In this document: positions 1-64,000 of the stretch, in pieces
Position numbering within the stretch: the first letter of the stretch is position 1
Layout: every line of letters begins with the position of its first letter
Origin: Micromonospora olivasterospora
GTDB lineage: Bacteria; Actinomycetota; Actinomycetes; Mycobacteriales; Micromonosporaceae
DNA length: 64,000 nt
Assembly (NCBI RefSeq): GCF_007830265.1
Contig: NZ_VLKE01000001.1
Coordinates: 620,001 to 684,000, forward strand
Reading direction: 5' to 3'
Translations under genes and position numbers: made by a program
Notes under the pieces: generated by a model
Databases searched by the model: none
What the model was told of the DNA's origin: nothing
The model's input: the letters and a program-made list of their open reading frames with translations, nothing else

Positions 1-1612
1 CGCCGACTTCGGCGGCGAGGTCGAGCGCGGCCTGACCATGGTCGACGGGGTCGTGCTGCTGGTCGACGCCAGCGAGGGTCCGCTGCCGCAGACCCGCTTC
101 GTGCTGCGCAAGGCGCTGCGCGCCCGGCTGCCGATCATCCTCGTGATCAACAAGGTGGACCGGCCCGACGCCCGGATCAAGGAGGTCGTGGACGACACCT
201 ACGAGCTCTTCCTCGACCTGGACGCCGACGAGGAGCAGATCGACTTCCCGATCGTCTACGCCTGCGCCCGGGACGGCATCGCCTCCCTCACCCAGCCCGC
301 CGACGGCGCCGTACCGCAGGACAGCCACAACCTCGAGCCGCTGTTCCGCACCCTGCTCGACACCATCCCGCCGCCCGCCTACGAGGAGGACGCGCCCCTG
401 CAGGCGCACGTCACCAACCTCGACGCCTCGCCGTTCCTCGGCCGGCTGGCGCTGTGCCGCGTCCGGCAGGGCACCATCAAAAAGGGCCAGACCGTCGCCT
501 GGTGCCGTACCGACGGCAGCGCCCAGCGCGTGCGCATCTCCGAGCTGCTGATGACCGAGGGCCTGGAGCGCAAGCCCGCCGACTCGGCCGGTCCCGGCGA
601 CATCATCGCCGTCGCCGGCATCCCCGAGATCATGATCGGCGAGACGCTCGCCGACGCGGAGAACCCCACCCCGCTGCCGCTGATCACCGTCGACGAGCCC
701 GCCATCTCGATGACCATCGGCACCAACACCTCGCCGCTCGTCGGCCGGGTCAAGGGCGCCAAGGTCACCGCCCGCATGGTCAAGGACCGCCTCGACAAGG
801 AACTCGTCGGCAACGTCTCCCTGCGGGTGCTGCCCACCGAGCGGCCTGACGCCTGGGAGGTGCAGGGTCGCGGCGAGCTGGCCCTGGCCATCCTCGTCGA
901 GCAGATGCGCCGCGAGCAGTACGAGCTGACCGTCGGCAAGCCGCAGGTGGTCACCAAGGAGATCGACGGGAAGACCTGCGAGCCCGTCGAGCGGCTCACC
1001 ATCGACGCCCCCGAGGAGTACCTCGGCGCGATCACCCAGCTCCTGGCCACCCGCAAGGGCCGCATGGAGCAGCTGGTCAACCACGGCACCGGCTGGATCC
1101 GGATGGAGTGGCTGGTCCCGGCCCGCGGCCTGATCGGCTTCCGCACCGAGTTCCTCACCGAGACCCGGGGCACCGGCATCCTGCACCACGTCTTCGAGTC
1201 GTACGAGCCGTGGTTCGGCGAGCTGCGCACCCGCAACAACGGCTCGCTCGTCGCCGACCGCGCAGGCAGCGTCACCGCGTTCGCCATGACCAATCTTCAG
1301 GAGCGCGGCCAGCTCTTCGTCGAGCCGGGCACCGAGGTGTACGAGGGCATGATCGTCGGGGAGAACTCCCGCTCCGACGACATGGACGTCAACATCACCA
1401 AGGAGAAGAAGCTCACCAACATGCGCTCGTCGACCGCCGACGAGACCGAGAAGCTCATCCCGCCGCGCAAGCTGTCGCTGGAGCAGGCCCTGGAGTTCTG
1501 CCGCGAGGACGAGTGCGTCGAGGTCACCCCGGCGGCGGTGCGCATCCGCAAGGTGGTGCTGGACCAGACCGCCCGCGCCCGCGCGACCGCCCGCCGCAAG
1601 CACGCCGGCTGA
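1..1612 (+). CDS. typA: TypA/BipA ribosome-associated GTPase (5' truncated by window edge)
   Basis: Translational GTPase that binds the ribosome and assists assembly and stress adaptation. The reading frame is open from base 2; the first visible residues, [11 protein letters not shown], are the end of the G3 region of the G domain, so roughly the first 80 residues lie outside the window. The G4 motif NKVD is near visible residue 60. EF-Tu-like domain II, an EF-G-like domain ([17 protein letters not shown]) and the BipA C-terminal domain ([12 protein letters not shown]) follow in order. About 536 residues are visible, against roughly 610 in the family. The stop is followed within 15 nt by a strong hairpin, so this is probably the end of the transcription unit. 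Identity is secure; only the start is unseen. Confidence 0.96.
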
Positions 1613-1625
1613 CCGACGGCGCACC

Positions 1626-1665
1626 ACGCGGGGCCGGGAGCCGACCAGGGCTCCCGGCCCCGCGT
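1626..1665 (+). terminator. Hairpin terminator after typA
   Basis: Perfect 17-bp inverted repeat (ACGCGGGGCCGGGAGCC and its complement) around a 6-nt loop, starting 14 nt after the typA stop. There is no U tract, as is usual for high-GC actinobacterial terminators. Confidence 0.75.
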
Positions 1666-1678
1666 CGTACCCGTCGGC

Positions 1679-1684
1679 TACGGT
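1679..1684 (+). promoter_or_regulatory. -10 element TACGGT, leaderless start
   Basis: TACGGT followed by exactly 7 nt and the ATG at 1692. This fits the TANNNT -10 consensus with transcription starting at or next to the start codon. Confidence 0.5.
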
Positions 1685-1691
1685 CACCGGC

Positions 1692-2552
1692 ATGACCTGG
1701 GACGAGCTCGACGCCCACCTGGACACGCTGCCCGGCACCGTCTCGGCGTACGCGGGCCGGCTCGACGCCGCCCCCACCTGGACCCGGCACCCCGACGCCA
1801 GCCACTACGCGGCGAGCACCATGAAGGTCGCCGTCCTGCTGGCCCTGCACCGGGCGGCCGAGGCCGGCACCCTCGACCTCGGCGCCCCCGTCGCCGTCCG
1901 CAACCGGTTCGACTCGGCGCTGCCCGGCGCACCCCGCTTCGCCAACGACCGGGACTACGACAACGACGAGACGGTCTGGCAGCGGGAGGGAGCGACCGCG
2001 CCGCTGCGCTGGCTCGCCGAGCGGATGATCGTCCGCTCCAGCAACCTGGCCACCAACATCTGCCTCCGCGAGGTCGGCCTGCCCGCCGTCGCCCGCGCCT
2101 GGCAGCTCGCCGGGGCCCGGCACAGCGTCACCGGCCGCGGCATCGAGGACTTCGCCGCCCGCGAGGCCGGCATCACCAACCTGGTCACCGCCGCAGACCT
2201 GGCCGCCCTGCTCGGCGGGCTGGCCGCCGGGGCCACCCGGCCCGGCCCGCTCGCCACCCCCGCCGCCTGCGCCGCCATGCTCGACGTCCTGCACGCCCAG
2301 GAGTTCCGTGAGGACCTCGCCGCCGGGCTGCCCGACGGCGTCCCGATCGCCCACAAGAACGGCTGGGTACGCGGCGTCCGGCACGGCGCCGGGGTCGTCT
2401 ACCCGCCCGACGCCCCGCCGTACGTGCTCGTCGTCTGCACCACCACCGACCTGGCCGAGGGCGAGGGGGCCGACGACGACGCCTGCCGCCTGCTCGCCGA
2501 CATCTCCGCCCGGGTCTGGGCCGCCCGCCACGACCTGACCGCCGCCGACTGA
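1692..2552 (+). CDS. Class A beta-lactamase-like serine hydrolase
   Basis: Protein of 286 aa with the penicillin-recognising fold. The nucleophile motif S42-T-M-K45 (SxxK) and S116-S-N118 (SxN) are visible, and the third box reads HKNGW instead of the usual KTG. It resembles class A beta-lactamases and related serine hydrolases. There is no export signal: the N-terminus (MTWDELDAHLDTL) is hydrophilic, which is unusual for a beta-lactamase, so a cytoplasmic esterase or peptidase role is possible. The ATG is chosen because a TANNNT -10 box lies 7 nt upstream. It ends 23 nt from the convergent phosphatase gene. Substrate unknown. Confidence 0.85.
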   Translation: MTWDELDAHLDTLPGTVSAYAGRLDAAPTWTRHPDASHYAASTMKVAVLLALHRAAEAGTLDLGAPVAVRNRFDSALPGAPRFANDRDYDNDETVWQREGATAPLRWLAERMIVRSSNLATNICLREVGLPAVARAWQLAGARHSVTGRGIEDFAAREAGITNLVTAADLAALLGGLAAGATRPGPLATPAACAAMLDVLHAQEFREDLAAGLPDGVPIAHKNGWVRGVRHGAGVVYPPDAPPYVLVVCTTTDLAEGEGADDDACRLLADISARVWAARHDLTAAD

Positions 2553-2575
2553 CGGGCCTGCCGGGCGGCCCCGCC

Positions 2576-3372
2576 TCAGTCCAGCAGGTTGTCCCGCAGC
2601 GCCGCCAGGTGCGCCCCGGTCAGCCCCAGCCCGTCCCGCAGATACCCGTCGAACGACCCGTGCACCCGCCGGACCTCGTCGTACGCGGCGTCCAGGTACT
2701 CCCCCCGCACCTCCAGCAGCGGCCGGATCGCCGCCTCCGCCAGCACGGGCTGCCGCGCCTGCATCGCCTGCAGGACGACCTCCCGCAGGCTCTCGGTCTG
2801 CGCGTTGGTACGCAGGTAGTCCGCCCGGATCGCCGCCTCGTCCACCCCGAGCGCGGTGAGCAGCACGACCGACAGCCACCCGGTGCGGTCCTTGCCGGCC
2901 GTGCAGTGGAACAGCAGCGGCAGGTTCTCCGCGTCGGCCGCCAGCCGCACCGCCGCGCCGAAGCTCGCCCGGGCTCCCTCCCCCGTGACGAACCAGCGGT
3001 AGATGGCCGCCATCGCCGCCGGGCTGCCCTGCACCGCCAGCGTCGCCTCCGCGCCCAGGTCGTGCCCCAGCAGCACCTCCGCCACCGCGGTGAAGACCGG
3101 GTGCGCGGCGTCGTACACGGGCAGGCGCACCACCCGCGGCTCGCCCACCAGCCGGTCCGCCGGGCCCGCCGCGATCTCCGAGTCGTCGCGCAGGTCCACC
3201 ACGCAGGCCAGCCCCAGCTTCTCCAGCACCGGCAGGTCCTCGTCGGTCAGCCGGCCAGCGCCGGCGTCCGGATCAGCCGGCCCGCCCGCACCCGCCTGCC
3301 GTCGGCCCCCACCATGCCGCCCAGGTCACGCGCGTTCGGCGCCCCGACCAGCGTCCAGTCCTGCCCCGTCAT
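2576..3372 (-). CDS. Tyrosine-protein phosphatase, apparent -1 frameshift near 3249
   Basis: Protein tyrosine/serine phosphatase of the actinobacterial PtpB-like type, with the P-loop HCTAGKDRTG (catalytic Cys and Arg). The natural start is ATG at 3372: MTGQDWTLVGAPNARDLGG carries the N-terminal NxRDLGG motif. That frame ends at a TGA at 3249-3247, just where the family continues with LTDEDLPVLEKLG. That continuation is present in the next frame (GTG at 3229 opens a 217-residue stretch). Adding one C in the GGC/TGACC context rejoins the two into a normal protein of about 265 aa. This is either a sequencing deletion or a recent pseudogene. If translated only from GTG 3229, the catalytic core survives but the N-terminal motif is lost. 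Confidence 0.8.
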
Positions 3373-3403
3373 CCGGCCTCCCCTGTCCGCACTCCGACCC
3401 GTA

Positions 3404-3409
3404 TAGGGT
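3404..3409 (+). promoter_or_regulatory. -10 element TAGGGT, leaderless start
   Basis: TAGGGT with exactly 7 nt to the ATG at 3417. It excludes the in-frame GTG at 3408, which overlaps the box. Confidence 0.5.
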
Positions 3410-3416
3410 GCCGCAC

Positions 3417-4514
3417 ATGACGATCGCCGCGGTACGCACCCACCGGCTCTCCGCGCCCCTGCACACCCCGTTCGTGACCGCGCTGCGCCGCACCACCACC
3501 ACCGACACCCTCGTCGTGGAGGTGGTCGACGGCGACGGACGGTCCGGATTCGGCGAGGCGCCGCAGGTCTGGCAGGTGACCGGCGCGTCGTTGGCCGGCG
3601 CCGAGGCGTGCGTCCGGGAGATGCTCGGCCCGCGCCTCGTCGGCCGCGACGCCGACGACCTGGTGGCCCGCTGCGCCGAGGTGTCCCGGGCGGTCGCCGG
3701 CAACGAGGCCGCCAAGGCGGCGGTGGACACCGCCCTGCACGACCTGGCGGCGCGCCGGCTCGGCGTACCCCTGGTGCGGCTGCTCGGCGGCACGGCCCTG
3801 CGCGTGCCGACGGACGTCACCCTGGCCGCCGGCGACGCCACCGACCTGGCCGCCGCCGCCCGGCAGCGGCGCGCCGAGGGCTTCTCCGTGCTGAAGCTGA
3901 AGGTGGGCACCGACGCGGCCGGCGACCTGGAGCGCGTCCGCGCGGTCCGCGCCGCCGTCGGCCCGCAGGTGCGGATCCGCCTGGACGCCAACCAGGGCTG
4001 GACGCCCCGCGAGGCGGTCCGGGTGATCCGCGGCATCGAGGACGCCGGCCTGGACGTGGAACTGGTGGAGCAGCCCGTCCCCCGCTGGGACCTCGACGGC
4101 CTGGCCTGGGTCAGCGACCGCGTCGGCCTGCCGATCCTCGCCGACGAGTCGGTGTTCGGGGTCCGCGACCTGGTCGAGGTGATCCGACGGCGGGCCGCCG
4201 ACATGGTCAACGTCAAGCTGGCCAAGTGCGGCGGCCTGCACCCCGCCCGCACGCTGCTCGACCTGGCCGCCGCACACGGCGTCGGCACGATCGTCGGGTC
4301 GATGATGGAGAGCCAGATCGGGCTGGGCGCCGCCGCCAGCCTGGTCGCCGCGTACGGCACCACCGCCGTGTCGGACCTCGACGCCGCCTGGTGGCTGGCG
4401 TGGTCGCCGGTGCGCGGCGGCATCCGGTACGACGGCGCGACCGTGGTGCTGCCCGACGCCCCCGGGCTCGGCATCACCGCCCTGGCTGAAGTAAACATGC
4501 AGCCGACCAGTTGA
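3417..4514 (+). CDS. ykfB: Dipeptide epimerase (L-Ala-D/L-Glu epimerase type, enolase superfamily)
   Basis: Protein of 365 aa in the mandelate racemase / muconate-lactonizing group. N-terminal capping domain at residues 1-120, then the barrel with catalytic KLK (VLKLKVG), the metal ligand region DANQGW, E in ELVEQP, D in LADESVF, and the second-side lysine in NVKLAKCGG. The C-terminal SDLDAAWWL carries the DxD motif typical of dipeptide epimerases, which bind the amino group of a dipeptide. Family role: epimerises L-Ala-D-Glu released from peptidoglycan. The next gene is an NlpC/P60 peptidase, the partner of YkfB in Bacillus, which supports a murein-peptide recycling role. Exact dipeptide specificity cannot be read from the sequence. 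Confidence 0.88.
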   Translation: MTIAAVRTHRLSAPLHTPFVTALRRTTTTDTLVVEVVDGDGRSGFGEAPQVWQVTGASLAGAEACVREMLGPRLVGRDADDLVARCAEVSRAVAGNEAAKAAVDTALHDLAARRLGVPLVRLLGGTALRVPTDVTLAAGDATDLAAAARQRRAEGFSVLKLKVGTDAAGDLERVRAVRAAVGPQVRIRLDANQGWTPREAVRVIRGIEDAGLDVELVEQPVPRWDLDGLAWVSDRVGLPILADESVFGVRDLVEVIRRRAADMVNVKLAKCGGLHPARTLLDLAAAHGVGTIVGSMMESQIGLGAAASLVAAYGTTAVSDLDAAWWLAWSPVRGGIRYDGATVVLPDAPGLGITALAEVNMQPTS

Positions 4515-4539
4515 ATACCGGCGAAAACTTTCATATGGT
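4511..4539 (+). promoter_or_regulatory. Sigma-70-type promoter for the NlpC/P60 gene
   Basis: TTGAAT (4511-4516), 17-nt spacer, TATGGT (4534-4539). The -35 overlaps the stop of the epimerase gene. A short dyad GTCACC-TGAG-GGTGAC lies at the expected transcript start and may be an operator. Confidence 0.5.
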
Positions 4540-4567
4540 CACCTGAGGGTGACACCTCAAGCTGGGG

Positions 4568-5497
4568 GTGGGCGTGGAACTGCAACCAGGCCGGGAGGCC
4601 GTCGTCCGGGTCGCGGTCGCGACCCTCTGGACCGCCCCCGAGGCGGTCCGTCCCGTCGACCGTCCCGCCCTCGACGCGCACGCCGACGTGGCCGCGTGGA
4701 TCGCCGGGATGGACGCCGACCAGCAGGTCGGCGAGTGCGCGCTCAGCCAACTTCTGCTCGGCGAGCGGGTGCTGGTCACCGAGCTGCGGCCCGACGGCTG
4801 GGCGCACGTCGTGGCCGTCGAGCAGCCGGCCGCCCAGCTCGACCCGCGCGGCTACCCGGGATGGCTGCCGGCCGCCCAGCTCGCCCCGCTTCCCGGCGAG
4901 GCCCCCGACCCCGCGGACGCCCCGCTGGTCGTCGACGCGACCGTCACCGCCCTGCGCAGCGCGCCCGGCGGCGAGCCGCTCCTGCCCGGGGTCGTCCTCG
5001 GCACCCGGCTCACCCCCGCCGGCCCGCCCGTCGACGGCTGGCGCCCCGTGCGCGCCCCGGGCCACGACCGCCCGCTCTGGCTGCCGGACGGGCACGTCGT
5101 GCCCCTGCCGACCGCGCCGCCGTCCGCGCCGGAGGTGCTCGCCGTGGCCGGCCGGCTGCGCGACGTCGTGTACGTCTGGGGCGGCGTCTCGGCCTACGGG
5201 ATCGACTGCTCCGGCCTGGTCCACCTGGCGTGGCGGCGGTTCGGGGTGACGTTGCCGCGCGACGCCGACGACCAGGCCGTGGCTACCACCCCGCTGCCGC
5301 CCGGCACCGAGCGCCCCGGCGACCTCTACTTCTTCGCCCGCCCTGGCAGGAAGATCCACCACATCGGGATCGTCAGCGCCGCGCCGCAGGGCGAGTACCG
5401 GCGGATGCTGCATGCCTGCTACAAGCAGCGCGAGGTGCTGGAGGAGGCGCTGCCGGACGAGCGCACCGCGACTCTGGTCGGCGCGCACCGGGTCTGA
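4568..5497 (+). CDS. NlpC/P60 cell-wall peptidase (YkfC-like)
   Basis: Protein of 309 aa. N-terminal half (about 1-180) resembles paired SH3-like domains (VTALRSAPGG ... PLWLPDGHVV). The C-terminal NlpC/P60 domain has the catalytic Cys214 in GIDCSGLVHLAW and His264/265 in KIHHIGIV. Family role: cleaves the D-gamma-Glu-diaminopimelate bond in wall peptides. No signal peptide is visible, so it probably acts in the cytoplasm on imported muropeptides, as YkfC does. It lies 53 nt downstream of the epimerase gene and has its own promoter candidate. GTG 4568 is used; GTG 4574 is an equally possible start. Confidence 0.85.
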   Translation: MGVELQPGREAVVRVAVATLWTAPEAVRPVDRPALDAHADVAAWIAGMDADQQVGECALSQLLLGERVLVTELRPDGWAHVVAVEQPAAQLDPRGYPGWLPAAQLAPLPGEAPDPADAPLVVDATVTALRSAPGGEPLLPGVVLGTRLTPAGPPVDGWRPVRAPGHDRPLWLPDGHVVPLPTAPPSAPEVLAVAGRLRDVVYVWGGVSAYGIDCSGLVHLAWRRFGVTLPRDADDQAVATTPLPPGTERPGDLYFFARPGRKIHHIGIVSAAPQGEYRRMLHACYKQREVLEEALPDERTATLVGAHRV

Positions 5498-5509
5498 CCG
5501 CGTACGCGG

Positions 5510-5546
5510 AGGAGGGGCGCCGCCCGTTTCCGGGGCCGCCCCTCCT
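5510..5546. terminator. Bidirectional hairpin between convergent genes
   Basis: Inverted repeat AGGAGGGGCG / CGCCCCTCCT with a GC-rich loop, lying between the ends of the NlpC/P60 gene and terC. Confidence 0.6.
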
Positions 5547-5564
5547 TGACGCGTCGTGGGTCCG

Positions 5565-6560
5565 TCAGCGGGCCGCGGCCAGCTCGCGGCGCCGGTCCCG
5601 GGCCGACTTGACCAGGCTGGCTGCGGTCGCCGCGGACAGCGTGCCGAGGATGACCACCAGGGACAGCCAGATCGGGATGTGCGGCGCCCAGCCCACCGGC
5701 TGCCCGCCGTTGACGAACGGCAGGTTGTTGTCGGCCAGGGCCTCCAGCGCGAGCTTGACCCCGATGAAGCCGAGCACCACGGCCAGCCCGACGCTGAGGT
5801 AGATCAGCCGGTCCAGCAGCCCGCCCAGCAGGAAGTACAACTGGCGCAGCCCCATCAGCGCGAAGACGTTCGCGGTGAAGACCAGATACGGCTCCTGGGT
5901 GATGCCGAAGATGGCCGGGATCGAGTCCAGCGCGAAGATCAGGTCGGTGGTGCCGATCGCGATCATGACGATCAGCATCGGGGTGAACAGCCGGCGGCTG
6001 TTCTCGTGAGTGATCATCTTCGCGCCGTCGTAGTCCTTGGAGATCGGCAGCGCCCGGCGGCTCCACCGGATCAGGACGTTCTCGCTGAACTCGTCCTCGT
6101 CGGGCTCACCCTGCCGCAGCAGGTTGACCGCGGTGTAGATGAGGAACGCGCCGAAGATGTAGAAGACCCAGGTGAACTGGGAGATCAGCGCCGCGCCGGC
6201 GGCGATGAACCCGCCGCGCATCACCAGCGCCAGCACGATGCCGATCAGCAGCACCTTCTGTTGGTACTGCCGGGGCACCGCGAAGCGGGCCATGATGATC
6301 ACGAAGACGAAGAGGTTGTCGACCGAGAGGCTGTACTCGGTGAGCCAGCCCGTGTAGAACTGGCCGGCCACGCTGGGGCCCGAGGTGAGCCACAGGCCGA
6401 CGCCGAAGAGCAGCGCCAGCCCGACGTAGAAGCCCACCCACAGGCTCGACTCCCGGACGCTGGGCTCGTGCGGCCGCCGACCGATGATGAGCAGGTCGAC
6501 GAGCAGGACCGCCGTCAGCGCGACGAGCGTTGCCGCCCACACCAATCCGGACACGTTCAA
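5565..6560 (-). CDS. TerC family integral membrane protein (metal exporter)
   Basis: Protein of 331 aa with about nine membrane segments. Hallmarks of TerC/Alx proteins are visible: conserved acidic residues in LTEYSLSVDNLFVFVII and ALDSIPAIFGIT. Recent work links the family to manganese export and to metallating secreted enzymes. TTG at 6560 is chosen because GGAGG lies 6 nt upstream; GTG at 6554 is the alternative. The leader upstream matches the yybP-ykoY manganese riboswitch, which independently supports a manganese role. The family is also named for tellurite resistance, but no other ter genes are present here. Confidence 0.92.
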   Translation of the reverse strand: MNVSGLVWAATLVALTAVLLVDLLIIGRRPHEPSVRESSLWVGFYVGLALLFGVGLWLTSGPSVAGQFYTGWLTEYSLSVDNLFVFVIIMARFAVPRQYQQKVLLIGIVLALVMRGGFIAAGAALISQFTWVFYIFGAFLIYTAVNLLRQGEPDEDEFSENVLIRWSRRALPISKDYDGAKMITHENSRRLFTPMLIVMIAIGTTDLIFALDSIPAIFGITQEPYLVFTANVFALMGLRQLYFLLGGLLDRLIYLSVGLAVVLGFIGVKLALEALADNNLPFVNGGQPVGWAPHIPIWLSLVVILGTLSAATAASLVKSARDRRRELAAAR

Positions 6561-6634
6561 CTCAATCCTCCGGCAGACACGCGGCGTCGGGCACACCGTA
6601 CGCTCCGTGCGGGGCGTCTGGTGCGGCGACGCGG

Positions 6635-6770
6635 ACAGTGGTGACTGTCGGAGGTCTCTTCCGTCGCCGCCCGGCAGACGGTCGGCGACCAACGGAGCCG
6701 GGTCGCGCCACCGAGGGGGCCGGCGGTCGACCGTGCTGACGACTCCGTCGCGGGGGAATACTCCCCTCCT
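6635..6770 (-). ncRNA. yybP-ykoY (Mn2+) riboswitch upstream of terC
   Basis: Read on the minus strand, the leader starts with the L1 signature GGGGAGTA (6766-6759) and ends with the L3-type signature GAGACCT (6658-6652) set in a CGGAAGAGACCTCCG stem-loop. These two elements normally dock side by side and bind Mn2+. Between them are GC-rich segments able to form the P2/P4 helices. A perfect GACAGT/ACTGTC hairpin (6649-6634) lies between aptamer and TTG start and could be the expression platform. Known regulon of this class: TerC/Alx-type exporters. A covariance-model search would settle it. Confidence 0.75.
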
Positions 6771-6958
6771 TCGGGCCCATTGTTCACCATGACCAGCCCG
6801 GACCGCATCTCCGGGCCCCCCGGTTCGGCGCTCCGACCTGGCGACGGTGACGAGTGTCTCTGCGCACAGTGCTTCCTAGGAGGCCAGTTCACCTCGGCCG
6901 GACGCGCTGCCCGGGGCCCACCGCGCGGGCCCCCACGGCCCATGGCAGGCTCTCGGGC

Positions 6959-7252
6959 ATGGTGCTTGAGGTCGCGCTGATCGACGTGACGCCCGGACAC
7001 GAGGACGACTTCGCCGCCGCGTACGCGCGCGGACGCGAGATCCTCGCCGGCACGCCCGGCTGCCGGTCGGTGCGGATGACCCGAGGGATCGAGTCGCCGT
7101 CGCGGTTCGTACTGCTCGTGGAGTGGGACTCCGTCGCGGCCCACGAGGAGAACTTCCGGGCCACGGAGCGGTTCCAGCAGTGGCGGGCGCTGATCGGCCC
7201 GCACTTCGCCAACCCGCCGCTGGTCGAGCACTTCGTCGACGTCCCGGCCTGA
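6959..7252 (+). CDS. ABM-domain (antibiotic biosynthesis monooxygenase-like) protein
   Basis: Small ferredoxin-like protein of 97 aa with the ABM pattern: beta strand EVALIDVTPG, helix DDFAAAYARGREIL, strand GCRSVRMTRG, and FVLLVEWDSVAAHEENFRAT. Such proteins are small cofactor-independent monooxygenases or dimeric ligand-binding proteins. ATG at 6959 is supported by a -10-like CAGGCT 7 nt upstream. It stands alone, divergent from terC. Substrate unknown. Confidence 0.85.
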   Translation: MVLEVALIDVTPGHEDDFAAAYARGREILAGTPGCRSVRMTRGIESPSRFVLLVEWDSVAAHEENFRATERFQQWRALIGPHFANPPLVEHFVDVPA

Positions 7253-7555
7253 GCGTCGGCCCCGGCCCGTCCCGGGCCCCGGACTCCGCGTCCGGGCTGC
7301 GCTGTCGTACCCCCGGGTTAACGTACCCCCGCATGCGCCGGTCGCCGGTGCCGGCGGGTTCGGGGCCGCCGGGCCCGGCGGCGGCGGGCTCGGGGCCGCC
7401 GGGCCCGACGGCGGCGCGCGCCGATCCGGCAGGCCCGCGAACTGGCCCGTCATCACGCCGTCCCGGCCGCTCCGGCTCGACGCCGTTCGTGACGGGCACG
7501 CCTGTTCCACGCCGGCCCCGCTCGGCGGCCTGGGCGCCACCTCGTTTCGGCGGCC
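7253..7555. other. Intergenic, GC-repeat rich, no supported gene
   Basis: Contains a direct repeat CGTACCCCC at about 7305 and 7321 and two copies of a 30-bp unit beginning CGGGGCCGCCGGGCCC at 7361 and 7391. A short reading frame starts at ATG 7332 with TAACGT upstream, but its Gly/Pro/Ala-rich product resembles no protein I know. Confidence 0.5.
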
Positions 7556-8533
7556 TCAGTCGGGGGACGGCCGGGGGCGGGGCACCACCGCCGTGTCCTC
7601 CGCACCGCCAGCCGGGGGCAGCGGGCGGCCACCCGGGGCGGGCAGCACCGGATCATCACGCCGGGCCAGCAGCGCCGGGTCGTCGGCCAGCCGGGCCAGC
7701 AGCGCCGTCGTCTCCGCCGCCGGCAGCGCGGCGTCGAGCAGCCGGTCGACCACCGCGTCGTACCAGGCCAGATCGGCGGCCGAGACCAGCCGGACGTCGG
7801 TGGTCAGCGCCTCGAGCATGACGGTGCGGGGGTCGGCCGGGTCCGGGAACGAGTACCGGGAGAACGGGGTCAGCGGGTGGGCGCCGCCCGCGGTCACGCC
7901 GGGCGGCACCACCCGGATCGTCACGTGCGGCTTCGCCGCCAGGGCGACCAGGTGCCGCAACTGCTCGCGCCAGATGTCGTCCGGCACCCCACCCGGGTCG
8001 CACGCGGCCAACTCCAGCAGCGCCGTGTACTGGGGCGGATCGGCCCGGTGCAGCACCTCCTGCCGGATCAGCCGGGCCCGCACGTCGGCCTCCACGTCCA
8101 CGGCGCGGTCGAGCAGCCGGGCAACCCCGAGCCGCAGCCGGGCGTACGCCGGGGTCTGCAGCAGGCCCGGGACGACGGCGAGCTGGTACTCCACCACCGT
8201 CGCCGCACCGCCCTCCAGCTCGGCGTAGGCGCGCTGCCGCTCGCCCATCCCGCCGAGCGTCTTCCACCAGCCCCGGCCGGTCGCCGCATCCCGGGCGATG
8301 GCGACCAGCATGTCGCGCTCCGGCGGGGGCACCTGGTAGACGTCCAGCAGGTCGAGCACGTCGGCGAGGTCCGGCCGGCTCTGGCCCAGCTCGATGCGGG
8401 ACAGCTTCGACGTCGAGGCCCAGCCCAGCCGGTCGCAGACCTGCTCCAGCGTCAACTCCTCGCGTCTGCGCAACTGGCGCAGCTCAGCGCCCAGGCGCGC
8501 CCGTCGGATCACCGGACTCGTTGGCAACGACAT
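7556..8533 (-). CDS. XRE-family HTH regulator with DUF5753 domain
   Basis: Protein of 325 aa. N-terminal helix-turn-helix at about residues 12-70 (LGAELRQLRRREELTLEQVCDRLGWASTSKLSRIELGQ), then the DUF5753 ligand-type domain (residues about 95-280, with VPGLLQTPAYAR and HVTIRVVPPGV). This architecture is abundant in Streptomyces and Micromonospora. Members often pair with a small DUF397 protein, which is absent here. The C-terminal 40 residues are Pro/Gly-rich and disordered. It stands alone, so the target is unknown. Confidence 0.92.
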   Translation of the reverse strand: MSLPTSPVIRRARLGAELRQLRRREELTLEQVCDRLGWASTSKLSRIELGQSRPDLADVLDLLDVYQVPPPERDMLVAIARDAATGRGWWKTLGGMGERQRAYAELEGGAATVVEYQLAVVPGLLQTPAYARLRLGVARLLDRAVDVEADVRARLIRQEVLHRADPPQYTALLELAACDPGGVPDDIWREQLRHLVALAAKPHVTIRVVPPGVTAGGAHPLTPFSRYSFPDPADPRTVMLEALTTDVRLVSAADLAWYDAVVDRLLDAALPAAETTALLARLADDPALLARRDDPVLPAPGGRPLPPAGGAEDTAVVPRPRPSPD

Positions 8534-8670
8534 CCCCGCCTCCCAGGACGGAGATTAGGGCACGACGATCACTGTGTGCAATACCTTGCTCGCTTACCGC
8601 AATTGAACGGTCGCGCCGGCCGATCCTCAAGGATGGGTGCCCGGCAAGGCTCGGCCGGCGCCCACCGGGC

Positions 8671-9039
8671 TCAGGGGCGGTACGTGCCGAACGACCAGAT
8701 GTTGCCGGCGAGGTCGCGGGCCACGTAGTCGCGGGAGCCGTAGTCGGTGTCGAACGGCTCCCGCACGATCTCGGCACCGGCCGTGCGAGCGCGGGCGTGG
8801 TGGGCGTCGACGTCGTCGACGGCGACGTAGACGGCGTAGTCGTCCTCGGCCGGACGCATGCGCGGGCCGGGACCCCGGCCGAGCATCACCATGCCCGTGT
8901 CCAGCACCAGCTCGGCGTGGACGATCGTGCCGTCCGGCGCGCGGTGCACCTCGCGCGCGTCGAAGCCGAAGGCGGCGTGGAGCCAGTCGACAGCAGCCTG
9001 GGGGTCGGGATACCGGAAGACCGGGTAGACGGTTCGCAT
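8671..9039 (-). CDS. VOC-superfamily (glyoxalase/bleomycin-resistance-like) protein
   Basis: Protein of 122 aa with one vicinal-oxygen-chelate module: MRTVYPVFRYPDPQAAVDWL at the N-terminus, GTIVHAELVLDTGMVML in the middle and DVDAHHARARTAGAEIVREP near the end, closing with DLAGNIWSFGTYRP. It resembles PhnB/EhpR-type VOC proteins, which act as dimers in metal-dependent chemistry or drug sequestration. ATG 9039 is chosen because homologous sequence starts there and CAGACT lies 6 nt upstream. Function not predictable. Confidence 0.88.
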   Translation of the reverse strand: MRTVYPVFRYPDPQAAVDWLHAAFGFDAREVHRAPDGTIVHAELVLDTGMVMLGRGPGPRMRPAEDDYAVYVAVDDVDAHHARARTAGAEIVREPFDTDYGSRDYVARDLAGNIWSFGTYRP

Positions 9040-9117
9040 GCCCCGAGTCTGCCGGTCGGGCACCGCCGACGATTGGACGAATGTGACCGGCGGTCGGTCA
9101 GACGCGGACCTGCGCCC

Positions 9118-9309
9118 TCAGGGACCGGTACGGGCGGCAGCGGGTGACGCGACGCGACCGGCAGGGGTGGGATGCGAGGGCGCGTCCGGCCCGGGCCGGA
9201 CGGCAACAGGCGGCGCGACGAGACCAGCGGGGGTGCGGCCGGCGAACTCGCGGAAGTCCCGGATCAGGTGGAACTGGTCGTAGTAGCCGCAGGCAACCGC
9301 CAGCTCGGC
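9118..9309 (-). pseudogene. AraC-family regulator relic (C-terminal HTH end only)
   Basis: In one minus frame the sequence reads GAELAVACGYYDQFHLIRDF followed by REFAGRTPAGLVAPP, the unmistakable end of the second HTH of an AraC/XylS activator, then a stop at 9120-9118. Upstream the same frame enters Pro/Glu/Gly-rich repeat sequence and has no ATG, GTG or TTG before the in-frame stop beside the uvrB end. The sensor domain and first HTH are gone, so nothing is likely to be made from it. Confidence 0.7.
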
Positions 9310-9442
9310 GCCGCCGGGCCGGCCCGTCCGCGGCCACGGCCACGGCGGCTCGGGCGGCCCACCGGCCTCGGGCGGCTCCCCACCGGCCTCAGCCAGCCCG
9401 CCGGTCTCGGGCCACTCCCCGCCGGTCTCGGGCCGCTCCCCG

Positions 9443-9496
9443 CCGACCTCAGCCAGCCCGCCGACCTCAGCCAGCCCGCCGACCTCAGCCAGCCCG
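9443..9496. repeat. 18-bp tandem repeat x3 inside a degenerate repeat tract
   Basis: Three exact head-to-tail copies of CCGACCTCAGCCAGCCCG. Related degenerate units extend over about 9350-9515, between the AraC relic and the end of uvrB. Confidence 0.85.
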
Positions 9497-9574
9497 CCGG
9501 CCTCGGGCCGGCCCGGTGGTCGGCGGCGCCCGGAACCGGGTGGCCGGCGTCGACCGCCTCGCGCATCGGAAGAG

Positions 9575-11680
9575 TCACTTCACGCCGGCCGCGTCCATCC
9601 CGCGCAGCTCCTTCTTGAGGTCGGCGATCTCGTCGCGGATGCGGGCGGCCAGCTCGAACTGCAGCTCCCGCGCCGCGGCCAGCATCTGGTCGTTGAGCTC
9701 CTGGATGAGCTGGGCCAGGTCCGCCCGGGCCATGCCCTCCCGGGACGGGCCCGCCGCCCCCGCCCGGCTGCGGCTGCGGGTCTCCTTGACCGGCGCCTTG
9801 CCCCGGGAGAGCTGCCGCACCGCGCCGCCGACCCGGGAGTCGGTGTCCTCCGCCTCCCGGTAGATATCGTCGAGGATGTCGTGGATCTTCTTGCGCAGCG
9901 GCTCGGGGCTGATGCCGTGCGCCTCGTTGTGCGCGATCTGCTTGGCCCGGCGCCGGTTGGTCTCCTCGATCGCGTCCGCCATCGAGGGGGTGATCTTGTC
10001 GGCGTACATGTGGACCTGGCCGGAGACGTTCCGGGCCGCCCGGCCGATCGTCTGGATCAGGGACCGGCCGCTGCGCAGGAAGCCCTCCTTGTCGGCGTCC
10101 AGGATCGCCACCAGGGACACCTCGGGCAGGTCGAGGCCCTCGCGGAGCAGGTTGATGCCGACCAGCACGTCATAGTCGCCCTTGCGCAGCTCCCGCAGCA
10201 GCTCGACCCGGCGCAGCGTGTCGACCTCGGAGTGCAGGTAGCGCACCCGGATGCCGTTCTCCAGCAGGTAGTCGGACAGGTCCTCGGCCATCTTCTTGGT
10301 GAGGGTGGTGACCAGCACCCGCTCGTCCCGCTCGGTGCGCAGCTTGATCTCGTGCATGAGGTCGTCGATCTGGCCCCTGGTGGGCTTCACGATCACCTCG
10401 GGGTCGATCAGCCCGGTCGGGCGGATCACCTGCTCGACGAACTCGCCCTGGGCCTGCTCCAGCTCCCACGGCCCCGGGGTGGCGGAGAGGAAGACCATCT
10501 GGCCGACCCGCTCCAGGAACTCGTCGAAGCGCAGCGGCCGGTTGTCGGCGGCGCTGGGCAGCCGGAAGCCGTGGTCGATCAGCATCCGCTTGCGGGACGC
10601 GTCGCCCTCGTACATGCCGCCGATCTGCGGGATCGTCACGTGCGACTCGTCGACGACGGTGAGGAAGTCGTCGGGGAAGTAGTCGAGCAGGCAGTGCGGC
10701 GGGCTGCCGGGCAGCCGGCCGTCGATGTGCATCGAGTAGTTCTCGATGCCCGAGCAGAACCCGACCTGGCGCATCATCTCGATGTCGTACGTGGTGCGCA
10801 TCCGCAGCCGCTGCGCCTCCAGCAGCTTGCCCTGCCGCTCCAGCTCGGCGAGCCGCTCGGCCAGCTCGGCCTCGATGTCGCGGATCGCCCGCTCCATCCG
10901 CTCGGGACCGGCCGCATAGTGGGTGGCCGGGAAGATCAACAGGTGGTCGACCTCGCGGACCACGTCGCCGGTGAGCGGGTTGAGGTAGTAGAGCTTCTCC
11001 ACCTCGTCGCCGAACAGCTCGATCCGGACGGCCAGTTCCTCGTACGCCGGGATGATCTCGAGCGTGTCGCCCCGCACCCGGAAGGTGCCCCGCTGGAAGG
11101 CCACGTCGTTGCGGGTGTACTGGACGTCGACCAGGCGGCGCAGCAGCTGGTCCCGGTCGAGCTCCTGCCCCACCGCGACCCGCACCGCGCGGTCGAGGTA
11201 CTCCTCCGGGGTGCCCAGGCCGTAGATCGCCGACACCGTGGCCACCACGACCACGTCGCGGCGGGTGAGCAGCGACATCGTCGCGGAGTGCCGCAGCCGC
11301 TCGACCTCCTCGTTGATCGAGGAGTCCTTCTCGATGTAGGTGTCGGTCTGGGGGATGTACGCCTCGGGCTGGTAGTAGTCGTAGTAGGAGACGAAGTATT
11401 CCACCGCGTTGTGCGGCAGCAGCTCGCTGAACTCCTTGGCCAGCTGGGCGCAGAGCGTCTTGTTGGGGGCGAGCACCAGCGTCGGCCGCTGCAGCCGCTC
11501 GACGAGCCAGGCCGTCGTGGCGCTCTTGCCCGTGCCGGTGGCGCCGAGCAGGACCGTGTTGCGGTCGCCTCGACGCACCCGGCGCTCCAGGTCGTCGATG
11601 GCGGCCGGCTGGTCGCCGGCCGGCTGGAACTCACTGACGACCTGGAAACGGTTGTCGAGCCGGGGAATGTCGAGCGCCAT
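9575..11680 (-). CDS. uvrB: Excinuclease ABC subunit UvrB
   Basis: Protein of 701 aa, the DNA-damage-verifying helicase-like subunit of nucleotide excision repair. Walker A at residues 46-53 (GATGTGKS), the beta-hairpin region [15 protein letters not shown], motif DESHVT, motif [11 protein letters not shown], and the C-terminal UVR/UvrC-binding motif ([19 protein letters not shown]). ATG 11680 is chosen because conserved sequence starts there and TACCGT lies exactly 7 nt upstream. No SOS box of the mycobacterial type was seen upstream. It runs alone on the minus strand. Confidence 0.98.
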
Positions 11681-11687
11681 GACGTCA

Positions 11688-11693
11688 ACGGTA
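11688..11693 (-). promoter_or_regulatory. -10 element TACCGT, leaderless uvrB start
   Basis: TACCGT, 7 nt, then the ATG at 11680. No room for a ribosome binding site. Confidence 0.5.
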
Positions 11694-12110
11694 CGCCGCA
11701 GGTCCGACAAGCCGGCCAACTACGGTGAGTCCTTGATCGGCTTCAATATTCCCGTTGTGTGGCACATCTCACCGCGCTAGGGTGCTTCCGTAGGCCGCTC
11801 GCGGCGGCCGTCCGGGCCGGCGGCCGAGCCCCTCGAAGGGCCGGCACGCCCCCGGCACAGGAGGTCGCAGCACCCGGACGACCGGCGTGCGCACCCGAGG
11901 TGGTCGCGCCGAGGCGCAGACCGGCCGCCGCGAGCGCCCCAACGCCCCGAGGCCGACGGGGAGTCCCGCCCGACAACCCCACGCGGCCCGCCCACGGCGC
12001 GAGCACAGTCGGCATCCCGCTCCCGACCGGACCGCCCCCGCCGCGGACACCCCGCGGCCCACCCTCCACGCGGGCGTCACCTGTCCGGCACACCGCTAGT
12101 TCATCCACCC
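11694..12110. other. Intergenic region upstream of uvrB, no supported gene
   Basis: About 415 bp. The part near 11740-11770 has lower GC (TTCAATATTCCCG) and may carry promoter signals. The rest is GC-rich with open frames on both strands but no recognisable protein motif. Confidence 0.4.
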
Positions 12111-13876
12111 GTGGAGAACTCGTCGCGGCCCACGAGCCCTGCCGAACCGGCGACCGGCCCCGCCGACCGGACCGCCCGGCGGACATCCGGCCCCGCCCAC
12201 TCCGCCGGCCCGGGCGCCGGCCTGGGCCCGGTGGCCAAGGCGGTGGCCGGCGCCGCCCGGGCCGGCGTACCGCCCGCCGGCCAGGCGGTCGTCCCGCCCA
12301 CGGCGGGGGCTGCCGGGCCGGTGGCGACGCGCCGCGCGGATACGCCCGCCGCACGCGCCGACGCGACCCCCGATCCCGGGATGGCCGGTGCCGACCCGGC
12401 CGACATCGACGCGGCCGACCGGGCCTGCGGCGGCCGGCGCCGCGCCGTCCGCATCGCGTTGGGCGTGGCCGCCGTCGCGTCGGCGGCGGGCCTCACCGCC
12501 GGGCTGCTGACCTGGGCGCCGACGGAGCCGGAGCCGTCCCGGCCGCTGACCGGGCCGAGGCGCAGCGGTTCGCCGCCGTGCGGGTCACCAACCAGCGGGA
12601 CGTCCGGTCAGGCCTGCGGCTCACCCTCGGTGACGCCAGCGCGCGCCTCGACCTCGTCGGCTGGATCGACTGGTCCCGGTCGCTGGCGTACGTCGACGTC
12701 GGCGGGCCCGGGGCCGGGCCGGACCGCGGGCTGGTCCAGGCACCCCCCGGCTGCTGCTCGCCCGGCCGACCCGGCCGCGGTGCCCGCGCCGGCGCCCCAC
12801 CGCTGGTGCCGCCCGCCGACGGGTGCGGGTGCCGGCCCCGTCCGCCCGGCCCTGCGCCCCGCGCTCGACCTGCTCTTCGCGCTCGCGGCGCCCCGCCCCG
12901 AACCGCCCGGGTCGCTGCCCGAGGGCGACGGCCGCTGGCTGGGCCGCGCCGAGGCCGGCGGCCAGCCCGTGGACATCCTCCAGGCCCCGCTGCCCGGCGG
13001 CGGCGCCGATCGGCGGGACACCGACAACCCGGGTACGGCCACGCCGGCCCCGACGTGGCCCGGCCCCGTCGCCAGCCTGCGGCCGCCGCGGCGCCGTCCG
13101 GCGTCACGCGGCCGCTGGACGGGCCGGCCCGCTGGTGGATCGACCGGGACGCCCGCCTGCACCGGCTCGAGGGACGCCTGCCCGGCGGCGTACCGGTGAT
13201 CCTGGAGCTGCAGCGGACCAACCGGCCGACGCTGTGGCCGGTGCCGGCCCTGGGCGGGCGGCCGGGGCTGCCGCGGGCGCTCACCGGACCCGAGGAGGAC
13301 CGGCTCGCCCGGCTGCCGGCCCGGCTCCGGGCCGACGGCGGCGCGGCCGTGACGCTCACCGCGCCCGTCGCGCCGGGCGCCACACCGCACGGTACGGGCT
13401 GGGTCAGCTGGACAGCCCGCGCGGCGTACCTGGCGGTCGGCGACCCCGCCGCCCCCGACGGACGGACGCTGCGCCGCTACGACCCGGGCGGCCTGTGGGT
13501 GACGCCGTCCCCGGGCGACCCGGTCGCCGGGCCTCCCCCGCTGCCGCCGCCGCGCGCCGCCTGGCAGTGGCGCCCGCCCGCGACGGACGACGTGGACGCG
13601 CTGCTGGCCGCCGCGCTGCGGGCCGGCGAGGCGGCGGCATCGCCCGCGTCGGCGAGCCGGGTCCGGGGCGACCGCGCCGCCGGCCGGACGGTCGACGTGG
13701 TGGAGGTGAACACCCGGCAGGGGCGGGTGCGCTACTGGATCGACCGGGACGGAGTGCTGCGCCGACTGGAGCTGCGCACCCGCCTCGGCACGTACGCGCA
13801 GCTCGACCTGGACCCGGGCCGCACGCCGGCGCTGCCGCCGGTGGCCCCGCCCGCGCCGCCGCCTCCCACCCGCTGA
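12111..13876 (+). pseudogene. Membrane-anchored protein with two tandem repeat domains, multiple frameshifts
   Basis: Coding signal is continuous but hops between frames. It starts at GTG 12111 with a Pro/Ala-rich cytoplasmic tail and one membrane helix (IALGVAAVASAAGLTAGLL). It then shifts near 12540 into AEAQRFAAVRVTNQRDVRSG, near 12745 into RLLLARPT, near 12775 into PAAVPAPAPHRW, and between 13020 and 13100 into the final frame ending PPPPTR at 13876. Each switch needs one added base. The reconstructed outer part holds two related domains of about 190 aa, each with a W-V/I-x-W-S/T-R-x-AY strand and a YWIDRDGVLRRLEL or WWIDRDARLHRLEG hairpin, resembling LppX/LprG-like lipid-carrier folds. 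It is either decayed or badly sequenced. Function unknown. Confidence 0.6.
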
Positions 13877-13878
13877 CC

Positions 13879-14022
13879 GGGCGAAGCCGGGCCTGGCCAC
13901 CCGCCCGCCGGCCGGGCGAACGGGCCGGGCGAAGCCGGGCCTGGCCACCCGCCCGCCGGCCGGGCGAACGGGCCGGGCGAAGCCGGGCCTGGCCACCCGC
14001 CCGCCGGCCGGGCGCACCGGGG
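13879..14022. repeat. 48-bp tandem repeat, three copies
   Basis: Units start with GGGCGAAGCCGGGCCTGGCC at 13879, 13927 and 13975; the third diverges at its end. Shorter CGGGGCCGGGCG-type units continue to about 14140. The tract fills the gap between two convergent genes. Confidence 0.85.
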
Positions 14023-14151
14023 CCGGGCGAACCGAGGCCGGGCGAACGGGCCGGGCGAACGGGCCGGGCGCACCGGGGCCGGGCGCACCGGGGCCGGGCG
14101 AAGCACCGGGCCGGGCGAAGCACCGGGGCGGGCCGGGTGGCGGTGGACGGG

Positions 14152-15384
14152 TCAGGGGCGCCAAGCCGTCCGGGCGGCCCACTCCTCGGCGAGGTGGTGC
14201 TCCTCGTCGAACCACGGCTCCTTGCCGTCGGCGTAGCCGGCGACGTCCGGCCCGCCGGCCGCCAGCCGCCGCTTCAGCGCCAGGTACGCCTCCCGCCGCT
14301 GCGGGTCGGCGCGCAGGTGGTCGCGCATCAGCAGCGCGTACCGCCAGCCGGGCGAGCCGGCCGGCCGCAGGTGCAGGTACACCGGGCGGCCGGGGTCGGC
14401 GCTGCCGTGCAGCCGCTTCTCCCACCGGCCGCCGCCCGGGTCCGCCGTCCCCCCGGCCAGCCCCGCGGATCCCGCACCGCCGAGCGTGACCGCGCGGGCG
14501 TTGTCCCACCAGTCCCCGGGCAGCCGCGGAAAGCCGGCCGCGGCGAGCCGCTCCGCCAGCGGCCCGTCCGCCTCCGCCAGGCTCGGCACGGTGAGTTGGA
14601 CGTCGACGACGTCCTTGGCCGCCAGGCCGGGAACGGCCGTGGAACCGATGTGGTCGATCCGCAGGTCGGCGGGGGCGATCGCGTGCCGGATCCGGGCGGC
14701 CAGCCGGGCGTACTGCTCCGGCCAGCTCGGGTCCGGCCCGGTCAGCACCACCCGGTCCGGGCGCGCCGCCCGCCGGTGGCGCACGTTCGCCTCGTACGGC
14801 AGCAGCCGCTCCCGCCACAGCCGGTCCACGGCGGCGTGCAACTCGTCCAGGCTGCCGTCGTTGCGCAGCACCACGTCGGCCGCTGCCCGGCGGCGCGCGT
14901 CGTCGGCCTGCGCGGCGATCCGCCGCTCGATCTCCGCCCGGTCCATCCCCCGGTCGCGCTCCAGGCGCGCGAGCCGGGTCGCCACGGCCGTCTCCACGAC
15001 GACCACCAGGTGGTACGTCGGGGCGAGCCCCACCTCGACCAGCAGCGGCACGTCGTTGACCACGACAGCGTCCGGTGCCGCCGCGGCGGCCAGTTCGGCG
15101 CTGCGCGCCCGGACCCGGGGGTGGGTGATCGCCTCCAGCCGGAGGCGGGCCTCCTGGTCGGTGAAGACCACCGCGCCGAGCGCGGCCCGGTCCAGCGCGC
15201 CGTCGGGCCCGAGCACCTTGTCGGAGAAGGCGGCGACGATCTCGGTCAGCCCCTCGCTGCCCGGCGCGACCACCTCGCGGGCGATCCGGTCCGAGTCGAG
15301 CACCACCGCGCCGAGCGCGGCCAGCCGGGCCGCGACCGCGCTCTTGCCGGACCCGATCCCGCCGGTCAGTCCCACCTTCAGCAC
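14152..15384 (-). CDS. coaE: Dephospho-CoA kinase fused to GrpB/UPF0157 domain
   Basis: Protein of 410 aa. Residues 1-200 are CoaE, the last step of coenzyme A synthesis, phosphorylating the 3'-OH of dephospho-CoA: P-loop GLTGGIGSGKS, DSDRIAREVV, ITHPRVR and VVNDVPLLVE. Residues about 215-410 are a GrpB nucleotidyltransferase-like domain (IDHIGSTAVPGLAAKDVVDV). This fusion is characteristic of Actinobacteria. GTG 15384 matches the usual N-terminus (MLKVGLTGG). A better ribosome site (GGAGG) serves GTG 15405, which would add seven residues, so the start is uncertain. It lies downstream of rpsA across a long structured spacer. Confidence 0.95.
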   Translation of the reverse strand: MLKVGLTGGIGSGKSAVAARLAALGAVVLDSDRIAREVVAPGSEGLTEIVAAFSDKVLGPDGALDRAALGAVVFTDQEARLRLEAITHPRVRARSAELAAAAAPDAVVVNDVPLLVEVGLAPTYHLVVVVETAVATRLARLERDRGMDRAEIERRIAAQADDARRRAAADVVLRNDGSLDELHAAVDRLWRERLLPYEANVRHRRAARPDRVVLTGPDPSWPEQYARLAARIRHAIAPADLRIDHIGSTAVPGLAAKDVVDVQLTVPSLAEADGPLAERLAAAGFPRLPGDWWDNARAVTLGGAGSAGLAGGTADPGGGRWEKRLHGSADPGRPVYLHLRPAGSPGWRYALLMRDHLRADPQRREAYLALKRRLAAGGPDVAGYADGKEPWFDEEHHLAEEWAARTAWRP

Positions 15385-15424
15385 CGGCCCAGTCAACCGG
15401 ATCACCCCGCCCTCCGCCACCCCG

Positions 15425-15680
15425 GGCCACTCACCCCACCCCCCACCCCCACCCCCCGCCTCCCCGCCTCCCGCCTCCCCGCCGCCCGCCGCCCTCCTCC
15501 CCTCCCCTCCCCTCCCCCTCCCCTCCCCTCCCCCTCCCCGCGATCTTGCACTTCCGGCCCCCGGTTCGGGAGTTTGTGCCCGGTTCGTCCGGGCCGAAAG
15601 TGCAAGATCGCGGAATGCCGGGGCGGGCGCGCGCGGGGGCGGGGAGGGGCGGGGAGGGGCGGGGAGGGGCGGGGAGGGTG
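15425..15680. repeat. Large inverted-repeat structure with mirrored pyrimidine and purine tracts
   Basis: A C/T tract at about 15430-15538 (repeated CTCCCC) is followed by a 21-bp inverted repeat, 15540-15560 (GCGATCTTGCACTTCCGGCCC) and 15591-15611, with one mismatch. Then comes a G/A tract at about 15635-15678 (repeated GGGGAGGGGC) complementary to the pyrimidine tract. The whole could extrude as a long cruciform; the purine strand has runs suited to G-quadruplexes. No gene is supported here. Confidence 0.8.
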
Positions 15681-15706
15681 TGGGCGCGGGGAGGTGGAAG
15701 CGGCGC

Positions 15707-15757
15707 GGGCCCCGCCCCCGACGATCCGGTGGTTACCGGATCGCGGGGACGGGGCCC
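15707..15757 (-). terminator. Hairpin terminator after rpsA
   Basis: Inner perfect stem CGATCCGGT-GGTT-ACCGGATCG extended by an imperfect GGGCCCCG/CGGGGCCC outer stem, 64 nt downstream of the rpsA stop. Confidence 0.7.
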
Positions 15758-15820
15758 GTCGTCGTCAGCGGCGACTCACCGCGCGGCGTCAGACGCGCCG
15801 AGCTGGAGTCGTCACCAGGG

Positions 15821-17302
15821 TCACTTGCCGCCGGCGAGCTTCTCCCGCAGAGCGGCGAGCGCCTCGTCGGTGGCCAGGGTGCCCGAGGGCTCCTCGGCCT
15901 GCCGGCTCGGCGCCGCGGCGGCGCCGCCGCCGGACACGGCCGGAGCCGGGTTGGCAGCGGCCTCGGCCTCGGCGGCCCGGGAGTTCTGCACCTGCTTGGT
16001 GTGGGCCTCCCAGCGCTGGCGCGCCTCGGCGTACTGCTGCTCCCACGCCTCGCGCTGCTTCTCGTACCCCTCGAGCCACTCGCCCGTCTCCGGGTCGAAG
16101 CCCTCCGGGTAGATGTAGTTGCCCTCGGCGTCGTAGGTCGCGGCCATGCCGTAGAGGGTCGGGTCGAAGTGCTCCTCGCCCTCGACGAAGCCCTCGTTGG
16201 CCTGCTTGAGCGACAGCGAGATCCGGCGGCGCTCCAGGTCGATGTCGATGACCTTGACCATGACCTCGGAGCCGACCTGGACGACCTGCTCCGGGATCTC
16301 GACGTGGCGCTCGGCCAGCTCGGAGATGTGGACCAGGCCCTCGATGCCGTCGTCCACCCGGACGAAGGCGCCGAACGGCACCAGCTTGGTGACCTTACCC
16401 GGAACGATCTGCTGGATCGCGTGGGTGCGGGCGAACTGCCGCCACGGGTCCTCCTGGGTCGCCTTCAGCGACAGCGAGACCCGCTCGCGGTCCAGGTCGA
16501 CGTCGAGGACCTCGACCTCGACCTCCTGGCCGACCTCGACAACCTCGGACGGGTGGTCGATGTGCTTCCAGGACAGCTCGGAGACGTGCACGAGGCCGTC
16601 CACGCCGCCCAGGTCGACGAACGCGCCGAAGTTGACGATCGAGGACACGACGCCCTTGCGGACCTGGCCCTTCTGCAGCTTGTTGAGGAACTCGGTGCGC
16701 ACCTCGGACTGCGTCTGCTCCAGCCAGGCCCGGCGGGACAGGACCACGTTGTTGCGGTTCTTGTCCAGCTCAATGATCTTGGCCTCGAGCTCGCGGCCGA
16801 CGTACGGCTGCAGGTCGCGCACCCGCCGCATCTCGACCAGGGAGGCGGGCAGGAAGCCGCGCAGCCCGATGTCGAGGATGAGACCACCCTTGACGACCTC
16901 GATGACCGAGCCGCGGACGACGCCGTCCTCGTCCTTGATCTTCTCGATCGTGCCCCAGGCCCGCTCGTACTGCGCCCGCTTCTTGGAGAGGATCAGGCGA
17001 CCCTCCTTGTCCTCCTTCTGGAGGACGAGGGCCTCGATGTGGTCACCGACCGAAACGACCTCGGCCGGGTCCACGTCGTGCTTGATCGACAACTCCCGCG
17101 AGGGGATGACGCCCTCGGTCTTGTAGCCGATGTCGAGCAGGACCTCGTCCCGATCGACCTTGACGACGGTGCCTTCGACAATGTCGCCGTCGTTGAAGTA
17201 CTTGATGGTCTCGTCGATCGCGGCGAGGAAAGCCTCCTCGGAACCGAGATCGTCGTGGGTGACCCGGGTGGCGCTCGAGGGGGCCTCGATGCTGCTCGTC
17301 AT
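15821..17302 (-). CDS. rpsA: 30S ribosomal protein S1
   Basis: Protein of 493 aa, the mRNA-binding S1 protein of the small subunit. Four S1/OB domains are visible: about residues 35-105 (GDIVEGTVVKVDRDEVLLDIGYK), 120-185, 205-275 (GQVRKGVVSSIVNFGAFVDLGG) and 290-360 (GKVTKLVPFGAFVRVDDGIEGL). A Glu/Gln/Ala-rich tail follows. Four S1 domains rather than six is the actinobacterial form. ATG 17302 starts the conserved MTSSIEAP sequence. A promoter candidate about 180 nt upstream implies a long leader. Confidence 0.97.
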   Translation of the reverse strand: MTSSIEAPSSATRVTHDDLGSEEAFLAAIDETIKYFNDGDIVEGTVVKVDRDEVLLDIGYKTEGVIPSRELSIKHDVDPAEVVSVGDHIEALVLQKEDKEGRLILSKKRAQYERAWGTIEKIKDEDGVVRGSVIEVVKGGLILDIGLRGFLPASLVEMRRVRDLQPYVGRELEAKIIELDKNRNNVVLSRRAWLEQTQSEVRTEFLNKLQKGQVRKGVVSSIVNFGAFVDLGGVDGLVHVSELSWKHIDHPSEVVEVGQEVEVEVLDVDLDRERVSLSLKATQEDPWRQFARTHAIQQIVPGKVTKLVPFGAFVRVDDGIEGLVHISELAERHVEIPEQVVQVGSEVMVKVIDIDLERRRISLSLKQANEGFVEGEEHFDPTLYGMAATYDAEGNYIYPEGFDPETGEWLEGYEKQREAWEQQYAEARQRWEAHTKQVQNSRAAEAEAAANPAPAVSGGGAAAAPSRQAEEPSGTLATDEALAALREKLAGGK

Positions 17303-17483
17303 GTGGGCGGTTGCTCCGGTCGGATGGTTTGTCACAGCAGGCGTGGTGTCGCGGTGACCTGTTCGCGCCAGCGGATCCGTCGCCGGGCACACCGAACGAT
17401 CGCTCAGTGGGATCATGTGATGTGGCTCCGTTGACCGCGCACCTGCTCCCTGCCGAGGCACACGATCCGCGAGCGCGTCGTCT

Positions 17484-17514
17484 AGCCTACCCTCTGCATT
17501 ACCACAGCGTGCAA
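17484..17514 (-). promoter_or_regulatory. Candidate rpsA promoter
   Basis: On the minus strand TTGCAC (17514-17509), 19-nt spacer, TAGGCT (17489-17484). The 346-bp gap 17303-17648 between rpsA and the methyltransferase gene holds this promoter and a leader of about 175 nt; no other gene is seen. Confidence 0.45.
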
Positions 17515-17635
17515 GCCCTCCCGCCCTCGCGACAGCGCGTCAGCTGCGAAAGCGGAGATTTCGGCTGTAAGGAGCCACGGCTGTCTCACACGTCACATCC
17601 ACCACGGCGGTAGCGGGTGGCCGCCGCCGAGGGCC

Positions 17636-17641
17636 TAGCGT
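17636..17641 (+). promoter_or_regulatory. -10 element TAGCGT deciding the methyltransferase start
   Basis: TAGCGT, 7 nt, then GTG 17649. The in-frame GTG at 17640 overlaps the box and so cannot be in the transcript. Confidence 0.5.
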
Positions 17642-17648
17642 GGCGGGC

Positions 17649-18455
17649 GTGGACGACGACAGCCGGGTGACCCGGCGCCGGGTCGGCGACGCGGAGGCCC
17701 GGCGCGCCAACCGCGGGTGGTGGGACGCCGACGCCGACGACTACCAGGCCGAGCACGGCGCCTTCCTCGGCGACGTGGACTTCGTCTGGTGCCCGGAGGG
17801 GCTGCGGGAGGCCGACGCCCGGCTGCTCGGCGACGTCGCCGGGCAGCGGGTGCTGGAGCTGGGCTGCGGGGCGGCCGCCGCGGCCCGCTGGCTGGCCACC
17901 CGGGGGGCCCGGCCGGTCGCGCTGGACCTCTCCGCCGGAATGCTGCGGCACGCCGCCGCCGCGGCCGAGCGCGCGGGGGTACGCGTCCCGCTGGTGCAGG
18001 CCGACGCGCTCGCCCTCCCCTTCGCCGACGCCGCGTTCGACACCGCCTGCACGGCGTTCGGGGCAATCCCGTTCGTCACCGACTCGGCGGCCGTGATGCG
18101 CGAGGTGTTCCGGGTGCTGCGCCCCGGCGGCCGGTGGGTGTTCTCGGTGACCCACCCGATGCGGTGGATCTTCCTCGACGACCCGGGCGAGCGGGGTCTG
18201 GTCGCCGTGCACTCGTACTTCGACACCGACCCGTACGTGGAGCAGGACGAGACGGGCGAGGCCACGTACGTCGAGCAGCACAGAACCCTCGGCGACCGGG
18301 TGCGGGAGCTGGTCGGCGCCGGATTCCGGCTGGTCGACCTGGTGGAGCCGGAGTGGCCCGAGGGGCACGAGGGGATCTGGGGGCAGTGGAGCCCGCTGCG
18401 GGGACGCCTCTTCCCCGGCACCGCGATCTTCGTGGCCGAGAAGCCGGCCGGCTGA
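17649..18455 (+). CDS. Class I SAM-dependent methyltransferase
   Basis: Protein of 268 aa with a Methyltransf_11-type Rossmann fold: motif I VLELGCGAAAAARWLATRGA, acidic ARPVALDLSAGML (ribose contact), motif II region ADALALPFADAAFDTACTAFG and post-motif EVFRVLRPGGRWVFSVTHP. The substrate cannot be deduced; relatives include small-molecule and quinone methyltransferases. GTG 17649 is used because of the leaderless -10 box. It is divergent from rpsA and followed by the HVA1/DUF3140 pair after 105 nt. Confidence 0.9.
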   Translation: MDDDSRVTRRRVGDAEARRANRGWWDADADDYQAEHGAFLGDVDFVWCPEGLREADARLLGDVAGQRVLELGCGAAAAARWLATRGARPVALDLSAGMLRHAAAAAERAGVRVPLVQADALALPFADAAFDTACTAFGAIPFVTDSAAVMREVFRVLRPGGRWVFSVTHPMRWIFLDDPGERGLVAVHSYFDTDPYVEQDETGEATYVEQHRTLGDRVRELVGAGFRLVDLVEPEWPEGHEGIWGQWSPLRGRLFPGTAIFVAEKPAG

Positions 18456-18560
18456 CCCAGGGCCCACCCGCGGCGTGACCTGCACGCATGCCGGCAGGGC
18501 GCGAGTGGCACGCCGGGCGGCCCGCCGTTTCCGGGCACCGCCGCCGGGTACCCGGCGGGC

Positions 18561-18779
18561 ATGGCCGAGAAGGAGTTCCACGAGGGCGACCACGTCTCCT
18601 GGGCCAGTCACAGCGGCCGGGCGCACGGCGTGGTCAGGGAGAAGCTGATCGACCGGACGCACGTGCGGGGGCACACGGTCAACGCGTCCCCGGAGCACCC
18701 GCAGTACCGCATCCGCAACGACGACTCGGGACGGGACGTCGCGCACAGGCCGGAGGTGCTGCGTCGTGAGGAAGGATGA
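18561..18779 (+). CDS. HVA1/DUF2945 Tudor-like small protein
   Basis: Protein of 72 aa: EFHEGDHVSWASHSGRAHG, VVREKLIDRTHVRGHTVNAS, PQYRIRNDDSGRDVAHRPE. This is the hypervirulence-associated Tudor-like (HVA1/DUF2945) family, a small beta-barrel of unknown role found widely in bacteria and fungi. It overlaps the next gene by 14 nt in another frame, so the two are translationally coupled. Confidence 0.85.
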   Translation: MAEKEFHEGDHVSWASHSGRAHGVVREKLIDRTHVRGHTVNASPEHPQYRIRNDDSGRDVAHRPEVLRREEG

Positions 18780-19197
18780 CCCGGGCCGGGACACGTACCG
18801 CGAGTTCACCGAGGCCGTGAACATGAAGCCCGGCGAGCTGTCGAAGTGGCTGGAGACCGAGGAGTCGCAGCACGTCGGCTGGCGCAGGAAGGGCAGGGCG
18901 AGCGGGGAGTCGGTCGGGCACGAGTCGGGCCGCAGGATCGTCGGCCTGCTGCGCCGCAAACGCTCCGAGCTGTCGGAGGCGGACCTCCGGCACATGCGCA
19001 AGGTCATCGGGTACGTCCGCCGGCACATGGCCCAGCGCCCCTCGGGCGACGTCCGCGACACGAAGTGGCGCTGGTCGCTGATGAACTGGGGCCACGACCC
19101 GCTCAAGGCCCCGCTCCCGCCGCCGGGCGGCCCGTCCCGCCGCGCCCTCGAGCGGCACGGCGCCCCGCCGAAGGAGCGCCGGGGCCCCGGCCGGTGA
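18766..19197 (+). CDS. DUF3140 family protein
   Basis: Protein of 143 aa, lysine/arginine-rich. The core YREFTEAVNMKPGELSKWLE plus ESVGHESGRRIVGLLRRKRS and DLRHMRKVIGYVRRHMAQRP match DUF3140, a basic domain of unknown function often encoded with DUF2945 proteins. Basic character suggests nucleic-acid contact, but that is inference. GTG 18766 starts inside the preceding gene. Confidence 0.82.
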   Translation: MRKDDPGRDTYREFTEAVNMKPGELSKWLETEESQHVGWRRKGRASGESVGHESGRRIVGLLRRKRSELSEADLRHMRKVIGYVRRHMAQRPSGDVRDTKWRWSLMNWGHDPLKAPLPPPGGPSRRALERHGAPPKERRGPGR

Positions 19198-19204
19198 CCG
19201 GCAG

Positions 19205-19263
19205 CCATGTCGGCGACATGGCGGGGTCCGGGCGACCTGGACACCGCGATGTCGCCGACATGG
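19205..19263. repeat. Intergenic inverted repeat, ATGTCGGCGACAT family (copy 1)
   Basis: Arms of about 24 bp starting CCATGTCGGCGACAT, two mismatches, short spacer. Each arm is itself nearly palindromic. It lies between the convergent ends of the DUF3140 gene and polA and probably terminates both. A second copy is at 51073-51130. Confidence 0.85.
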
Positions 19264-19277
19264 AGAGGATCGAGGGG

Positions 19278-21977
19278 TCAGTGGCCGGCGCCGTTCCAGT
19301 CTCGGCCGTCGCCGACGGAGACCTCCAGCGGCACCGACAGCGGGTACGCGTCGCCCATCTCCCGGCGCACCAGCGCCTCCAGGGTCTCCCGCTCGCCGGG
19401 GGCGACCTCGAAGACGAGCTCGTCGTGGACCTGCAGCAGCATCCGCGAGCGCAGCCCCGCCGCGCGCAGCGCGTCGTCGACGCGCAGCATGGCGACCTTG
19501 ATGATGTCGGCCGCAGAGCCCTGGATCGGGGCGTTGAGCGCCATCCGCTCGGCCATCTCCCGGCGCTGCCGGTTGTCGCTGACCAGGTCGGGTAGGTAGC
19601 GCCGGCGGCCGAGGATGGTCGAGGTGTAGCCGTCGTGGCGGGCCCGGGCGACCACCTCGTGCAGGTAGTCGCGGACCCCGCCGAACCCGGCGAAGTAGTT
19701 GTCCATCAGCCCGCGCGCCTCCTCGGCGCTGATGCCGAGCTGCTGGGACAGGCCGAACGCGCTCAGCCCGTACGCCAGGCCGTAGTTCATCGCCTTGATC
19801 TTGCGCCGCTGGTCGGCGGTGACCTGGTCGACCGGCACGCCGAAGACGGACGACGCGGTCGCGGCGTGGAAGTCGGCACCGGAGTTGAACGCGTCGATCA
19901 GCGCCTCGTCCGACGACAGGTGCGCCATGATCCGCATCTCGATCTGGCTGTAGTCGGCCGTGAGCAGGCAGTCGTAGCCCTCCCCCACCACGAAGGCGCG
20001 CCGGATGCGCCGGCCCTCCTCGGTGCGGATCGGGATGTTCTGCAGGTTCGGCTCGGTGGAGGAGAGCCGCCCGGTGGCCGCCACCGTCTGGTTGAAGGTG
20101 GTGTGGATCCGCCCGTCCTCGGAGACGGACTTGAGCAGGCCGTCGACGGTCGACTTGAGCTTGGCCACGTCCCGGTGCCGCAGCAGGTGTTCCAGCACCG
20201 GGTGCGGGTTCTGCGCGTACAGCCACTGCAACGCGTCCGCGTCGGTGGTGTAGCCGGTCTTGATCTTCTTGGTCTTGGGCAGGCCCAGCTCGCCGAAGAG
20301 GATCTCCTGGAGCTGCTTGGGCGAGCCCAGGTTGAACTCCCGCCCGACGGCGGCGTACGCGCCCTGCGCGGCGGCCTTCACCTCGGCGGCGAAGTGCGCC
20401 TCCAGCTCGGAGAGGTAGTGCGTGTCGGCGGCGATGCCGGTGCGCTCCAAGGCGGCGAGGACCCGCATCAGGGGCAGCTCCACCCCCGCCATCAGCCGTG
20501 CCGACTGCTCGCCGTCGCGGGACAGCTCGGCGTCGATCGCGTCGGCCAGGTCGAGGGTGGCCCGGGCCTGGAGCATCAAATTCTGCTCGGCCTCGCCGTC
20601 GTTACCCAGCCCCTCGAAGGTGAGCTGGCCGGTGTCCGGCGCGTCGACCCGCAACTCCCGGTGCAGGTAGCGCAGCGCGAGGTCGGTCAGGTCGTACGAG
20701 CGCTGGTCGGGGCGGGCCAGGTAGGCGGCGATCTGGGTGTCGCGGGCGATCCCCTCCAGTGACCAGCCGTGGGCGGCGAACGCGAGCACCGCGGGCTTGC
20801 TGTCGTGCAGAACCTTGGGACGCCCGGCGTCGGCCAGCCAGGCGGCCAGCGCCGCCCCGTCGGCCGGGTCGAGGCGGGCCGGGTCGAACCAGGCCGCGGC
20901 GCCCCCGGCGGTGGCGAGCGCCATGCCGAGCACCGAGGCGGTGTGCCGCCGGTTGGGGCCGGTGTCGAGCTTGACCGCCACCCCGACCGGGTTGCCGGCC
21001 GAGGCGTGCGCCGCCAGCCAGCCGGCCAGCGCGCCGGGCTCGGTGAGCACCTCGCCGGCCAGGTCGAACCCGGCCTCGGCCTCCGGCTCCACGGCCTCCA
21101 GGTACTGGTAGAGCCGGTCGCGCAGGATGCGGAACTCCAGCGTGTCGAAGACCTGGTGCACGGCCTCCCGGTCCCACCCGGCCCAGCGGGCGTCCTCGGG
21201 GCGGATCGGCAGCTCCAGGTCGGAAACCAGGCAGTTGATCTCGTAGTTGCGGATCACGTCGGCCAGCCGCTCGCGCAGGCTGTCGCCGGCCTTGCCCTTG
21301 ATCTCGTCGGCGCGGGCCACGACGCCCTCGACCCCGCCGTACAGGTTGATCCACTTGGCGGCGGTCTTCGGCCCGACGCCGGGGACGCCCGGCAGGTTGT
21401 CGCTGGTCTCGCCGACCAGGGCGGCGAGGTCGCGGTAACGCTGCGGGCCGACGCCGTACTTCGCCTCGACCGCGGCGGCGTCCATCCGGGCCAGGTCGGA
21501 GACGCCCTTGCGCGGATAGAGCACGGTGATCGAGTCGTCGACGAGCTGGAACGCGTCCCGGTCGCCGGTGGTGATGAGCACCGACATGCCCTGGTCGCGG
21601 GCCTGGCAGGCGAGGGTGGCGATGAGGTCGTCGGCCTCGTAGCCCTCCTTCTCCACCACCGGGATGCGCAGCGCGGCCAGGACCTCCTTGACCAGGCTGA
21701 CCTGGCCCTTGAAGTCGGTGGGGGTCTCGCTGCGGCCGGCCTTGTACTCCGCGTACTTCTCGGTGCGGAACGAGCGGCGGGACACGTCGAAGGCGACGAC
21801 GATGTGCGTCGGCTGCTCGTCGCGCAGCACGTTGATCAGCATCGACGTGAAGCCGTAGACCGCGTTCGTCGGCTGCCCTGTCGTGGTGGAGAAGTTTTCC
21901 ACCGGCAGGGCGAAGAACGCCCGGTATGCCAGGGAGTGTCCGTCGACGAGGAGCAGGCGCGGCGTCGTAGCTGTCAC
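19278..21977 (-). CDS. polA: DNA polymerase I
   Basis: Protein of 899 aa for repair and Okazaki-fragment processing. N-terminal 5'-3' exonuclease (about 1-300, LLLVDGHSLAYRAFFAL, GYEADDLIATLA, GDRDAFQLV, GVPGVGPKTA helix-hairpin-helix). The central proofreading-type domain (about 325-510) lacks the DxE motif (VAVKLDTGPN at that place), so it is probably without 3'-5' exonuclease, as in mycobacterial PolA. Polymerase domain about 515-899 with motif A DYSQIEMRIMAHLS, motif B RRKIKAMNYGLAYG and motif C LLQVHDELVFE. GTG 21977 has a TAGAGT box 6 nt upstream. Confidence 0.97.
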   Translation of the reverse strand: MTATTPRLLLVDGHSLAYRAFFALPVENFSTTTGQPTNAVYGFTSMLINVLRDEQPTHIVVAFDVSRRSFRTEKYAEYKAGRSETPTDFKGQVSLVKEVLAALRIPVVEKEGYEADDLIATLACQARDQGMSVLITTGDRDAFQLVDDSITVLYPRKGVSDLARMDAAAVEAKYGVGPQRYRDLAALVGETSDNLPGVPGVGPKTAAKWINLYGGVEGVVARADEIKGKAGDSLRERLADVIRNYEINCLVSDLELPIRPEDARWAGWDREAVHQVFDTLEFRILRDRLYQYLEAVEPEAEAGFDLAGEVLTEPGALAGWLAAHASAGNPVGVAVKLDTGPNRRHTASVLGMALATAGGAAAWFDPARLDPADGAALAAWLADAGRPKVLHDSKPAVLAFAAHGWSLEGIARDTQIAAYLARPDQRSYDLTDLALRYLHRELRVDAPDTGQLTFEGLGNDGEAEQNLMLQARATLDLADAIDAELSRDGEQSARLMAGVELPLMRVLAALERTGIAADTHYLSELEAHFAAEVKAAAQGAYAAVGREFNLGSPKQLQEILFGELGLPKTKKIKTGYTTDADALQWLYAQNPHPVLEHLLRHRDVAKLKSTVDGLLKSVSEDGRIHTTFNQTVAATGRLSSTEPNLQNIPIRTEEGRRIRRAFVVGEGYDCLLTADYSQIEMRIMAHLSSDEALIDAFNSGADFHAATASSVFGVPVDQVTADQRRKIKAMNYGLAYGLSAFGLSQQLGISAEEARGLMDNYFAGFGGVRDYLHEVVARARHDGYTSTILGRRRYLPDLVSDNRQRREMAERMALNAPIQGSAADIIKVAMLRVDDALRAAGLRSRMLLQVHDELVFEVAPGERETLEALVRREMGDAYPLSVPLEVSVGDGRDWNGAGH

Positions 21978-21983
21978 GCAGCG

Positions 21984-21989
21984 ACTCTA
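21984..21989 (-). promoter_or_regulatory. -10 element TAGAGT, leaderless polA start
   Basis: TAGAGT, 6 nt, GTG 21977. Confidence 0.45.
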
Positions 21990-22101
21990 GCCCGTACGCC
22001 CGACAACTCCGTTCGCCACGTCCGGCGGGGCAGCGGGATTCACCGCACTGCGATAGCGTCTCGTCAATCTCTTCGAACGGGGGTTCTGAACGAAGAAGTT
22101 G

Positions 22102-22335
22102 ATGACGCGCGCCCTGGTGGCGACGTGCGTCGGTGTGCTCGGCGCGGCCTCGGTGGCCGGGCCGGCCCAGGCCGGCGTCTGGATCCACGCCACCACCAAC
22201 CCTTACGGCTCCGAGGCGGAGTGCGACGCCGCCGGCTCCCGGTACGTCGCGCACTACTGCACCTTCACCACGTATCCGAAGGACTGCGGACGGTGCGGCG
22301 TGCGGGGCTGGTACCTCAGCTACTACCTCGACTGA
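22102..22335 (+). CDS. Small secreted cysteine-containing protein
   Basis: Protein of 77 aa not recognised as a known family. A clear Sec signal peptide (MTRALVATCVGVLGAASVAG, cleavage after AQA) leaves a mature chain of about 53 aa with four cysteines (ECDAAG, HYCTF, DCGRCG), enough for two disulfides, and an aromatic C-terminus (WYLSYYLD). A -10-like TAGCGT is at 22054. The gene is monocistronic, divergent from polA, and ends before a strong terminator. It could be a structural or antimicrobial-type peptide; there is no direct evidence for either. Confidence 0.75.
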   Translation: MTRALVATCVGVLGAASVAGPAQAGVWIHATTNPYGSEAECDAAGSRYVAHYCTFTTYPKDCGRCGVRGWYLSYYLD

Positions 22336-22384
22336 CCGGCCCGCGCCCGGGTGCCCGTGGCTCCGGCCGGGTCCCGGGCATCTT

Positions 22385-22433
22385 GACGGAAGAGCCGGCC
22401 GGCGAGGTGATCCCGCCGGCCGGCTCTTCCGTC
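22385..22433. terminator. Strong bidirectional hairpin terminator
   Basis: Perfect 20-bp inverted repeat (GACGGAAGAGCCGGCCGGCG) with a 9-nt loop, between the secreted-protein gene and the end of the transport block. Confidence 0.85.
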
Positions 22434-22480
22434 GTACGGTGCGCGTCCCGGCGCGAGCATGCGCCCCGCCGGGACGCCTC

Positions 22481-23290
22481 CTACAGCACCTTGGCCAGGA
22501 ACGCCCTGGTCCGCTCGTGTTTCGGGTTGGCGATCACCTCGCGCGGGTTACCCGACTCGACCACCACGCCGCCGTCCATGAAGACCAACGAGTCACCGAC
22601 CTCCCGGGCGAAGCCGATCTCGTGGGTCACCACGATCATGGTCATGCCGTCGCGGGCCAGGTCCTTCATCACGTCCAGGACCTCGCCCACCAGTTCCGGG
22701 TCGAGCGCGCTGGTCGGCTCGTCGAACAGCATCAGCTTCGGCTGCATGGCCAGCGCCCGGGCGATCGCCACCCGCTGCTGCTGCCCGCCGGAGAGCTGCC
22801 CCGGGTACGCCCCGAGCTTGTCGCCCAGCCCCACCCGGTCCAGCAGCGCCGCGGCCCGCTCCCGGGCGGCGGCCTTCTTCTCCCGCCCGAGCAGCACCGG
22901 CGCCTCGGTGACGTTCTGCAGCACCGTCATGTGCGGGAACAGGTTGAACCGCTGGAAGACCATGCCGATCGCGCGGCGCTGCGCGGCCACCTCCTTCTCC
23001 CGCAGCTCGTGCAGCTTCCCGCCGCGCTCCTGGTAGCCGATCAGCTCGCCGTCGACCCAGATCCGACCGGCGTTGATCTTCTCCAGGTGGTTGATGCAAC
23101 GCAGGAAGGTAGACTTGCCCGACCCGGAGGGGCCCAGCAGGCAGCACACCTCGCCCGCGCGGACCTCCAGGTCGATGCCCTTGAGCACGTCTAGGGGCCC
23201 GAACGACTTGTGCACCTGCTCGGCCCGGACCATCGGCGGCGATTCCGCCGCCGGGGCGCCCGCCTGGGCGGGTACGGTCAGCTCGGTCAT
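22481..23290 (-). CDS. Polar amino-acid ABC transporter, ATP-binding protein
   Basis: Protein of 269 aa of the PAAT/GlnQ class. Walker [11 protein letters not shown]-loop [16 protein letters not shown], signature [15 protein letters not shown], Walker [16 protein letters not shown]-loop VTHEIGFA. The GlnQ-specific QRFNLFPH sequence points to glutamate/glutamine or a related polar substrate. An extra N-terminal stretch ([17 protein letters not shown]) precedes the domain and is shared with LivG nearby. It overlaps the permease gene by 4 nt (ATGA). Confidence 0.93.
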
Positions 23291-24246
23291 CGGGCCGCAC
23301 CCCCGCCGAGGGCACGCAGCCGCGCCCGGGCCTGGCCGGTGGCGCCGTAGCCCCGCCCGAAGTGCCGCTCCAGGTAGTACTGCCCGACGAGCAGGATGCT
23401 GGTCAAAGCCAGGTACCACAGGCAGGCCGCCACGTACATCGGGAAGATCTGGAAGGTCCGTTTCCCGACCGCGTCCAGCTGGAAGAACAGCTCGACGCTC
23501 ACGGGCACGTACAGCAGCAGCGAGGTGTCCTTGAGCATGGCGATGGTCTCGTTGCCGGTCGGCGGGATGATCACCCGCATGGCCTGCGGCAGCACGACCC
23601 GGCGCAGCAGCTGGCCGCGGCTCATGCCGAGCGCCTGGGCGGCCTCGGTCTGCCCGGGGTCCACCGACTGGATGCCGGCCCGGACGATCTCGGCCATGTA
23701 CGCGGCCTCGGAGAGCGCGAGCCCGAGCAGGCCGGCCATGAACCCGGTGAGGATGTCCCGGGAGGAGAACCCGAACAGCCGCAGTTGCAGGTTGTCGATG
23801 CCGAACAGCTGGCCGAGCTGGGTGTCGAACGGCACCCCGAACTCGATGCGGCTCCACAGGATGCCGATGTTGCCGAAGACGGCCAGCAGCACCAGCCGGG
23901 GCACGGCCCGGAAGAACCAGGTGTAGAGCCAGGCCACCCCGCGCAGGATCGGGTTGTCGGACAGCCGCATCACCGCGACCACCACGCCGAGCGTGACGCC
24001 GATCAGCATCGCGCTGACCGTCATCAGCACGGTGCCGCGCAGCAGGCCCTCGATGATCGGCGGACGGAACATCTTGTCCACCATGAACGACCAGTTGAAG
24101 GCCTGGTTGGTGACCAGCACGTGGACGAACATCGCGGTCAGCACGCCCAGCACGGCCACCGCGACCCAGCGCCCCGGGTGCCGTACGGGCACGGCGCGGA
24201 TCGGCTCCGGCCGCGCCCGTACGGTAGTCGCTTCCTCAGACTTCAT
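23287..24246 (-). CDS. Polar amino-acid ABC transporter, permease
   Basis: Protein of 319 aa with about five to six membrane helices and the HisM/GlnP-type EAA loop ([21 protein letters not shown]). A single permease, so it probably forms a homodimer with the ATPase encoded just downstream. A hydrophilic N-tail of about 25 residues precedes helix 1. The gene lies 6 nt after the binding-protein gene, in one operon. Confidence 0.93.
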
Positions 24247-24252
24247 GTCGGG

Positions 24253-25158
24253 TTACGGGTTGACCGCGGGGTCCGTGATCGCGCCGTCGGCCACCTTCCA
24301 CTTGTCCAGCACGGCCTTGTACGACCCGTCGGCGATCAGCGCCTTCGTCGCGTCCCGGACGGCCTCGGCGAACGCCGCCTGGTCCTTGGCCACGACGTAG
24401 CCGTACGGCGCGGCCTCGTACTGCTTGTCGAGCAGCTCGAGGGCGTCGTTGGACTGGGTCACCGCGTACACGCCGACGGGGTAGTCGGCGAGCATCGCGT
24501 CGTCCTTGCCGGAGACCACCGCGGCGGTCGCGGCGTCCTGGCCCGGGAACTGCTCGATCGTGATCGCCGGCTTGCCGGCGTCGGTGCACGCCTTGGACCG
24601 CTTCTGGATGTCCTCGACCTGGACGGTGTCCTTCTGCACGGCGATCTTCTTGCCGCAGGCGTTGTCGAGGGTGACGCCGGCCGGGTTGCCCTTCTTGGTC
24701 ACCCACTGGGTGCCGACCTGGAAGTAGCTGACCATGTTGGCCTGGCCCTTGCGGTCGTCGTTGATCGTGAACGACGAGACGCCGACCTCGTACTTTCCGG
24801 TATTGACGCCCGTGATGATGTCGCCGAACGGCGCCGAGACGAACTCCGCCTGGAGGCCGAGCTTCTGGGCGACCGCGGTGAACAGCTCCACGTCGAAGCC
24901 GATCGCCGTCTTGCCGTCCTGGTCAAGGAACTCCGCCGGGGCGTACGTCGTGTCGCTGCCGACGATGATCTTGCCGTCGGCCTTGATCGCGGCCGGCACC
25001 TTGTCCGCCAGGGACGTGTCCGCCGACGCGCTGACGGCCGGGCCGGCGCCGGGCTGCTCGGTGCCCTCCTCCTCGCCGCAGGCGGCGAGGGAGAGCAGCA
25101 GCGCGGCCGCGCCCGCGGCGCCGAGCGCCGCCCGCCGGCCACCGTTGAGCTGGAACAT
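24253..25158 (-). CDS. Polar amino-acid ABC transporter, substrate-binding lipoprotein
   Basis: Protein of 301 aa of family 3 solute-binding proteins. Lipobox LSLAAC gives a lipid-anchored Cys at residue 27; then an acidic linker and the SBP_bac_3 fold (KIIVGSDTTYAPAEFLDQDG, IGFDVELFTAVAQKLGL, DAMLADYPVGVYAV). Membership suggests a polar or charged amino acid ligand, not resolved here. ATG 25158 has GGAG upstream. It is 32 nt downstream of livF, so two transport systems may share a transcript. Confidence 0.93.
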   Translation of the reverse strand: MFQLNGGRRAALGAAGAAALLLSLAACGEEEGTEQPGAGPAVSASADTSLADKVPAAIKADGKIIVGSDTTYAPAEFLDQDGKTAIGFDVELFTAVAQKLGLQAEFVSAPFGDIITGVNTGKYEVGVSSFTINDDRKGQANMVSYFQVGTQWVTKKGNPAGVTLDNACGKKIAVQKDTVQVEDIQKRSKACTDAGKPAITIEQFPGQDAATAAVVSGKDDAMLADYPVGVYAVTQSNDALELLDKQYEAAPYGYVVAKDQAAFAEAVRDATKALIADGSYKAVLDKWKVADGAITDPAVNP

Positions 25159-25190
25159 GAGGGGAACTCCTAACTGAGGGGGATCGCCGG

Positions 25191-25901
25191 TCAGGCTACG
25201 CCGAGGTACGCCTCTTTGACGGAGGGGTCGTGCAGCAGCTCCGCGCCGGTGCCGGACTTCACGATCCGGCCGGTCTCCAGCACGTACGCCCGGTGCGCGC
25301 GGGCCAGGGCCTGCTGGGCGTTCTGCTCCACCAGCAGGATCGTCGTGCCCTGCTGGTTGATCTCGGTGACGATATTGAAGATCTGCTGGATCAGCATCGG
25401 CGCCAGCCCCATGGACGGCTCGTCCAGCAGCAGCAGCTTCGGCCGGCTCATCAGGGCCCGCCCGACCGCCAGCATCTGCTGCTCGCCGCCGGACAGCGTG
25501 CCGCCAGGCTGCTTGCGCCGCTCGGCCAGCCGGGGGAACAGCCCCAGCACCCGGTCCAGGTCCTGCGCGATGCCGGCCCGGTCGCGCCGGGTGTAGGCGC
25601 CCATGTCCAGGTTCTCCAGCACCGTCATGCCCGGGAAGATGCCCCGGCCCTCCGGCGCCTGGCACAGCCCCCGCCGCACCCGCAGGTCCGCCCGGAGCTT
25701 GGAGATGTCCTCACCGGCGAACCGGATGCGGCCCGAGGCGATCGGCCGGATCCCGGAGATCGCCCGCATCGTGGTCGACTTGCCGGCGCCGTTGGCGCCG
25801 ATCAGCGCCACGATCTCGCCCTCGTCCACCGTCAGGCTGATGCCGTGCAGCGCCTGGATCCGCCCGTACAGCAGGCTCACGTCGTCGATCTCAAGCAGCA
25901 T
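25191..25901 (-). CDS. livF: Branched-chain amino-acid ABC transporter ATPase LivF
   Basis: Protein of 236 aa. Walker A GANGAGKST, signature LSGGEQQMLAVGRAL, Walker B LLLLDEPSMGLAPM, then VTEINQQGTTILLVEQN, all typical of LivF. It pairs with LivG to drive uptake of Leu/Ile/Val or related ligands. Overlaps the livG end by 11 nt. Confidence 0.96.
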   Translation of the reverse strand: MLLEIDDVSLLYGRIQALHGISLTVDEGEIVALIGANGAGKSTTMRAISGIRPIASGRIRFAGEDISKLRADLRVRRGLCQAPEGRGIFPGMTVLENLDMGAYTRRDRAGIAQDLDRVLGLFPRLAERRKQPGGTLSGGEQQMLAVGRALMSRPKLLLLDEPSMGLAPMLIQQIFNIVTEINQQGTTILLVEQNAQQALARAHRAYVLETGRIVKSGTGAELLHDPSVKEAYLGVA

Positions 25902-26736
25902 CGTCCGGCACCCCCAGGTACGCCGCGATCACCTTCGGGTTGTCCCGCACCTCGGCGGGCAGCCCCTCGGCGATCTTCTTCCCGAACTCCAGCACCACGA
26001 TCCGGTCGGTCACGCCCATCACCAGACGCATGTCGTGCTCGATCAGCAGCACGGTCACGCCGGTGTCGCGGATCTGGCGGATGAGCTGGAGCAGCTCCTC
26101 CTTCTCCGCCGGGTTGAAGCCGGCCGCCGGCTCGTCCAGGCACAGCAGCACCGGGTCGGTGGCCAGCGCCCGGGCGATCTCCAGCCGCCGCTGCTCGCCG
26201 TACGACAGGTTGCGGGCGAACTCGTGCATCCGGTTGCGGATGCCGACGAACTCCAGCAGGCGCTCGGCCTTCTCCCGGCCCTCGCGCTCCTCCCGCCGGT
26301 GCCGCGGCAGCCGGAACAGCGCGGAGATCACGCTCGTCTTGTGGTGCGCGTCCGCGCCGACCTGGACGTTCTCCAGCGCCGTCATCTCCGGGAACAGCCG
26401 GATGTTCTGGAACGTCCGCGCCATGCCCATCCGGGTGATCTGGTGCCGCCGCTTGCCGCTGATCTTCTGGCCACGGAACCGGATCTGCCCCTCGGTCGGC
26501 TGGTAGATGCCGGTCATGGCGTTGAAGCAGGTGGTCTTGCCGGCGCCGTTGGGGCCGATCAGCCCCAGGATCTCCCCCTTGTAGAGGGTGAAGTCCACAT
26601 CGTTCAGCGCCACCACGCCGCCGAAGCGCAGCGTGACGTGGTCTACCTCCAACAGCGGCTCCCGCTGCGGCACCGTCTCGACGGCGGGCGCGCCCGCCTG
26701 GGCCGGAACCGCCCTGGTCTGCTCGGTGTCACTCAC
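25891..26736 (-). CDS. livG: Branched-chain amino-acid ABC transporter ATPase LivG
   Basis: Protein of 281 aa. Walker A GPNGAGKTT, RTFQNIRLFPEMTALENV Q-loop, signature LSYGEQRRLEIARAL, Walker B LLCLDEPAAGFNP, and the BCA-type C-terminus (VIAAYLGVPD). The N-terminal 30 residues, including [15 protein letters not shown], are an extension shared with the polar-amino-acid ATPase at 22481-23290 and absent from LivF. Start overlaps the livM end by 8 nt. Confidence 0.96.
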   Translation of the reverse strand: MSDTEQTRAVPAQAGAPAVETVPQREPLLEVDHVTLRFGGVVALNDVDFTLYKGEILGLIGPNGAGKTTCFNAMTGIYQPTEGQIRFRGQKISGKRRHQITRMGMARTFQNIRLFPEMTALENVQVGADAHHKTSVISALFRLPRHRREEREGREKAERLLEFVGIRNRMHEFARNLSYGEQRRLEIARALATDPVLLCLDEPAAGFNPAEKEELLQLIRQIRDTGVTVLLIEHDMRLVMGVTDRIVVLEFGKKIAEGLPAEVRDNPKVIAAYLGVPDDAA

Positions 26737-27838
26737 CGACGATCACCTCCTTGCGGCGGTCCTTGAACTCCGCCGCCCGTCGCCGGTTCGGGATCAGGCC
26801 CTGCGGGCGGACGATCATCATCAGCACGAGGACCAGGCCGAAGAACAGGAACCGCCACTCGTACAGCTCGATGCCGAGCAGCTCGATGCCGCGGAACCGC
26901 TCGATCATGTACGCCACCAGGCCGCCACCGACGATCGCGCCGACGATGTTGCCCGACCCGCCGAAGATCACCGCGGCCAGGATGATGATCGAGTTGAGCA
27001 GCTCGAAGTTCTGCGAGTTCACGAAGTTCTGCTTGCCCGCGAACAGGGCGCCCGCCAGACCCGCGATCGCCGCGCCCGCCGCGAACGCCCACAGCTTGAA
27101 CTTGAACGTCGGCACGCCCATCAGCTGCGCCGCGTCCTCGTCCTCCCGGATGGAGATCCACGCCCGGCCCACCCGGCTGTGCGTCAGGTTCCGCACCCCG
27201 ATCACCACCAGGATGATCAGCGTCAGCACCAGCCAGTAGTACGGGCGGGCATCCAGCACCCCGAAGAACGGCCTCCCGTCGGCGTACTTGCCCGGCGGGT
27301 GCGGGATCTGGCTGAAGCCCCGCTGCCCCTTCAGGAACGGCGAACTGACCGCCGCGATCCGGATCATCTCGGCGAAGCCGAGGGTCACCAGCGCCAGGTA
27401 GTCGCCGCGCAGCCGCAGGGTCGGCGTGCCCAGCGCCACCCCGGAGACCATGGTCAGCGCGATCGCGATCGGCACCACCACCAGCCACGGCCACAGCGTC
27501 TTGATGTCGCTGCTCGGCGAGGTCAGCACCGCCACCGTGTACGCGCCGACGGCGAAGAAGCCGAAGTAGCCCAGGTCGAGCAGGCCGGCGAAGCCGACCA
27601 CGATGTTCAGCCCGACCGCCAGCAGCACGTAGATCGAGACGGTGAACAGCACCTGCGTGAAGTTCGCGCCCGGGGTCGGGATCGGCCCCAGGTACTGGTA
27701 GAACTCCTTGTTCGGCAGCGCGTAGAAGAACACGATCACCGCCGCCAGCAGCACCCAGCGCACCCAGCGCGGCGCGCCGTGCCACCGTTGCCCGACGGCC
27801 TCGCGGCCCGAGCGCACCTTCTCCAGGACCGTCGTCAT
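26729..27838 (-). CDS. livM: Branched-chain amino-acid ABC transporter permease LivM
   Basis: Protein of 369 aa with about nine to ten helices, longer at the N-terminus than LivH, as usual for LivM. Contains the cytoplasmic loop SRVGRAWISIREDEDAAQLMG and ends with a basic tail (RRAAEFKDRRKEVIVGE). ATG 27838 overlaps the livH stop by 4 nt. Confidence 0.95.
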   Translation of the reverse strand: MTTVLEKVRSGREAVGQRWHGAPRWVRWVLLAAVIVFFYALPNKEFYQYLGPIPTPGANFTQVLFTVSIYVLLAVGLNIVVGFAGLLDLGYFGFFAVGAYTVAVLTSPSSDIKTLWPWLVVVPIAIALTMVSGVALGTPTLRLRGDYLALVTLGFAEMIRIAAVSSPFLKGQRGFSQIPHPPGKYADGRPFFGVLDARPYYWLVLTLIILVVIGVRNLTHSRVGRAWISIREDEDAAQLMGVPTFKFKLWAFAAGAAIAGLAGALFAGKQNFVNSQNFELLNSIIILAAVIFGGSGNIVGAIVGGGLVAYMIERFRGIELLGIELYEWRFLFFGLVLVLMMIVRPQGLIPNRRRAAEFKDRRKEVIVGE

Positions 27839-28785
27839 GCCCGCGCCCTCCCCAGCGATTCGCCCAGCAGGCCGGTCGGCCGGAACATCAGCAGCACCAC
27901 CAACAACGCGAAGGCGGCCAAGTCCTTCCACTGGCTGCCGAACAGGCCGGAGGCGTAGTTCTCGATCACGCCCAGCAACAGGCCGCCCAGCAGCGCGCCG
28001 CGCAGGTTGCCGATGCCGCCGAGCACCGCCGCGGTGAACGCCTTGAGGCCCAGCAGGAAGCCCACGCTGTAGGTCAGGGTCTGGATCCGCACGTCGTAGA
28101 GCAGGCCCGCGACACCCGCCATCGCGCCGCCGGCGATGAAGACCATCAGGATGATCCGGTCCTTGTTCACGCCCATCAGCGCCGCGGTGTTGGCGTCCTG
28201 GGCCACCGCCCGGATGCCCCGGCCGATCCGGCTGCGGTTGATGAACAGGTCCAGCGCGATCATCATCACCAGCGCGGCGCCGATCGTGAGCAGCTGCACC
28301 GGGTCGATCGGCACCCCGAACAGATGAAACAACGGCTTGGAGCTGACCAACGCCGGCGCGCCCTCCGGCAGCCGGCGGGTCCAGATGCCGAACGCCTCGG
28401 AGATCGCGATCGAGGCGCCGATCGCGGTGATCAGGAACGCCAGCGGCGGCGCGTTGCGCTTCCGCAGCGGCCGGTACGCCACCCGCTCGATCACCGTGGC
28501 GGTGCCCGCCGAGGCGATGGCCGCGACGATCATCGCCACCAGCAGGTAGAACAGGATCGAGCCGACCCCACTGACCGTCGAGTCCTGGTCGAGGCCGAAT
28601 CCGTTCCAGGTCCAGATCGCGGCGAACGCGCCGGCGATGAAGACCTCGGAGTGGGCGAAGTTGATGAGTCTGAGCACGCCGTAGACCAGCGTGTACCCGA
28701 GCGCGACCAGGGCGTAGATGGCGCCCTGCGTCAGGCCGGTCGTGGTGAGTTCTCCGAAATTGGAGAACAGTCCGTCGAAGTTCAA
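27835..28785 (-). CDS. livH: Branched-chain amino-acid ABC transporter permease LivH
   Basis: Protein of 316 aa from TTG 28785 (MNFDGLFSNFGELTTTGLTQ). Eight or so helices, with the EAA-like loop INRSRIGRGIRAVAQDANTA. A longer frame opens at GTG 28860, but that would translate through the terminator hairpin at 28820-28851, and GGAG lies 9 nt before the TTG. So the short start is preferred. First gene of livHMGF. Confidence 0.93.
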   Translation of the reverse strand: MNFDGLFSNFGELTTTGLTQGAIYALVALGYTLVYGVLRLINFAHSEVFIAGAFAAIWTWNGFGLDQDSTVSGVGSILFYLLVAMIVAAIASAGTATVIERVAYRPLRKRNAPPLAFLITAIGASIAISEAFGIWTRRLPEGAPALVSSKPLFHLFGVPIDPVQLLTIGAALVMMIALDLFINRSRIGRGIRAVAQDANTAALMGVNKDRIILMVFIAGGAMAGVAGLLYDVRIQTLTYSVGFLLGLKAFTAAVLGGIGNLRGALLGGLLLGVIENYASGLFGSQWKDLAAFALLVVLLMFRPTGLLGESLGRARA

Positions 28786-28819
28786 GGAGGGACGCTCCGT
28801 CAGCTCTGGAGAAACAGAA

Positions 28820-28851
28820 GGTGCGGCCGGGAGCGAGCTCCCGGCCGCACC
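28820..28851 (-). terminator. Hairpin between livJ and livH
   Basis: Perfect 15-bp inverted repeat (GGTGCGGCCGGGAGC) with a 2-nt loop, 39 nt after the livJ stop. Probably a partial terminator or 3'-end stabiliser that lets livJ be expressed above livHMGF. Confidence 0.75.
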
Positions 28852-28889
28852 CGCGATCACGACTCAATCGCTTGTGGCAGCGACCGGCG

Positions 28890-30050
28890 TCAGGACTTGG
28901 GGATCTCCTGGTCCGGCACGACCTTGCCGCCCGTGACCTTGAACGCCCAGACCTTGACCTGCGCCGGGTCCAGCTCGCCGCCCTCGACGAACTTGTAGCT
29001 GGCCGCGACGCCCTCGCCGCTGTAGCCCTTCACAAACTCCAGCAGGCCCGCGCGGTCGGTCTTACCGGCCTTGATGCCCGCCAGCAGGATGTTCGCCGCG
29101 TCGAAGGCGGTGTCGCTGTAGGTGCCCGGGTCGACGCCGTTGAGCGCCTTGTAGTCCGCGGTGAAGGTGCCCCGGGCCTCGGCCGCCGGCTGGCACGGGC
29201 AGGTGAGGATCGTGCCCTCGGCCGCCGCCTGGCCGGCGGAGGTGATGTACGCCCCGTCGTTGACGCCGTCGCCGGCGACCAGCGGCGCGGTGACCCCGGC
29301 AGCCGAGAGCTGCTTGCGGATCAGGCCGGCCTCCTGGTAGTAGCCGCCGTAGAAGACCGCCTTGACGTTCGCCGTCTTGACCTTGGTGACCACGGCCGAG
29401 AACTCGGTTTGCTTGCCCTCGCCCTGGACCTTGTCCGAGCCGACGACCGCCGCGCCGAGCACCTTCTTGACCTCGTCGGCCAGGCCCTGACCGTACGCCG
29501 ACTGGTCGTCGATGACGTACACCCGGTCGGCCTTCATCACGTTCTTGATGTAGACACCGGCGGCCGGGCCCTGGCTCAGGTCGTTGCCCACGGCCCGGAA
29601 GAAGGTCTTCCAGCTCTTCGTGGCCAGGGTCGGGTTGGTGGCGGAGGGGGTGATGGTGACGAGGCCGGCCTCGTTGAACAGCGGGCCGGCGGCCTCGGAC
29701 TCACCCGAGTAGGCCGGGCCGACGATGCCCAGGATCTTGGTGTCGTCGATGGCCTTCTGCGCCAGACCCGGCGCCTGGTCCGGGCTGCCCTGCGAGTCCA
29801 GCTCGACGAGCTCGACCTTGCAGTCCGCGTTCTCCTTGTTGTACTTGTCGACCGCGAGCTTGACGCCGTTCCTCTCGTTGATGCCCAGCGCGGCGGAGCT
29901 GCCGGTGAGCGCACCGAAGAACCCGATCTTGCTGCCGCAGGCGTCGCCGCCGGACGCCTCGTCGCTGCTGCTGCTGGAGCAAGCGGTGCCGCCGGCGACG
30001 AGCGCCAGCATGGCGACCCCGCCGATCACGCGTGCGAGCTTCTGCCTCAA
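28890..30050 (-). CDS. livJ: Branched-chain amino-acid ABC transporter substrate-binding lipoprotein
   Basis: Protein of 386 aa from TTG 30050, with GGAGGAGG 8 nt upstream. N-terminal signal MRQKLARVIGGVAMLALVAG with lipobox GGTAC gives a lipid-anchored Cys followed by a Ser-rich linker. Periplasmic-binding type I fold: KIGFFGALTGSSAALGINER at the start of lobe 1, ILGIVGPAYSGESEAAGPLF, and VKAVFYGGYYQEAGLIRKQL. Lies ahead of livHMGF. Ligand probably Leu/Ile/Val; related proteins bind other amino acids. Confidence 0.94.
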   Translation of the reverse strand: MRQKLARVIGGVAMLALVAGGTACSSSSSDEASGGDACGSKIGFFGALTGSSAALGINERNGVKLAVDKYNKENADCKVELVELDSQGSPDQAPGLAQKAIDDTKILGIVGPAYSGESEAAGPLFNEAGLVTITPSATNPTLATKSWKTFFRAVGNDLSQGPAAGVYIKNVMKADRVYVIDDQSAYGQGLADEVKKVLGAAVVGSDKVQGEGKQTEFSAVVTKVKTANVKAVFYGGYYQEAGLIRKQLSAAGVTAPLVAGDGVNDGAYITSAGQAAAEGTILTCPCQPAAEARGTFTADYKALNGVDPGTYSDTAFDAANILLAGIKAGKTDRAGLLEFVKGYSGEGVAASYKFVEGGELDPAQVKVWAFKVTGGKVVPDQEIPKS

Positions 30051-30148
30051 GGCCCGAACCCTCCTCCATCCCATGGCCCGAACCACCCGCCGCTCATTGG
30101 CTCTTGCAGGGCGGACGAACCAGACCGTCGTCGCCGGTCTGGGGCGGG

Positions 30149-30176
30149 ACGTTATCCCACCCGGAAGCGGTGACAA
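30149..30176 (-). promoter_or_regulatory. Candidate liv operon promoter
   Basis: Minus strand TTGTCA (30176-30171), 16-nt spacer, TAACGT (30154-30149), giving a leader of about 90 nt. A CCAGACCG/CGGTCTGG hairpin (30142-30120) begins at the predicted transcript start. Confidence 0.45.
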
Positions 30177-30300
30177 AAGCCCTGCGAACACGGGTTGACC
30201 GAACCGTTACACGCCGTGGCGGATTGGAAACGATCGCTGTAAGAACCTTCGGTTCCGAGAGAGTCTCACCTTCCATTCGTCGGTAACGAGCGCACCTTTC

Positions 30301-30342
30301 TCCGCTCCCTACCGATCGACCTCCGCTCCCTACCGATCGACG
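30301..30342. repeat. 21-bp direct repeat x2
   Basis: CCGCTCCCTACCGATCGAC occurs twice with a 21-bp period. The second copy contains the stop of the lipoprotein gene, the first lies just beyond it. Confidence 0.8.
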
Positions 30343-31009
30343 CCCGGCAGCGGCGCCCACCAGGCGCTGGCCCCCCGGTCGTCGTCCGCCACCAGCACCA
30401 GCCGATCCCCCTGCGCCGCCACCGCCACCGCCGTGTCGCCGCCACCCGGCACCGCGACCGGCATCGTCACCGCCCGCCACGACGCGCCGCCGTCCACCGA
30501 ACGCCACACCCGCCGCCCGCCGCCGTCACCGGTCGCCGCCACCAGGACCCGCCCCACCGCCACCAGACCCGACACCGACAGCACCCCCGGGCCCACGTGC
30601 CCGTACGCGGATTGCCGTGCACCCCGCCGACCTGCGCGCCCAACGCCGCCACCCGGCCGTCCCGGCACGCCGCCGCGTACAGCACGTGCTGCCGGCCGTA
30701 GAACGTCTCACCCCGCACCGGCAATGCCGACCAGGAGATGCCGTCCCCGCTCGACCACGCCGCCGGCCGCGTCCCGCCCGACGCGTCGGCCACCGCACCC
30801 ACCGCGAACCAGCGGCCCCCGCACGCCACCGCGTCGCGCAGCACCAGCCGCCCCGGCCCGCCCGGCGGCGCCGGCAGGTCCACCGCCCGCCACTCCGGCC
30901 GCACCGGCTCAGGCGCGGGCGCCGGGCCCTCCGCCGACCGGCAACCGGCCAGCAGCACGGCACACCCGACCAGCACGCCGAGCGCCGCCAGCGGCCACCG
31001 ACGAGGCAT
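30330..31009 (-). pseudogene. Secreted lipoprotein, sialidase/BNR-like, apparent frameshift near 30595
   Basis: Starts MPRRWPLAALGVLVGCAVLL with lipobox LLAGC, then beta-propeller-like repeats (RPAAWSSGDGISWSALPV; VWRSVDGGASWRAV resembles a BNR/Asp-box). The first frame runs to GNPRTGTWARG, then turns into Cys/Trp-rich nonsense. The continuation GVLSVSGLVAVGRVLVAATG is in the next frame to the stop at 30330. One extra G in the five-G run near 30591-30595 restores a protein of about 226 aa. Probably a lipid-anchored surface protein; no enzyme motif seen. Confidence 0.7.
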
Positions 31010-31057
31010 GCATCCGATCGTATCGATCGGACGGGCCGGCCGAAGCCCCCGAAGCCG

Positions 31058-31678
31058 TCAGGACGCCGGCTGGGCCACCTCGCCGCCAGCCGTCTCGGCG
31101 AGGATCCGCTCGGCGACCTCCTTCATGGTCATCCGGTGGTCCATCGCCGTCCGCTGGATCCACTTGAACGCCTGCGGCTCGCTCATCCCGTACGTCGTCA
31201 TCAGCGCGCCCTTCGCGCGCTCGACCGTCTTGCGGATCTCCAGCCGGTCGGTCAGGCCCGCGACCTCCGCCTCCAGCGCGGAGATCTCCGCGTACCGGGA
31301 CAGCGCGATCTCCACCGCCGGCACCAGGTCGCTCTTCTGGAACGGCTTCACCAGGTACGCCATCGCGCCGGCCGCCCGCGCCCGCTCCACCAGGTCCCGC
31401 TGGCTGAACGCGGTCAGGATGATCACCGGGGCGATCCGGGCGCCCGCGATCCGCTCGGCGGCGGCCAGCCCGTCCATGATCGGCATCTTGATGTCGAGAA
31501 TCACCAGGTCAGGCTTCAGCTCGTCGGCGAGCCGGACGGCCGTCTCGCCGTCACCGGCCTCGCCGACGACCTCGTAGCCCTCCTCGACGAGCATCTCGGC
31601 GAGGTCAAGCCGGATGAGCGCCTCGTCCTCGGCGATCAAGACCCGCCTGCGCTCGGCATCCGTCTGCGTCTCGGCCAC
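31058..31678 (-). CDS. pdtaR: ANTAR-domain response regulator (PdtaR-like)
   Basis: Protein of 206 aa. Receiver domain 10-130 with acidic pocket E17-D18, phospho-acceptor D62 (LVILDIKMP), T/S and K108-type residues (ILTAFSQ, YLVKPF). C-terminal ANTAR RNA-binding domain about 140-200 (RKTVERAKGALMTTYGMSEP). PdtaR-type proteins bind tandem hexanucleotide hairpins in mRNA leaders after phosphorylation by a histidine kinase (PdtaS). No kinase gene is in this window. GTG 31678 has GGAGAGG upstream. Position before pyk follows the gene order I recall from Streptomyces. Confidence 0.93.
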   Translation of the reverse strand: MAETQTDAERRRVLIAEDEALIRLDLAEMLVEEGYEVVGEAGDGETAVRLADELKPDLVILDIKMPIMDGLAAAERIAGARIAPVIILTAFSQRDLVERARAAGAMAYLVKPFQKSDLVPAVEIALSRYAEISALEAEVAGLTDRLEIRKTVERAKGALMTTYGMSEPQAFKWIQRTAMDHRMTMKEVAERILAETAGGEVAQPAS

Positions 31679-31743
31679 GAGCCTCTCCTACCAGTTCAAA
31701 CTGACACCGCCGTGCCGGGTGTCGCGGCCCCTAGCCTAGTGGG

Positions 31744-31749
31744 TACTCT
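31744..31749 (+). promoter_or_regulatory. Possible -10 (TACTCT) for the tRNA/endonuclease unit
   Basis: TACTCT 20 nt before the tRNA 5' end, in the divergent region with the ANTAR regulator. No good -35 is seen. Confidence 0.3.
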
Positions 31750-31769
31750 GTCAGTGCCGAATCACGGAA

Positions 31770-31843
31770 GCCCCTGTACTCCAACCGGGAGAGAGACGGA
31801 GCTCAAACCTCCGACAGTGTGGGTTCGAATCCCACCGGGGGCA
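31770..31843 (+). tRNA. tRNA with CAA anticodon (Leu, UUG) but class I body
   Basis: 74 nt. Acceptor stem GCCCCTG pairs with CGGGGGC (one G-U). D arm contains AACCGGG with a weak 3-4 bp stem. Anticodon stem CGGAG/CTCCG encloses the 7-nt loop CTCAAAC, so anticodon CAA at 31804-31806 with U33 in place. Variable region only 5 nt (ACAGT). T arm GTGGG-TTCGAAT-CCCAC is perfect, discriminator A; CCA is not encoded. Bacterial tRNA-Leu normally has a long variable arm, so a class I tRNA with CAA is atypical. The endonuclease gene begins 33 nt after it. Confidence 0.8.
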
Positions 31844-31876
31844 CAAACTGTCATACGTGCGTTCAAAACTGGGCAC

Positions 31877-32626
31877 GTGCACCCACCTGAGATTCGCGCC
31901 CGAGCAAGACGCCTCTACCTGGCCGGCGCCACCGTCGCGGAGGCCGCCCGCGCCGTCGGAGTCTCCTACCCCACTGTCCGGCACTGGTGCAAAATCCGAC
32001 CGGAGCCGAAGCCACAGGGCACAGCACTGCGCTGCTTCCGCTGCCGCACCGACGTCGGCAAGCCGACAGACCTCGGGCAGTATGCCTACCTGCTCGGCCT
32101 CTACCTCGGTGACGGCTACCTGGTTACCACCGCCCGGGTTCCGGTGCTGCGCATCTCCTGCGCCGATACGTGGCCCGGCCTGATCGACGCCTGTGAGGAC
32201 GCCATGAAGAGGGTTCTCGCGACGGAGGTGCAGCGCGTCCAGCAACAGGGCTGCATCAGTGTGCAGAGCTACGGCACGCACTGGCCGTGTCTGCTGCCGC
32301 AGCACGGACCCGGCAGGAAGCACGAGCGTCCCATCGTCCTCGCCGACTGGCAGCGGGAAATCGTCACCGCCCATCCCGGGGACTTCGTGCGCGGCCTGTT
32401 CCACTCCGACGGCTGCCGGGTCGGCAACCGGGTCACGGTTCGCGGCAAGGCGTACGTCTACCCGCGTTACCTGTTCACCAACGAGTCCGCGGACATCATG
32501 GGGCGGTGCCAGTGGGCGCTGGGCCTGCTCGGCGTCGCCTGGAAGATGAACCGGCGCAACTCGCTGTCGGTCGCGCGCCAGGACGCGGTGGCCGCCCTGG
32601 ACCGGCACGTCGGCCCGAAGTCCTGA
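31877..32626 (+). CDS. HTH-LAGLIDADG homing-endonuclease-like protein
   Basis: Protein of 249 aa. Residues 1-40 form a helix-turn-helix (ARRLYLAGATVAEAARAVGV ... TVRHWCK) of the kind seen in transposase or resolvase DNA-binding domains. A CFRC knuckle sits at 53-56. Two LAGLIDADG motifs follow: YLLGLYLGDG at 71-80 (Asp79) and FVRGLFHSDG at 170-179 (Asp178), so a monomeric two-motif enzyme with both catalytic acidic residues. No intron or intein boundaries surround it; it is free-standing, directly downstream of the tRNA, and probably co-transcribed. GTG 31877 is the only reasonable start. Codon use is slightly less GC-rich than its neighbours, consistent with transfer. Confidence 0.8.
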   Translation: MHPPEIRARARRLYLAGATVAEAARAVGVSYPTVRHWCKIRPEPKPQGTALRCFRCRTDVGKPTDLGQYAYLLGLYLGDGYLVTTARVPVLRISCADTWPGLIDACEDAMKRVLATEVQRVQQQGCISVQSYGTHWPCLLPQHGPGRKHERPIVLADWQREIVTAHPGDFVRGLFHSDGCRVGNRVTVRGKAYVYPRYLFTNESADIMGRCQWALGLLGVAWKMNRRNSLSVARQDAVAALDRHVGPKS

Positions 32627-32900
32627 CCCGACGCGTCACGCGCTGCGGCACGGCCAGGCATCCTCGCCGAGTGCGTCGCCTGCGACGCGCCCAGCCTGCA
32701 CGCCCTGACGAGGCAGGGGCAAGGCACTACTGCCCGACAACATCCACGAGGGGGGTCGCCCACGGCGGGTGGCCCGCCTCGCCGCGCAGCGGCCCTCACG
32801 GCAAAGGCGGCGAACGTAAGACTGACGCGCAGCGGACCCACCGCAGAATATTCTGTTTGTGGTCCTTCTACGGCGTGTGAATTCGGAGCAGGATGGGCGC

Positions 32901-33188
32901 ATGCCCGTTTCACTGAACGACGTGCGGCCGTTCGCGGCCCTGGACGATGTCGATCGCGCGATTCTGCGGGAGCTGACGGCGGACGGCCGGCTGCCGAACA
33001 ACGCCCTGGCGGAGCCGGTGAGGGTGGCGCCGTCGACGTGCCTGACGCGGACGCGGGCGCTGCGGGAGTGCGGGGCGATCCGTGGGTTCCACGCGGAGGT
33101 GGACCCGGCGGCGGTGGGGTTGCCGTTGGAGGTGCTGGTGTCGGTGCGGTTGGCGGCGCACGAGCGGGCTACACGCAGACGAGTTTGA
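32901..33188 (+). pseudogene. Lrp/AsnC regulator, C-terminally truncated
   Basis: The 95 residues start with an AsnC-type HTH (LDDVDRAILRELTADGRLPN, NALAEPVRVAPSTCLTRTRA) and the beginning of the RAM effector domain (VGLPLEVLVSVRLAAHERA). They then end at TGA 33188 after RRRV, where a full protein needs about 55 more residues. Sequence beyond the stop does not continue the domain in any frame, so a deletion rather than a simple frameshift is likely. It may still bind DNA but should not sense ligand. Confidence 0.7.
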
Positions 33189-33271
33189 TTTTCGAGCAGG
33201 CGCGCGGAATGGGGTGAGCCACACGTGCCCGGCCGGGAACATTTCGGGCGCGCTGCGGGTTGGGGTGTCGC

Positions 33272-34276
33272 ATGATCGACGTACCGTTGGCTGTTCTTGA
33301 TCTTGCACCGGTCGCGGCCGGCGCGGGCGCGGGCGAGGCCCTGCGGCACACGACCGAGCTGGCCCGGCGCACCGAGGAGCTGGGTTACCACCGGTTCTGG
33401 GTGGCGGAGCACCACAACATGCCGGGGATCGCGAGTTCGGCGCCGGCGGTGCTGATCGCGCACCTGGCGGCGGCGACCTCGACGATCCGGCTGGGGTCGG
33501 GCGGGGTGATGCTGCCGAACCACGCGCCGCTGGTGGTGGCCGAGCAGTTCGGCACCCTCGAAGCGCTGCACCCGGGCCGGATCGACCTGGGCATCGGTCG
33601 GGCGCCGGGGACGGACCAGGTGACGGCGCTGGCGCTGCGCCGGACGATGGAGGGGCTGTCGGCGGAGGGCTTCCCCCGGGAGCTGGCGGACCTGATGAAC
33701 TACTTCACGGGCGAGCGGCCGGGGCCGATCGTGGCCACGCCGGGGCGCGGCGAGCTGCCGGCGATCTGGCTGCTGGGGTCGAGCGGGTTCAGCGCGCAGC
33801 TGGCCGGGCTGCTGGGCTTGCCGTTCTCGTTCGCGCACCACTTCAGCGCGGCGAACACGCTGCCGGCGTTGGCGCTGTACCGGCAGCACTTCCGGCCGTC
33901 GCGGTATCTGGAGAAGCCTTACGCGATGGTCGCGGTCAACGCGGTCTGCGCGGATACGGACGAGCGGGCCCACTGGTTGGCGGGCCCGGCCGACCTGTCG
34001 TTCCTGCGGCTGCGCTCGGGGCGGCCGGCGGCCCTGGCCACGCCGGACGAGGCGGCGGCGTACCCGTACACGGAGCTGGAGCGGGAGTTCGTGACGCAGC
34101 GGCGGGAGGGGCAGGCGCTGGGGTCGCCGGAGACGGTGCGCCGGCAGCTGACGGAGCTGCTGGCCCGCACGGGGGCGGACGAGCTGATGCTGACGACGCT
34201 GGTGTACGACGTGGCGGACCGGGCGCGCTCGTACGAGCTGATCGCGGAGAAGGTGGCGGGCGGCCTGCGCCGCTGA
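33272..34276 (+). CDS. LLM-class flavin-dependent oxidoreductase
   Basis: Protein of 334 aa, luciferase-like barrel: [20 protein letters not shown] near residue 45, [20 protein letters not shown], and [20 protein letters not shown] are the hallmark blocks of the MsnO8/YhbW type that uses FMNH2 or F420H2. Substrate unknown. ATG 33272 sits downstream of the truncated Lrp gene; Lrp regulators often neighbour LLM genes, so they may once have been a pair. Confidence 0.92.
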
Positions 34277-34561
34277 GCCGCGGCGGCGCGGGTGGCACCG
34301 CGCCCGGCCGACGGGTCGGACACCTGCGCGAAACGCCCGAAACACGATCTTCATACCGGCGTCACCCCCGCTTCGCGGACGCCGCCTAACGTTGTCGCCG
34401 GTGGTGGTACGGCATCTCCCGGTCGGGACGGGTCGGGGAATGCCGCGGTGTGGTGCACCGGGCCGGAGCTGTGCGGATTCCGCGGCTGCGGCCCGGTGCC
34501 TGCCACCCCGGTGCGGACCGGGCTCTTGCCTCGGGTGGTTCCCGTTTGGTCGACTCGGCGG

Positions 34562-36001
34562 ATGGCTGAGCACATGGACCCCGAGGAGTTCCGCCGGGCC
34601 GGGCACGCGGTGGTCGACTGGATCGCGGACTACTGGGCGACGCTGGGGCAGCGTCCGGTCACCTCGCAGGACCCGCCGGGGGCGCTGGCGGCCGCGCTGC
34701 CGGCCGGGCCGACCGCCGACGGCGAGCCGGTGGAGGCCGTGCTGGCCGACCTGGACGCCCTGGTCGCGCCCCGGCTGACGCACTGGCAGCACCCGGGATT
34801 CTTTGGCTACTTTCCGGCCAACACCTCCGGCCCGAGCGTGCTGGGCGACCTGGTCAGCGCGGGACTCGGCGTGCAGGGCATGCTGTGGGCGACCGGCCCT
34901 GCCTGCACCGAGCTGGAGACGGTGCTGCTGGACTGGCTGGCAGGCCTGTTGGACCTGCCGGAGCGGTTCCGCTCCACGGGTCGCGGCGGCGGGGTGATCC
35001 AGGACTCGGCTTCCTCGGCGACCCTGGTGGCCACCCTCGGCGCGCTGCACCGGGCCGGCGGGGGGCGGTGGCGCGAGGCGGGGATCGACCGCCGGTACCG
35101 GGCCTACACCTCCACCCAGGGGCACTCGTCGATCGAGAAGGCGGCGCGGATCGCCGGCCTCGGTTCCGACGGCGTACGAATGGTCGAGGTGGACCCGGAG
35201 ACGCTGGCGATGCGCCCGGAGGCGCTGCGGGAGGCGATCCGGGCGGATCTGGCCGCCGGGGACGTCCCCGCGATCGTGGTGGCCACGATCGGCACCACCT
35301 CCACCACCGCCGTGGACCCGCTGCCGGAGATCGGGGAGATCTGCGCGGAGTACGGCGTCTGGCTGCACGTCGACGCCGCGTACGCGGGGGCGGCGGCGGT
35401 CTGCCCGGAGCTGCGCTGGTCGCACGCGGGGCTGGAGTACGCGGACTCGTACTGCTTCGACCCGCACAAGTGGCTGCTCACCGGGTTCGACTGCGACGCG
35501 TTCTGGGTGGCGGACCGGGGTGAGCTGATCGAGGCGCTGACGGTGCTGCCGGAGTACCTGCGCAACGCGGCGACGGAGTCCGGCGCGGTGATCGACTACC
35601 GGGACTGGCAGGTGCCGCTGGGCCGCCGGTTCCGTGCCCTGAAGCTGTGGTTCGTGTTGCGCTGGTACGGGGTGGAGGGGCTGCGGGCGCACGTCCGTGC
35701 CGGGGTGGCCCTCGCCGGCCGGTTCGCCGACCGCGTCCGGGCCGACGACCGGTTCGTCCTCGCCGGGCCGCATCCGTTCTCGCTGGTGTGCTTCCGGCTG
35801 GCCGCGGGGGACGAGGCCAGCGCGGAGCTGCTGTCCCGGGTCAACGCCACGGGCCGGGTGTTCCTGACCCACACCCGGGTCGGTGGCCGGTACACGCTGC
35901 GTCTCGTGGTCGGCTCGCCGCTGACCACGCAGTCGCACGTGGACGAGGCGTGGGCGCTGGTCAGCGAGGCGGCCGGCACGGTGCTGTCCGACGCGGGCTG
36001 A
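34562..36001 (+). CDS. PLP-dependent aromatic-L-amino-acid-type decarboxylase
   Basis: Protein of 479 aa, group II decarboxylase. N-terminal swap segment (DPEEFRRAGHAVVDWIADYW), substrate region THWQHPGFFGYFPANTS, and PLP lysine K303 in CFDPHKWLLTGFDC. H and D of VWLHVDAAYAGAA contact PLP. The HPxFFGYFPA and TSTQGHSSIEKA blocks fit the DDC/tryptophan-tyrosine decarboxylase branch, so it may make tryptamine, tyramine or phenethylamine. ATG 34562 or ATG 34574 are both possible starts. Monocistronic, followed by a hairpin. Confidence 0.9.
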   Translation: MAEHMDPEEFRRAGHAVVDWIADYWATLGQRPVTSQDPPGALAAALPAGPTADGEPVEAVLADLDALVAPRLTHWQHPGFFGYFPANTSGPSVLGDLVSAGLGVQGMLWATGPACTELETVLLDWLAGLLDLPERFRSTGRGGGVIQDSASSATLVATLGALHRAGGGRWREAGIDRRYRAYTSTQGHSSIEKAARIAGLGSDGVRMVEVDPETLAMRPEALREAIRADLAAGDVPAIVVATIGTTSTTAVDPLPEIGEICAEYGVWLHVDAAYAGAAAVCPELRWSHAGLEYADSYCFDPHKWLLTGFDCDAFWVADRGELIEALTVLPEYLRNAATESGAVIDYRDWQVPLGRRFRALKLWFVLRWYGVEGLRAHVRAGVALAGRFADRVRADDRFVLAGPHPFSLVCFRLAAGDEASAELLSRVNATGRVFLTHTRVGGRYTLRLVVGSPLTTQSHVDEAWALVSEAAGTVLSDAG

Positions 36002-36026
36002 CCCGGGCCGGCGGGCCGACCCGGGT
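36001..36026 (+). terminator. Hairpin after the decarboxylase gene
   Basis: ACCCGGG ... CCCGGGT arms with inner GCC/GGC pairing, overlapping the last base of the stop codon. Confidence 0.5.
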
Positions 36027-36111
36027 GCGGCACGCGTGGGTGGTGCCGCAGGCCAACCGCGAGTGCCGTTCCGGGCGGCCCGCCGTCTACCGGGTGCTCA
36101 ACCGGCCGCGC

Positions 36112-37044
36112 TCACCTCTCGACGGCGGCGAGCGGGACGGGCTGCGCCGGGGTCTCGTTCCGTGCGGGGGCCGCGGTGGCCTGGTCGCGGCGGTTGCGGC
36201 GCAGGGCGCGGACGGCCAGGACCATCGCGGCGACCCAGCCGGCGGCGAGCAGCCCGTACGCGAGCCACTGGACGCCGCCGGGCAGCTCGCCGGCCCGGAC
36301 CAGGGTGCGGGCGTTGGTCAGCACGATCACGCCGCCGACGGTGGCGCCGAGCAGTTGGGCGGGGACGATCCGGATCAGCCAGGCGGCGACCGGGGCGGCG
36401 ATCAGCCCGCCGATCAGCAGGGCGGCGACGGTCGGCAGCAGGAAGCCCTCGCTGCCGAGACCGATCAGGAAGCCGGCGCTTGCGGCGCCGGCCACCAGGA
36501 ACTCGGCGGTGTCGACCGAGCCGATCACCCTTCGGGGCTCCATCCGCCCGGAGACGAGCAGCGCCGGGGTGGCGACCGGTCCCCATCCCCCGCCGCCGGT
36601 GGCGTCGACGAACCCGGCGACCAGGCCGAGCGGGCCGAGGAACCGGCCGCGCAGCCGCCCGGCGCCGGGGTTGACGCGCAGCGGCCGGGCGAAGCGCACG
36701 AGCAGGTACGCGCCGAGGGTGAACAGGATCGCGGCCATCCACGGGGCGGCGGCCTCGGTGGAGATCGCGCTGAGGAAGGTGGCCCCGCCGAACGCGCCGA
36801 GCGCGCCGGGGACGGCGATGCGGGTGACCACGCGCCAGTCGACGTTGCCGAACCGCCAGTGGGCCACCCCGGCGGCCAGCGTGGTGCCGATCTCGGCCAG
36901 GTGGACCGACGCGGACGCGGCGGCCGGGGCGACCCCGGCGACCAACAGCAGGGTGGACGACGTCAGGCCGTAGGCCATGCCGAGCGAGCCGTCGACCAGC
37001 TGCGCGACGAGCCCGACCAGAGCGAGGACCAGCAGCTTGCGCAC
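36112..37044 (-). CDS. TSUP (TauE/SafE) family sulfur-compound transporter
   Basis: Protein of 310 aa with about eight helices and the two TauE/SafE half repeats (GLVAQLVDGSLGMAYGLTSS and GLVAGFVDATGGGGWGPVAT). Family members move sulfite, sulfoacetate or related organosulfonates across the membrane. GTG 37044 is preferred because AGGGGG lies 5 nt upstream; an ATG at 37068 would add eight residues. The gene follows the Rrf2 regulator gene and has repeated CCTATCGACT boxes upstream. Confidence 0.9.
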   Translation of the reverse strand: MRKLLVLALVGLVAQLVDGSLGMAYGLTSSTLLLVAGVAPAAASASVHLAEIGTTLAAGVAHWRFGNVDWRVVTRIAVPGALGAFGGATFLSAISTEAAAPWMAAILFTLGAYLLVRFARPLRVNPGAGRLRGRFLGPLGLVAGFVDATGGGGWGPVATPALLVSGRMEPRRVIGSVDTAEFLVAGAASAGFLIGLGSEGFLLPTVAALLIGGLIAAPVAAWLIRIVPAQLLGATVGGVIVLTNARTLVRAGELPGGVQWLAYGLLAAGWVAAMVLAVRALRRNRRDQATAAPARNETPAQPVPLAAVER

Positions 37045-37070
37045 GGGCGCCCCCTGACTTTTCGGCATGT

Positions 37071-37129
37071 CCTATCGACTTGGTCGACAATGCGGCACGG
37101 ACGCGCTGCGGTCAAGCCCCCTATCGACT
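37071..37129. promoter_or_regulatory. Two CCTATCGACT boxes upstream of the TSUP gene
   Basis: CCTATCGACT at 37071-37080 and 37120-37129. The first forms a dyad with GGTCGACAA. Probably binding sites for the adjacent Rrf2 regulator; inference from position only. Confidence 0.4.
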
Positions 37130-37189
37130 ACTGGGACGCGCCGAACGGCCGGGGCGCCCGCGGCGAAGGGACGCCGCCGGAGGAATCGG

Positions 37190-37660
37190 TCAGCTCCAGG
37201 CGCGCGGGTCGGCGGCCAGCTCGTTGACCCGGCCCGGAAGGCTCCCCCTGGCCACGTCCGCCACGGTGACCAGTTCGAGGATCTCCCGCTCGCTGGCCCG
37301 CAGCGCGATCCACACGTCCTGCAGGGCTCGCGCCGCACCGTGGTACCCGAGCTGCTCGGGGCGCTGCCCCCGGACGTGCGCCAGCGGCCCGTCGATCACC
37401 CGGATCACCTCGGCGAGGGAGATCTCGGCGGCCGACCGGGCCAGCCAGTAGCCGCCCTCGGGGCCACGCTGGGCGTGCACGATGCCACCGCGGCGCAGTT
37501 GCAGCAGGATGCTCTCCAGGAACTTCGGCGGAATCTCCTGCGCCTTGGCGATCTGATCGGCGGTCACGGGGCGGGACCGCCCGGTGCCGGCGCGCTCGGC
37601 GACCGCGGCGAGCTCGGCGGCCGCGCGCAGGGCGTAGTCCACCCGGGCGGAGAGACGCAT
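37190..37660 (-). CDS. Rrf2-family regulator lacking cysteines
   Basis: Protein of 156 aa. Winged HTH 1-65 (MRLSARVDYALRAAAELAAV, PPKFLESILLQLRRGGIVHA, GPEGGYWLARSAAEISLAEV) and a dimerisation helix. The three Fe-S-ligating cysteines of IscR/NsrR/RsrR are all absent; there is no Cys at all. That places it nearer CymR-like regulators of cysteine and sulfur metabolism, matching the TSUP neighbour. ATG 37660 with TAATCT 7 nt upstream. Confidence 0.9.
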   Translation of the reverse strand: MRLSARVDYALRAAAELAAVAERAGTGRSRPVTADQIAKAQEIPPKFLESILLQLRRGGIVHAQRGPEGGYWLARSAAEISLAEVIRVIDGPLAHVRGQRPEQLGYHGAARALQDVWIALRASEREILELVTVADVARGSLPGRVNELAADPRAWS

Positions 37661-37667
37661 GTCCGAC

Positions 37668-37673
37668 AGATTA
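37668..37673 (-). promoter_or_regulatory. -10 element TAATCT, leaderless Rrf2 start
   Basis: TAATCT, 7 nt, ATG 37660. Confidence 0.5.
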
Positions 37674-37746
37674 GACCCCTGGTCAGCGGGCGGAGCTGCC
37701 GCCCCTCCGCCGAACGGTCGACCGGCCGCCCCGCTGGGCGGGGCGG

Positions 37747-38628
37747 TCAGCCGCCGACGCGGCGCAGCAGCCCCTCCTGCACCGCGCTGGCAACGTGCCG
37801 GCCGTCGGTGGTGAACATCCGGCCGGTGGCCAGGCCCCGGGCCCCGGAGGCGGACGGGCTCCAGCAGTCGTAGAGGAACCACTCGTCGGCCCGGAACGGC
37901 CGGTGGAACCACAGCGCGTGGTCGAGGCTCGCGCCGACCACGCCGCCGGGACCCCACACCTCGCCGTGCACCGACAGCACCGAGTCGAGCAGGGTCAGGT
38001 CGGAGGCGTACGTCAGGGCGCAGGCGTGCAGCAGCGGGTCGTCCGGGAGCTTGCCGTCGATGCGCATCCAGACCCGCTGGTTCGGGTCGGCGGGACGGTC
38101 GCCGGGGCGTACCCAGCCGGGCTCGCCGACGTAGCGCACGTCGATGGGGCGCGGGATCTGCCCCCAGATGCCGAGCCGCTCGGGGTAGCGGGCGAGCCGC
38201 TCGGTCATGGTGGGGACGTCGTCCGGGGCGGGAACGTCGGGCGGGGTGGGGGCATGGTGGTCCAGCCCCTCCTCGCGCTGCTGGAACGACGCCGACATGA
38301 AGAAGATCGGCCGGTCGTGCTGGAGCGCCACCGAGCGGCGCACCGAGAACGAGCGGCCGTCGCGGACGTTCTCCACCTGGTACTCGATCGGCTCGGACGG
38401 GATGCCGGGCCGGACGAAGTAGCCGTGCAGGGAGTGCACGAAGCGGTCCGGGTCGACGGTGCGCCCGGCGGCGACCAAGGCCTGGCCGGCGACCTGGCCG
38501 CCGTACACCCGTTGTGGGCCGACCGGGGGGCTCACCCCGCGGAAGGTCATCTCGGCGGTGTGCTCGAGGTCGAGGACCTCCAGCAGTTGGTCGACGGCCG
38601 CCTGGCCGACTGTGACCCCGTCGGTCAC
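37747..38628 (-). CDS. tesB: Acyl-CoA thioesterase II
   Basis: Protein of 293 aa with two fused hot-dog domains: first with VYGGQVAGQALVAAGRTV and FVHSLHGYFVRPG, second with HACALTYASDLTLLDSVL and GASLDHALWFHRPFRADEWF. The catalytic Asp/Thr/Gln set of TesB is in these blocks. It hydrolyses medium- to long-chain acyl-CoA. GTG 38628 overlaps the pyk stop by 4 nt (GTGA), so translation is coupled to pyk. Confidence 0.94.
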   Translation of the reverse strand: MTDGVTVGQAAVDQLLEVLDLEHTAEMTFRGVSPPVGPQRVYGGQVAGQALVAAGRTVDPDRFVHSLHGYFVRPGIPSEPIEYQVENVRDGRSFSVRRSVALQHDRPIFFMSASFQQREEGLDHHAPTPPDVPAPDDVPTMTERLARYPERLGIWGQIPRPIDVRYVGEPGWVRPGDRPADPNQRVWMRIDGKLPDDPLLHACALTYASDLTLLDSVLSVHGEVWGPGGVVGASLDHALWFHRPFRADEWFLYDCWSPSASGARGLATGRMFTTDGRHVASAVQEGLLRRVGG

Positions 38629-40067
38629 TGCAACGCCCGGGCGGACGCGGCGTCGACCAGCGAGCCGAGCTGGTGCACCCGCAGGGTGTTGGTGGAGCCG
38701 GGGGTGCCGGGCGGGCTGCCGGCGACGATCACCACGTAGTCGCCGGGGTTGGCCCGGTTGAGGCCGAGCAGCGCCTGGTCGACCTGGCGGAACATGTCGT
38801 CGGTGTGCTCGACGAACGGCATCAGGAACGTCTCCACGCCCCAGCAGAGGGCGAGCTGGTTGCGCACCTCGGGCACCGGGGTGAACGCCAGCAGCGGCAG
38901 GTCGCACTGCAGCCGGCTGAGCCGGCGCACGGTGTCGCCGGTCTGCGAGAACGCCACCATGGCCTTGGCGCCGATGGCCCGGGCGATCGACGAGGCGGCG
39001 ACGGTGAGCGCCCCGCCGTGCGTACGCGGGTCGTGCTGCAGCCGGGGCACGGCGATGGAGCCGGACTCGGTGGTGTGGACGATCTTGGCCATGGTGCTGA
39101 CGGTGAGCACCGGGTACTTGCCGACGCTGGTCTCGCCGGAGAGCATCACCGCGTCCGCGCCGTCGAGCACCGCGTTGGCCACGTCGGAGGCCTCGGCGCG
39201 GGTGGGCCGTGAATTCTCGATCATGGAGTCGAGCATCTGGGTGGCGACGATGACCGGCTTGGCGTTCTCCCGGCACAGTTGCACGGCGCGCTTCTGCACC
39301 AGGGGGACCTGGTCCAGCGGGAGCTCGACGCCCAGGTCGCCGCGGGCGACCATGACGCCGTCGAAGGCCAGGACGATCGCCTCCAGGTGGTCGACCGCCT
39401 CGGGCTTCTCCACCTTCGCGAGCACCGGCCGGTGCACCCCGACCTCGGACATGATCGCGTGGACCAGCTTGATGTCCTCCGCCGAGCGGACGAACGACAG
39501 CGCGATCAGATCGACCCCGAGACCGAGGGCGAAGCGCAGGTCCTCGGCGTCCTTGTCCGACAGGGCCGGAACGCTGACCGCCACGTTGGGCAGCGAGACG
39601 CCCTTGTTGTTGGAGACCGGCCCACCCTCGGTCACCAGGCAGCGGATGTCGTTGCCGACCACCTCGCTGACCTCGACGGCCACCCGGCCGTCGTCGATCA
39701 GCAGCCGGTCGCCGGCCTTGACCTCGCGCGGCAGCCTCCGGTAGGTGCAGGAGACCCGGTCCCGGGTGCCGACGACGTCGTCGCCGGTGATCACCACCGA
39801 GTCGCCGGTGCGCCACTCGTGCGGGCCGTCGGCGAACCGGCCGAGCCGGATCTTCGGGCCCTGGAGGTCGGCGAGGACGGCCACGGGGTGACCGGTGGCG
39901 TCGGCGGCCTCCCGGACGAGCCGGTAGACCGCCTCGTGGTCGGCGTGGCTGCCGTGGCTGAAATTGAGTCTCGCCACGTTCATGCCCGCCTCGACAAGGC
40001 CCCGGATCCGCTCCGGGGACGAGGTGGCGGGGCCCAGGGTGCAGACGATCTTCGCGCGGCGTGTCAC
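38625..40067 (-). CDS. pyk: Pyruvate kinase
   Basis: Protein of 480 aa, last step of glycolysis (PEP plus ADP to pyruvate plus ATP). RRAKIVCTLGPATSS at the start, barrel motifs ARLNFSHGSHADHE and KVEKPEAVDHLEAI, the catalytic lysine, VMVARGDLGVELPLDQVPLV, and SGETSVGKYP. The C-terminal allosteric domain is present. GTG 40067 is preferred: TAGCCT lies exactly 7 nt upstream and the protein then starts MTRRAKIV. ATG 40073 would add two residues. Confidence 0.97.
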   Translation of the reverse strand: MTRRAKIVCTLGPATSSPERIRGLVEAGMNVARLNFSHGSHADHEAVYRLVREAADATGHPVAVLADLQGPKIRLGRFADGPHEWRTGDSVVITGDDVVGTRDRVSCTYRRLPREVKAGDRLLIDDGRVAVEVSEVVGNDIRCLVTEGGPVSNNKGVSLPNVAVSVPALSDKDAEDLRFALGLGVDLIALSFVRSAEDIKLVHAIMSEVGVHRPVLAKVEKPEAVDHLEAIVLAFDGVMVARGDLGVELPLDQVPLVQKRAVQLCRENAKPVIVATQMLDSMIENSRPTRAEASDVANAVLDGADAVMLSGETSVGKYPVLTVSTMAKIVHTTESGSIAVPRLQHDPRTHGGALTVAASSIARAIGAKAMVAFSQTGDTVRRLSRLQCDLPLLAFTPVPEVRNQLALCWGVETFLMPFVEHTDDMFRQVDQALLGLNRANPGDYVVIVAGSPPGTPGSTNTLRVHQLGSLVDAASARALQ

Positions 40068-40465
40068 GCCCATCAGGCTAGTCTCTCCTTCGGGTCGGAC
40101 TGCGGGCCGACCCCTTGCGGACTGCGGAACAATTGTCCAACGACGCGCCACGCCCGCGCAGCCGGCGGACGGAACCGCACCGGAATCGTCGTGCGGAGTC
40201 GTCGTGTCGGCGGGCATCGGCGACCGCGCGCCCGGAATCGTACCGCTCGGCCTCACCCGGCGCTGGTGCCGCTCCCCCGCCTCCGGCACTCCGCTTCGGG
40301 AGAATTCCGGACGACCAGGTCGCCGCCGCTGTCGGCTTCCGGTCAGCGCTCGGCGCGGCGGCCGGAAGGCCCGGCGAACCGTTCGGGGGCGACGCCCGGC
40401 CGGGGCGCGGGGTAGAACGGGTGCTGCGCCCCGCCGCGGGGCCGACGCCGACGGGAGGGGACGGA
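40068..40465. other. Intergenic region upstream of pyk, no gene
   Basis: Holds the pyk -10 box, a GGAACAATTGTCC palindrome near 40127, and the Shine-Dalgarno-rich approach (GGGAGGGG) to the Ddn-like gene. Nothing else recognised. Confidence 0.4.
40075..40080 (-). promoter_or_regulatory. -10 element TAGCCT deciding the pyk start
   Basis: TAGCCT, 7 nt (spanning the upstream ATG), then GTG 40067. Confidence 0.45.
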
Positions 40466-40906
40466 ATGGCCGTGCCGGAGCACGACGAGGAGATCGAAGA
40501 GAGCCCGGTCGACTGGGTCGCCAGCCACGTCCGCCGGTACGTGGAGACCGACGGCGCCGAGGGGAGCTTCCACGGCTACGACGCTTTGTTGATCACCACA
40601 CGGGGCCGCCGGTCCGGCAAGCTGCGACGCACGGCGCTGATCTACGGCCGCGACGACGACCGGATCGTGCTGGTGGCGTCCAACGGCGGTGCGGCCAGGC
40701 ACCCGAACTGGTACCTCAACCTCAGCGCCGAGCCGGCGGTAGAGATCCAGATCGGCGCGGAGCGCTTCCGGGGCCGGGCCCGGACGGCCTCCACCCGGGA
40801 GCGGCCCCGGCTGTGGGAGTTCATGACGAGGGTCTTTCCCCGGTACGCCCGCTACCAGCGCAACACCGACCGGGAGATCCCGGTGGTCGTGGTGGAACGC
40901 GCCTGA
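40466..40906 (+). CDS. F420-dependent nitroreductase-like (Ddn family) protein
   Basis: Protein of 146 aa with the split-barrel Ddn/FDOR-A pattern: LLITTRGRRSGKLRRTALIY, IVLVASNGGAARHPNWYLNL, and a C-terminal RYQRNTDREIPVVVVER. FDOR-A proteins use reduced coenzyme F420 to reduce quinones or other substrates at the membrane. ATG 40466 has a strong GGGAGGGG site upstream. Monocistronic. Confidence 0.92.
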   Translation: MAVPEHDEEIEESPVDWVASHVRRYVETDGAEGSFHGYDALLITTRGRRSGKLRRTALIYGRDDDRIVLVASNGGAARHPNWYLNLSAEPAVEIQIGAERFRGRARTASTRERPRLWEFMTRVFPRYARYQRNTDREIPVVVVERA

Positions 40907-40947
40907 CGCTTCCCCGGGGTCCGGCGCCGCGTCCGGCATGAGCCGGC

Positions 40948-40979
40948 GCCGGGCGGACGGGTCCTCCCGTCCGCCCGGC
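40948..40979. terminator. Bidirectional hairpin terminator
   Basis: Perfect 14-bp inverted repeat (GCCGGGCGGACGGG) with a TCCT loop between the convergent Ddn-like and lipase genes. Confidence 0.8.
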
Positions 40980-40985
40980 CAGGCT

Positions 40986-41756
40986 TCACAGCGCGAAGCA
41001 GTCGGGCCGCACCGGCGAGTCGGTGAGCGCGCCCCGGACCACCGTGTACGTGGTGCCGTCGACGACGAGGCCGACGTGCCCGACGACCCGCAGCAGGCAC
41101 CAGTCCTGGATCAGCACGTTGGTCGCCCCGTCGGCGAGGCTGGCGTTACCGACCGGTTGGACCAGCTCGTCCTGGAGGGTGCGAACGGTCGTCCAGCGCA
41201 CGTCGCCCGGGGTGTCGTCGCCGCTGTTGAGCGTGGCCAGGAAGCTGGACCCGATCGTCATCTGCTGGCAGGCGACGATGCCGAGGCAACTGCCCACGCC
41301 GAGGAACTTGGCGATGTTGGCGACGTACGTGCCGTACTGCGGGGAGCCGAGGCTGATGTAGCGGCCGACCTTGCTCGCGCCGCCGAGGTACTTGATGTAC
41401 CAGCGGGAGACCAGCCCGCCCTCGGAGTGGCCGACCACGTCGACGCGGGCCGCGCCGGTGGCGGCGCGCACCTGGTCGACGTACCCGGCGAAGGCGCGCG
41501 CCGAGGCGGTGACGTCGCCGAAGCCGAGGCCGGGAAGCTCGTAGCTGGAGACCCGGTAGCCGTCGGCCCGCAGCCGGGCGGCGAGGGGCTCGTAGGCGAA
41601 GGCGACGCCACTGAGCCCGCCGACGACGATCACCGGATTGCCGGCGGCGGCCGTGGCGAGGGGCGCGGGCGCGGCGGCGGCGGCGGCCGGCGACGGTACG
41701 GCCAGCGCGGCGGCGGCCGACACCGTGAGGGCGGCGACGATCTTTCGGAGCAGCAT
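40986..41756 (-). CDS. Secreted lipase/esterase (alpha/beta hydrolase)
   Basis: Protein of 256 aa. Signal peptide (MLLRKIVAALTVSAAAALAV, cleavage near AAAA) then a lipase class 2-like fold: NPVIVVGGLSG oxyanion region, nucleophile elbow VVGHSEGGLVSRWYI, and a late His (VVGHVGLVV). It resembles Streptomyces-type secreted lipases of the EstA/LipA group. Three to four cysteines could form disulfides (SCLGIVAC, DWCLL, PDCFAL). AGGAGGTG lies 7 nt before ATG 41756. Confidence 0.9.
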   Translation of the reverse strand: MLLRKIVAALTVSAAAALAVPSPAAAAAAPAPLATAAAGNPVIVVGGLSGVAFAYEPLAARLRADGYRVSSYELPGLGFGDVTASARAFAGYVDQVRAATGAARVDVVGHSEGGLVSRWYIKYLGGASKVGRYISLGSPQYGTYVANIAKFLGVGSCLGIVACQQMTIGSSFLATLNSGDDTPGDVRWTTVRTLQDELVQPVGNASLADGATNVLIQDWCLLRVVGHVGLVVDGTTYTVVRGALTDSPVRPDCFAL

Positions 41757-41949
41757 GGGCTGCACCTCCTGGTGGGGGGTCCCGGGGGATGCCGGGAGGA
41801 GGTCAGTGAGCGGTCCGATCGATCGTGCAGAGAGAATGACCTTTGTCATCCAGAAACGTCAATAAGAAGTTATGGACGGGTAACACGTTGTCGCGCAGGA
41901 AGCGCGTTCCGGCATATCGGGCGGGTTCGGCGATCAGGCCCGAGCGCGA

Positions 41950-43038
41950 GTGACTCCGGGACCCTCCACCGTCCCCCGCGCCACGGCGCCGGTCCCCGCG
42001 CCGAAGAACCAGCTCACCGTGGTGGCCGCCGGGGATCTACTGGTGCACCCACCACTCACCGAGCAGGCGGCCGCCGACGCGCAGGCGGCGGGCCGTACCG
42101 GTCACGACTTCACCCAGGTGCTCGGTGCGATCCGCCCCCGGGTGAGTGCCGCGGACCTCGCCATCTGTCACATGGAGACGCCGCTGGCGGATCCGCAGGG
42201 TCCATTCACCGGATGGCCCGCCTTCAGCGTGCCCCCGGAGCTGGCCGACGCGGCTGCCTGGGCCGGATTCGACACCTGTTCCACGGCATCCAACCACTCA
42301 CGGGACACGGGCCTGGAGGGCATCACCCGAACCCTGGACAACCTCGACCGGGTCGGGTTGCGGCACGCCGGCACAGCCCGCAACACGGACGAGGCGGCCC
42401 GGCCGACGATCATGGACGTTGCCGGCGTGAAGGTCGCCCAACTGTCGTACGCGCTGAGTTTCAACGACATCCCGCTGCCGTCCGGGAAGCCGTGGGCGGC
42501 CAACCTCATCGACCGGGATGCCATCCTCACGGCGGCGCACCAGGCGCGGGCGACGGGCGCGGAGATCGTCATCCTCTCGATGCACTGGGGAACCGAGTAC
42601 CAGAACGCGCCGAACGACGACCAGCTGGATCTTGCCCGGGAGCTGCTCGCCTCGCCCGACATCGATCTGATCATCGGACACCACGTCCACGTGGTACAGC
42701 CGTTCGAGAAGATCGGTAGGAAGTGGGTCGCCTACGGGATGGGCAACCTGACCGCCCGGTTCGACGACAGTTCGCCGGAGAACACGCAGGACGCCGTGGT
42801 GCCCGAGTTCACCTTCACCCGGACCGCTCCGGGTAGCTGGGAGGTCACCGGGGTGAGCGTGCTGCCGACCTGGATGGAGTACCGGCCGGCGGCCCGGGTG
42901 GTCAACCTGGTCAGCGCCGCCAAGGACCCGGCGGTGTCCGCCGGGCAGCGGGCGCACTATGCCGAGATCGAGAAGCGGATCAACGGGTACGTGGGCATGC
43001 GCGGCGCCTTCGAGGCGGGGCTGCTTCCCCTCTCCTGA
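41950..43038 (+). CDS. CapA-family metallophosphatase-like protein lacking an export signal
   Basis: Protein of 362 aa of the PGA_cap/CapA group: LTVVAAGDLLVHPPLTEQAA, AICHMETPLADPQGPFTG, TASNHSRDTGLEGITRTLDN, VILSMHWGTEYQNAP and IIGHHVHVVQPFEKIG give the calcineurin-like metal-binding set. Relatives are usually lipoproteins, but here GTG 41950 gives a Pro/Thr-rich start with no signal, and the frame closes at a TAA about 65 nt further up. Either the signal was lost or the protein is cytosolic. GC content is a little lower than in neighbours. Confidence 0.85.
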   Translation: MTPGPSTVPRATAPVPAPKNQLTVVAAGDLLVHPPLTEQAAADAQAAGRTGHDFTQVLGAIRPRVSAADLAICHMETPLADPQGPFTGWPAFSVPPELADAAAWAGFDTCSTASNHSRDTGLEGITRTLDNLDRVGLRHAGTARNTDEAARPTIMDVAGVKVAQLSYALSFNDIPLPSGKPWAANLIDRDAILTAAHQARATGAEIVILSMHWGTEYQNAPNDDQLDLARELLASPDIDLIIGHHVHVVQPFEKIGRKWVAYGMGNLTARFDDSSPENTQDAVVPEFTFTRTAPGSWEVTGVSVLPTWMEYRPAARVVNLVSAAKDPAVSAGQRAHYAEIEKRINGYVGMRGAFEAGLLPLS

Positions 43039-43067
43039 CGCTACTAGCCGGCGCCTGCCGGGCTCGC

Positions 43068-43478
43068 TCAGGCGGGGCGGATCGCCGCCGCAACGGCGCG
43101 CAGCTCCGCCTCAGGCACCCGCTCCGGGTCGGCGAGCACGTCGACCGCGACCCCGGGCCCGACCAGCGAGAACGCCTCGCCGTCGCCGGCCAGTCCCGGC
43201 ACACCGCCGGTGTCGAACCCGTCGAGCCGCCAGTCGTCGGCGTCCCGCTCGTGGTACGCGGCCAGGAAGTCGCGCAGCTCTTCGAGCGTGGTCAGCCGCC
43301 CGGCGCGCAGGACGTGCACCCGCATGTCGACCCGGTAGCCCTCCTCGACCTGCCGCTCCCACACCCGGGTACGGAAGCGCACGTCCTCCCACTCGCTGGC
43401 GAAGTCCGACACCTCCGCGCCGACCCCCGCCGGCACGTACCCGATCACGAACCCGTCCAACTCCTCGCTCACCGACAT
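43068..43478 (-). CDS. Hypothetical protein of about 136 aa
   Basis: Acidic soluble protein (MSVSEELDGFVIGYVPAGVG), with VEEGYRVDMRVHVLRAGRLT and LRDFLAAYHERDADDWRLDG. I do not recognise the family. Coding bias is good and the length is clean. GGGGAGG directly abuts ATG 43478 but is ideally 6 nt from GTG 43472, so the true start may be the GTG (134 aa). Sits between CapA-like and LysR genes. Confidence 0.75.
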   Translation of the reverse strand: MSVSEELDGFVIGYVPAGVGAEVSDFASEWEDVRFRTRVWERQVEEGYRVDMRVHVLRAGRLTTLEELRDFLAAYHERDADDWRLDGFDTGGVPGLAGDGEAFSLVGPGVAVDVLADPERVPEAELRAVAAAIRPA

Positions 43479-43510
43479 CCTCCCCACTGCCCGGCCCGGT
43501 TCCGAAGCCA

Positions 43511-43555
43511 ATCTTGGACACTTCTCGTCCACAGAGGACGACAACTGTCCAAGAT
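43511..43555. repeat. Intergenic 20-bp inverted repeat, ATCTTGGACA type
   Basis: Arms ATCTTGGACACTTCTCGTCC (43511-43530) and its near complement (43536-43555), two mismatches, 5-nt loop. It touches the LysR stop codon and probably acts as its terminator. The ATCTTG start is shared with the inverted repeat at 15540. Confidence 0.85.
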
Positions 43556-44484
43556 CAGGCCGTGCTTCCCGTCGTACGGTCCCACTCCAGCAGGGCGAGG
43601 AGCCCGCGCAGGGCCGGGTTCGTGCTGTCGCGGGGCCAGGCGAGCCCCACGTCGACGGTGGGGGTCGGCGCCGTGAACCGGCGCAGCCGTACGCCGGGGA
43701 CCCGCAGGGCGCGGGCCCGGCCCGCCGGAACGGCCGCCACGACGTCGCCGCCGGCCACCGCCCGCAGCAACTGCTCGTCGTCCGGCTCCTGGCGGACCAG
43801 GCGGAAGCCGCCGCCCGGCCAGACCTGGGCGATCGTCCGGTCGAACATGCCCGGGCCGTTCTCGCGCGGCCACATCACCGCCGGCAGGTCGACCACCTCG
43901 GCCCGGCTGATCCGGCGGCGGCCGCTGGCGAGGGGGTGCCCCGCCGGCAGGGCCAGCAGCAGTTCCTCGGTGTCGACGGTCCGGCAGACCAGCGCCGGCT
44001 CGTCGACCGGCGGGCGGACGAAGGCCGCGTCGAGCCGGCCGGCGAGCAGGCCGGCGACATTCGGGGCCGTCCAGGCGGTCTCCGAGACCACCTCGACGTC
44101 CGGGTGGGCGGCCCGGAACCCGGCGACCAGCGCGTCGACCCGTCCGCCGCGCGCCGACCGGGTGTACGCCAGACGCAGCCGGCCGCCCCGGCCCCGCACC
44201 AGGTCGCGGATCCGGGCGGTCCCCGCGTCCACCTCGGCGAGCAGCCGGGCGGCCTCGTCGGCGACCCGCGCGCCCACCTCGGTCAGGGTGCAGCCGCGGC
44301 TGGTGCGGTGCACGAGCGGCACGCCGAGCTGGCGTTCCAGGGCCCGGATCTGCTGGCTGAGGGCGGGCTGGGCGATGCGCAGCCGGGCGGCGGCCCGGGT
44401 GAAGTGCAGCTCCTCGGCGAGCACCGCGAAGTAGCGCAGCCGCCGCAGGTCCCACCAGGCGTCCCGGTTGGACGGATCGGACAT
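43555..44484 (-). CDS. LysR-family transcriptional regulator
   Basis: Protein of 309 aa. HTH at about 12-70 (LRRLRYFAVLAEELHFTRAA, AQPALSQQIRALERQLGVPL), effector domain 95-300 of the aromatic-catabolism type (LAYTRSARGGRVDALVAGFR). Divergent from the D-amino-acid-oxidase-like gene, with a palindrome near its start, so that gene is a plausible target. Confidence 0.93.
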   Translation of the reverse strand: MSDPSNRDAWWDLRRLRYFAVLAEELHFTRAAARLRIAQPALSQQIRALERQLGVPLVHRTSRGCTLTEVGARVADEAARLLAEVDAGTARIRDLVRGRGGRLRLAYTRSARGGRVDALVAGFRAAHPDVEVVSETAWTAPNVAGLLAGRLDAAFVRPPVDEPALVCRTVDTEELLLALPAGHPLASGRRRISRAEVVDLPAVMWPRENGPGMFDRTIAQVWPGGGFRLVRQEPDDEQLLRAVAGGDVVAAVPAGRARALRVPGVRLRRFTAPTPTVDVGLAWPRDSTNPALRGLLALLEWDRTTGSTA

Positions 44485-44493
44485 GGGACGATC

Positions 44494-44508
44494 ATAAGCG
44501 CCGCTTAT
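44494..44508. promoter_or_regulatory. Palindromic LysR operator candidate
   Basis: ATAAGCG-C-CGCTTAT, perfect 7-bp half sites, 9 nt upstream of the LysR ATG, matching the T-N11-A form for autoregulation. Confidence 0.55.
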
Positions 44509-44563
44509 CGCCCGCTGCCCGATCCGTCTTGGACGGCGGGCCGCCGCGGCGGCGACGATCCGA

Positions 44564-44721
44564 GGCCAACGGCACGAGCAGGCCGGCGGTCACGTTTCCG
44601 GGCCGACGGCACGACGGGGCTGGCGGCCACCTATCCCGGCCGACGGCACGAGCAAGCCGACGGCCACCTCTCCAGGCCGACGGCACGAGCAAGCCGACGG
44701 CCACCTCTCCGGGCCGACGGC
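44564..44721. repeat. 37-bp tandem repeat, four copies plus a partial
   Basis: Units begin GGCCGACGGCACGAGCAAGC at 44638 and 44675, with diverged copies at 44564 and 44601 and a 10-nt remnant at 44712. The period is not a multiple of three and it lies between divergent genes, so it is non-coding. Confidence 0.88.
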
Positions 44722-44741
44722 GCTAGGGACGGGAGCGGACG

Positions 44742-45707
44742 ATGACGCGGACGAGGGACGTGACGGTGGTCGGTGGCGGGGTCGTCGGGATGACGGCGGC
44801 GATCGTCCTCCAGGAGCGGGGCGCACGGGTGACGGTGCTGGCGGCCGACGACCCGGCGGACACGGTGTCGACCGTGGCCGCCGCGGTCTGGTACCCGAGC
44901 CACACCGACCAGGACCCGAGGGTCCTGCGCTGGGCGCGCGAGACGCACGCGGAGCTGACCCGCCAGGCGGCGGCCGGCGCGCCGGGGGTGGTCGCCCGGC
45001 CGACCCGGATGTGGCTGCGCCGGCGCTACACGGGCCCGCCGTGGTGGGCCGAGGCGTGCGGGGATCTGGTGGCCGAGCCCGCGCAGCCGCCGTACGCGGC
45101 GCTGCTGCGGTTCACGGCGCCGACGGTGGAGATGACGCCGTACCTGGCCTGGCTGCGGCAGCGGCTGGAGGCCGGCGGCGGGCGGGTACTGCGCCGCCGG
45201 GTGGAGCGCCTGGCCGACGCGTTCGACACCGCGCCGACGGTGGTCAACGCGACCGGCCTGGCCGCCGGCCGGCTCGCCGCCGACCCGGCCGTGCATCCGG
45301 TGCGCGGGCACCTGGTGCTCGTGGCGAACCCGGGCCTGACCACCTCGGTCCGCGACGAGGAGGACCCGGCGGGGATCACGTACGTGCACCCGCGCCGGCA
45401 CGACGTGGTCCTCGGCGGCACGTACCAGCCGGGGGTGGCGCACACCGGCCCCGACCCGGAGACGGCGGCGGCTATCCGGCGTCGGTGCGTGGCGCTGGTG
45501 CCGGAGCTGGCCGGCGCCCCCGTGCTCGGGGAGCGGATCGGGCTGCGGCCGGCCCGGCACGGTGGCCCCCGGGTCGAGGTGGACCCGGACCCGGCGGGCC
45601 CGCCGGGAAGCCGGTTGGTGCACGCGTACGGCCACGGTGGCGCGGGGGTCACCCTCTCCTGGGGCTGCGCCGCCGAGGTGGCCGATCTCGCCCTCCTCCC
45701 CGCCTGA
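44742..45707 (+). CDS. D-amino-acid oxidase-like FAD enzyme
   Basis: Protein of 321 aa. Rossmann FAD-binding VTVVGGGVVGMTAAIVLQER at 8-27, then TVSTVAAAVWYPSHTDQDPR, the DAO loop TPYLAWLRQRLEAGGGRVLR, NATGLAAGRLA, HPVRGHLVLVANPGL, and the FAD tail HAYGHGGAGVTLSWGCA. This is the DAO/DASPO group that deaminates D-amino acids to keto acids with H2O2. GGGAG is 8 nt before ATG 44742. Exact substrate unknown. Confidence 0.9.
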   Translation: MTRTRDVTVVGGGVVGMTAAIVLQERGARVTVLAADDPADTVSTVAAAVWYPSHTDQDPRVLRWARETHAELTRQAAAGAPGVVARPTRMWLRRRYTGPPWWAEACGDLVAEPAQPPYAALLRFTAPTVEMTPYLAWLRQRLEAGGGRVLRRRVERLADAFDTAPTVVNATGLAAGRLAADPAVHPVRGHLVLVANPGLTTSVRDEEDPAGITYVHPRRHDVVLGGTYQPGVAHTGPDPETAAAIRRRCVALVPELAGAPVLGERIGLRPARHGGPRVEVDPDPAGPPGSRLVHAYGHGGAGVTLSWGCAAEVADLALLPA

Positions 45708-45730
45708 CCCGCTGCCGGCGAGCGCGCAGA

Positions 45731-45780
45731 TTCACGGAAAGAGTGGGCATTCCCGCCCGGATGGCCACTCTTTCCGTGAA
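45731..45780. repeat. 20-bp inverted repeat between convergent genes
   Basis: Arms TTCACGGAAAGAGTGGGCAT and its near complement (one mismatch), 10-nt loop. Likely a bidirectional terminator; distinct in sequence from the other repeat families here. Confidence 0.85.
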
Positions 45781-45805
45781 AGAGGCCCCGAGGCGGCCCC
45801 CGGCG

Positions 45806-46705
45806 TCAGGGCAGCAGGCGGAAGACCAGCAGGTAGGCGCAGTACGCCAGGGGCACCAGCAGCGCGCAGATCACGAAGCCGAGCGGGGCGAACCGGGGCG
45901 GCGCCTCGGTGCCCAGCGCCGGCCGCCCCCACCGGCCGAGCACCAGGTATCCGGCGAGGAACGACAGCACGGGCAGCCCCGCGCACGTCGCGGCGTACAG
46001 GGCGCCGAGGCCGACGACCGCCAGGTCGGAGGCGACCACCATGGCCAGCATCAGCACGACCCCGGCCAGCGCGCAGCCGACGTACACGATCAGGGCCCGG
46101 GCCGGCGGCGACCAGGTCGGCAGCAGCGGCGGCCGGTGGGCGACGGCCTCGGTGTGCGCGACGAGCCGGTCCGCCTCGTCGGTGAGCCGGTGCGCCTCGG
46201 CCAGCGCTCCGGCCGGTTCGCCGCCCGACGCGGGCACGCCGGGGCCGGCGGCGCTGGTCGAGGGACCCGACGCGGCATGCGGCCCAGACGCCACCAGCGG
46301 CCCGGACGCAACATGCGGCCCGGATGCAACGTGCGACCCGGAGGCGACCTCCGACCCGGGCGCAACGTGCGGGCCGGGCGCGACATGCGGGCCGGGCGCG
46401 GTGGGCGGGCCCGACGCGGTGGGCGGGCCCGACGCGGTGGGCGGGCCCGACGCGGTGGGCGGGCCCGACGCGGTGGGCGGGCCCGACGCGGTGGGCGGGC
46501 CCGACGCGGTGGGCGGCGTCACGCCGAGGGCCTGACCGAGCTGGTCGAGCCGGTGCCCCTGCGCGGTGAGCCGGTGGCCGAGCTGGTCGAGCGTCCCGTG
46601 CAGGGCGCGGCGGTGGGCGGCCTCGGCCGCGGCGTCCCGGTCGTTCTCGCGGCGGTGGGCGGCGAGCTGACGGGCCAGTGCGGCGTACTCGTCGAAGGTG
46701 GACAC
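45806..46705 (-). CDS. Repeat-containing membrane protein
   Basis: Protein of 299 aa. N-terminal 60 residues are helical and possibly coiled-coil (FDEYAALARQLAAHRRENDR). A disordered middle follows with at least seven PPTASG units and PHVASG-like variants, then about four membrane helices (ALIVYVGCALAGVVLML, VVGLGALYAATCAGLPVL, SFLAGYLVLG, GFVICALLVPLAYCAYLL). No family recognised. It directly follows the FtsK-like ATPase gene (3-nt gap), so it may anchor or partner that ATPase. Confidence 0.8.
   Translation of the reverse strand: MSTFDEYAALARQLAAHRRENDRDAAAEAAHRRALHGTLDQLGHRLTAQGHRLDQLGQALGVTPPTASGPPTASGPPTASGPPTASGPPTASGPPTASGPPTAPGPHVAPGPHVAPGSEVASGSHVASGPHVASGPLVASGPHAASGPSTSAAGPGVPASGGEPAGALAEAHRLTDEADRLVAHTEAVAHRPPLLPTWSPPARALIVYVGCALAGVVLMLAMVVASDLAVVGLGALYAATCAGLPVLSFLAGYLVLGRWGRPALGTEAPPRFAPLGFVICALLVPLAYCAYLLVFRLLP
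46398..46516. repeat. 18-bp in-frame tandem repeat (PPTASG coding)
   Basis: Six exact copies of GCGGTGGGCGGGCCCGAC plus a partial, inside the membrane protein gene. Copy number probably varies between strains. Confidence 0.9.
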
Positions 46706-46708
46706 GCC

Positions 46709-49222
46709 TCAGCCCTCCCCGCCCCCGGCGAACGGGACGATCAGCAGGGTCCGCTGGTCGTGCCGGTCGACCAGCAACGCCCGGTCGGCGCGCGGTTGGT
46801 ATGCCAGGGCGGGCACGCCCAGGTGCAGGCCCAGCTCGGCCGCGGGGACGTTCAGCGCGACGAGGCAGGCGACGTCGTCGCGGTGGTGCGCCCCGCCGAG
46901 GTCCTCGGCGAGCCGGGGCAGGCCCCGCCACCAGCCGAGCACGTGCACCCCGCGGCCGGAGCCGTCGCGGAGCAGGGCGCGCAGGTCGTCGTGGCCGGAG
47001 CGGAACGTGGCCGGGTCCGGGCGGGCGAGGGCCGCCGTGGCGGCGTCCGCGCCGAAGAGCACCAGGTACGTGCGTTTGCCGGGCGGCCCGGCGCCGGCCA
47101 GGTCGGCGAGCCGGTCGCGCAGGGCGGCGGCGTCGAGCCGCTCGACGGGGTGGCCCGCGGCGGCCAGGTTCGCACCGGTGGACTCCGCGGCCCCGGCGCC
47201 CGCCTCGGCCAGCGGGGCGAGCAGGAACCGGGCGTCGCCGGGGGCATGCTGCCGGGCGAGGCTGAGCGCGGCGGCGCGCAGCACGTCGGCACCGACCGGC
47301 GCGGCGCCGACCACGGCCAGGTGCCGGCCCGGGGTGGCGTCCAGGGTGAAGGACGCCGCGCTGCCCGCCACGTCGACCGTCCGGCCCACCAGGGCCACCG
47401 GGTGCCCGCCGCCGGGGCGCAGCGCGGCGAACGCGGGGTCGTCCTCCAGGCGCGCGGCGGCGTAACCGCGGAACACGGCGGGCGGGCGGTTGTCGGCCGG
47501 GCGGGCCCGCCACAGCTCCTGGCGCAGCCGGGCCAGTTCGTCCCGGGCGCCGTACGCGTCGGGGAAACGGACGACCGTGCCGGCGCCGAACGCCCCGGCG
47601 GCGGTGTTCAGCACGGCCGCGCCGGTTGGCAGGGCCGACGCGGCGTCGTCGCGCGGGTCGAGCACTCCCCCACCGCCGGCTAGCGCCACCCGCAGCGGGA
47701 ACTGCCCGAAGATCGCCTCGGCCCGGCCATACAGGGACTCGATGCCGGTGGTGGCCTGGCTGGCCAGCACGAGGTGCATCCCGTACGAGCGGCCCTTGCG
47801 GGCCAACTCCTCCAGCAGGTCGACCGCCTCCCGGGCGAGTGCGTCGGTGCCGGCGAGCAGCACCTGGAACTCGTCGACGACCGCGACGACCCGGGGCATG
47901 CGGGCGTCGGCGGGCAGATCGGCGAGCTTGGTGACGCCGTGCCGCTTGAGCACGCCCGCCCGCCGGTCCAGCTCGCGGCGCAGCTCCCGCAGCACGGCCA
48001 GGCCGTACTCCCGGTCGGACTCGATGCCGACGGCGCGGGCGTGCGGCAGCCACGACGGGTCGCGGTCGGTGGGGACGAACTCGGTGAAGCTGACGCCCTC
48101 CTTGAAGTCCAGCAGCCACAGCTGAAGCTCCGCCGGGGCGTAGCGGGCGGCGAGTCCGTAGAGGACGTCGAGCAGGAACACCGTCTTGCCGGCCCCGGTG
48201 CGACCGGCGACGAGCCAGTGCGGGGTGGCGTCGTCGAAGGCGACCGTGACGGCCCGCCGGTCGGCCCGGCCGACCACCGTGGACAGCCCGGAGGCACTCG
48301 ACTCCGTCCAGCGGGCGGTGGGAAGCAGGTCGGCGAAGGCTGGCGGCGTGTCGCGGCGGGCGGCGGGACCGAGCCGCGCGGCGAGCGCCGCGACGGTGTC
48401 CGGCGGCAGGTCTCCGTCGAGGACGACGGGCGCGGCCAGCCCCGACCCGTCGGCGCTGAACGGATGCCCGGGCGGGTCGCCGACGTGGGCGTACCGCTGC
48501 AGCAGTCGCACGGCGGTGGCCGCCCCCGACGGCGGCGCCTCGCCCGGGCCGGCGGGCGGGTGACCGGCGAGCAGGACGCAGACGGCGGCGGACGCGCCGG
48601 CGTGGGTGAGCGCGGCGAGCCGGGCGGCCTCCCGGGGCGGGGGCGCGGCCGCGGCGACCAGCACGAGCAGCTCCCGGTCGGCCGGCGCGGCCTGCTGCGC
48701 GGCGCGGGCGTGGCGCTCGGCCTCGTCGAGCAGGGCGGCGACGTCGGCGACGGTCGTGGCGGCCGGGCGCAGCACGCCCGCGTCGAGCAGCGGGCGCAGC
48801 GGCAGGAACGTGGCCCCGAACGCCACCGTGTCGATCCCGGCGACCCGGACCGTGCCGGCCGGGGCGGCGGCGAGCAGCCGCAGCACCACCGTACGCAGCA
48901 GCTCGCCGACCCGCAGGTCGCGGGCGTCCGCGTCGACGGTCAGGTGGCAGCCGCCGCCCAGCGGGACGAGCACCGGGAAGCCACCGTCCAGGGTGGTCGC
49001 CTCGCCGATCCGGACGGGAACCGGATCCTCGGTCGCGGGGGTCGCGCCGGAGGCGGGGGCGGCGAGCCGCCCGCCGAGCCGGGCCAGCCGGGCGACCAGC
49101 TCGGTGGCGCTCGGGGCGGCCGGTCCGAGGGCGGCGAGCAGCCGCCGGGCCAGATCCAGCCGCTCGCGCGCGAGCCGGTGGGCCGTGACCGCCTGGCCGT
49201 ACGCGGACGCGAGCCTGCCCAC
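46709..49222 (-). CDS. FtsK/SpoIIIE-type ATPase (orphan)
   Basis: Protein of 837 aa. About 100-330 is a degenerate FHA/ATPase-like front part; the main FtsK/SpoIIIE motor is near 330-560 with Walker A GRTGAGKT, LWLLDFKEGVSFTEFVPT, Walker B VVAVVDEFQVLLAG and SYGMHLVLASQATTG. A second, degenerate copy follows from about 620 (GRHLAVVGAAPVGADVL) without a working P loop. No FtsK membrane N-domain or gamma domain, and no ESX genes nearby, so neither the septal translocase nor a clear EccC. It could pump DNA or protein. GTG 49222 has GGAGGG 6 nt upstream. Confidence 0.82.
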   Translation of the reverse strand: MGRLASAYGQAVTAHRLARERLDLARRLLAALGPAAPSATELVARLARLGGRLAAPASGATPATEDPVPVRIGEATTLDGGFPVLVPLGGGCHLTVDADARDLRVGELLRTVVLRLLAAAPAGTVRVAGIDTVAFGATFLPLRPLLDAGVLRPAATTVADVAALLDEAERHARAAQQAAPADRELLVLVAAAAPPPREAARLAALTHAGASAAVCVLLAGHPPAGPGEAPPSGAATAVRLLQRYAHVGDPPGHPFSADGSGLAAPVVLDGDLPPDTVAALAARLGPAARRDTPPAFADLLPTARWTESSASGLSTVVGRADRRAVTVAFDDATPHWLVAGRTGAGKTVFLLDVLYGLAARYAPAELQLWLLDFKEGVSFTEFVPTDRDPSWLPHARAVGIESDREYGLAVLRELRRELDRRAGVLKRHGVTKLADLPADARMPRVVAVVDEFQVLLAGTDALAREAVDLLEELARKGRSYGMHLVLASQATTGIESLYGRAEAIFGQFPLRVALAGGGGVLDPRDDAASALPTGAAVLNTAAGAFGAGTVVRFPDAYGARDELARLRQELWRARPADNRPPAVFRGYAAARLEDDPAFAALRPGGGHPVALVGRTVDVAGSAASFTLDATPGRHLAVVGAAPVGADVLRAAALSLARQHAPGDARFLLAPLAEAGAGAAESTGANLAAAGHPVERLDAAALRDRLADLAGAGPPGKRTYLVLFGADAATAALARPDPATFRSGHDDLRALLRDGSGRGVHVLGWWRGLPRLAEDLGGAHHRDDVACLVALNVPAAELGLHLGVPALAYQPRADRALLVDRHDQRTLLIVPFAGGGEG

Positions 49223-49418
49223 CTTCTGCCCTCCCACGCCGTGCGGTCCAACGAACCCTAACGGACCCCGGTAACGGCCGACACTCACGCAGGTCAGCGC
49301 CCGCCCCGCACATACGGTTGGCCCAGTGTTCGCCCGGCCGTCACCGGCGCCGGTGCCGCCGTTCCACCGGCCCGGCTTGCCTTCACCAGGGAACACCTGC
49401 GACAGGAAAGGCAACGAC

Positions 49419-50831
49419 GTGACCTCCTCTCCCCTCTCCCGCCGGGACGTGCTGCGGGCCGGCGCGGCCGGTGGCCTCGGGATCGCGCTCGCCGGCAGCA
49501 TCGAGGCGATCGCCGGCCCCGCCGCCGCCCAGGCCGCCTTCCGTCCGGCGGTCGGCTACGGCGAGCTGGTGCCGGACCCCGCCGGCCTGCTGTCCCTGCC
49601 GCCCGGCTTCTCGTACACGATCGTGGCGCAGGCCGGCGTGAGCCTGCTGGAGTCCGGCCAGCCCACCCCGAGCGACACCGACGGCACCGGCTGCTTCCGG
49701 TCGCCCACCGGCTCGGTGCTGGTCAACAACCACGAGATCGGCGGCAGCGAGCCGTACCCGGTGCCGGCGCTGCCCGGCCTCGTCTACGACCCGGGCGCCC
49801 GCGGCGGCACCACCACCATCGAGGTCGACGGCCAGGGCCGGCGGCTCGGCGAGTACGTCAGCCTCGCCGGCACCCACAACAACTGCGCCGGCGGGATCAC
49901 CCCGTGGGGCACCTGGCTGACCTGCGAGGAGACCGAGCAGCGGGCCGGTGGGCGCTACCAGAAGGACCACGGGTACGTCTTCGAGGTGGACCCGCACGAC
50001 CGGGAGCAGAACCTCGACCCGGTGCCGCTGAAGTTCCTGGGCCGGTACGCCCACGAGGCCGTCGCGGTCGACCCGTACACCCACGCGATCTACCTGACCG
50101 AGGACGCCGGCAACCCGAACGGGTTGTACTTCCGGTGGAGCCCGCCGGAGGGCTTCCGGGGCGGCAAGGGCGCGCTGCGCGCGCTGGCGCAGCGGCCGGA
50201 CGGCGACACGGTCGGCACCCTCCAGGCGATGCGCTGCCTGCACGGCAGCCGGTACGTCGCCGACCTGGCCGAGGCCACCCTCCCGGGCACCCGGTACAAG
50301 GTGGAGTGGGTGGACGTGCCGGACCGGGACGCCCGGACCGTGTCGGTGCGCAAGCAGTTCGCCGACGGCGAGGTGACCCGCAGCCGCAAGCTGGAGGGCG
50401 CCTGGTGGGCCGACGGCGGGGCGTACTTCGTGGCGAGCTTCGCCCGGCACGCCGACGGCAGCGTCAACGAGCACGACGGCCAGGTCTGGTTCTACGACCC
50501 GAAGACGGAGACGGTCACGCTGAAGACCATCTTCGGCGTCAACCCGGACCCGTCGGTCGAGGGCAACTTCGACGGGCCGGACAACATCACCGTCTCCCCG
50601 TACGGCGGGGTGATCCTGGCCGAGGACGGCGACGGGCTGTCGCACCTGTTCGGGGTGACCGAGCAGGGCAAGGCGTACCCGCTGGCCCGCAACGAGCTCA
50701 ACGGGAGCGAGTTCGCCGGCCCGACGTTCAGCCCGGACGGCAAGGTGCTGTTCGTCGGCATCCAGTCCCCGGGCCACGTCCTCGCGATCACCGGTCCGTG
50801 GCGGCGGCCGAGCAACGCCGACGTGGCCTGA
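49419..50831 (+). CDS. PhoX-family (DUF839) secreted phosphatase-like protein
   Basis: Protein of 470 aa. Tat signal (SRRDVLRAGAAGGLGIALAG, cleavage after AAAQA), then the PhoX beta-propeller: GTGCFRSPTGSVLVNNHEIG, GTHNNCAGGITPWGTWLTCE (with E pair), KFLGRYAHEAVAVDPYTHAI, and DGPDNITVSPYGGVILAEDG. PhoX enzymes use iron and calcium and are exported folded by Tat. GTG 49419 has AGGAAAGG upstream. A CTTCACC/GAACACC pair at 49381-49397 loosely resembles a PHO box. Confidence 0.92.
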   Translation: MTSSPLSRRDVLRAGAAGGLGIALAGSIEAIAGPAAAQAAFRPAVGYGELVPDPAGLLSLPPGFSYTIVAQAGVSLLESGQPTPSDTDGTGCFRSPTGSVLVNNHEIGGSEPYPVPALPGLVYDPGARGGTTTIEVDGQGRRLGEYVSLAGTHNNCAGGITPWGTWLTCEETEQRAGGRYQKDHGYVFEVDPHDREQNLDPVPLKFLGRYAHEAVAVDPYTHAIYLTEDAGNPNGLYFRWSPPEGFRGGKGALRALAQRPDGDTVGTLQAMRCLHGSRYVADLAEATLPGTRYKVEWVDVPDRDARTVSVRKQFADGEVTRSRKLEGAWWADGGAYFVASFARHADGSVNEHDGQVWFYDPKTETVTLKTIFGVNPDPSVEGNFDGPDNITVSPYGGVILAEDGDGLSHLFGVTEQGKAYPLARNELNGSEFAGPTFSPDGKVLFVGIQSPGHVLAITGPWRRPSNADVA

Positions 50832-50886
50832 CGGGTTCTACCCGCCGCGGCGGTCGCCGGGGCGAAGTTGGCGTTCGGGTGTGGAA

Positions 50887-50919
50887 GTAGTGGCCTCCCG
50901 GGGCACGGGAGGCCACTAC
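50887..50919 (+). terminator. Hairpin terminator after the PhoX-like gene
   Basis: Perfect 14-bp inverted repeat (GTAGTGGCCTCCCG), 5-nt loop, 56 nt past the stop. Confidence 0.8.
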
Positions 50920-51072
50920 CGCCCGGATCGCGGGCGATCCTGCGGGGGCCGGCGTACGGGGCCGGACGAGGTGTCGGCTGCCGGTGCCGGCGACCACCGC
51001 CAGCCCGGCGGCGGGCGCCGCGTGGGCGGCCTGGGCGACGATCAGCAGCGGCTTGGCGGGCAGCCGCGACTC

Positions 51073-51130
51073 GATGTCGGCGACATGGCGGCATCCGGAG
51101 CGCTCGGGCGCCCCCATGTCGCCGACATTG
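51073..51130. repeat. Intergenic inverted repeat, ATGTCGGCGACAT family (copy 2)
   Basis: Arms with ATGTCGGCGACATGG and its complement around GCATCCGGAGCG-type spacer. Same family as 19205-19263 and again between convergent genes (PhoX-like and gltD). Confidence 0.85.
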
Positions 51131-51146
51131 ACCTGACCGGGACGGA

Positions 51147-52677
<1,531 letters not shown>

Positions 52678-52685
<8 letters not shown>

Positions 52686-55600
52686 GGGCCACCTCCTGGG
52701 CCATCGTCCGCGGGGCGGACGGCACCGGCATGGACGGGTCGGACGGCGCGGACTGCGCCGCGGATGCGTTCGACGGCGCCGGCTGAGCTGCTGGGGCGGC
52801 TGGCGCCGCGAGTGCGCTCATCACCGCGTCGTCCACGTCGCGGCCGGCGGCTTCGGCGGCCCGCATGATCTCCAGCACCCGGCGGTAGTCCCGGGGCACC
52901 ACGGCGGTGAACTCCCGCACCGCCTCCGGCCAGCGCCCGAGCAGCCGCTCGGCGACCGCCGAGCCGGTCTCGGCGAGGTGCCGCCGCACGAGGTCGTGCA
53001 GCCGGTTCCGCTCCTCCTCGCGCAGCGGGGACAGGTCGACCAGCTCGGTGTTGACCCGCCGCCGGTCCAGCTTCCACACGAACGCCATGCCGCCCGACAT
53101 GCCGGCGGCGAAGTTGCGCCCGGTCTCGCCGAGCACCACCACGGTGCCGCCGGTCATGTACTCGCAGCCGTGGTCGCCCACGCCCTCGACCACGGCCACC
53201 GCGCCGGAGTTGCGCACCGCGAAGCGCTCGCCGACCCGGCCGCGCAGGAATACCTCCCCGGCCGTGGCCCCGTACAGGATGGTGTTGCCGGCGATGATCT
53301 GGTCCTCGGCCCGGCCTCCGGGGGCGGCGAACGGCGCGGCGGCGTCCGGGCGCACGACGATCCGGCCGCCGGACAGGCCCTTGCCGACGTAGTCGTTGGC
53401 GTCGCCGTGCAGCCGCAGGGTGACCCCGGGCGGCAGGAACGCGCCGAACGACTGGCCGGCGGTGCCACGCAGCAGGAACTCGATCGTGTCGGCGGGCAGG
53501 CCGGCACCGCCGAAGCGGCGGGTCACCTCGCCGCCGAGCATCGCGCCGACGCTGCGGTGCTCGTTGCGCACGGCCAGCTCGACCAACACGGGGGTTCCGT
53601 CGGTCAGCGCCGGCCGGGCCAGGGCGATCAGCTCGTTGTCCAGGGCCGCCTCCAGCCCGTGGTCCTGGGCCCGGACGCCGCGGCGGGCGGCGCCGGCCGG
53701 CAACTCCGGCAGGTGCAGCACGCGCCCCAGGTCGAGGCCCTTGGCCTTCCAGTGCTCCACGGCCGGTACGACGTCGAGCAGCTCGGCGTGCCCGATCGCC
53801 TCGTCGATGCTGCGGAAGCCCAGCTCGGCCAGGTAGCCGCGGACCTCCTCGGCGAGGAACAGGAAGAAGTTCTCCACGAACTCGGGCCGGCCGGTGAAGC
53901 GTTCCCGCAGCACGGGGTTCTGGGTGGCGATGCCGACCGGGCAGGTGTCCAGGTGGCAGACCCGCATCATCACGCAGCCGGAGACGATCAGCGGGGCGGT
54001 GGCGAAGCCGAACTCCTCCGCGCCGAGCAGCGCCGCGACCAGCACGTCCCGGCCGGTCTTGAGCTGGCCGTCGACCTGCACGGTGACCCGGTCGCGCAGC
54101 TTGTTGAGCAGCAGGGTCTGCTGCGCCTCGGCCAGGCCCAGCTCCCACGGGGTGCCGGCGTGCTTGAGCGAGTTCAGCGGGGACGCCCCGGTGCCGCCGT
54201 CGTGGCCGGAGATCAGGATGACGTCGGCCTTGAGCTTCGCCACGCCGGCCGCCACGGTGCCGACGCCGACCTCGCTGACGAGCTTGACGTGCACCCGGGC
54301 GGACGGGTTGACGCACTTCAGGTCGTGCACGAGCTGGGCGAGGTCCTCGATGGAGTAGATGTCGTGGTGCGGCGGCGGGGAGATCAGGCCCACACCGGGG
54401 GTGGCGTGCCGGGTCCGGGCGATCCACGGCCACACCTTGTTGCCGGGCAGCTGGCCGCCCTCGCCGGGCTTGGCGCCCTGGGCCATCTTGATCTGCAGGT
54501 CGTCGGCGTTGACCAGGTATTCGCTCGTGACGCCGAACCGGCCGCTGGCGATCTGCTTGACCGCCGAGCGGCGCTCGGGGTCGTGCAGCCGCGCCACGTC
54601 CTCGCCGCCCTCGCCGGTGTTCGACTTGCCGCCGAGGCGGTTCATCGCGACGGCGAGGGTCTCGTGCGCCTCCGCGGAGATCGACCCGTACGACATGGCG
54701 CCGGTGGCGAACCGCTTGACGATCTCGGCGGCCGGCTCGACCTCGTCCAGCGGGACGGGCGGGCGGACCCCGGTGCGCAGGGTGAACAGCCCGCGCAGCG
54801 AGCCCGCCTGCGCGGCCAGCTCGTCCACCTTCGCGGTGTACTGCCGGAACACCTCGTACTGCCGGCTGCGGGTGGCGTGCTGGAGCAGGAAGACCGTCTC
54901 CGGGTTGAACAGGTGTAGCTCCCCGTCGCGGCGCCACTGGTACTCGCCGCCGACCTCGAGCCGGTCGGACGCCTCGGCGCCGGGCGCCGGCCAGGCCAGG
55001 GCGTGGCGGGCGGCCACCTCGGCGTGGACGCCGTCGAGCCCGATGCCGCCGATGGTGCTCGGGGTGCCCCGGAAGTACCGCTCGACGAGGCGGGCGTCGA
55101 GGCCGACGGCCTCGAACACCTGCGCCCCGCAGTACGAGGAGACGGTGGAGATCCCCATCTTGGACATGATCTTCAGGACGCCCTTGCCGAGCCCCTTGAC
55201 GTAGTTGCGCACCGCCTTGTCCGGCTCGACGCCGACCAGCGCGCCGGTGGCGATCATGTCCTCGACCGACTCGAACGCGAGATAGGGGTTGACGGCCGCG
55301 GCGCCGTACCCGATGAGCACCGCCGCGTGGTGCACCTCGCGACAGTCCCCGGACTCCACGACCAGCGCCACCTGGGTGCGGGTCTGCTCCCGGACGAGGT
55401 GCTGGTGCACAGCGGCGGTGAGCAGCAGCGAGGGGATCGGGGCGAGGTCGGCGTTGGAGTCCCGGTCGGAGAGCACCAGGATGCGCACGCCGTCCGCGAT
55501 CGCCTCGGAGACGTGCCGGCAGATCTCGGTGAGCCGGGCCTTGATGCCGGCGGCGCCCTCGCGGATGCGGTACAGCCCGGAGACCCGCACCGCCTTGAAG

Positions 55601-57396
55601 CCGGGCAGGTCGCCGTCCTCGTCGATGGAGAGGATCTTGGCCAGCTCGTCGTTGTCGATCACCGGGTACGGCAGCACGATCTGCCGGCAGCTCGCCGGGC
55701 CCGGGTCGAGCAGGTTGCCCTCCGGGCCGATGGTGGACGCCAGGCTGGTCACCAGCTCCTCGCGGATGGCGTCCAGCGGCGGGTTGGTGACCTGGGCGAA
55801 CAGCTGGTGGAAGTAGTCGTAGAGCAGCCGCGGCCGGGTGGACAGCGGGGAGATCGGGGTGTCGGTGCCCATCGAGCCGATCGGCTCGGCGCCGGTGCGG
55901 GCCATCGGGGCGAGCAGGAGCTTCAGCTCCTCCTCCGTGTAGCCGAAGGTCTGCTGGCGGCGGCGTACCGAGTCGTGGGTGTACACGATGTGCTCGCGGG
56001 CCGGCAGGTCGGTCAGCTCGATCAGGCCGGCGTGCAGCCACTCCGCGTACGGCTGGGCGGCGGCCAGCTCCGTCTTGATCTCCTCGTCGGAGACGATCCG
56101 GCCGGCGACGGTGTCGACCAGGAACATCCGGCCCGGCTGGAGCCGGCCCTTGGCGACCACGGTCGCCGGGTCGAGGTCGAGCACCCCCGCCTCGCTGCCG
56201 AGCACCACGAGCCCGTCGGCGGTGCGCCACCAGCGGCCGGGGCGCAGCCCGTTGCGGTCGAGCACCGCGCCGACGACCTCGCCGTCGGTGAAGGCGACGG
56301 ACGCCGGCCCGTCCCACGGTTCCATGAGGCTGGCGTGGAACCGGTAGAAGGCGCGCTTGTCGGCGCGCATGTCCGGGTCGTTCTCCCACGCCTCGGGGAT
56401 CATCATCAGCACCGCGTGCGGCAGGCTCCGCCCGGCCAGGTGCAGCAGTTCCAGGACCTCGTCGAAGTTGGCCGAGTCGGAGGCGGCGGGGGTGCAGACG
56501 GGGAAGATCCGGCGGATGTTGCCGGGCAGGTCCGCCGACCGCAGCAGCGCCTCGCGGGCCTGCATCCAGTTCCGGTTGCCGCGGATCGTGTTGATCTCGC
56601 CGTTGTGGGCGATGAACCGGTACGGGTGGGCCAGCGGCCAGGACGGGAACGTGTTGGTGGAGAACCGCGAGTGCACCAGCGCGATCGCGCTGACCACCCG
56701 CTCGTCGGTGAGGTCCGGGAAGAACGCGGGCAACTGGTCGGGGGTGAGCATCCCCTTGTAGACCATGGTCCGGCTCGACAGCGACGGGAAGTACGCCGGC
56801 ACGTCCCGCTCGGCGCTCTCCCGCTCGGCCTGCTTGCGCACGCAGAACGCCACCCGGTCCAGGTCGATGCCGGTCAGCGGCGAGCCGGCCGGGCCGGCGG
56901 GGGCGTCGGTGAGCCGGCGCGCGGCGAGGAAGAGCTGCCGCACCCGGGGCAGCGCGGCGAGCGCGGTCTCGCCGAGGCCGCTCGGGTCGGTGGGCACGTC
57001 CCGCCAGCCGAGGATCTCGGCGCCCTCGACCAGGGCGTACTTCTCCAGCACCCGCCGGGCCCGCGCCTCGCCCTCGTCGTCGTCGGGCAGGAAGACCAGG
57101 CCCGTGGCGTACGCGCCAGCGGGCGGCAGCGGGAAGTCGACCACCGCGCGCAGGTACGCGTCCGGCACCTGGATCATGATCCCCGCGCCGTCGCCGGTGT
57201 TGGGCTCCGCGCCCCGGGCACCTCTGTGGTCCAGTCGAAGTAGGGCGCCGAGGCCGTTGGCGACGACGGCGTGCGAGCGCCGGCCGTACAGGTCCGCCAC
57301 GAACGCCACCCCGCACGCGTCGTGCTCGTTCGCGGGGTCGTAGAGGCCGGTCGCGGGCGGGGCCGACTGCTGGGTGTGAGGGTACGGAAAGGCCAC
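52678..57396 (-). CDS. gltB: Glutamate synthase large subunit
   Basis: Protein of 1572 aa. Converts glutamine plus 2-oxoglutarate to two glutamates. Propeptide of 27 residues ends before the N-terminal nucleophile Cys28 ([13 protein letters not shown]); then the class II amidotransferase, the central domain, the FMN-binding synthase domain ([20 protein letters not shown]), the 3Fe-4S cysteine run [20 protein letters not shown], and the C-terminal GXGXG beta-helix ([20 protein letters not shown]). GTG 57396 is used because AGGAGG is just upstream; GTG 57414 would add six residues. Forms a complex with GltD. Confidence 0.97.
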
Positions 57397-57530
57397 CGGG
57401 CCTCCTGTCGTCACTCAGGCTGGATCATGGTCGGGACGACGTCGGCCCTTGTCGGTTTGGTTGAGTCTACGTTAGGGGTTGTCGCACAGGGCCAGTTCAG
57501 ATTGATCACACTTCCAGATGCTGGGAAGGA

Positions 57531-57536
57531 TAGTCT
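57531..57536 (+). promoter_or_regulatory. -10 element TAGTCT, leaderless GNAT start
   Basis: TAGTCT, 6 nt, GTG 57543. Confidence 0.45.
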
Positions 57537-57542
57537 CGCGCC

Positions 57543-58397
57543 GTGGATCACGTACGTGTTGAGACAAGTGAGACGTTCGACCGGTTGGAGCACTTCTACG
57601 ACGCGTTGCCCCGCGACGGCGCCCGAGCCGAGGAACACGGCCCCCTGGTGTTGTTCGTCCGGGAGGGGGCCGGCTGGCCGTTCTACGCCCGGCCCCGGCC
57701 GGACGCCGCCGGGCCGGCCTCGGTGGCGGACGTGGCCGCCGTCCGCGCCCGGCAGCGGGAGCTGGGCCTGCCGGAGGCCTTCGAGTGGGTGCACGAGCGC
57801 AACCCGGAGCTGCTGGAGGTGGCCCGCGCGGCGGGGCTGGCCGTGCTGGAGGCGCCATTGCTGGTGCTCGACCCGGATGCGCTGGCCGACCCGGCGGGCT
57901 TCACCGACGTACCGGTGCGGCTGCTGGACCCGGCCGCGCCCGGCTTCGCCGCCGACGTGGCGATCCGGCGGGCCGTCGCCGCGGTCGGCTTCTCCGCCGC
58001 CGGGACCTCGCGCGGCGAGGCCGGTCCGGCGCAGCGGGACGCGGCCGTGACGGAACTGGACGTGGCGGCGCTGGCCGAGGAGCGGGGCCGGATCGCCGAC
58101 GGCCGGCGGCTGTCGGCGCTGGCCGAGACGCCCGCCGAGGGGGCGCTGGCCGGCGGGATGGCGATGCGGGTCGGGGACACCGCGGAGATCGCCGGGGTCG
58201 CCACCCTGCCGTCCGCCCGCCGCCGGGGCCTGGGCGCGGCGGTCACCGCCACCCTCGCGCACGCGCTGCGGGCGGCCGGCACCGACCTGGTCTTCCTCTC
58301 CGCCGGCAGCGAGGAGATCGCCCGGGTCTACCTGCGGGTCGGCTTCCGCCGCGTCGGCACGGCCTGCATCGCCGAGCCTGCCGCCCTCGTCAACTGA
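57543..58397 (+). CDS. GNAT family N-acetyltransferase
   Basis: Protein of 284 aa. The C-terminal half (about 165-284) is a GNAT domain with acetyl-CoA loop VATLPSARRRGLGAAVTATL (RRxGxG/A) and FLSAGSEEIARVYLRVGFRR. The N-terminal half resembles a second degenerate GNAT (PFYARPRPD, QRELGLPEAFEWVHERNPEL). Acceptor unknown. Divergent from gltB and convergent with the FAD monooxygenase gene. Confidence 0.88.
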   Translation: MDHVRVETSETFDRLEHFYDALPRDGARAEEHGPLVLFVREGAGWPFYARPRPDAAGPASVADVAAVRARQRELGLPEAFEWVHERNPELLEVARAAGLAVLEAPLLVLDPDALADPAGFTDVPVRLLDPAAPGFAADVAIRRAVAAVGFSAAGTSRGEAGPAQRDAAVTELDVAALAEERGRIADGRRLSALAETPAEGALAGGMAMRVGDTAEIAGVATLPSARRRGLGAAVTATLAHALRAAGTDLVFLSAGSEEIARVYLRVGFRRVGTACIAEPAALVN

Positions 58398-58428
58398 CCG
58401 CTGCCGGGACCGGACGGCTACGGGAGGG

Positions 58429-59615
58429 TCAGGACGGGGGCGCCAAGCCGCGGCGGAGGCGGCGGCGGTGGACAGCAGGCGGGGGCTGATCGTGCCGAGG
58501 GCGGCGTCGCGGGCCCGCAGGGCGAGCCGGCCGCGGGCCTGCAGGACCGCGGACATCCGGCGGGTCTGCCGGACCACGGTCGCCGCCCGGGGCCGGCGCA
58601 GCCGGTCGTACGCGACGACGGCGTCCGGGAGCCGGGACTCGCGCAGCAGCGAGGCCAGCGTGGCGGCGTCCTCGAAGGCGAGGCAGGTGCCCTGGCCGAG
58701 GTGCGGCGGCATGGCGTGGGCCGCGTCGCCGAGGAGCACCACCCCGCCCGGTCCGGCCGGGAAGCCGTACGCGCGGGGCAACGGGCGCAGCTCGCGGATC
58801 TCCTGCTGGACCAGGTCGGCCGGGTCGGTCGCGTCGAGCAGGTCGCCGACCGGCGTGGGCCAGCCGGCGTACCAGCGACGGAGCAGGGCGAGCTGGGTCT
58901 CCGGCGGCTCCGGCCGGGGCGCCCCGGCGGCGGTGGCCACCCAGTAGATGCCGCCCCGGCTCGACCCGCCCGACGAGCCGCGCTCGCCCAGCGAGGCGGC
59001 CACGAACCGGTACCCGGCGCCCAGCACCTCCCCGCCGACGGGCCGGTCGCCGGGCAGCCGGGGCGCCCGGTACCAGGGGATCACGGCGCGCCAGGCGGCA
59101 CAGCCGGAGCTGACCACCCGGGACTCGGGGGCCAGCCGCCGGCGGATCTCGCTGTCGGTGCCGTCCGCGGCGACCACCAGGTCGGCGGCGAAGCGCTGCC
59201 GGCCGTCGGAGACCGAGGGCCGCTCCCCCGGCTCGGCGCTGACCGTGCGCACCGTCACGCCCGTGCGCAGCTCCACCCGGTCGCCGAGGCCCGCGATGAG
59301 GGCGTCGTGCAGGTCCTCCCGGTGCACCACGACGGGCATCCGGTCGGCGGGGGTGGGACGCGGCTGGACCAGCCAGTGCCCGTCGGGGCGGCGTACCCCA
59401 CCGTCGGGCAGCGGGGTGGCGATCGCGGCGAGCCCGGCGCCGAGGCCCAGGGCGTGCAGCGCGCGGACCCCGTTGGGCCAGAGCACGACCGCCGTCGGGT
59501 CCGGGCGGACCCGGTCGGTGCGCTCCAGCAGGGTCACCTGCCAGCCGGACCGGGCCAGCGCGCCGGCGACCGCCAGGCCGCCGACCCCGGCGCCGACCAC
59601 CACCGCCGTACGCAT
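58429..59615 (-). CDS. FAD-dependent monooxygenase, stop lost by apparent frameshift near 58438
   Basis: PHBH-type flavoprotein, about 395 aa. Dinucleotide fold AVVVGAGVGGLAVAGALARS at 4-23, DG motif LVVAADGTDSEIRRRLAP, and GD motif GGVVLLGDAAHAMPPHLGQG. The family ends soon after SAAAWRPP, but here the frame reads WRPRPDPPVAV and stays open to 57411, antisense through the whole GNAT gene (734 codons). One extra C in the five-C run at 58440-58436 gives WRPPS and the TGA at 58431-58429. That end is used here. Substrate unknown. ATG 59615 has GGAG upstream. Confidence 0.82.
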
Positions 59616-59632
59616 GTTGCCAGCTCCCCCGC

Positions 59633-60766
59633 TCAGCTCTCGCGGGTGCCGGCGGCGCCGGCCTGCTCGCCGTCCCGCGGCTCGTCCCCGGAGGGCGCCT
59701 CGGCGGACGCGTCCCCCTCGTCGGACGCCGCGGCGCCCGGCGCGGGTTCCTCCGGCACGACGCCGGTCTCCTGGTACGCGCGGAACCGCTCCTCGTCGAC
59801 CACCCGGTAGCCCTCCGGGGCGGCCGCCTTCGGCCCCGCCTCGCGCTGTGAGAGGTCGACCTGGGAGACGTCACCGCCGCCGGTGGGCGCGGCGGGGGCG
59901 GCCCCGCCGATCGGGACCAGGTACGCCCGGGGGCCGCGGACCCGCAGGAAGTAGACCAGCGCGCCGGCGAAGACCAGCGCCGCCGTCCAGACGTTGAGCC
60001 GCAGGCCGAGGATCTGGTTGGCCTCGTCGCGGCGCATCATCTCGATCCAGAACCGGCCGGCGGTGTAGCCCATCACGTAGAGCGCGAACGCCCGGCCCCG
60101 GCCCAGCCGCAGCCGCCGGTCGAGGACGAGGACGAGAACGGCGACGCCGACGTTCCACAGCAGCTCGTAGAGGAACGTCGGGTGGTAGAGGCCGGGCTCC
60201 AGCACCGGCCGGCCGTCGACGACCTCGGCGTGGCCCGGGTTGCGCGGGTCCATCCGGTGGATCTCGAGCCCCCAGGGCAGGGTCGTCCGGCCGCCGTACA
60301 ACTCGTTGTTGAACCAGTTGCCGAGCCGGCCGACCGCCTGCGCCAGCGGCAGCCCCGGCGCGACCGCGTCGGCCACCACGGCGAACGGGATGCCGAGCTG
60401 CCGCGCGGCGATCCACGCGCCGAGCGCGCCGCCGGCCACCCCGCCCCAGATGCCGAGGCCGCCCTCCCAGATGGCGAACGCCTTGAGCGGCTCACCCCCG
60501 GCGCCGAAGTACTTCTCCGGTGAGGTGATCACGTGGTAGAGCCGCGCGCCGATGATGCCCGCCGGCACGGCCCAGACGGCGATGTCGAGCACCGCGCCGG
60601 GGGCGACCCCGCGCGAGCGCAGTCGGCGCTCGGTGACCACGCAGGCCACCACGATGCCGGCGATGATGCAGAGCGCGTACGCCCGGACCGGCAGTGGTCC
60701 GAGCTGCCAGACGGCGGTGCTGGGGCTGGGCAGGGCCGCCTGGGGGATCGACGAGGCGAGGGTCAC
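59633..60766 (-). CDS. lgt: Prolipoprotein diacylglyceryl transferase
   Basis: Protein of 377 aa. Attaches diacylglycerol to the lipobox cysteine of prelipoproteins at the membrane. Seven helices, with the GARLYHVITSPEKYF region, the Lgt signature AQAVGRLGNWFNNELYGGRT, and HPTFLYELLWNVGVAVLVLV. A hydrophilic Ala/Glu-rich tail of about 85 residues follows the last helix, longer than in E. coli and common in actinobacteria. GTG 60766 with TAGCGT 8 nt upstream. It would process the lipoproteins seen here (livJ and others). Confidence 0.96.
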   Translation of the reverse strand: MTLASSIPQAALPSPSTAVWQLGPLPVRAYALCIIAGIVVACVVTERRLRSRGVAPGAVLDIAVWAVPAGIIGARLYHVITSPEKYFGAGGEPLKAFAIWEGGLGIWGGVAGGALGAWIAARQLGIPFAVVADAVAPGLPLAQAVGRLGNWFNNELYGGRTTLPWGLEIHRMDPRNPGHAEVVDGRPVLEPGLYHPTFLYELLWNVGVAVLVLVLDRRLRLGRGRAFALYVMGYTAGRFWIEMMRRDEANQILGLRLNVWTAALVFAGALVYFLRVRGPRAYLVPIGGAAPAAPTGGGDVSQVDLSQREAGPKAAAPEGYRVVDEERFRAYQETGVVPEEPAPGAAASDEGDASAEAPSGDEPRDGEQAGAAGTRES

Positions 60767-60835
60767 GGGTGAACACGCTACCGCTGCGCACCCCTTCGGC
60801 GGCAACCCCGTCCGGCCCGGCGCGGTGCCGGAGCG

Positions 60836-61639
60836 TCAGCGGCGCGGAGCGCGGACGCCCTCGGCCAGTTCGGCGGCGAGCGCCCGCAGGGCGGCCAGGC
60901 CGGCGGCCTGGTCCGGCGCGTCGAGCAGGCAGCGGATCAGCGCGCTGCCGACGATCACCCCGTCGGCGTACCCGGCGACGGTGCCGGCCTGGGCGCCGGT
61001 GCCGACGCCGAGCCCGACGCCGACCGGCAGGTCGGTGACCTCGCGCAGCCGCGAGACGAGCACCGGGGCGGCCTCCGAGGTCTGCGCCCGGGCCCCGGTC
61101 ACGCCCATGATCGCGGTGGCGTAGACGAAGCCGCGGCAGTGCTCCACGGTCATCCGCAGCCGGGCGTCGGTGGAGGACGGGGCGACCAGGAAGGTGCGGT
61201 CCAGCCCGTACGCGTCCGAGGCGGCCAGCCACTCGTCGGCCTCGTCGGGGATCAGGTCGGGGGTGATCAGCCCGGTGCCGCCGGCCGCCGCGAGGTCGCG
61301 GGCGAACGCGTCGACGCCGTACTGCTCGATCGGGTTCCAGTACGTCATCGTGACCACCGGCGCGCCCGTGGCCGCCACGGCCTCGACGATGCGCAGCGCG
61401 TCGGCGGTGCGGACGCCGTTGGCCAGGGCGATGTCGCTGGCCCGCTGGATCACCGGGCCGTCCATCACCGGGTCGGAGTACGGGATCTCCACCTCGATGA
61501 CGTCCACGCCCGCCTCGACCATGGCGGTCATCGCGGCGATGCTGCCCTCGACGGTCGGGAAGCCGGCCGGCATGCAGCCGACCAGCACCGCCCTGCCGTC
61601 GGCGCGCGCCTTGTCGAAGGCGACCCCGATGCGGCTCAC
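60836..61639 (-). CDS. trpA: Tryptophan synthase alpha chain
   Basis: Protein of 267 aa. Splits indole-3-glycerol phosphate to indole and glyceraldehyde 3-phosphate. Catalytic E49 (IEVEIPYSDP) and D60 (VMDGP) are in place, with MTYWNPIEQYG and the phosphate loop VGVGLGVGTGAQAG. GTG 61639 overlaps the tiny upstream ORF by 4 nt and has GGGGAGG 7 nt upstream, inside that ORF. Confidence 0.97.
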   Translation of the reverse strand: MSRIGVAFDKARADGRAVLVGCMPAGFPTVEGSIAAMTAMVEAGVDVIEVEIPYSDPVMDGPVIQRASDIALANGVRTADALRIVEAVAATGAPVVTMTYWNPIEQYGVDAFARDLAAAGGTGLITPDLIPDEADEWLAASDAYGLDRTFLVAPSSTDARLRMTVEHCRGFVYATAIMGVTGARAQTSEAAPVLVSRLREVTDLPVGVGLGVGTGAQAGTVAGYADGVIVGSALIRCLLDAPDQAAGLAALRALAAELAEGVRAPRR

Positions 61640-61701
61640 GCCCGCACCTCCCCGCGGCCGTGGGCCCGCGTCGTACGGCGCCGGCCGATCCCCTCGCTCA
61701 T
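61636..61701 (-). CDS. Tiny ORF (21 aa) between trpB and trpA
   Basis: ATG 61701, with GGAG 8 nt upstream inside the trpB end, reads MSEGIGRRRTTRAHGRGEVR plus Ala, then TGA overlapping the trpA GTG (GTGA). It carries the trpA ribosome site within it. Most likely a coupling cistron that brings ribosomes from trpB to trpA rather than a functional protein. Not the TrpX protein known from Streptomyces, which is longer and sits before trpB. Confidence 0.4.
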   Translation of the reverse strand: MSEGIGRRRTTRAHGRGEVRA

Positions 61702-61703
61702 GC

Positions 61704-62939
61704 TCACTGCTCCTTGTCGAGGATGCCGAAGTACTCGCCGGCGGTGTGTACGTCCTTGTCGCCCCGGCCGGAGAGGTTGACCACGATGACGGGCTCCCGA
61801 CCCAGCTCGGCGGCGAGCTCCGGGGCGATCTTCAACGCGCCCGCGAGGGCGTGCGAGCTCTCGATCGCCGGGATGATCCCCTCGGTGCGGCAGAGCAGCT
61901 CGAACGCGGCCATCGCCTCGGCGTCGGTCACCGGCCGGTAGACCGCCCGGCCGGTGTCGTGCAGCCAGGCGTGCTCCGGGCCGACGCCCGGGTAGTCCAG
62001 GCCTGCGGAGATCGAGTGCGACTCGATCGTCTGGCCGTCGGCGTCCTGCAGCACGTACGTGCGGGTGCCGTGCAGCACGCCCGACGAGCCGCCGGTGATG
62101 CTGGCCGCGTGCCGGCCGGTCTCCACCCCCTCGCCGCCGGCCTCGAAGCCGTACAGCCGCACGCCCGGGTCGCCGACGAAGGCGTGGAAGACGCCCAGCG
62201 CGTTGGAGCCGCCGCCGACGCAGGCCGCGACCGCGTCGGGCAGCGCGCCGGTCAGCTCCAGGCACTGCTGGCGGGCCTCGTCGCCGATGCCGCGGACGAA
62301 GTCCCGGACCATCTCGGGGAACGGGTGCGGGCCCGCGGCGGTGCCGATCAGGTAGTGGGTGTCGTCGACGTTGGCGACCCAGTCCCGCATCGCCTCGTTC
62401 ATCGCGTCCTTCAGGGTGCGCGAACCCGTGGTGACCGGGACGACGGTGGCGCCGAGCATCCGCATCCGGGCCACGTTGAGCGCCTGCCGCCGGGTGTCCA
62501 CCTCGCCCATGTAGACCACGCACTCGAGGTCGAACAGGGCGGCGGCGGTCGCGGTGGCGACGCCGTGCTGGCCGGCGCCGGTCTCGGCGATCACCCGCCG
62601 CTTGCCCATCCGCTTCGTCAGCAGCGCCTGGCCGAGCACGTTGCGCACCTTGTGCGCCCCGGTGTGGTTCAGGTCCTCCCGCTTGAGCAGCACCCGGGCG
62701 CCCGCCCGGGCCGAGAACCGCTCGGCCGCGTAGAGCAGCGAGGGTGCGCCGGCGTACGTGCGCAGCAGCGCGTCGAACTCGGCCAGGAACGCCTCGTCGG
62801 TCATCGCCTTGCGGTACGCGGCGTCCAGCTCGTCGAGCGCCGCGACCAGCGCCTCCGGGACGAACCGGCCGCCGAACCGGCCGAAGTGACCGGCGGCGTC
62901 GGGAAGCTGGCCGGCGTCGGCCGGGGCGTTGGCGCTCAT
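61704..62939 (-). CDS. trpB: Tryptophan synthase beta chain
   Basis: Protein of 411 aa. PLP enzyme joining indole and serine to tryptophan. Catalytic/PLP lysine K97 in [29 protein letters not shown], phosphate loop [20 protein letters not shown], catalytic Glu in [19 protein letters not shown] regions, and SGRGDKDV near the end. ATG 62939 begins conserved sequence. Forms the alpha-beta tetramer with TrpA. 41 nt after trpC. Confidence 0.97.
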
Positions 62940-62980
62940 CGCGGGTGTCCTCTCGCTGCTGACTGGTGCCTCGGCGCGGC

Positions 62981-63862
62981 TCAGCGCGCCGGGCGGGGCG
63001 TGGCCGGGTGGTTCCCGGCGTTGACCAGCTCGGCGACCGCCTCGCGGGGACTCTTCTGGGTCACCAGGCCCTCGCCGACCAGGACGGCGTCGGCGCCGGC
63101 CGAGGCGTACCGGATCAGGTCGTGCGGTCCGCGTACGCCGGACTCGGCGATCTTGACGATGCTGCTGGGCAGGCCGGGCGCGATCCGCTCGAAGACCGAG
63201 CGGTCGACCTCCAGGGTACGCAGGTTGCGGGCGTTGACCCCGATCACCTGGGCGCCGGCCTCCAGGGCCCGGTCGGTCTCCTCCTCGTCGTGTACCTCGA
63301 CGAGCGCGGTCATGCCGAGGGACTCGATCCGCTCCAGCAGCCCGACCAGCACGTTCTGCTCCAGCGCGGCGACGATCAGCAGGACCAGGTCGGCGCCGTG
63401 CGCGCGGGCCTCGTGCACCTGGTAGCTGGAGACCACGAAGTCCTTGCGCAGTACGGGGATGTTCACCGCGGCCCGGACGGCGGCGAGGTCGTCCAACGAC
63501 CCGCCGAACCAGCGGCCCTCGGTGAGCACGCTGATCGCCCGGGCGCCGCCGGCCGCGTACTCGCCGGCCAGGTCGGCCGGGTCGGCGATCTCGGCGAGCT
63601 GCCCCTTGGACGGGGACGAGCGCTTCACCTCGGCGATCACCGCCACGCCGGGTCGACGCAGGGCCGCGTACGCGTCCAGCGGCGGCGGCGCGGCGGCGGC
63701 CAGCTCCCGGATCCGCTCCAGCGGAACCTGCTCCTGCCGCCGCGCGACGTCCTCGCGTACGCCGGCCAGGATCTCGTCGAGCACGCTGCCGGACGCGGCT
63801 CCGTCCCCCTCGGCGTGCGCATGCTGAGCAGTCACCAACGGACTCCCCTCTCCGGGTGTCAT
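62981..63862 (-). CDS. trpC: Indole-3-glycerol phosphate synthase
   Basis: Protein of 293 aa from ATG 63862 or 284 aa from GTG 63835. Closes the indole ring from CdRP. Barrel motifs [20 protein letters not shown] (catalytic Lys), [55 protein letters not shown] and [12 protein letters not shown] are all present. ATG 63862 has TAGCAT 6 nt upstream (leaderless); GTG 63835 has GGAG 7 nt upstream. First gene of this trp operon; no Trp-rich leader peptide was found upstream. Confidence 0.95.
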
Positions 63863-63868
63863 GGGCCG

Positions 63869-63874
63869 ATGCTA
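63869..63874 (-). promoter_or_regulatory. -10 element TAGCAT upstream of trpC
   Basis: TAGCAT, 6 nt, ATG 63862. The remaining 126 nt to the window edge show no complete gene. Confidence 0.45.
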
Positions 63875-64000
63875 GGGGGCGCCACCTGGCACCGGGTGCC
63901 GGGGGTATGGCGCTCCTCACGAAATGGGCTGCGGCATAATGTCCGACTTCCGGTGAACAGTGGATCACGCAGAGCCACGCCGGGCGTGGGCGCGCCGACC

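Follow-up and report, generated by a model that had tools for sequence, protein, structure and literature searches.

tRNA genes are among the slowest-changing genes. The LAGLIDADG endonucleases of introns and inteins are sporadically present, decay and are lost. WhiA-type regulators of actinobacteria combine a helix-turn-helix (HTH) with a LAGLIDADG-like domain. In engineered cleave-and-rescue drives, a nuclease attacks a needed gene and a linked, recoded copy of that gene is immune. SegB of phages T4/T6 is a free-standing endonuclease that lies beside tRNA genes and moves by intronless homing; its target is given in a review as a tRNA intergenic region, and its homologues are described as co-localising with tRNA genes in phages (PMC2988022, PMC13096335).

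Here we describe a locus in a 64,000-nt stretch of a Micromonospora chromosome (the window) in which a free-standing endonuclease gene likewise lies beside a tRNA gene. By analogy, SegB is the closest known way of working, and the gene in the window would be a variant of intronless homing. SegB is a GIY-YIG enzyme of a phage, whereas the enzyme considered here is a LAGLIDADG protein encoded on a chromosome. SegB homologues are described as favouring no isotype (PMC13096335), whereas the association here is with leucine; tRNA amplification is reported for SegB (PMC2988022, PMC13096335), whereas here the tRNA is rewritten. With the LAGLIDADG enzymes of introns and inteins the protein shares the double motif with two acidic residues, but it is free-standing, carries an N-terminal HTH, and its gene is located beside its presumed target gene rather than inside it. 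Unlike WhiA, it has no WhiA Pfam match, keeps both catalytic Asp residues and is encoded by an optional gene. Compared with cleave-and-rescue drives, the system would be natural and bacterial, and the attacked gene would be a tRNA gene.

We regard it as fairly probable, judging from sequence comparison, that this is a homing endonuclease specialised on tRNA-Leu genes, for which the linked tRNA would serve as both target and immune allele. Such a leucine-specific LAGLIDADG lineage would be an addition to the tRNA-associated homing endonucleases. We recognised no report of leucine-tRNA-associated LAGLIDADG genes in bacteria, or of class I tRNA-Leu in actinobacteria, in listings of the open-access literature.

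The features of the locus, in window coordinates, are the following.

31058..31678, minus strand: pdtaR-like ANTAR response regulator, the fixed left flank (Pfam Response_reg and ANTAR; used as synteny anchor)
31680..31769, plus strand: tRNA leader/promoter stretch, swapped between species along with the tRNA 5' half (seen in pairs of loci with near-identical pdtaR)
31770..31844, plus strand: tRNA-Leu(CAA), class I (short variable arm), A73 (ARAGORN, Rfam, class I model)
31770..31813, plus strand: tRNA 5' half (acceptor 5' strand, D arm at 31779-31795, anticodon arm), hypervariable in endonuclease-bearing loci; putative recognition/cleavage region
31849..31870, plus strand: candidate endonuclease promoter of the DNA-damage type, TGTCATAC-N8-AAAACT (from a matrix of 68 of 70 loci)
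31877..32626, plus strand: HTH-LAGLIDADG homing endonuclease, 249 aa, GTG start (ORF, Pfam, alignment, purifying selection among relatives)
31877..32071, plus strand: N-terminal HTH and linker, first ~65 codons, where endonucleases beside class I tRNAs depart most from those beside class II (Pfam, class contrast)
32111..32113, plus strand: codon of catalytic Asp79 in motif 1 (YLGDG), invariant in 27 of 27 rows
32408..32410, plus strand: codon of catalytic Asp178 in motif 2 (HSDG), invariant in 27 of 27 rows

This arrangement agrees with a preliminary description made from the letters of the window, which reported a tRNA followed by an endonuclease with two intact LAGLIDADG motifs and an N-terminal HTH, an ANTAR regulator as left neighbour and no surrounding intron. 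The gap of 33 nt that it gave is correct when counted from A73 and is 32 nt from base 31844. The endonuclease gene indeed lies outside any intron or intein: the tRNA is uninterrupted, and no Rfam intron family matched 31500-33000 at E 1 or better.

The same description, having the sequence only, had missed that the tRNA gene has a short class I variable arm despite its tRNA-Leu identity. Leucine tRNAs are described as normally long-armed (PMC7609411). The gene scores 51.2 bits with the Rfam tRNA model (gathering score 29) and 96.2 bits with the class I model, for which the next listed match in this genome, tRNA-Leu(TAG), scores 72.9. Among the other tRNA-Leu genes fetched from this genome, CAG, TAA and GAG are long-armed and TAG is short; the last gene (C1:3970069-3970142; L011 and L152) also belongs to class I. 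No second CAA tRNA was detected among the 28 of 50 genomic tRNA matches whose anticodon was read, which include all eight matches longer than 80 nt, none of them with CAA. One more Rfam tRNA match (48.8 bits, C1:5275716-5275789, L002) was not called by ARAGORN and is possibly a degenerate tRNA.

In the 249-aa protein, HTH_23, HTH_28 and LAGLIDADG_3 exceed the Pfam cut-offs; there is no GIY-YIG match, and the WhiA family is absent from the 16 Pfam matches. A zinc-type CxxC had also been noted; it is present in the protein of the window and missing from several of the 27 diverse rows. Other searches with the protein gave only I-AniI in PDB by phmmer (E 2.4), one weak PADLOC match in the HTH region, weak PHROGs matches mostly in the HTH region, and no match in known phages and plasmids at E 1e-3. 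Among 48 endonuclease rows the median dN/dS is 0.23 over 1124 pairs (0.27 in the HTH part and 0.20 in the core), and the endonucleases that accompany class I tRNAs differ from those of class II chiefly within the first 60 residues, which could be explained by linkage alone.

Relatives of the endonuclease lie beside leucine tRNA genes across the phylum. The protein is matched in 22 of 296 genomes of the phylum at E 1e-8, this genome included. Outside this genome, 21 of 22 loci adjoin a tRNA-Leu gene (CAA, TAG, CAG or TAA), an adjacency beyond chance, and one adjoins tRNA-Trp. The endonuclease gene lies either on the 3' side of the tRNA or on its 5' side, where it may share the tRNA's strand or point away from it. 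In addition, tRNA-Leu(CAA) is nearby in 24 of 24 named loci from contigs. Viral contigs, some of them near-copies of each other, encode sixteen distant relatives with 27-36% identity: nine genes are within 100 nt of tRNA-Leu, one is at ~155 nt, one overlaps a predicted tRNA-Leu, three adjoin tRNA-Met, one adjoins tRNA-Ala, and one has no tRNA in the locus. The lineage extends across a bacterial phylum and into some viruses. Because the association with tRNA-Leu holds both phylum-wide and in viral contigs, tRNA-Leu genes are probably the homing sites of the family.

Two further loci, L214 and L237 (G173 and G395), have endonuclease relics of ~82 and 21 residues beside a class I tRNA-Leu(CAA); both genomes were scored as endonuclease-less in the phylum count despite these relics. 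In another two loci (L136 and L137, from G163 and G178 of the same genus), the endonuclease is divergent on the 5' side of tRNA-Leu(CAA), and the two tRNAs share their acceptor and anticodon stems and are very different in the D arm.

Within Micromonospora, the same chromosomal place is occupied by a class II tRNA-Leu or by one of several class I versions. We sorted pairs of loci by pdtaR identity (0.94 and above) into three bins and compared them, using 85 of 94 loci (four had no anchor match, and in five the anchor was too near the start of the stretch). Pairs were formed without independence of descent, and with this reservation the tRNA 5' half has an identity of 0.99-1.00 in endonuclease-less same-class pairs (0 of 35 below 0.9 overall), 0.91-0.96 in endonuclease-bearing class II pairs, and 0.74-0.82 in class I pairs bearing an intact or broken endonuclease, in which the 3' half stays at 0.95-0.97. 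When the classes are pooled, 23-33% of endonuclease-less pairs fall below 0.9 tRNA identity, against 62-84% of endonuclease-bearing ones. Since pooled endonuclease-less pairs also differ, class switching is not limited to loci that currently have the endonuclease. Of the 94 loci that remained once seven near-copies were dropped, 70 bear the endonuclease, and 27 of these carry a tRNA of types b-e; none of the 24 loci without the endonuclease does (Fisher p 1.2e-4, ignoring descent). Endonuclease-less loci comprise 14 of class I and 10 of class II. Types a, IIa and IIb are found both with and without the enzyme, so resistance would need enzymes of differing specificities.

Nine control groups from outside the genus have no endonuclease at the locus (four CAA and five TAA groups, being genera and one multi-genus family, hand-picked from the class I list). 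Their 5'-half identity is 0.93-1.00, with a lowest pair of 0.864. In one genus of the same class, where four genomes have the endonuclease and two have a relic, 5'-half identity is 0.715 over 15 class I pairs; two further members of that genus carry class II. A second leucine tRNA, tRNA-Leu(CAG), keeps 93-100% identity across 59 of 60 Micromonospora genomes; the match in G092 was only partial and apparently to another gene. The preliminary description had left three roles open for the tRNA (cargo, target or fixed border). The role of target gains support from the association with tRNA-Leu, both across the phylum and in viral contigs, and from this fast change of the 5' half in endonuclease-bearing groups.

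The changes largely keep the stems paired. Across 20 of 41 collected class I sequences, all distinct and drawn from several genera, 99.0% of the pair cells are standard and 78 cells carry two-sided changes. The anticodon stem covaries at all five of its pairs and the D stem at two of three; in the T stem, four pairs out of five are invariant. One covariation measure, that of further pair types, did not exceed its shuffles.

Exchanged tracts are visible between loci whose pdtaR 5' ends are 98-100% identical. In such pairs the endonucleases are 86-93% identical, the leaders only 42-69%, and the tRNA types are different. The swapped block between L093 and L103 consists of the leader and the tRNA 5' half and ends at the T arm, with conserved flanks; between L029 and L035 it also takes in the HTH part of the endonuclease. 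This exchange of leader and 5' half favours the tRNA as partial cargo. One clear case of horizontal gene conversion, covering part of the gene, is a tract in L121: upstream, 42 of 42 informative sites are L032-like, from +50 to +499 after the tRNA, inside the endonuclease, 134 of 149 sites are L023-like, and the sites are then mostly L032-like. The link between endonuclease and tRNA type is loose. On a tree of 55 endonuclease rows (220 aa or more, near-copies removed), tRNA type changes 22 times; the least possible number is 7 and the shuffled mean is 34.2, so the labels are more clustered than shuffled ones. Tight pairing of an endonuclease clade with a tRNA type was rejected as a rule on the same figures, 22 changes versus a minimum of 7.

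The spacer between the two genes contains a conserved element, TGTCR-TAC-N4-GTTC-GAnnAT, as read from 68 of 70 loci and ending 6 nt before the GTG start. Its inner part resembles an SOS box (TCGAAC-N4-GTTCGA), and a degenerate SOS-like box at 31851-31866 overlaps the putative promoter. In the 68 aligned loci TGTCR is nearly invariant, the spacing is 8 nt, and the A and T of the -10 element are invariant. The RecA-independent (PafBC) damage promoter is given as tTGTCRgtg-8 nt-TannnT (PMC5656591). The mismatches to this consensus are the first base of the -10 element, mostly G, and the 'gtg', mostly TAC in Micromonospora. Five loci from outside Micromonospora (L038, L040, L041, L043 and L045) have (T/C)GTCGGT(G/C)-N8-GAnnnT, with GTG at the 'gtg' position in four of the five. 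This similarity suggests that the endonuclease may be under DNA-damage control. Its transcript is possibly leaderless, with the GTG 6 nt past the -10-like element.

The proposed course of events is as follows. The tRNA is a resident chromosomal gene. A susceptible tRNA-Leu allele, in cells or in incoming DNA, would most likely be cut in its 5' half, between the D arm and the anticodon arm, and repair from a resistant homologue would copy a short tract between conserved flanks: the leader, the tRNA 5' half and, in some cases, a portion of the endonuclease. The linked tRNA would thereby be both the target and the immune allele. Cycles of attack and escape would rewrite the stems by compensatory changes and may have helped the exchange of class II for class I tRNA-Leu. 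An apparent promoter of the endonuclease itself, of the DNA-damage type and in the 32-nt spacer, would time cutting to active recombination. Lineages gain the endonuclease, let it decay and lose it, and the tRNA stays.

A further-reaching version, to which we give rather less than an even chance, is that the locus is a cleave-and-rescue drive of natural origin which acts on a housekeeping tRNA. Escape from attack on tRNA-Leu would then be the cause of rewriting in tRNA-Leu(CAA), at its D arm and anticodon stem, and would permit class I/II replacement at one locus within a genus. If this is true, a selfish nuclease can drive the evolution of the decoding apparatus: close species have structurally different tRNA-Leu, in step with a linked endonuclease. 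It would also offer a natural instance of target recoding that can be tested directly.

Alternatively, an ordinary selfish gene could use the flanks of tRNA-Leu genes as a safe landing place, and the tRNA turnover could be driven otherwise, for example by RNA-level attack on tRNA-Leu (toxins or phage-defence nucleases) or by replacement from mobile tRNA arrays. We consider this unlikely, though it has several observations on its side. The form of tRNA-Leu(TAG) seen in this genome is found full length in just 14 of 60 Micromonospora genomes, itself included; this locus therefore turns over too, and in this genome it has no adjoining endonuclease of this kind. Class I tRNA-Leu (CAA, CAG, GAG) occurs in dense, mobile-looking arrays of several Micromonospora genomes. 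Class IIa is constant in the presence of the endonuclease, being identical in 26 loci of which 18 bear it, and both classes also exist without it. Against this alternative, fast change of the 5' half tracks the endonuclease in two genera and is unseen in the nine control groups, and the tract swapped between L093 and L103 stops at the T arm between conserved flanks. An RNA-level agent would in addition leave the exchange of leader DNA unexplained.

The tRNA arrays are ~3 kb long and were seen in six genomes (L166, L167, L168, L170, L171 and L172, from G109, G133, G125, G142, G019 and G076); among those read, several hold class I tRNA-Leu (CAA, CAG, GAG). Class I tRNA-Leu may have come from such arrays. 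tRNA array units in mycobacterial linear plasmids are reportedly the subject of a paper of 2026 (PMC12803027). All 30 loci from a phylum-wide class I search are tRNA-Leu (CAA or TAA), and 24 of them have no endonuclease match. Class I tRNA-Leu (CAA/TAA) is widespread in Actinomycetota, which the usual class II structure does not predict. The endonuclease was rejected as the creator of class I tRNA-Leu, since class I is common in lineages without the enzyme.

The distribution of the endonuclease within Micromonospora bears on a second alternative. The gene is matched in 125 of 151 genomes at E 1e-10, and 26 have no match. Twenty of the 125 matches are partial, split or broken, showing frame breaks, stop codons or deletions. 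Some of these are on short contigs and a few are perhaps assembly faults; the one in G032 resembles an in-frame deletion. Among the 26 endonuclease-less genomes pdtaR was found in 24, and tRNA-Leu(CAA) is directly beside it in all 24, which makes the tRNA a fixed gene and the endonuclease an optional one. A promoter-like remnant persists in 8 of the 24 endonuclease-less loci with at most three mismatches (in five with at most one), so some of these loci represent losses. A clean empty site or junction was not found among the 24. The endonuclease is, in sum, sporadically present at a fixed site, with decay and loss.

This pattern argues against a domesticated protein that has lost nuclease activity and now binds DNA to regulate the tRNA or some process nearby. 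The N-terminal HTH, the purifying selection, the conserved spacing to the tRNA in Micromonospora and the source annotation of relatives under names such as 'transcriptional regulator' would fit such a regulator. However, both catalytic Asp residues are invariant, and in 46 of 151 genomes the gene has either no match or a broken or partial one. It is also found at different tRNA-Leu genes, on one side or the other, and in viral tRNA clusters. We hold a regulatory role to be quite improbable; our finding rather suggests that a number of genes named 'transcriptional regulator' in Micromonospora are homing endonucleases.

The preliminary description had proposed that the pair moves as a unit, and had named a tRNA standing without the endonuclease in most relatives as the sign against this; such tRNAs exist, but only in a minority of relatives (26 of 151 genomes lack a match). 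A cassette of tRNA and endonuclease inserting together at new loci would agree with the ~30-40 nt spacing in Micromonospora (one decayed exception) and with the viral pairs in tRNA clusters, but it is highly improbable and was set aside, given that the tRNA occupies the same place beside pdtaR in all 24 endonuclease-less loci examined, that this genome has a single endonuclease copy (at E 0.01) and most matched Micromonospora genomes a single place for it, that the 3' end of the tRNA is not repeated in the window, and that endonuclease and tRNA can exchange separately.

An integrative element inserted in the tRNA was also rejected: none of the six neighbours scanned is an integrase, and no second copy of the tRNA 3' end was found in the window with up to three mismatches. 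There are likewise no direct repeats of 14 nt or longer in 31680-33300. On the right-hand side the scan covered an AsnC-type HTH frame, a luciferase-like monooxygenase and a PLP decarboxylase. The first of these, a short frame at 32859-33188 directly to the right of the endonuclease, is perhaps the truncated start of an Lrp-like regulator.
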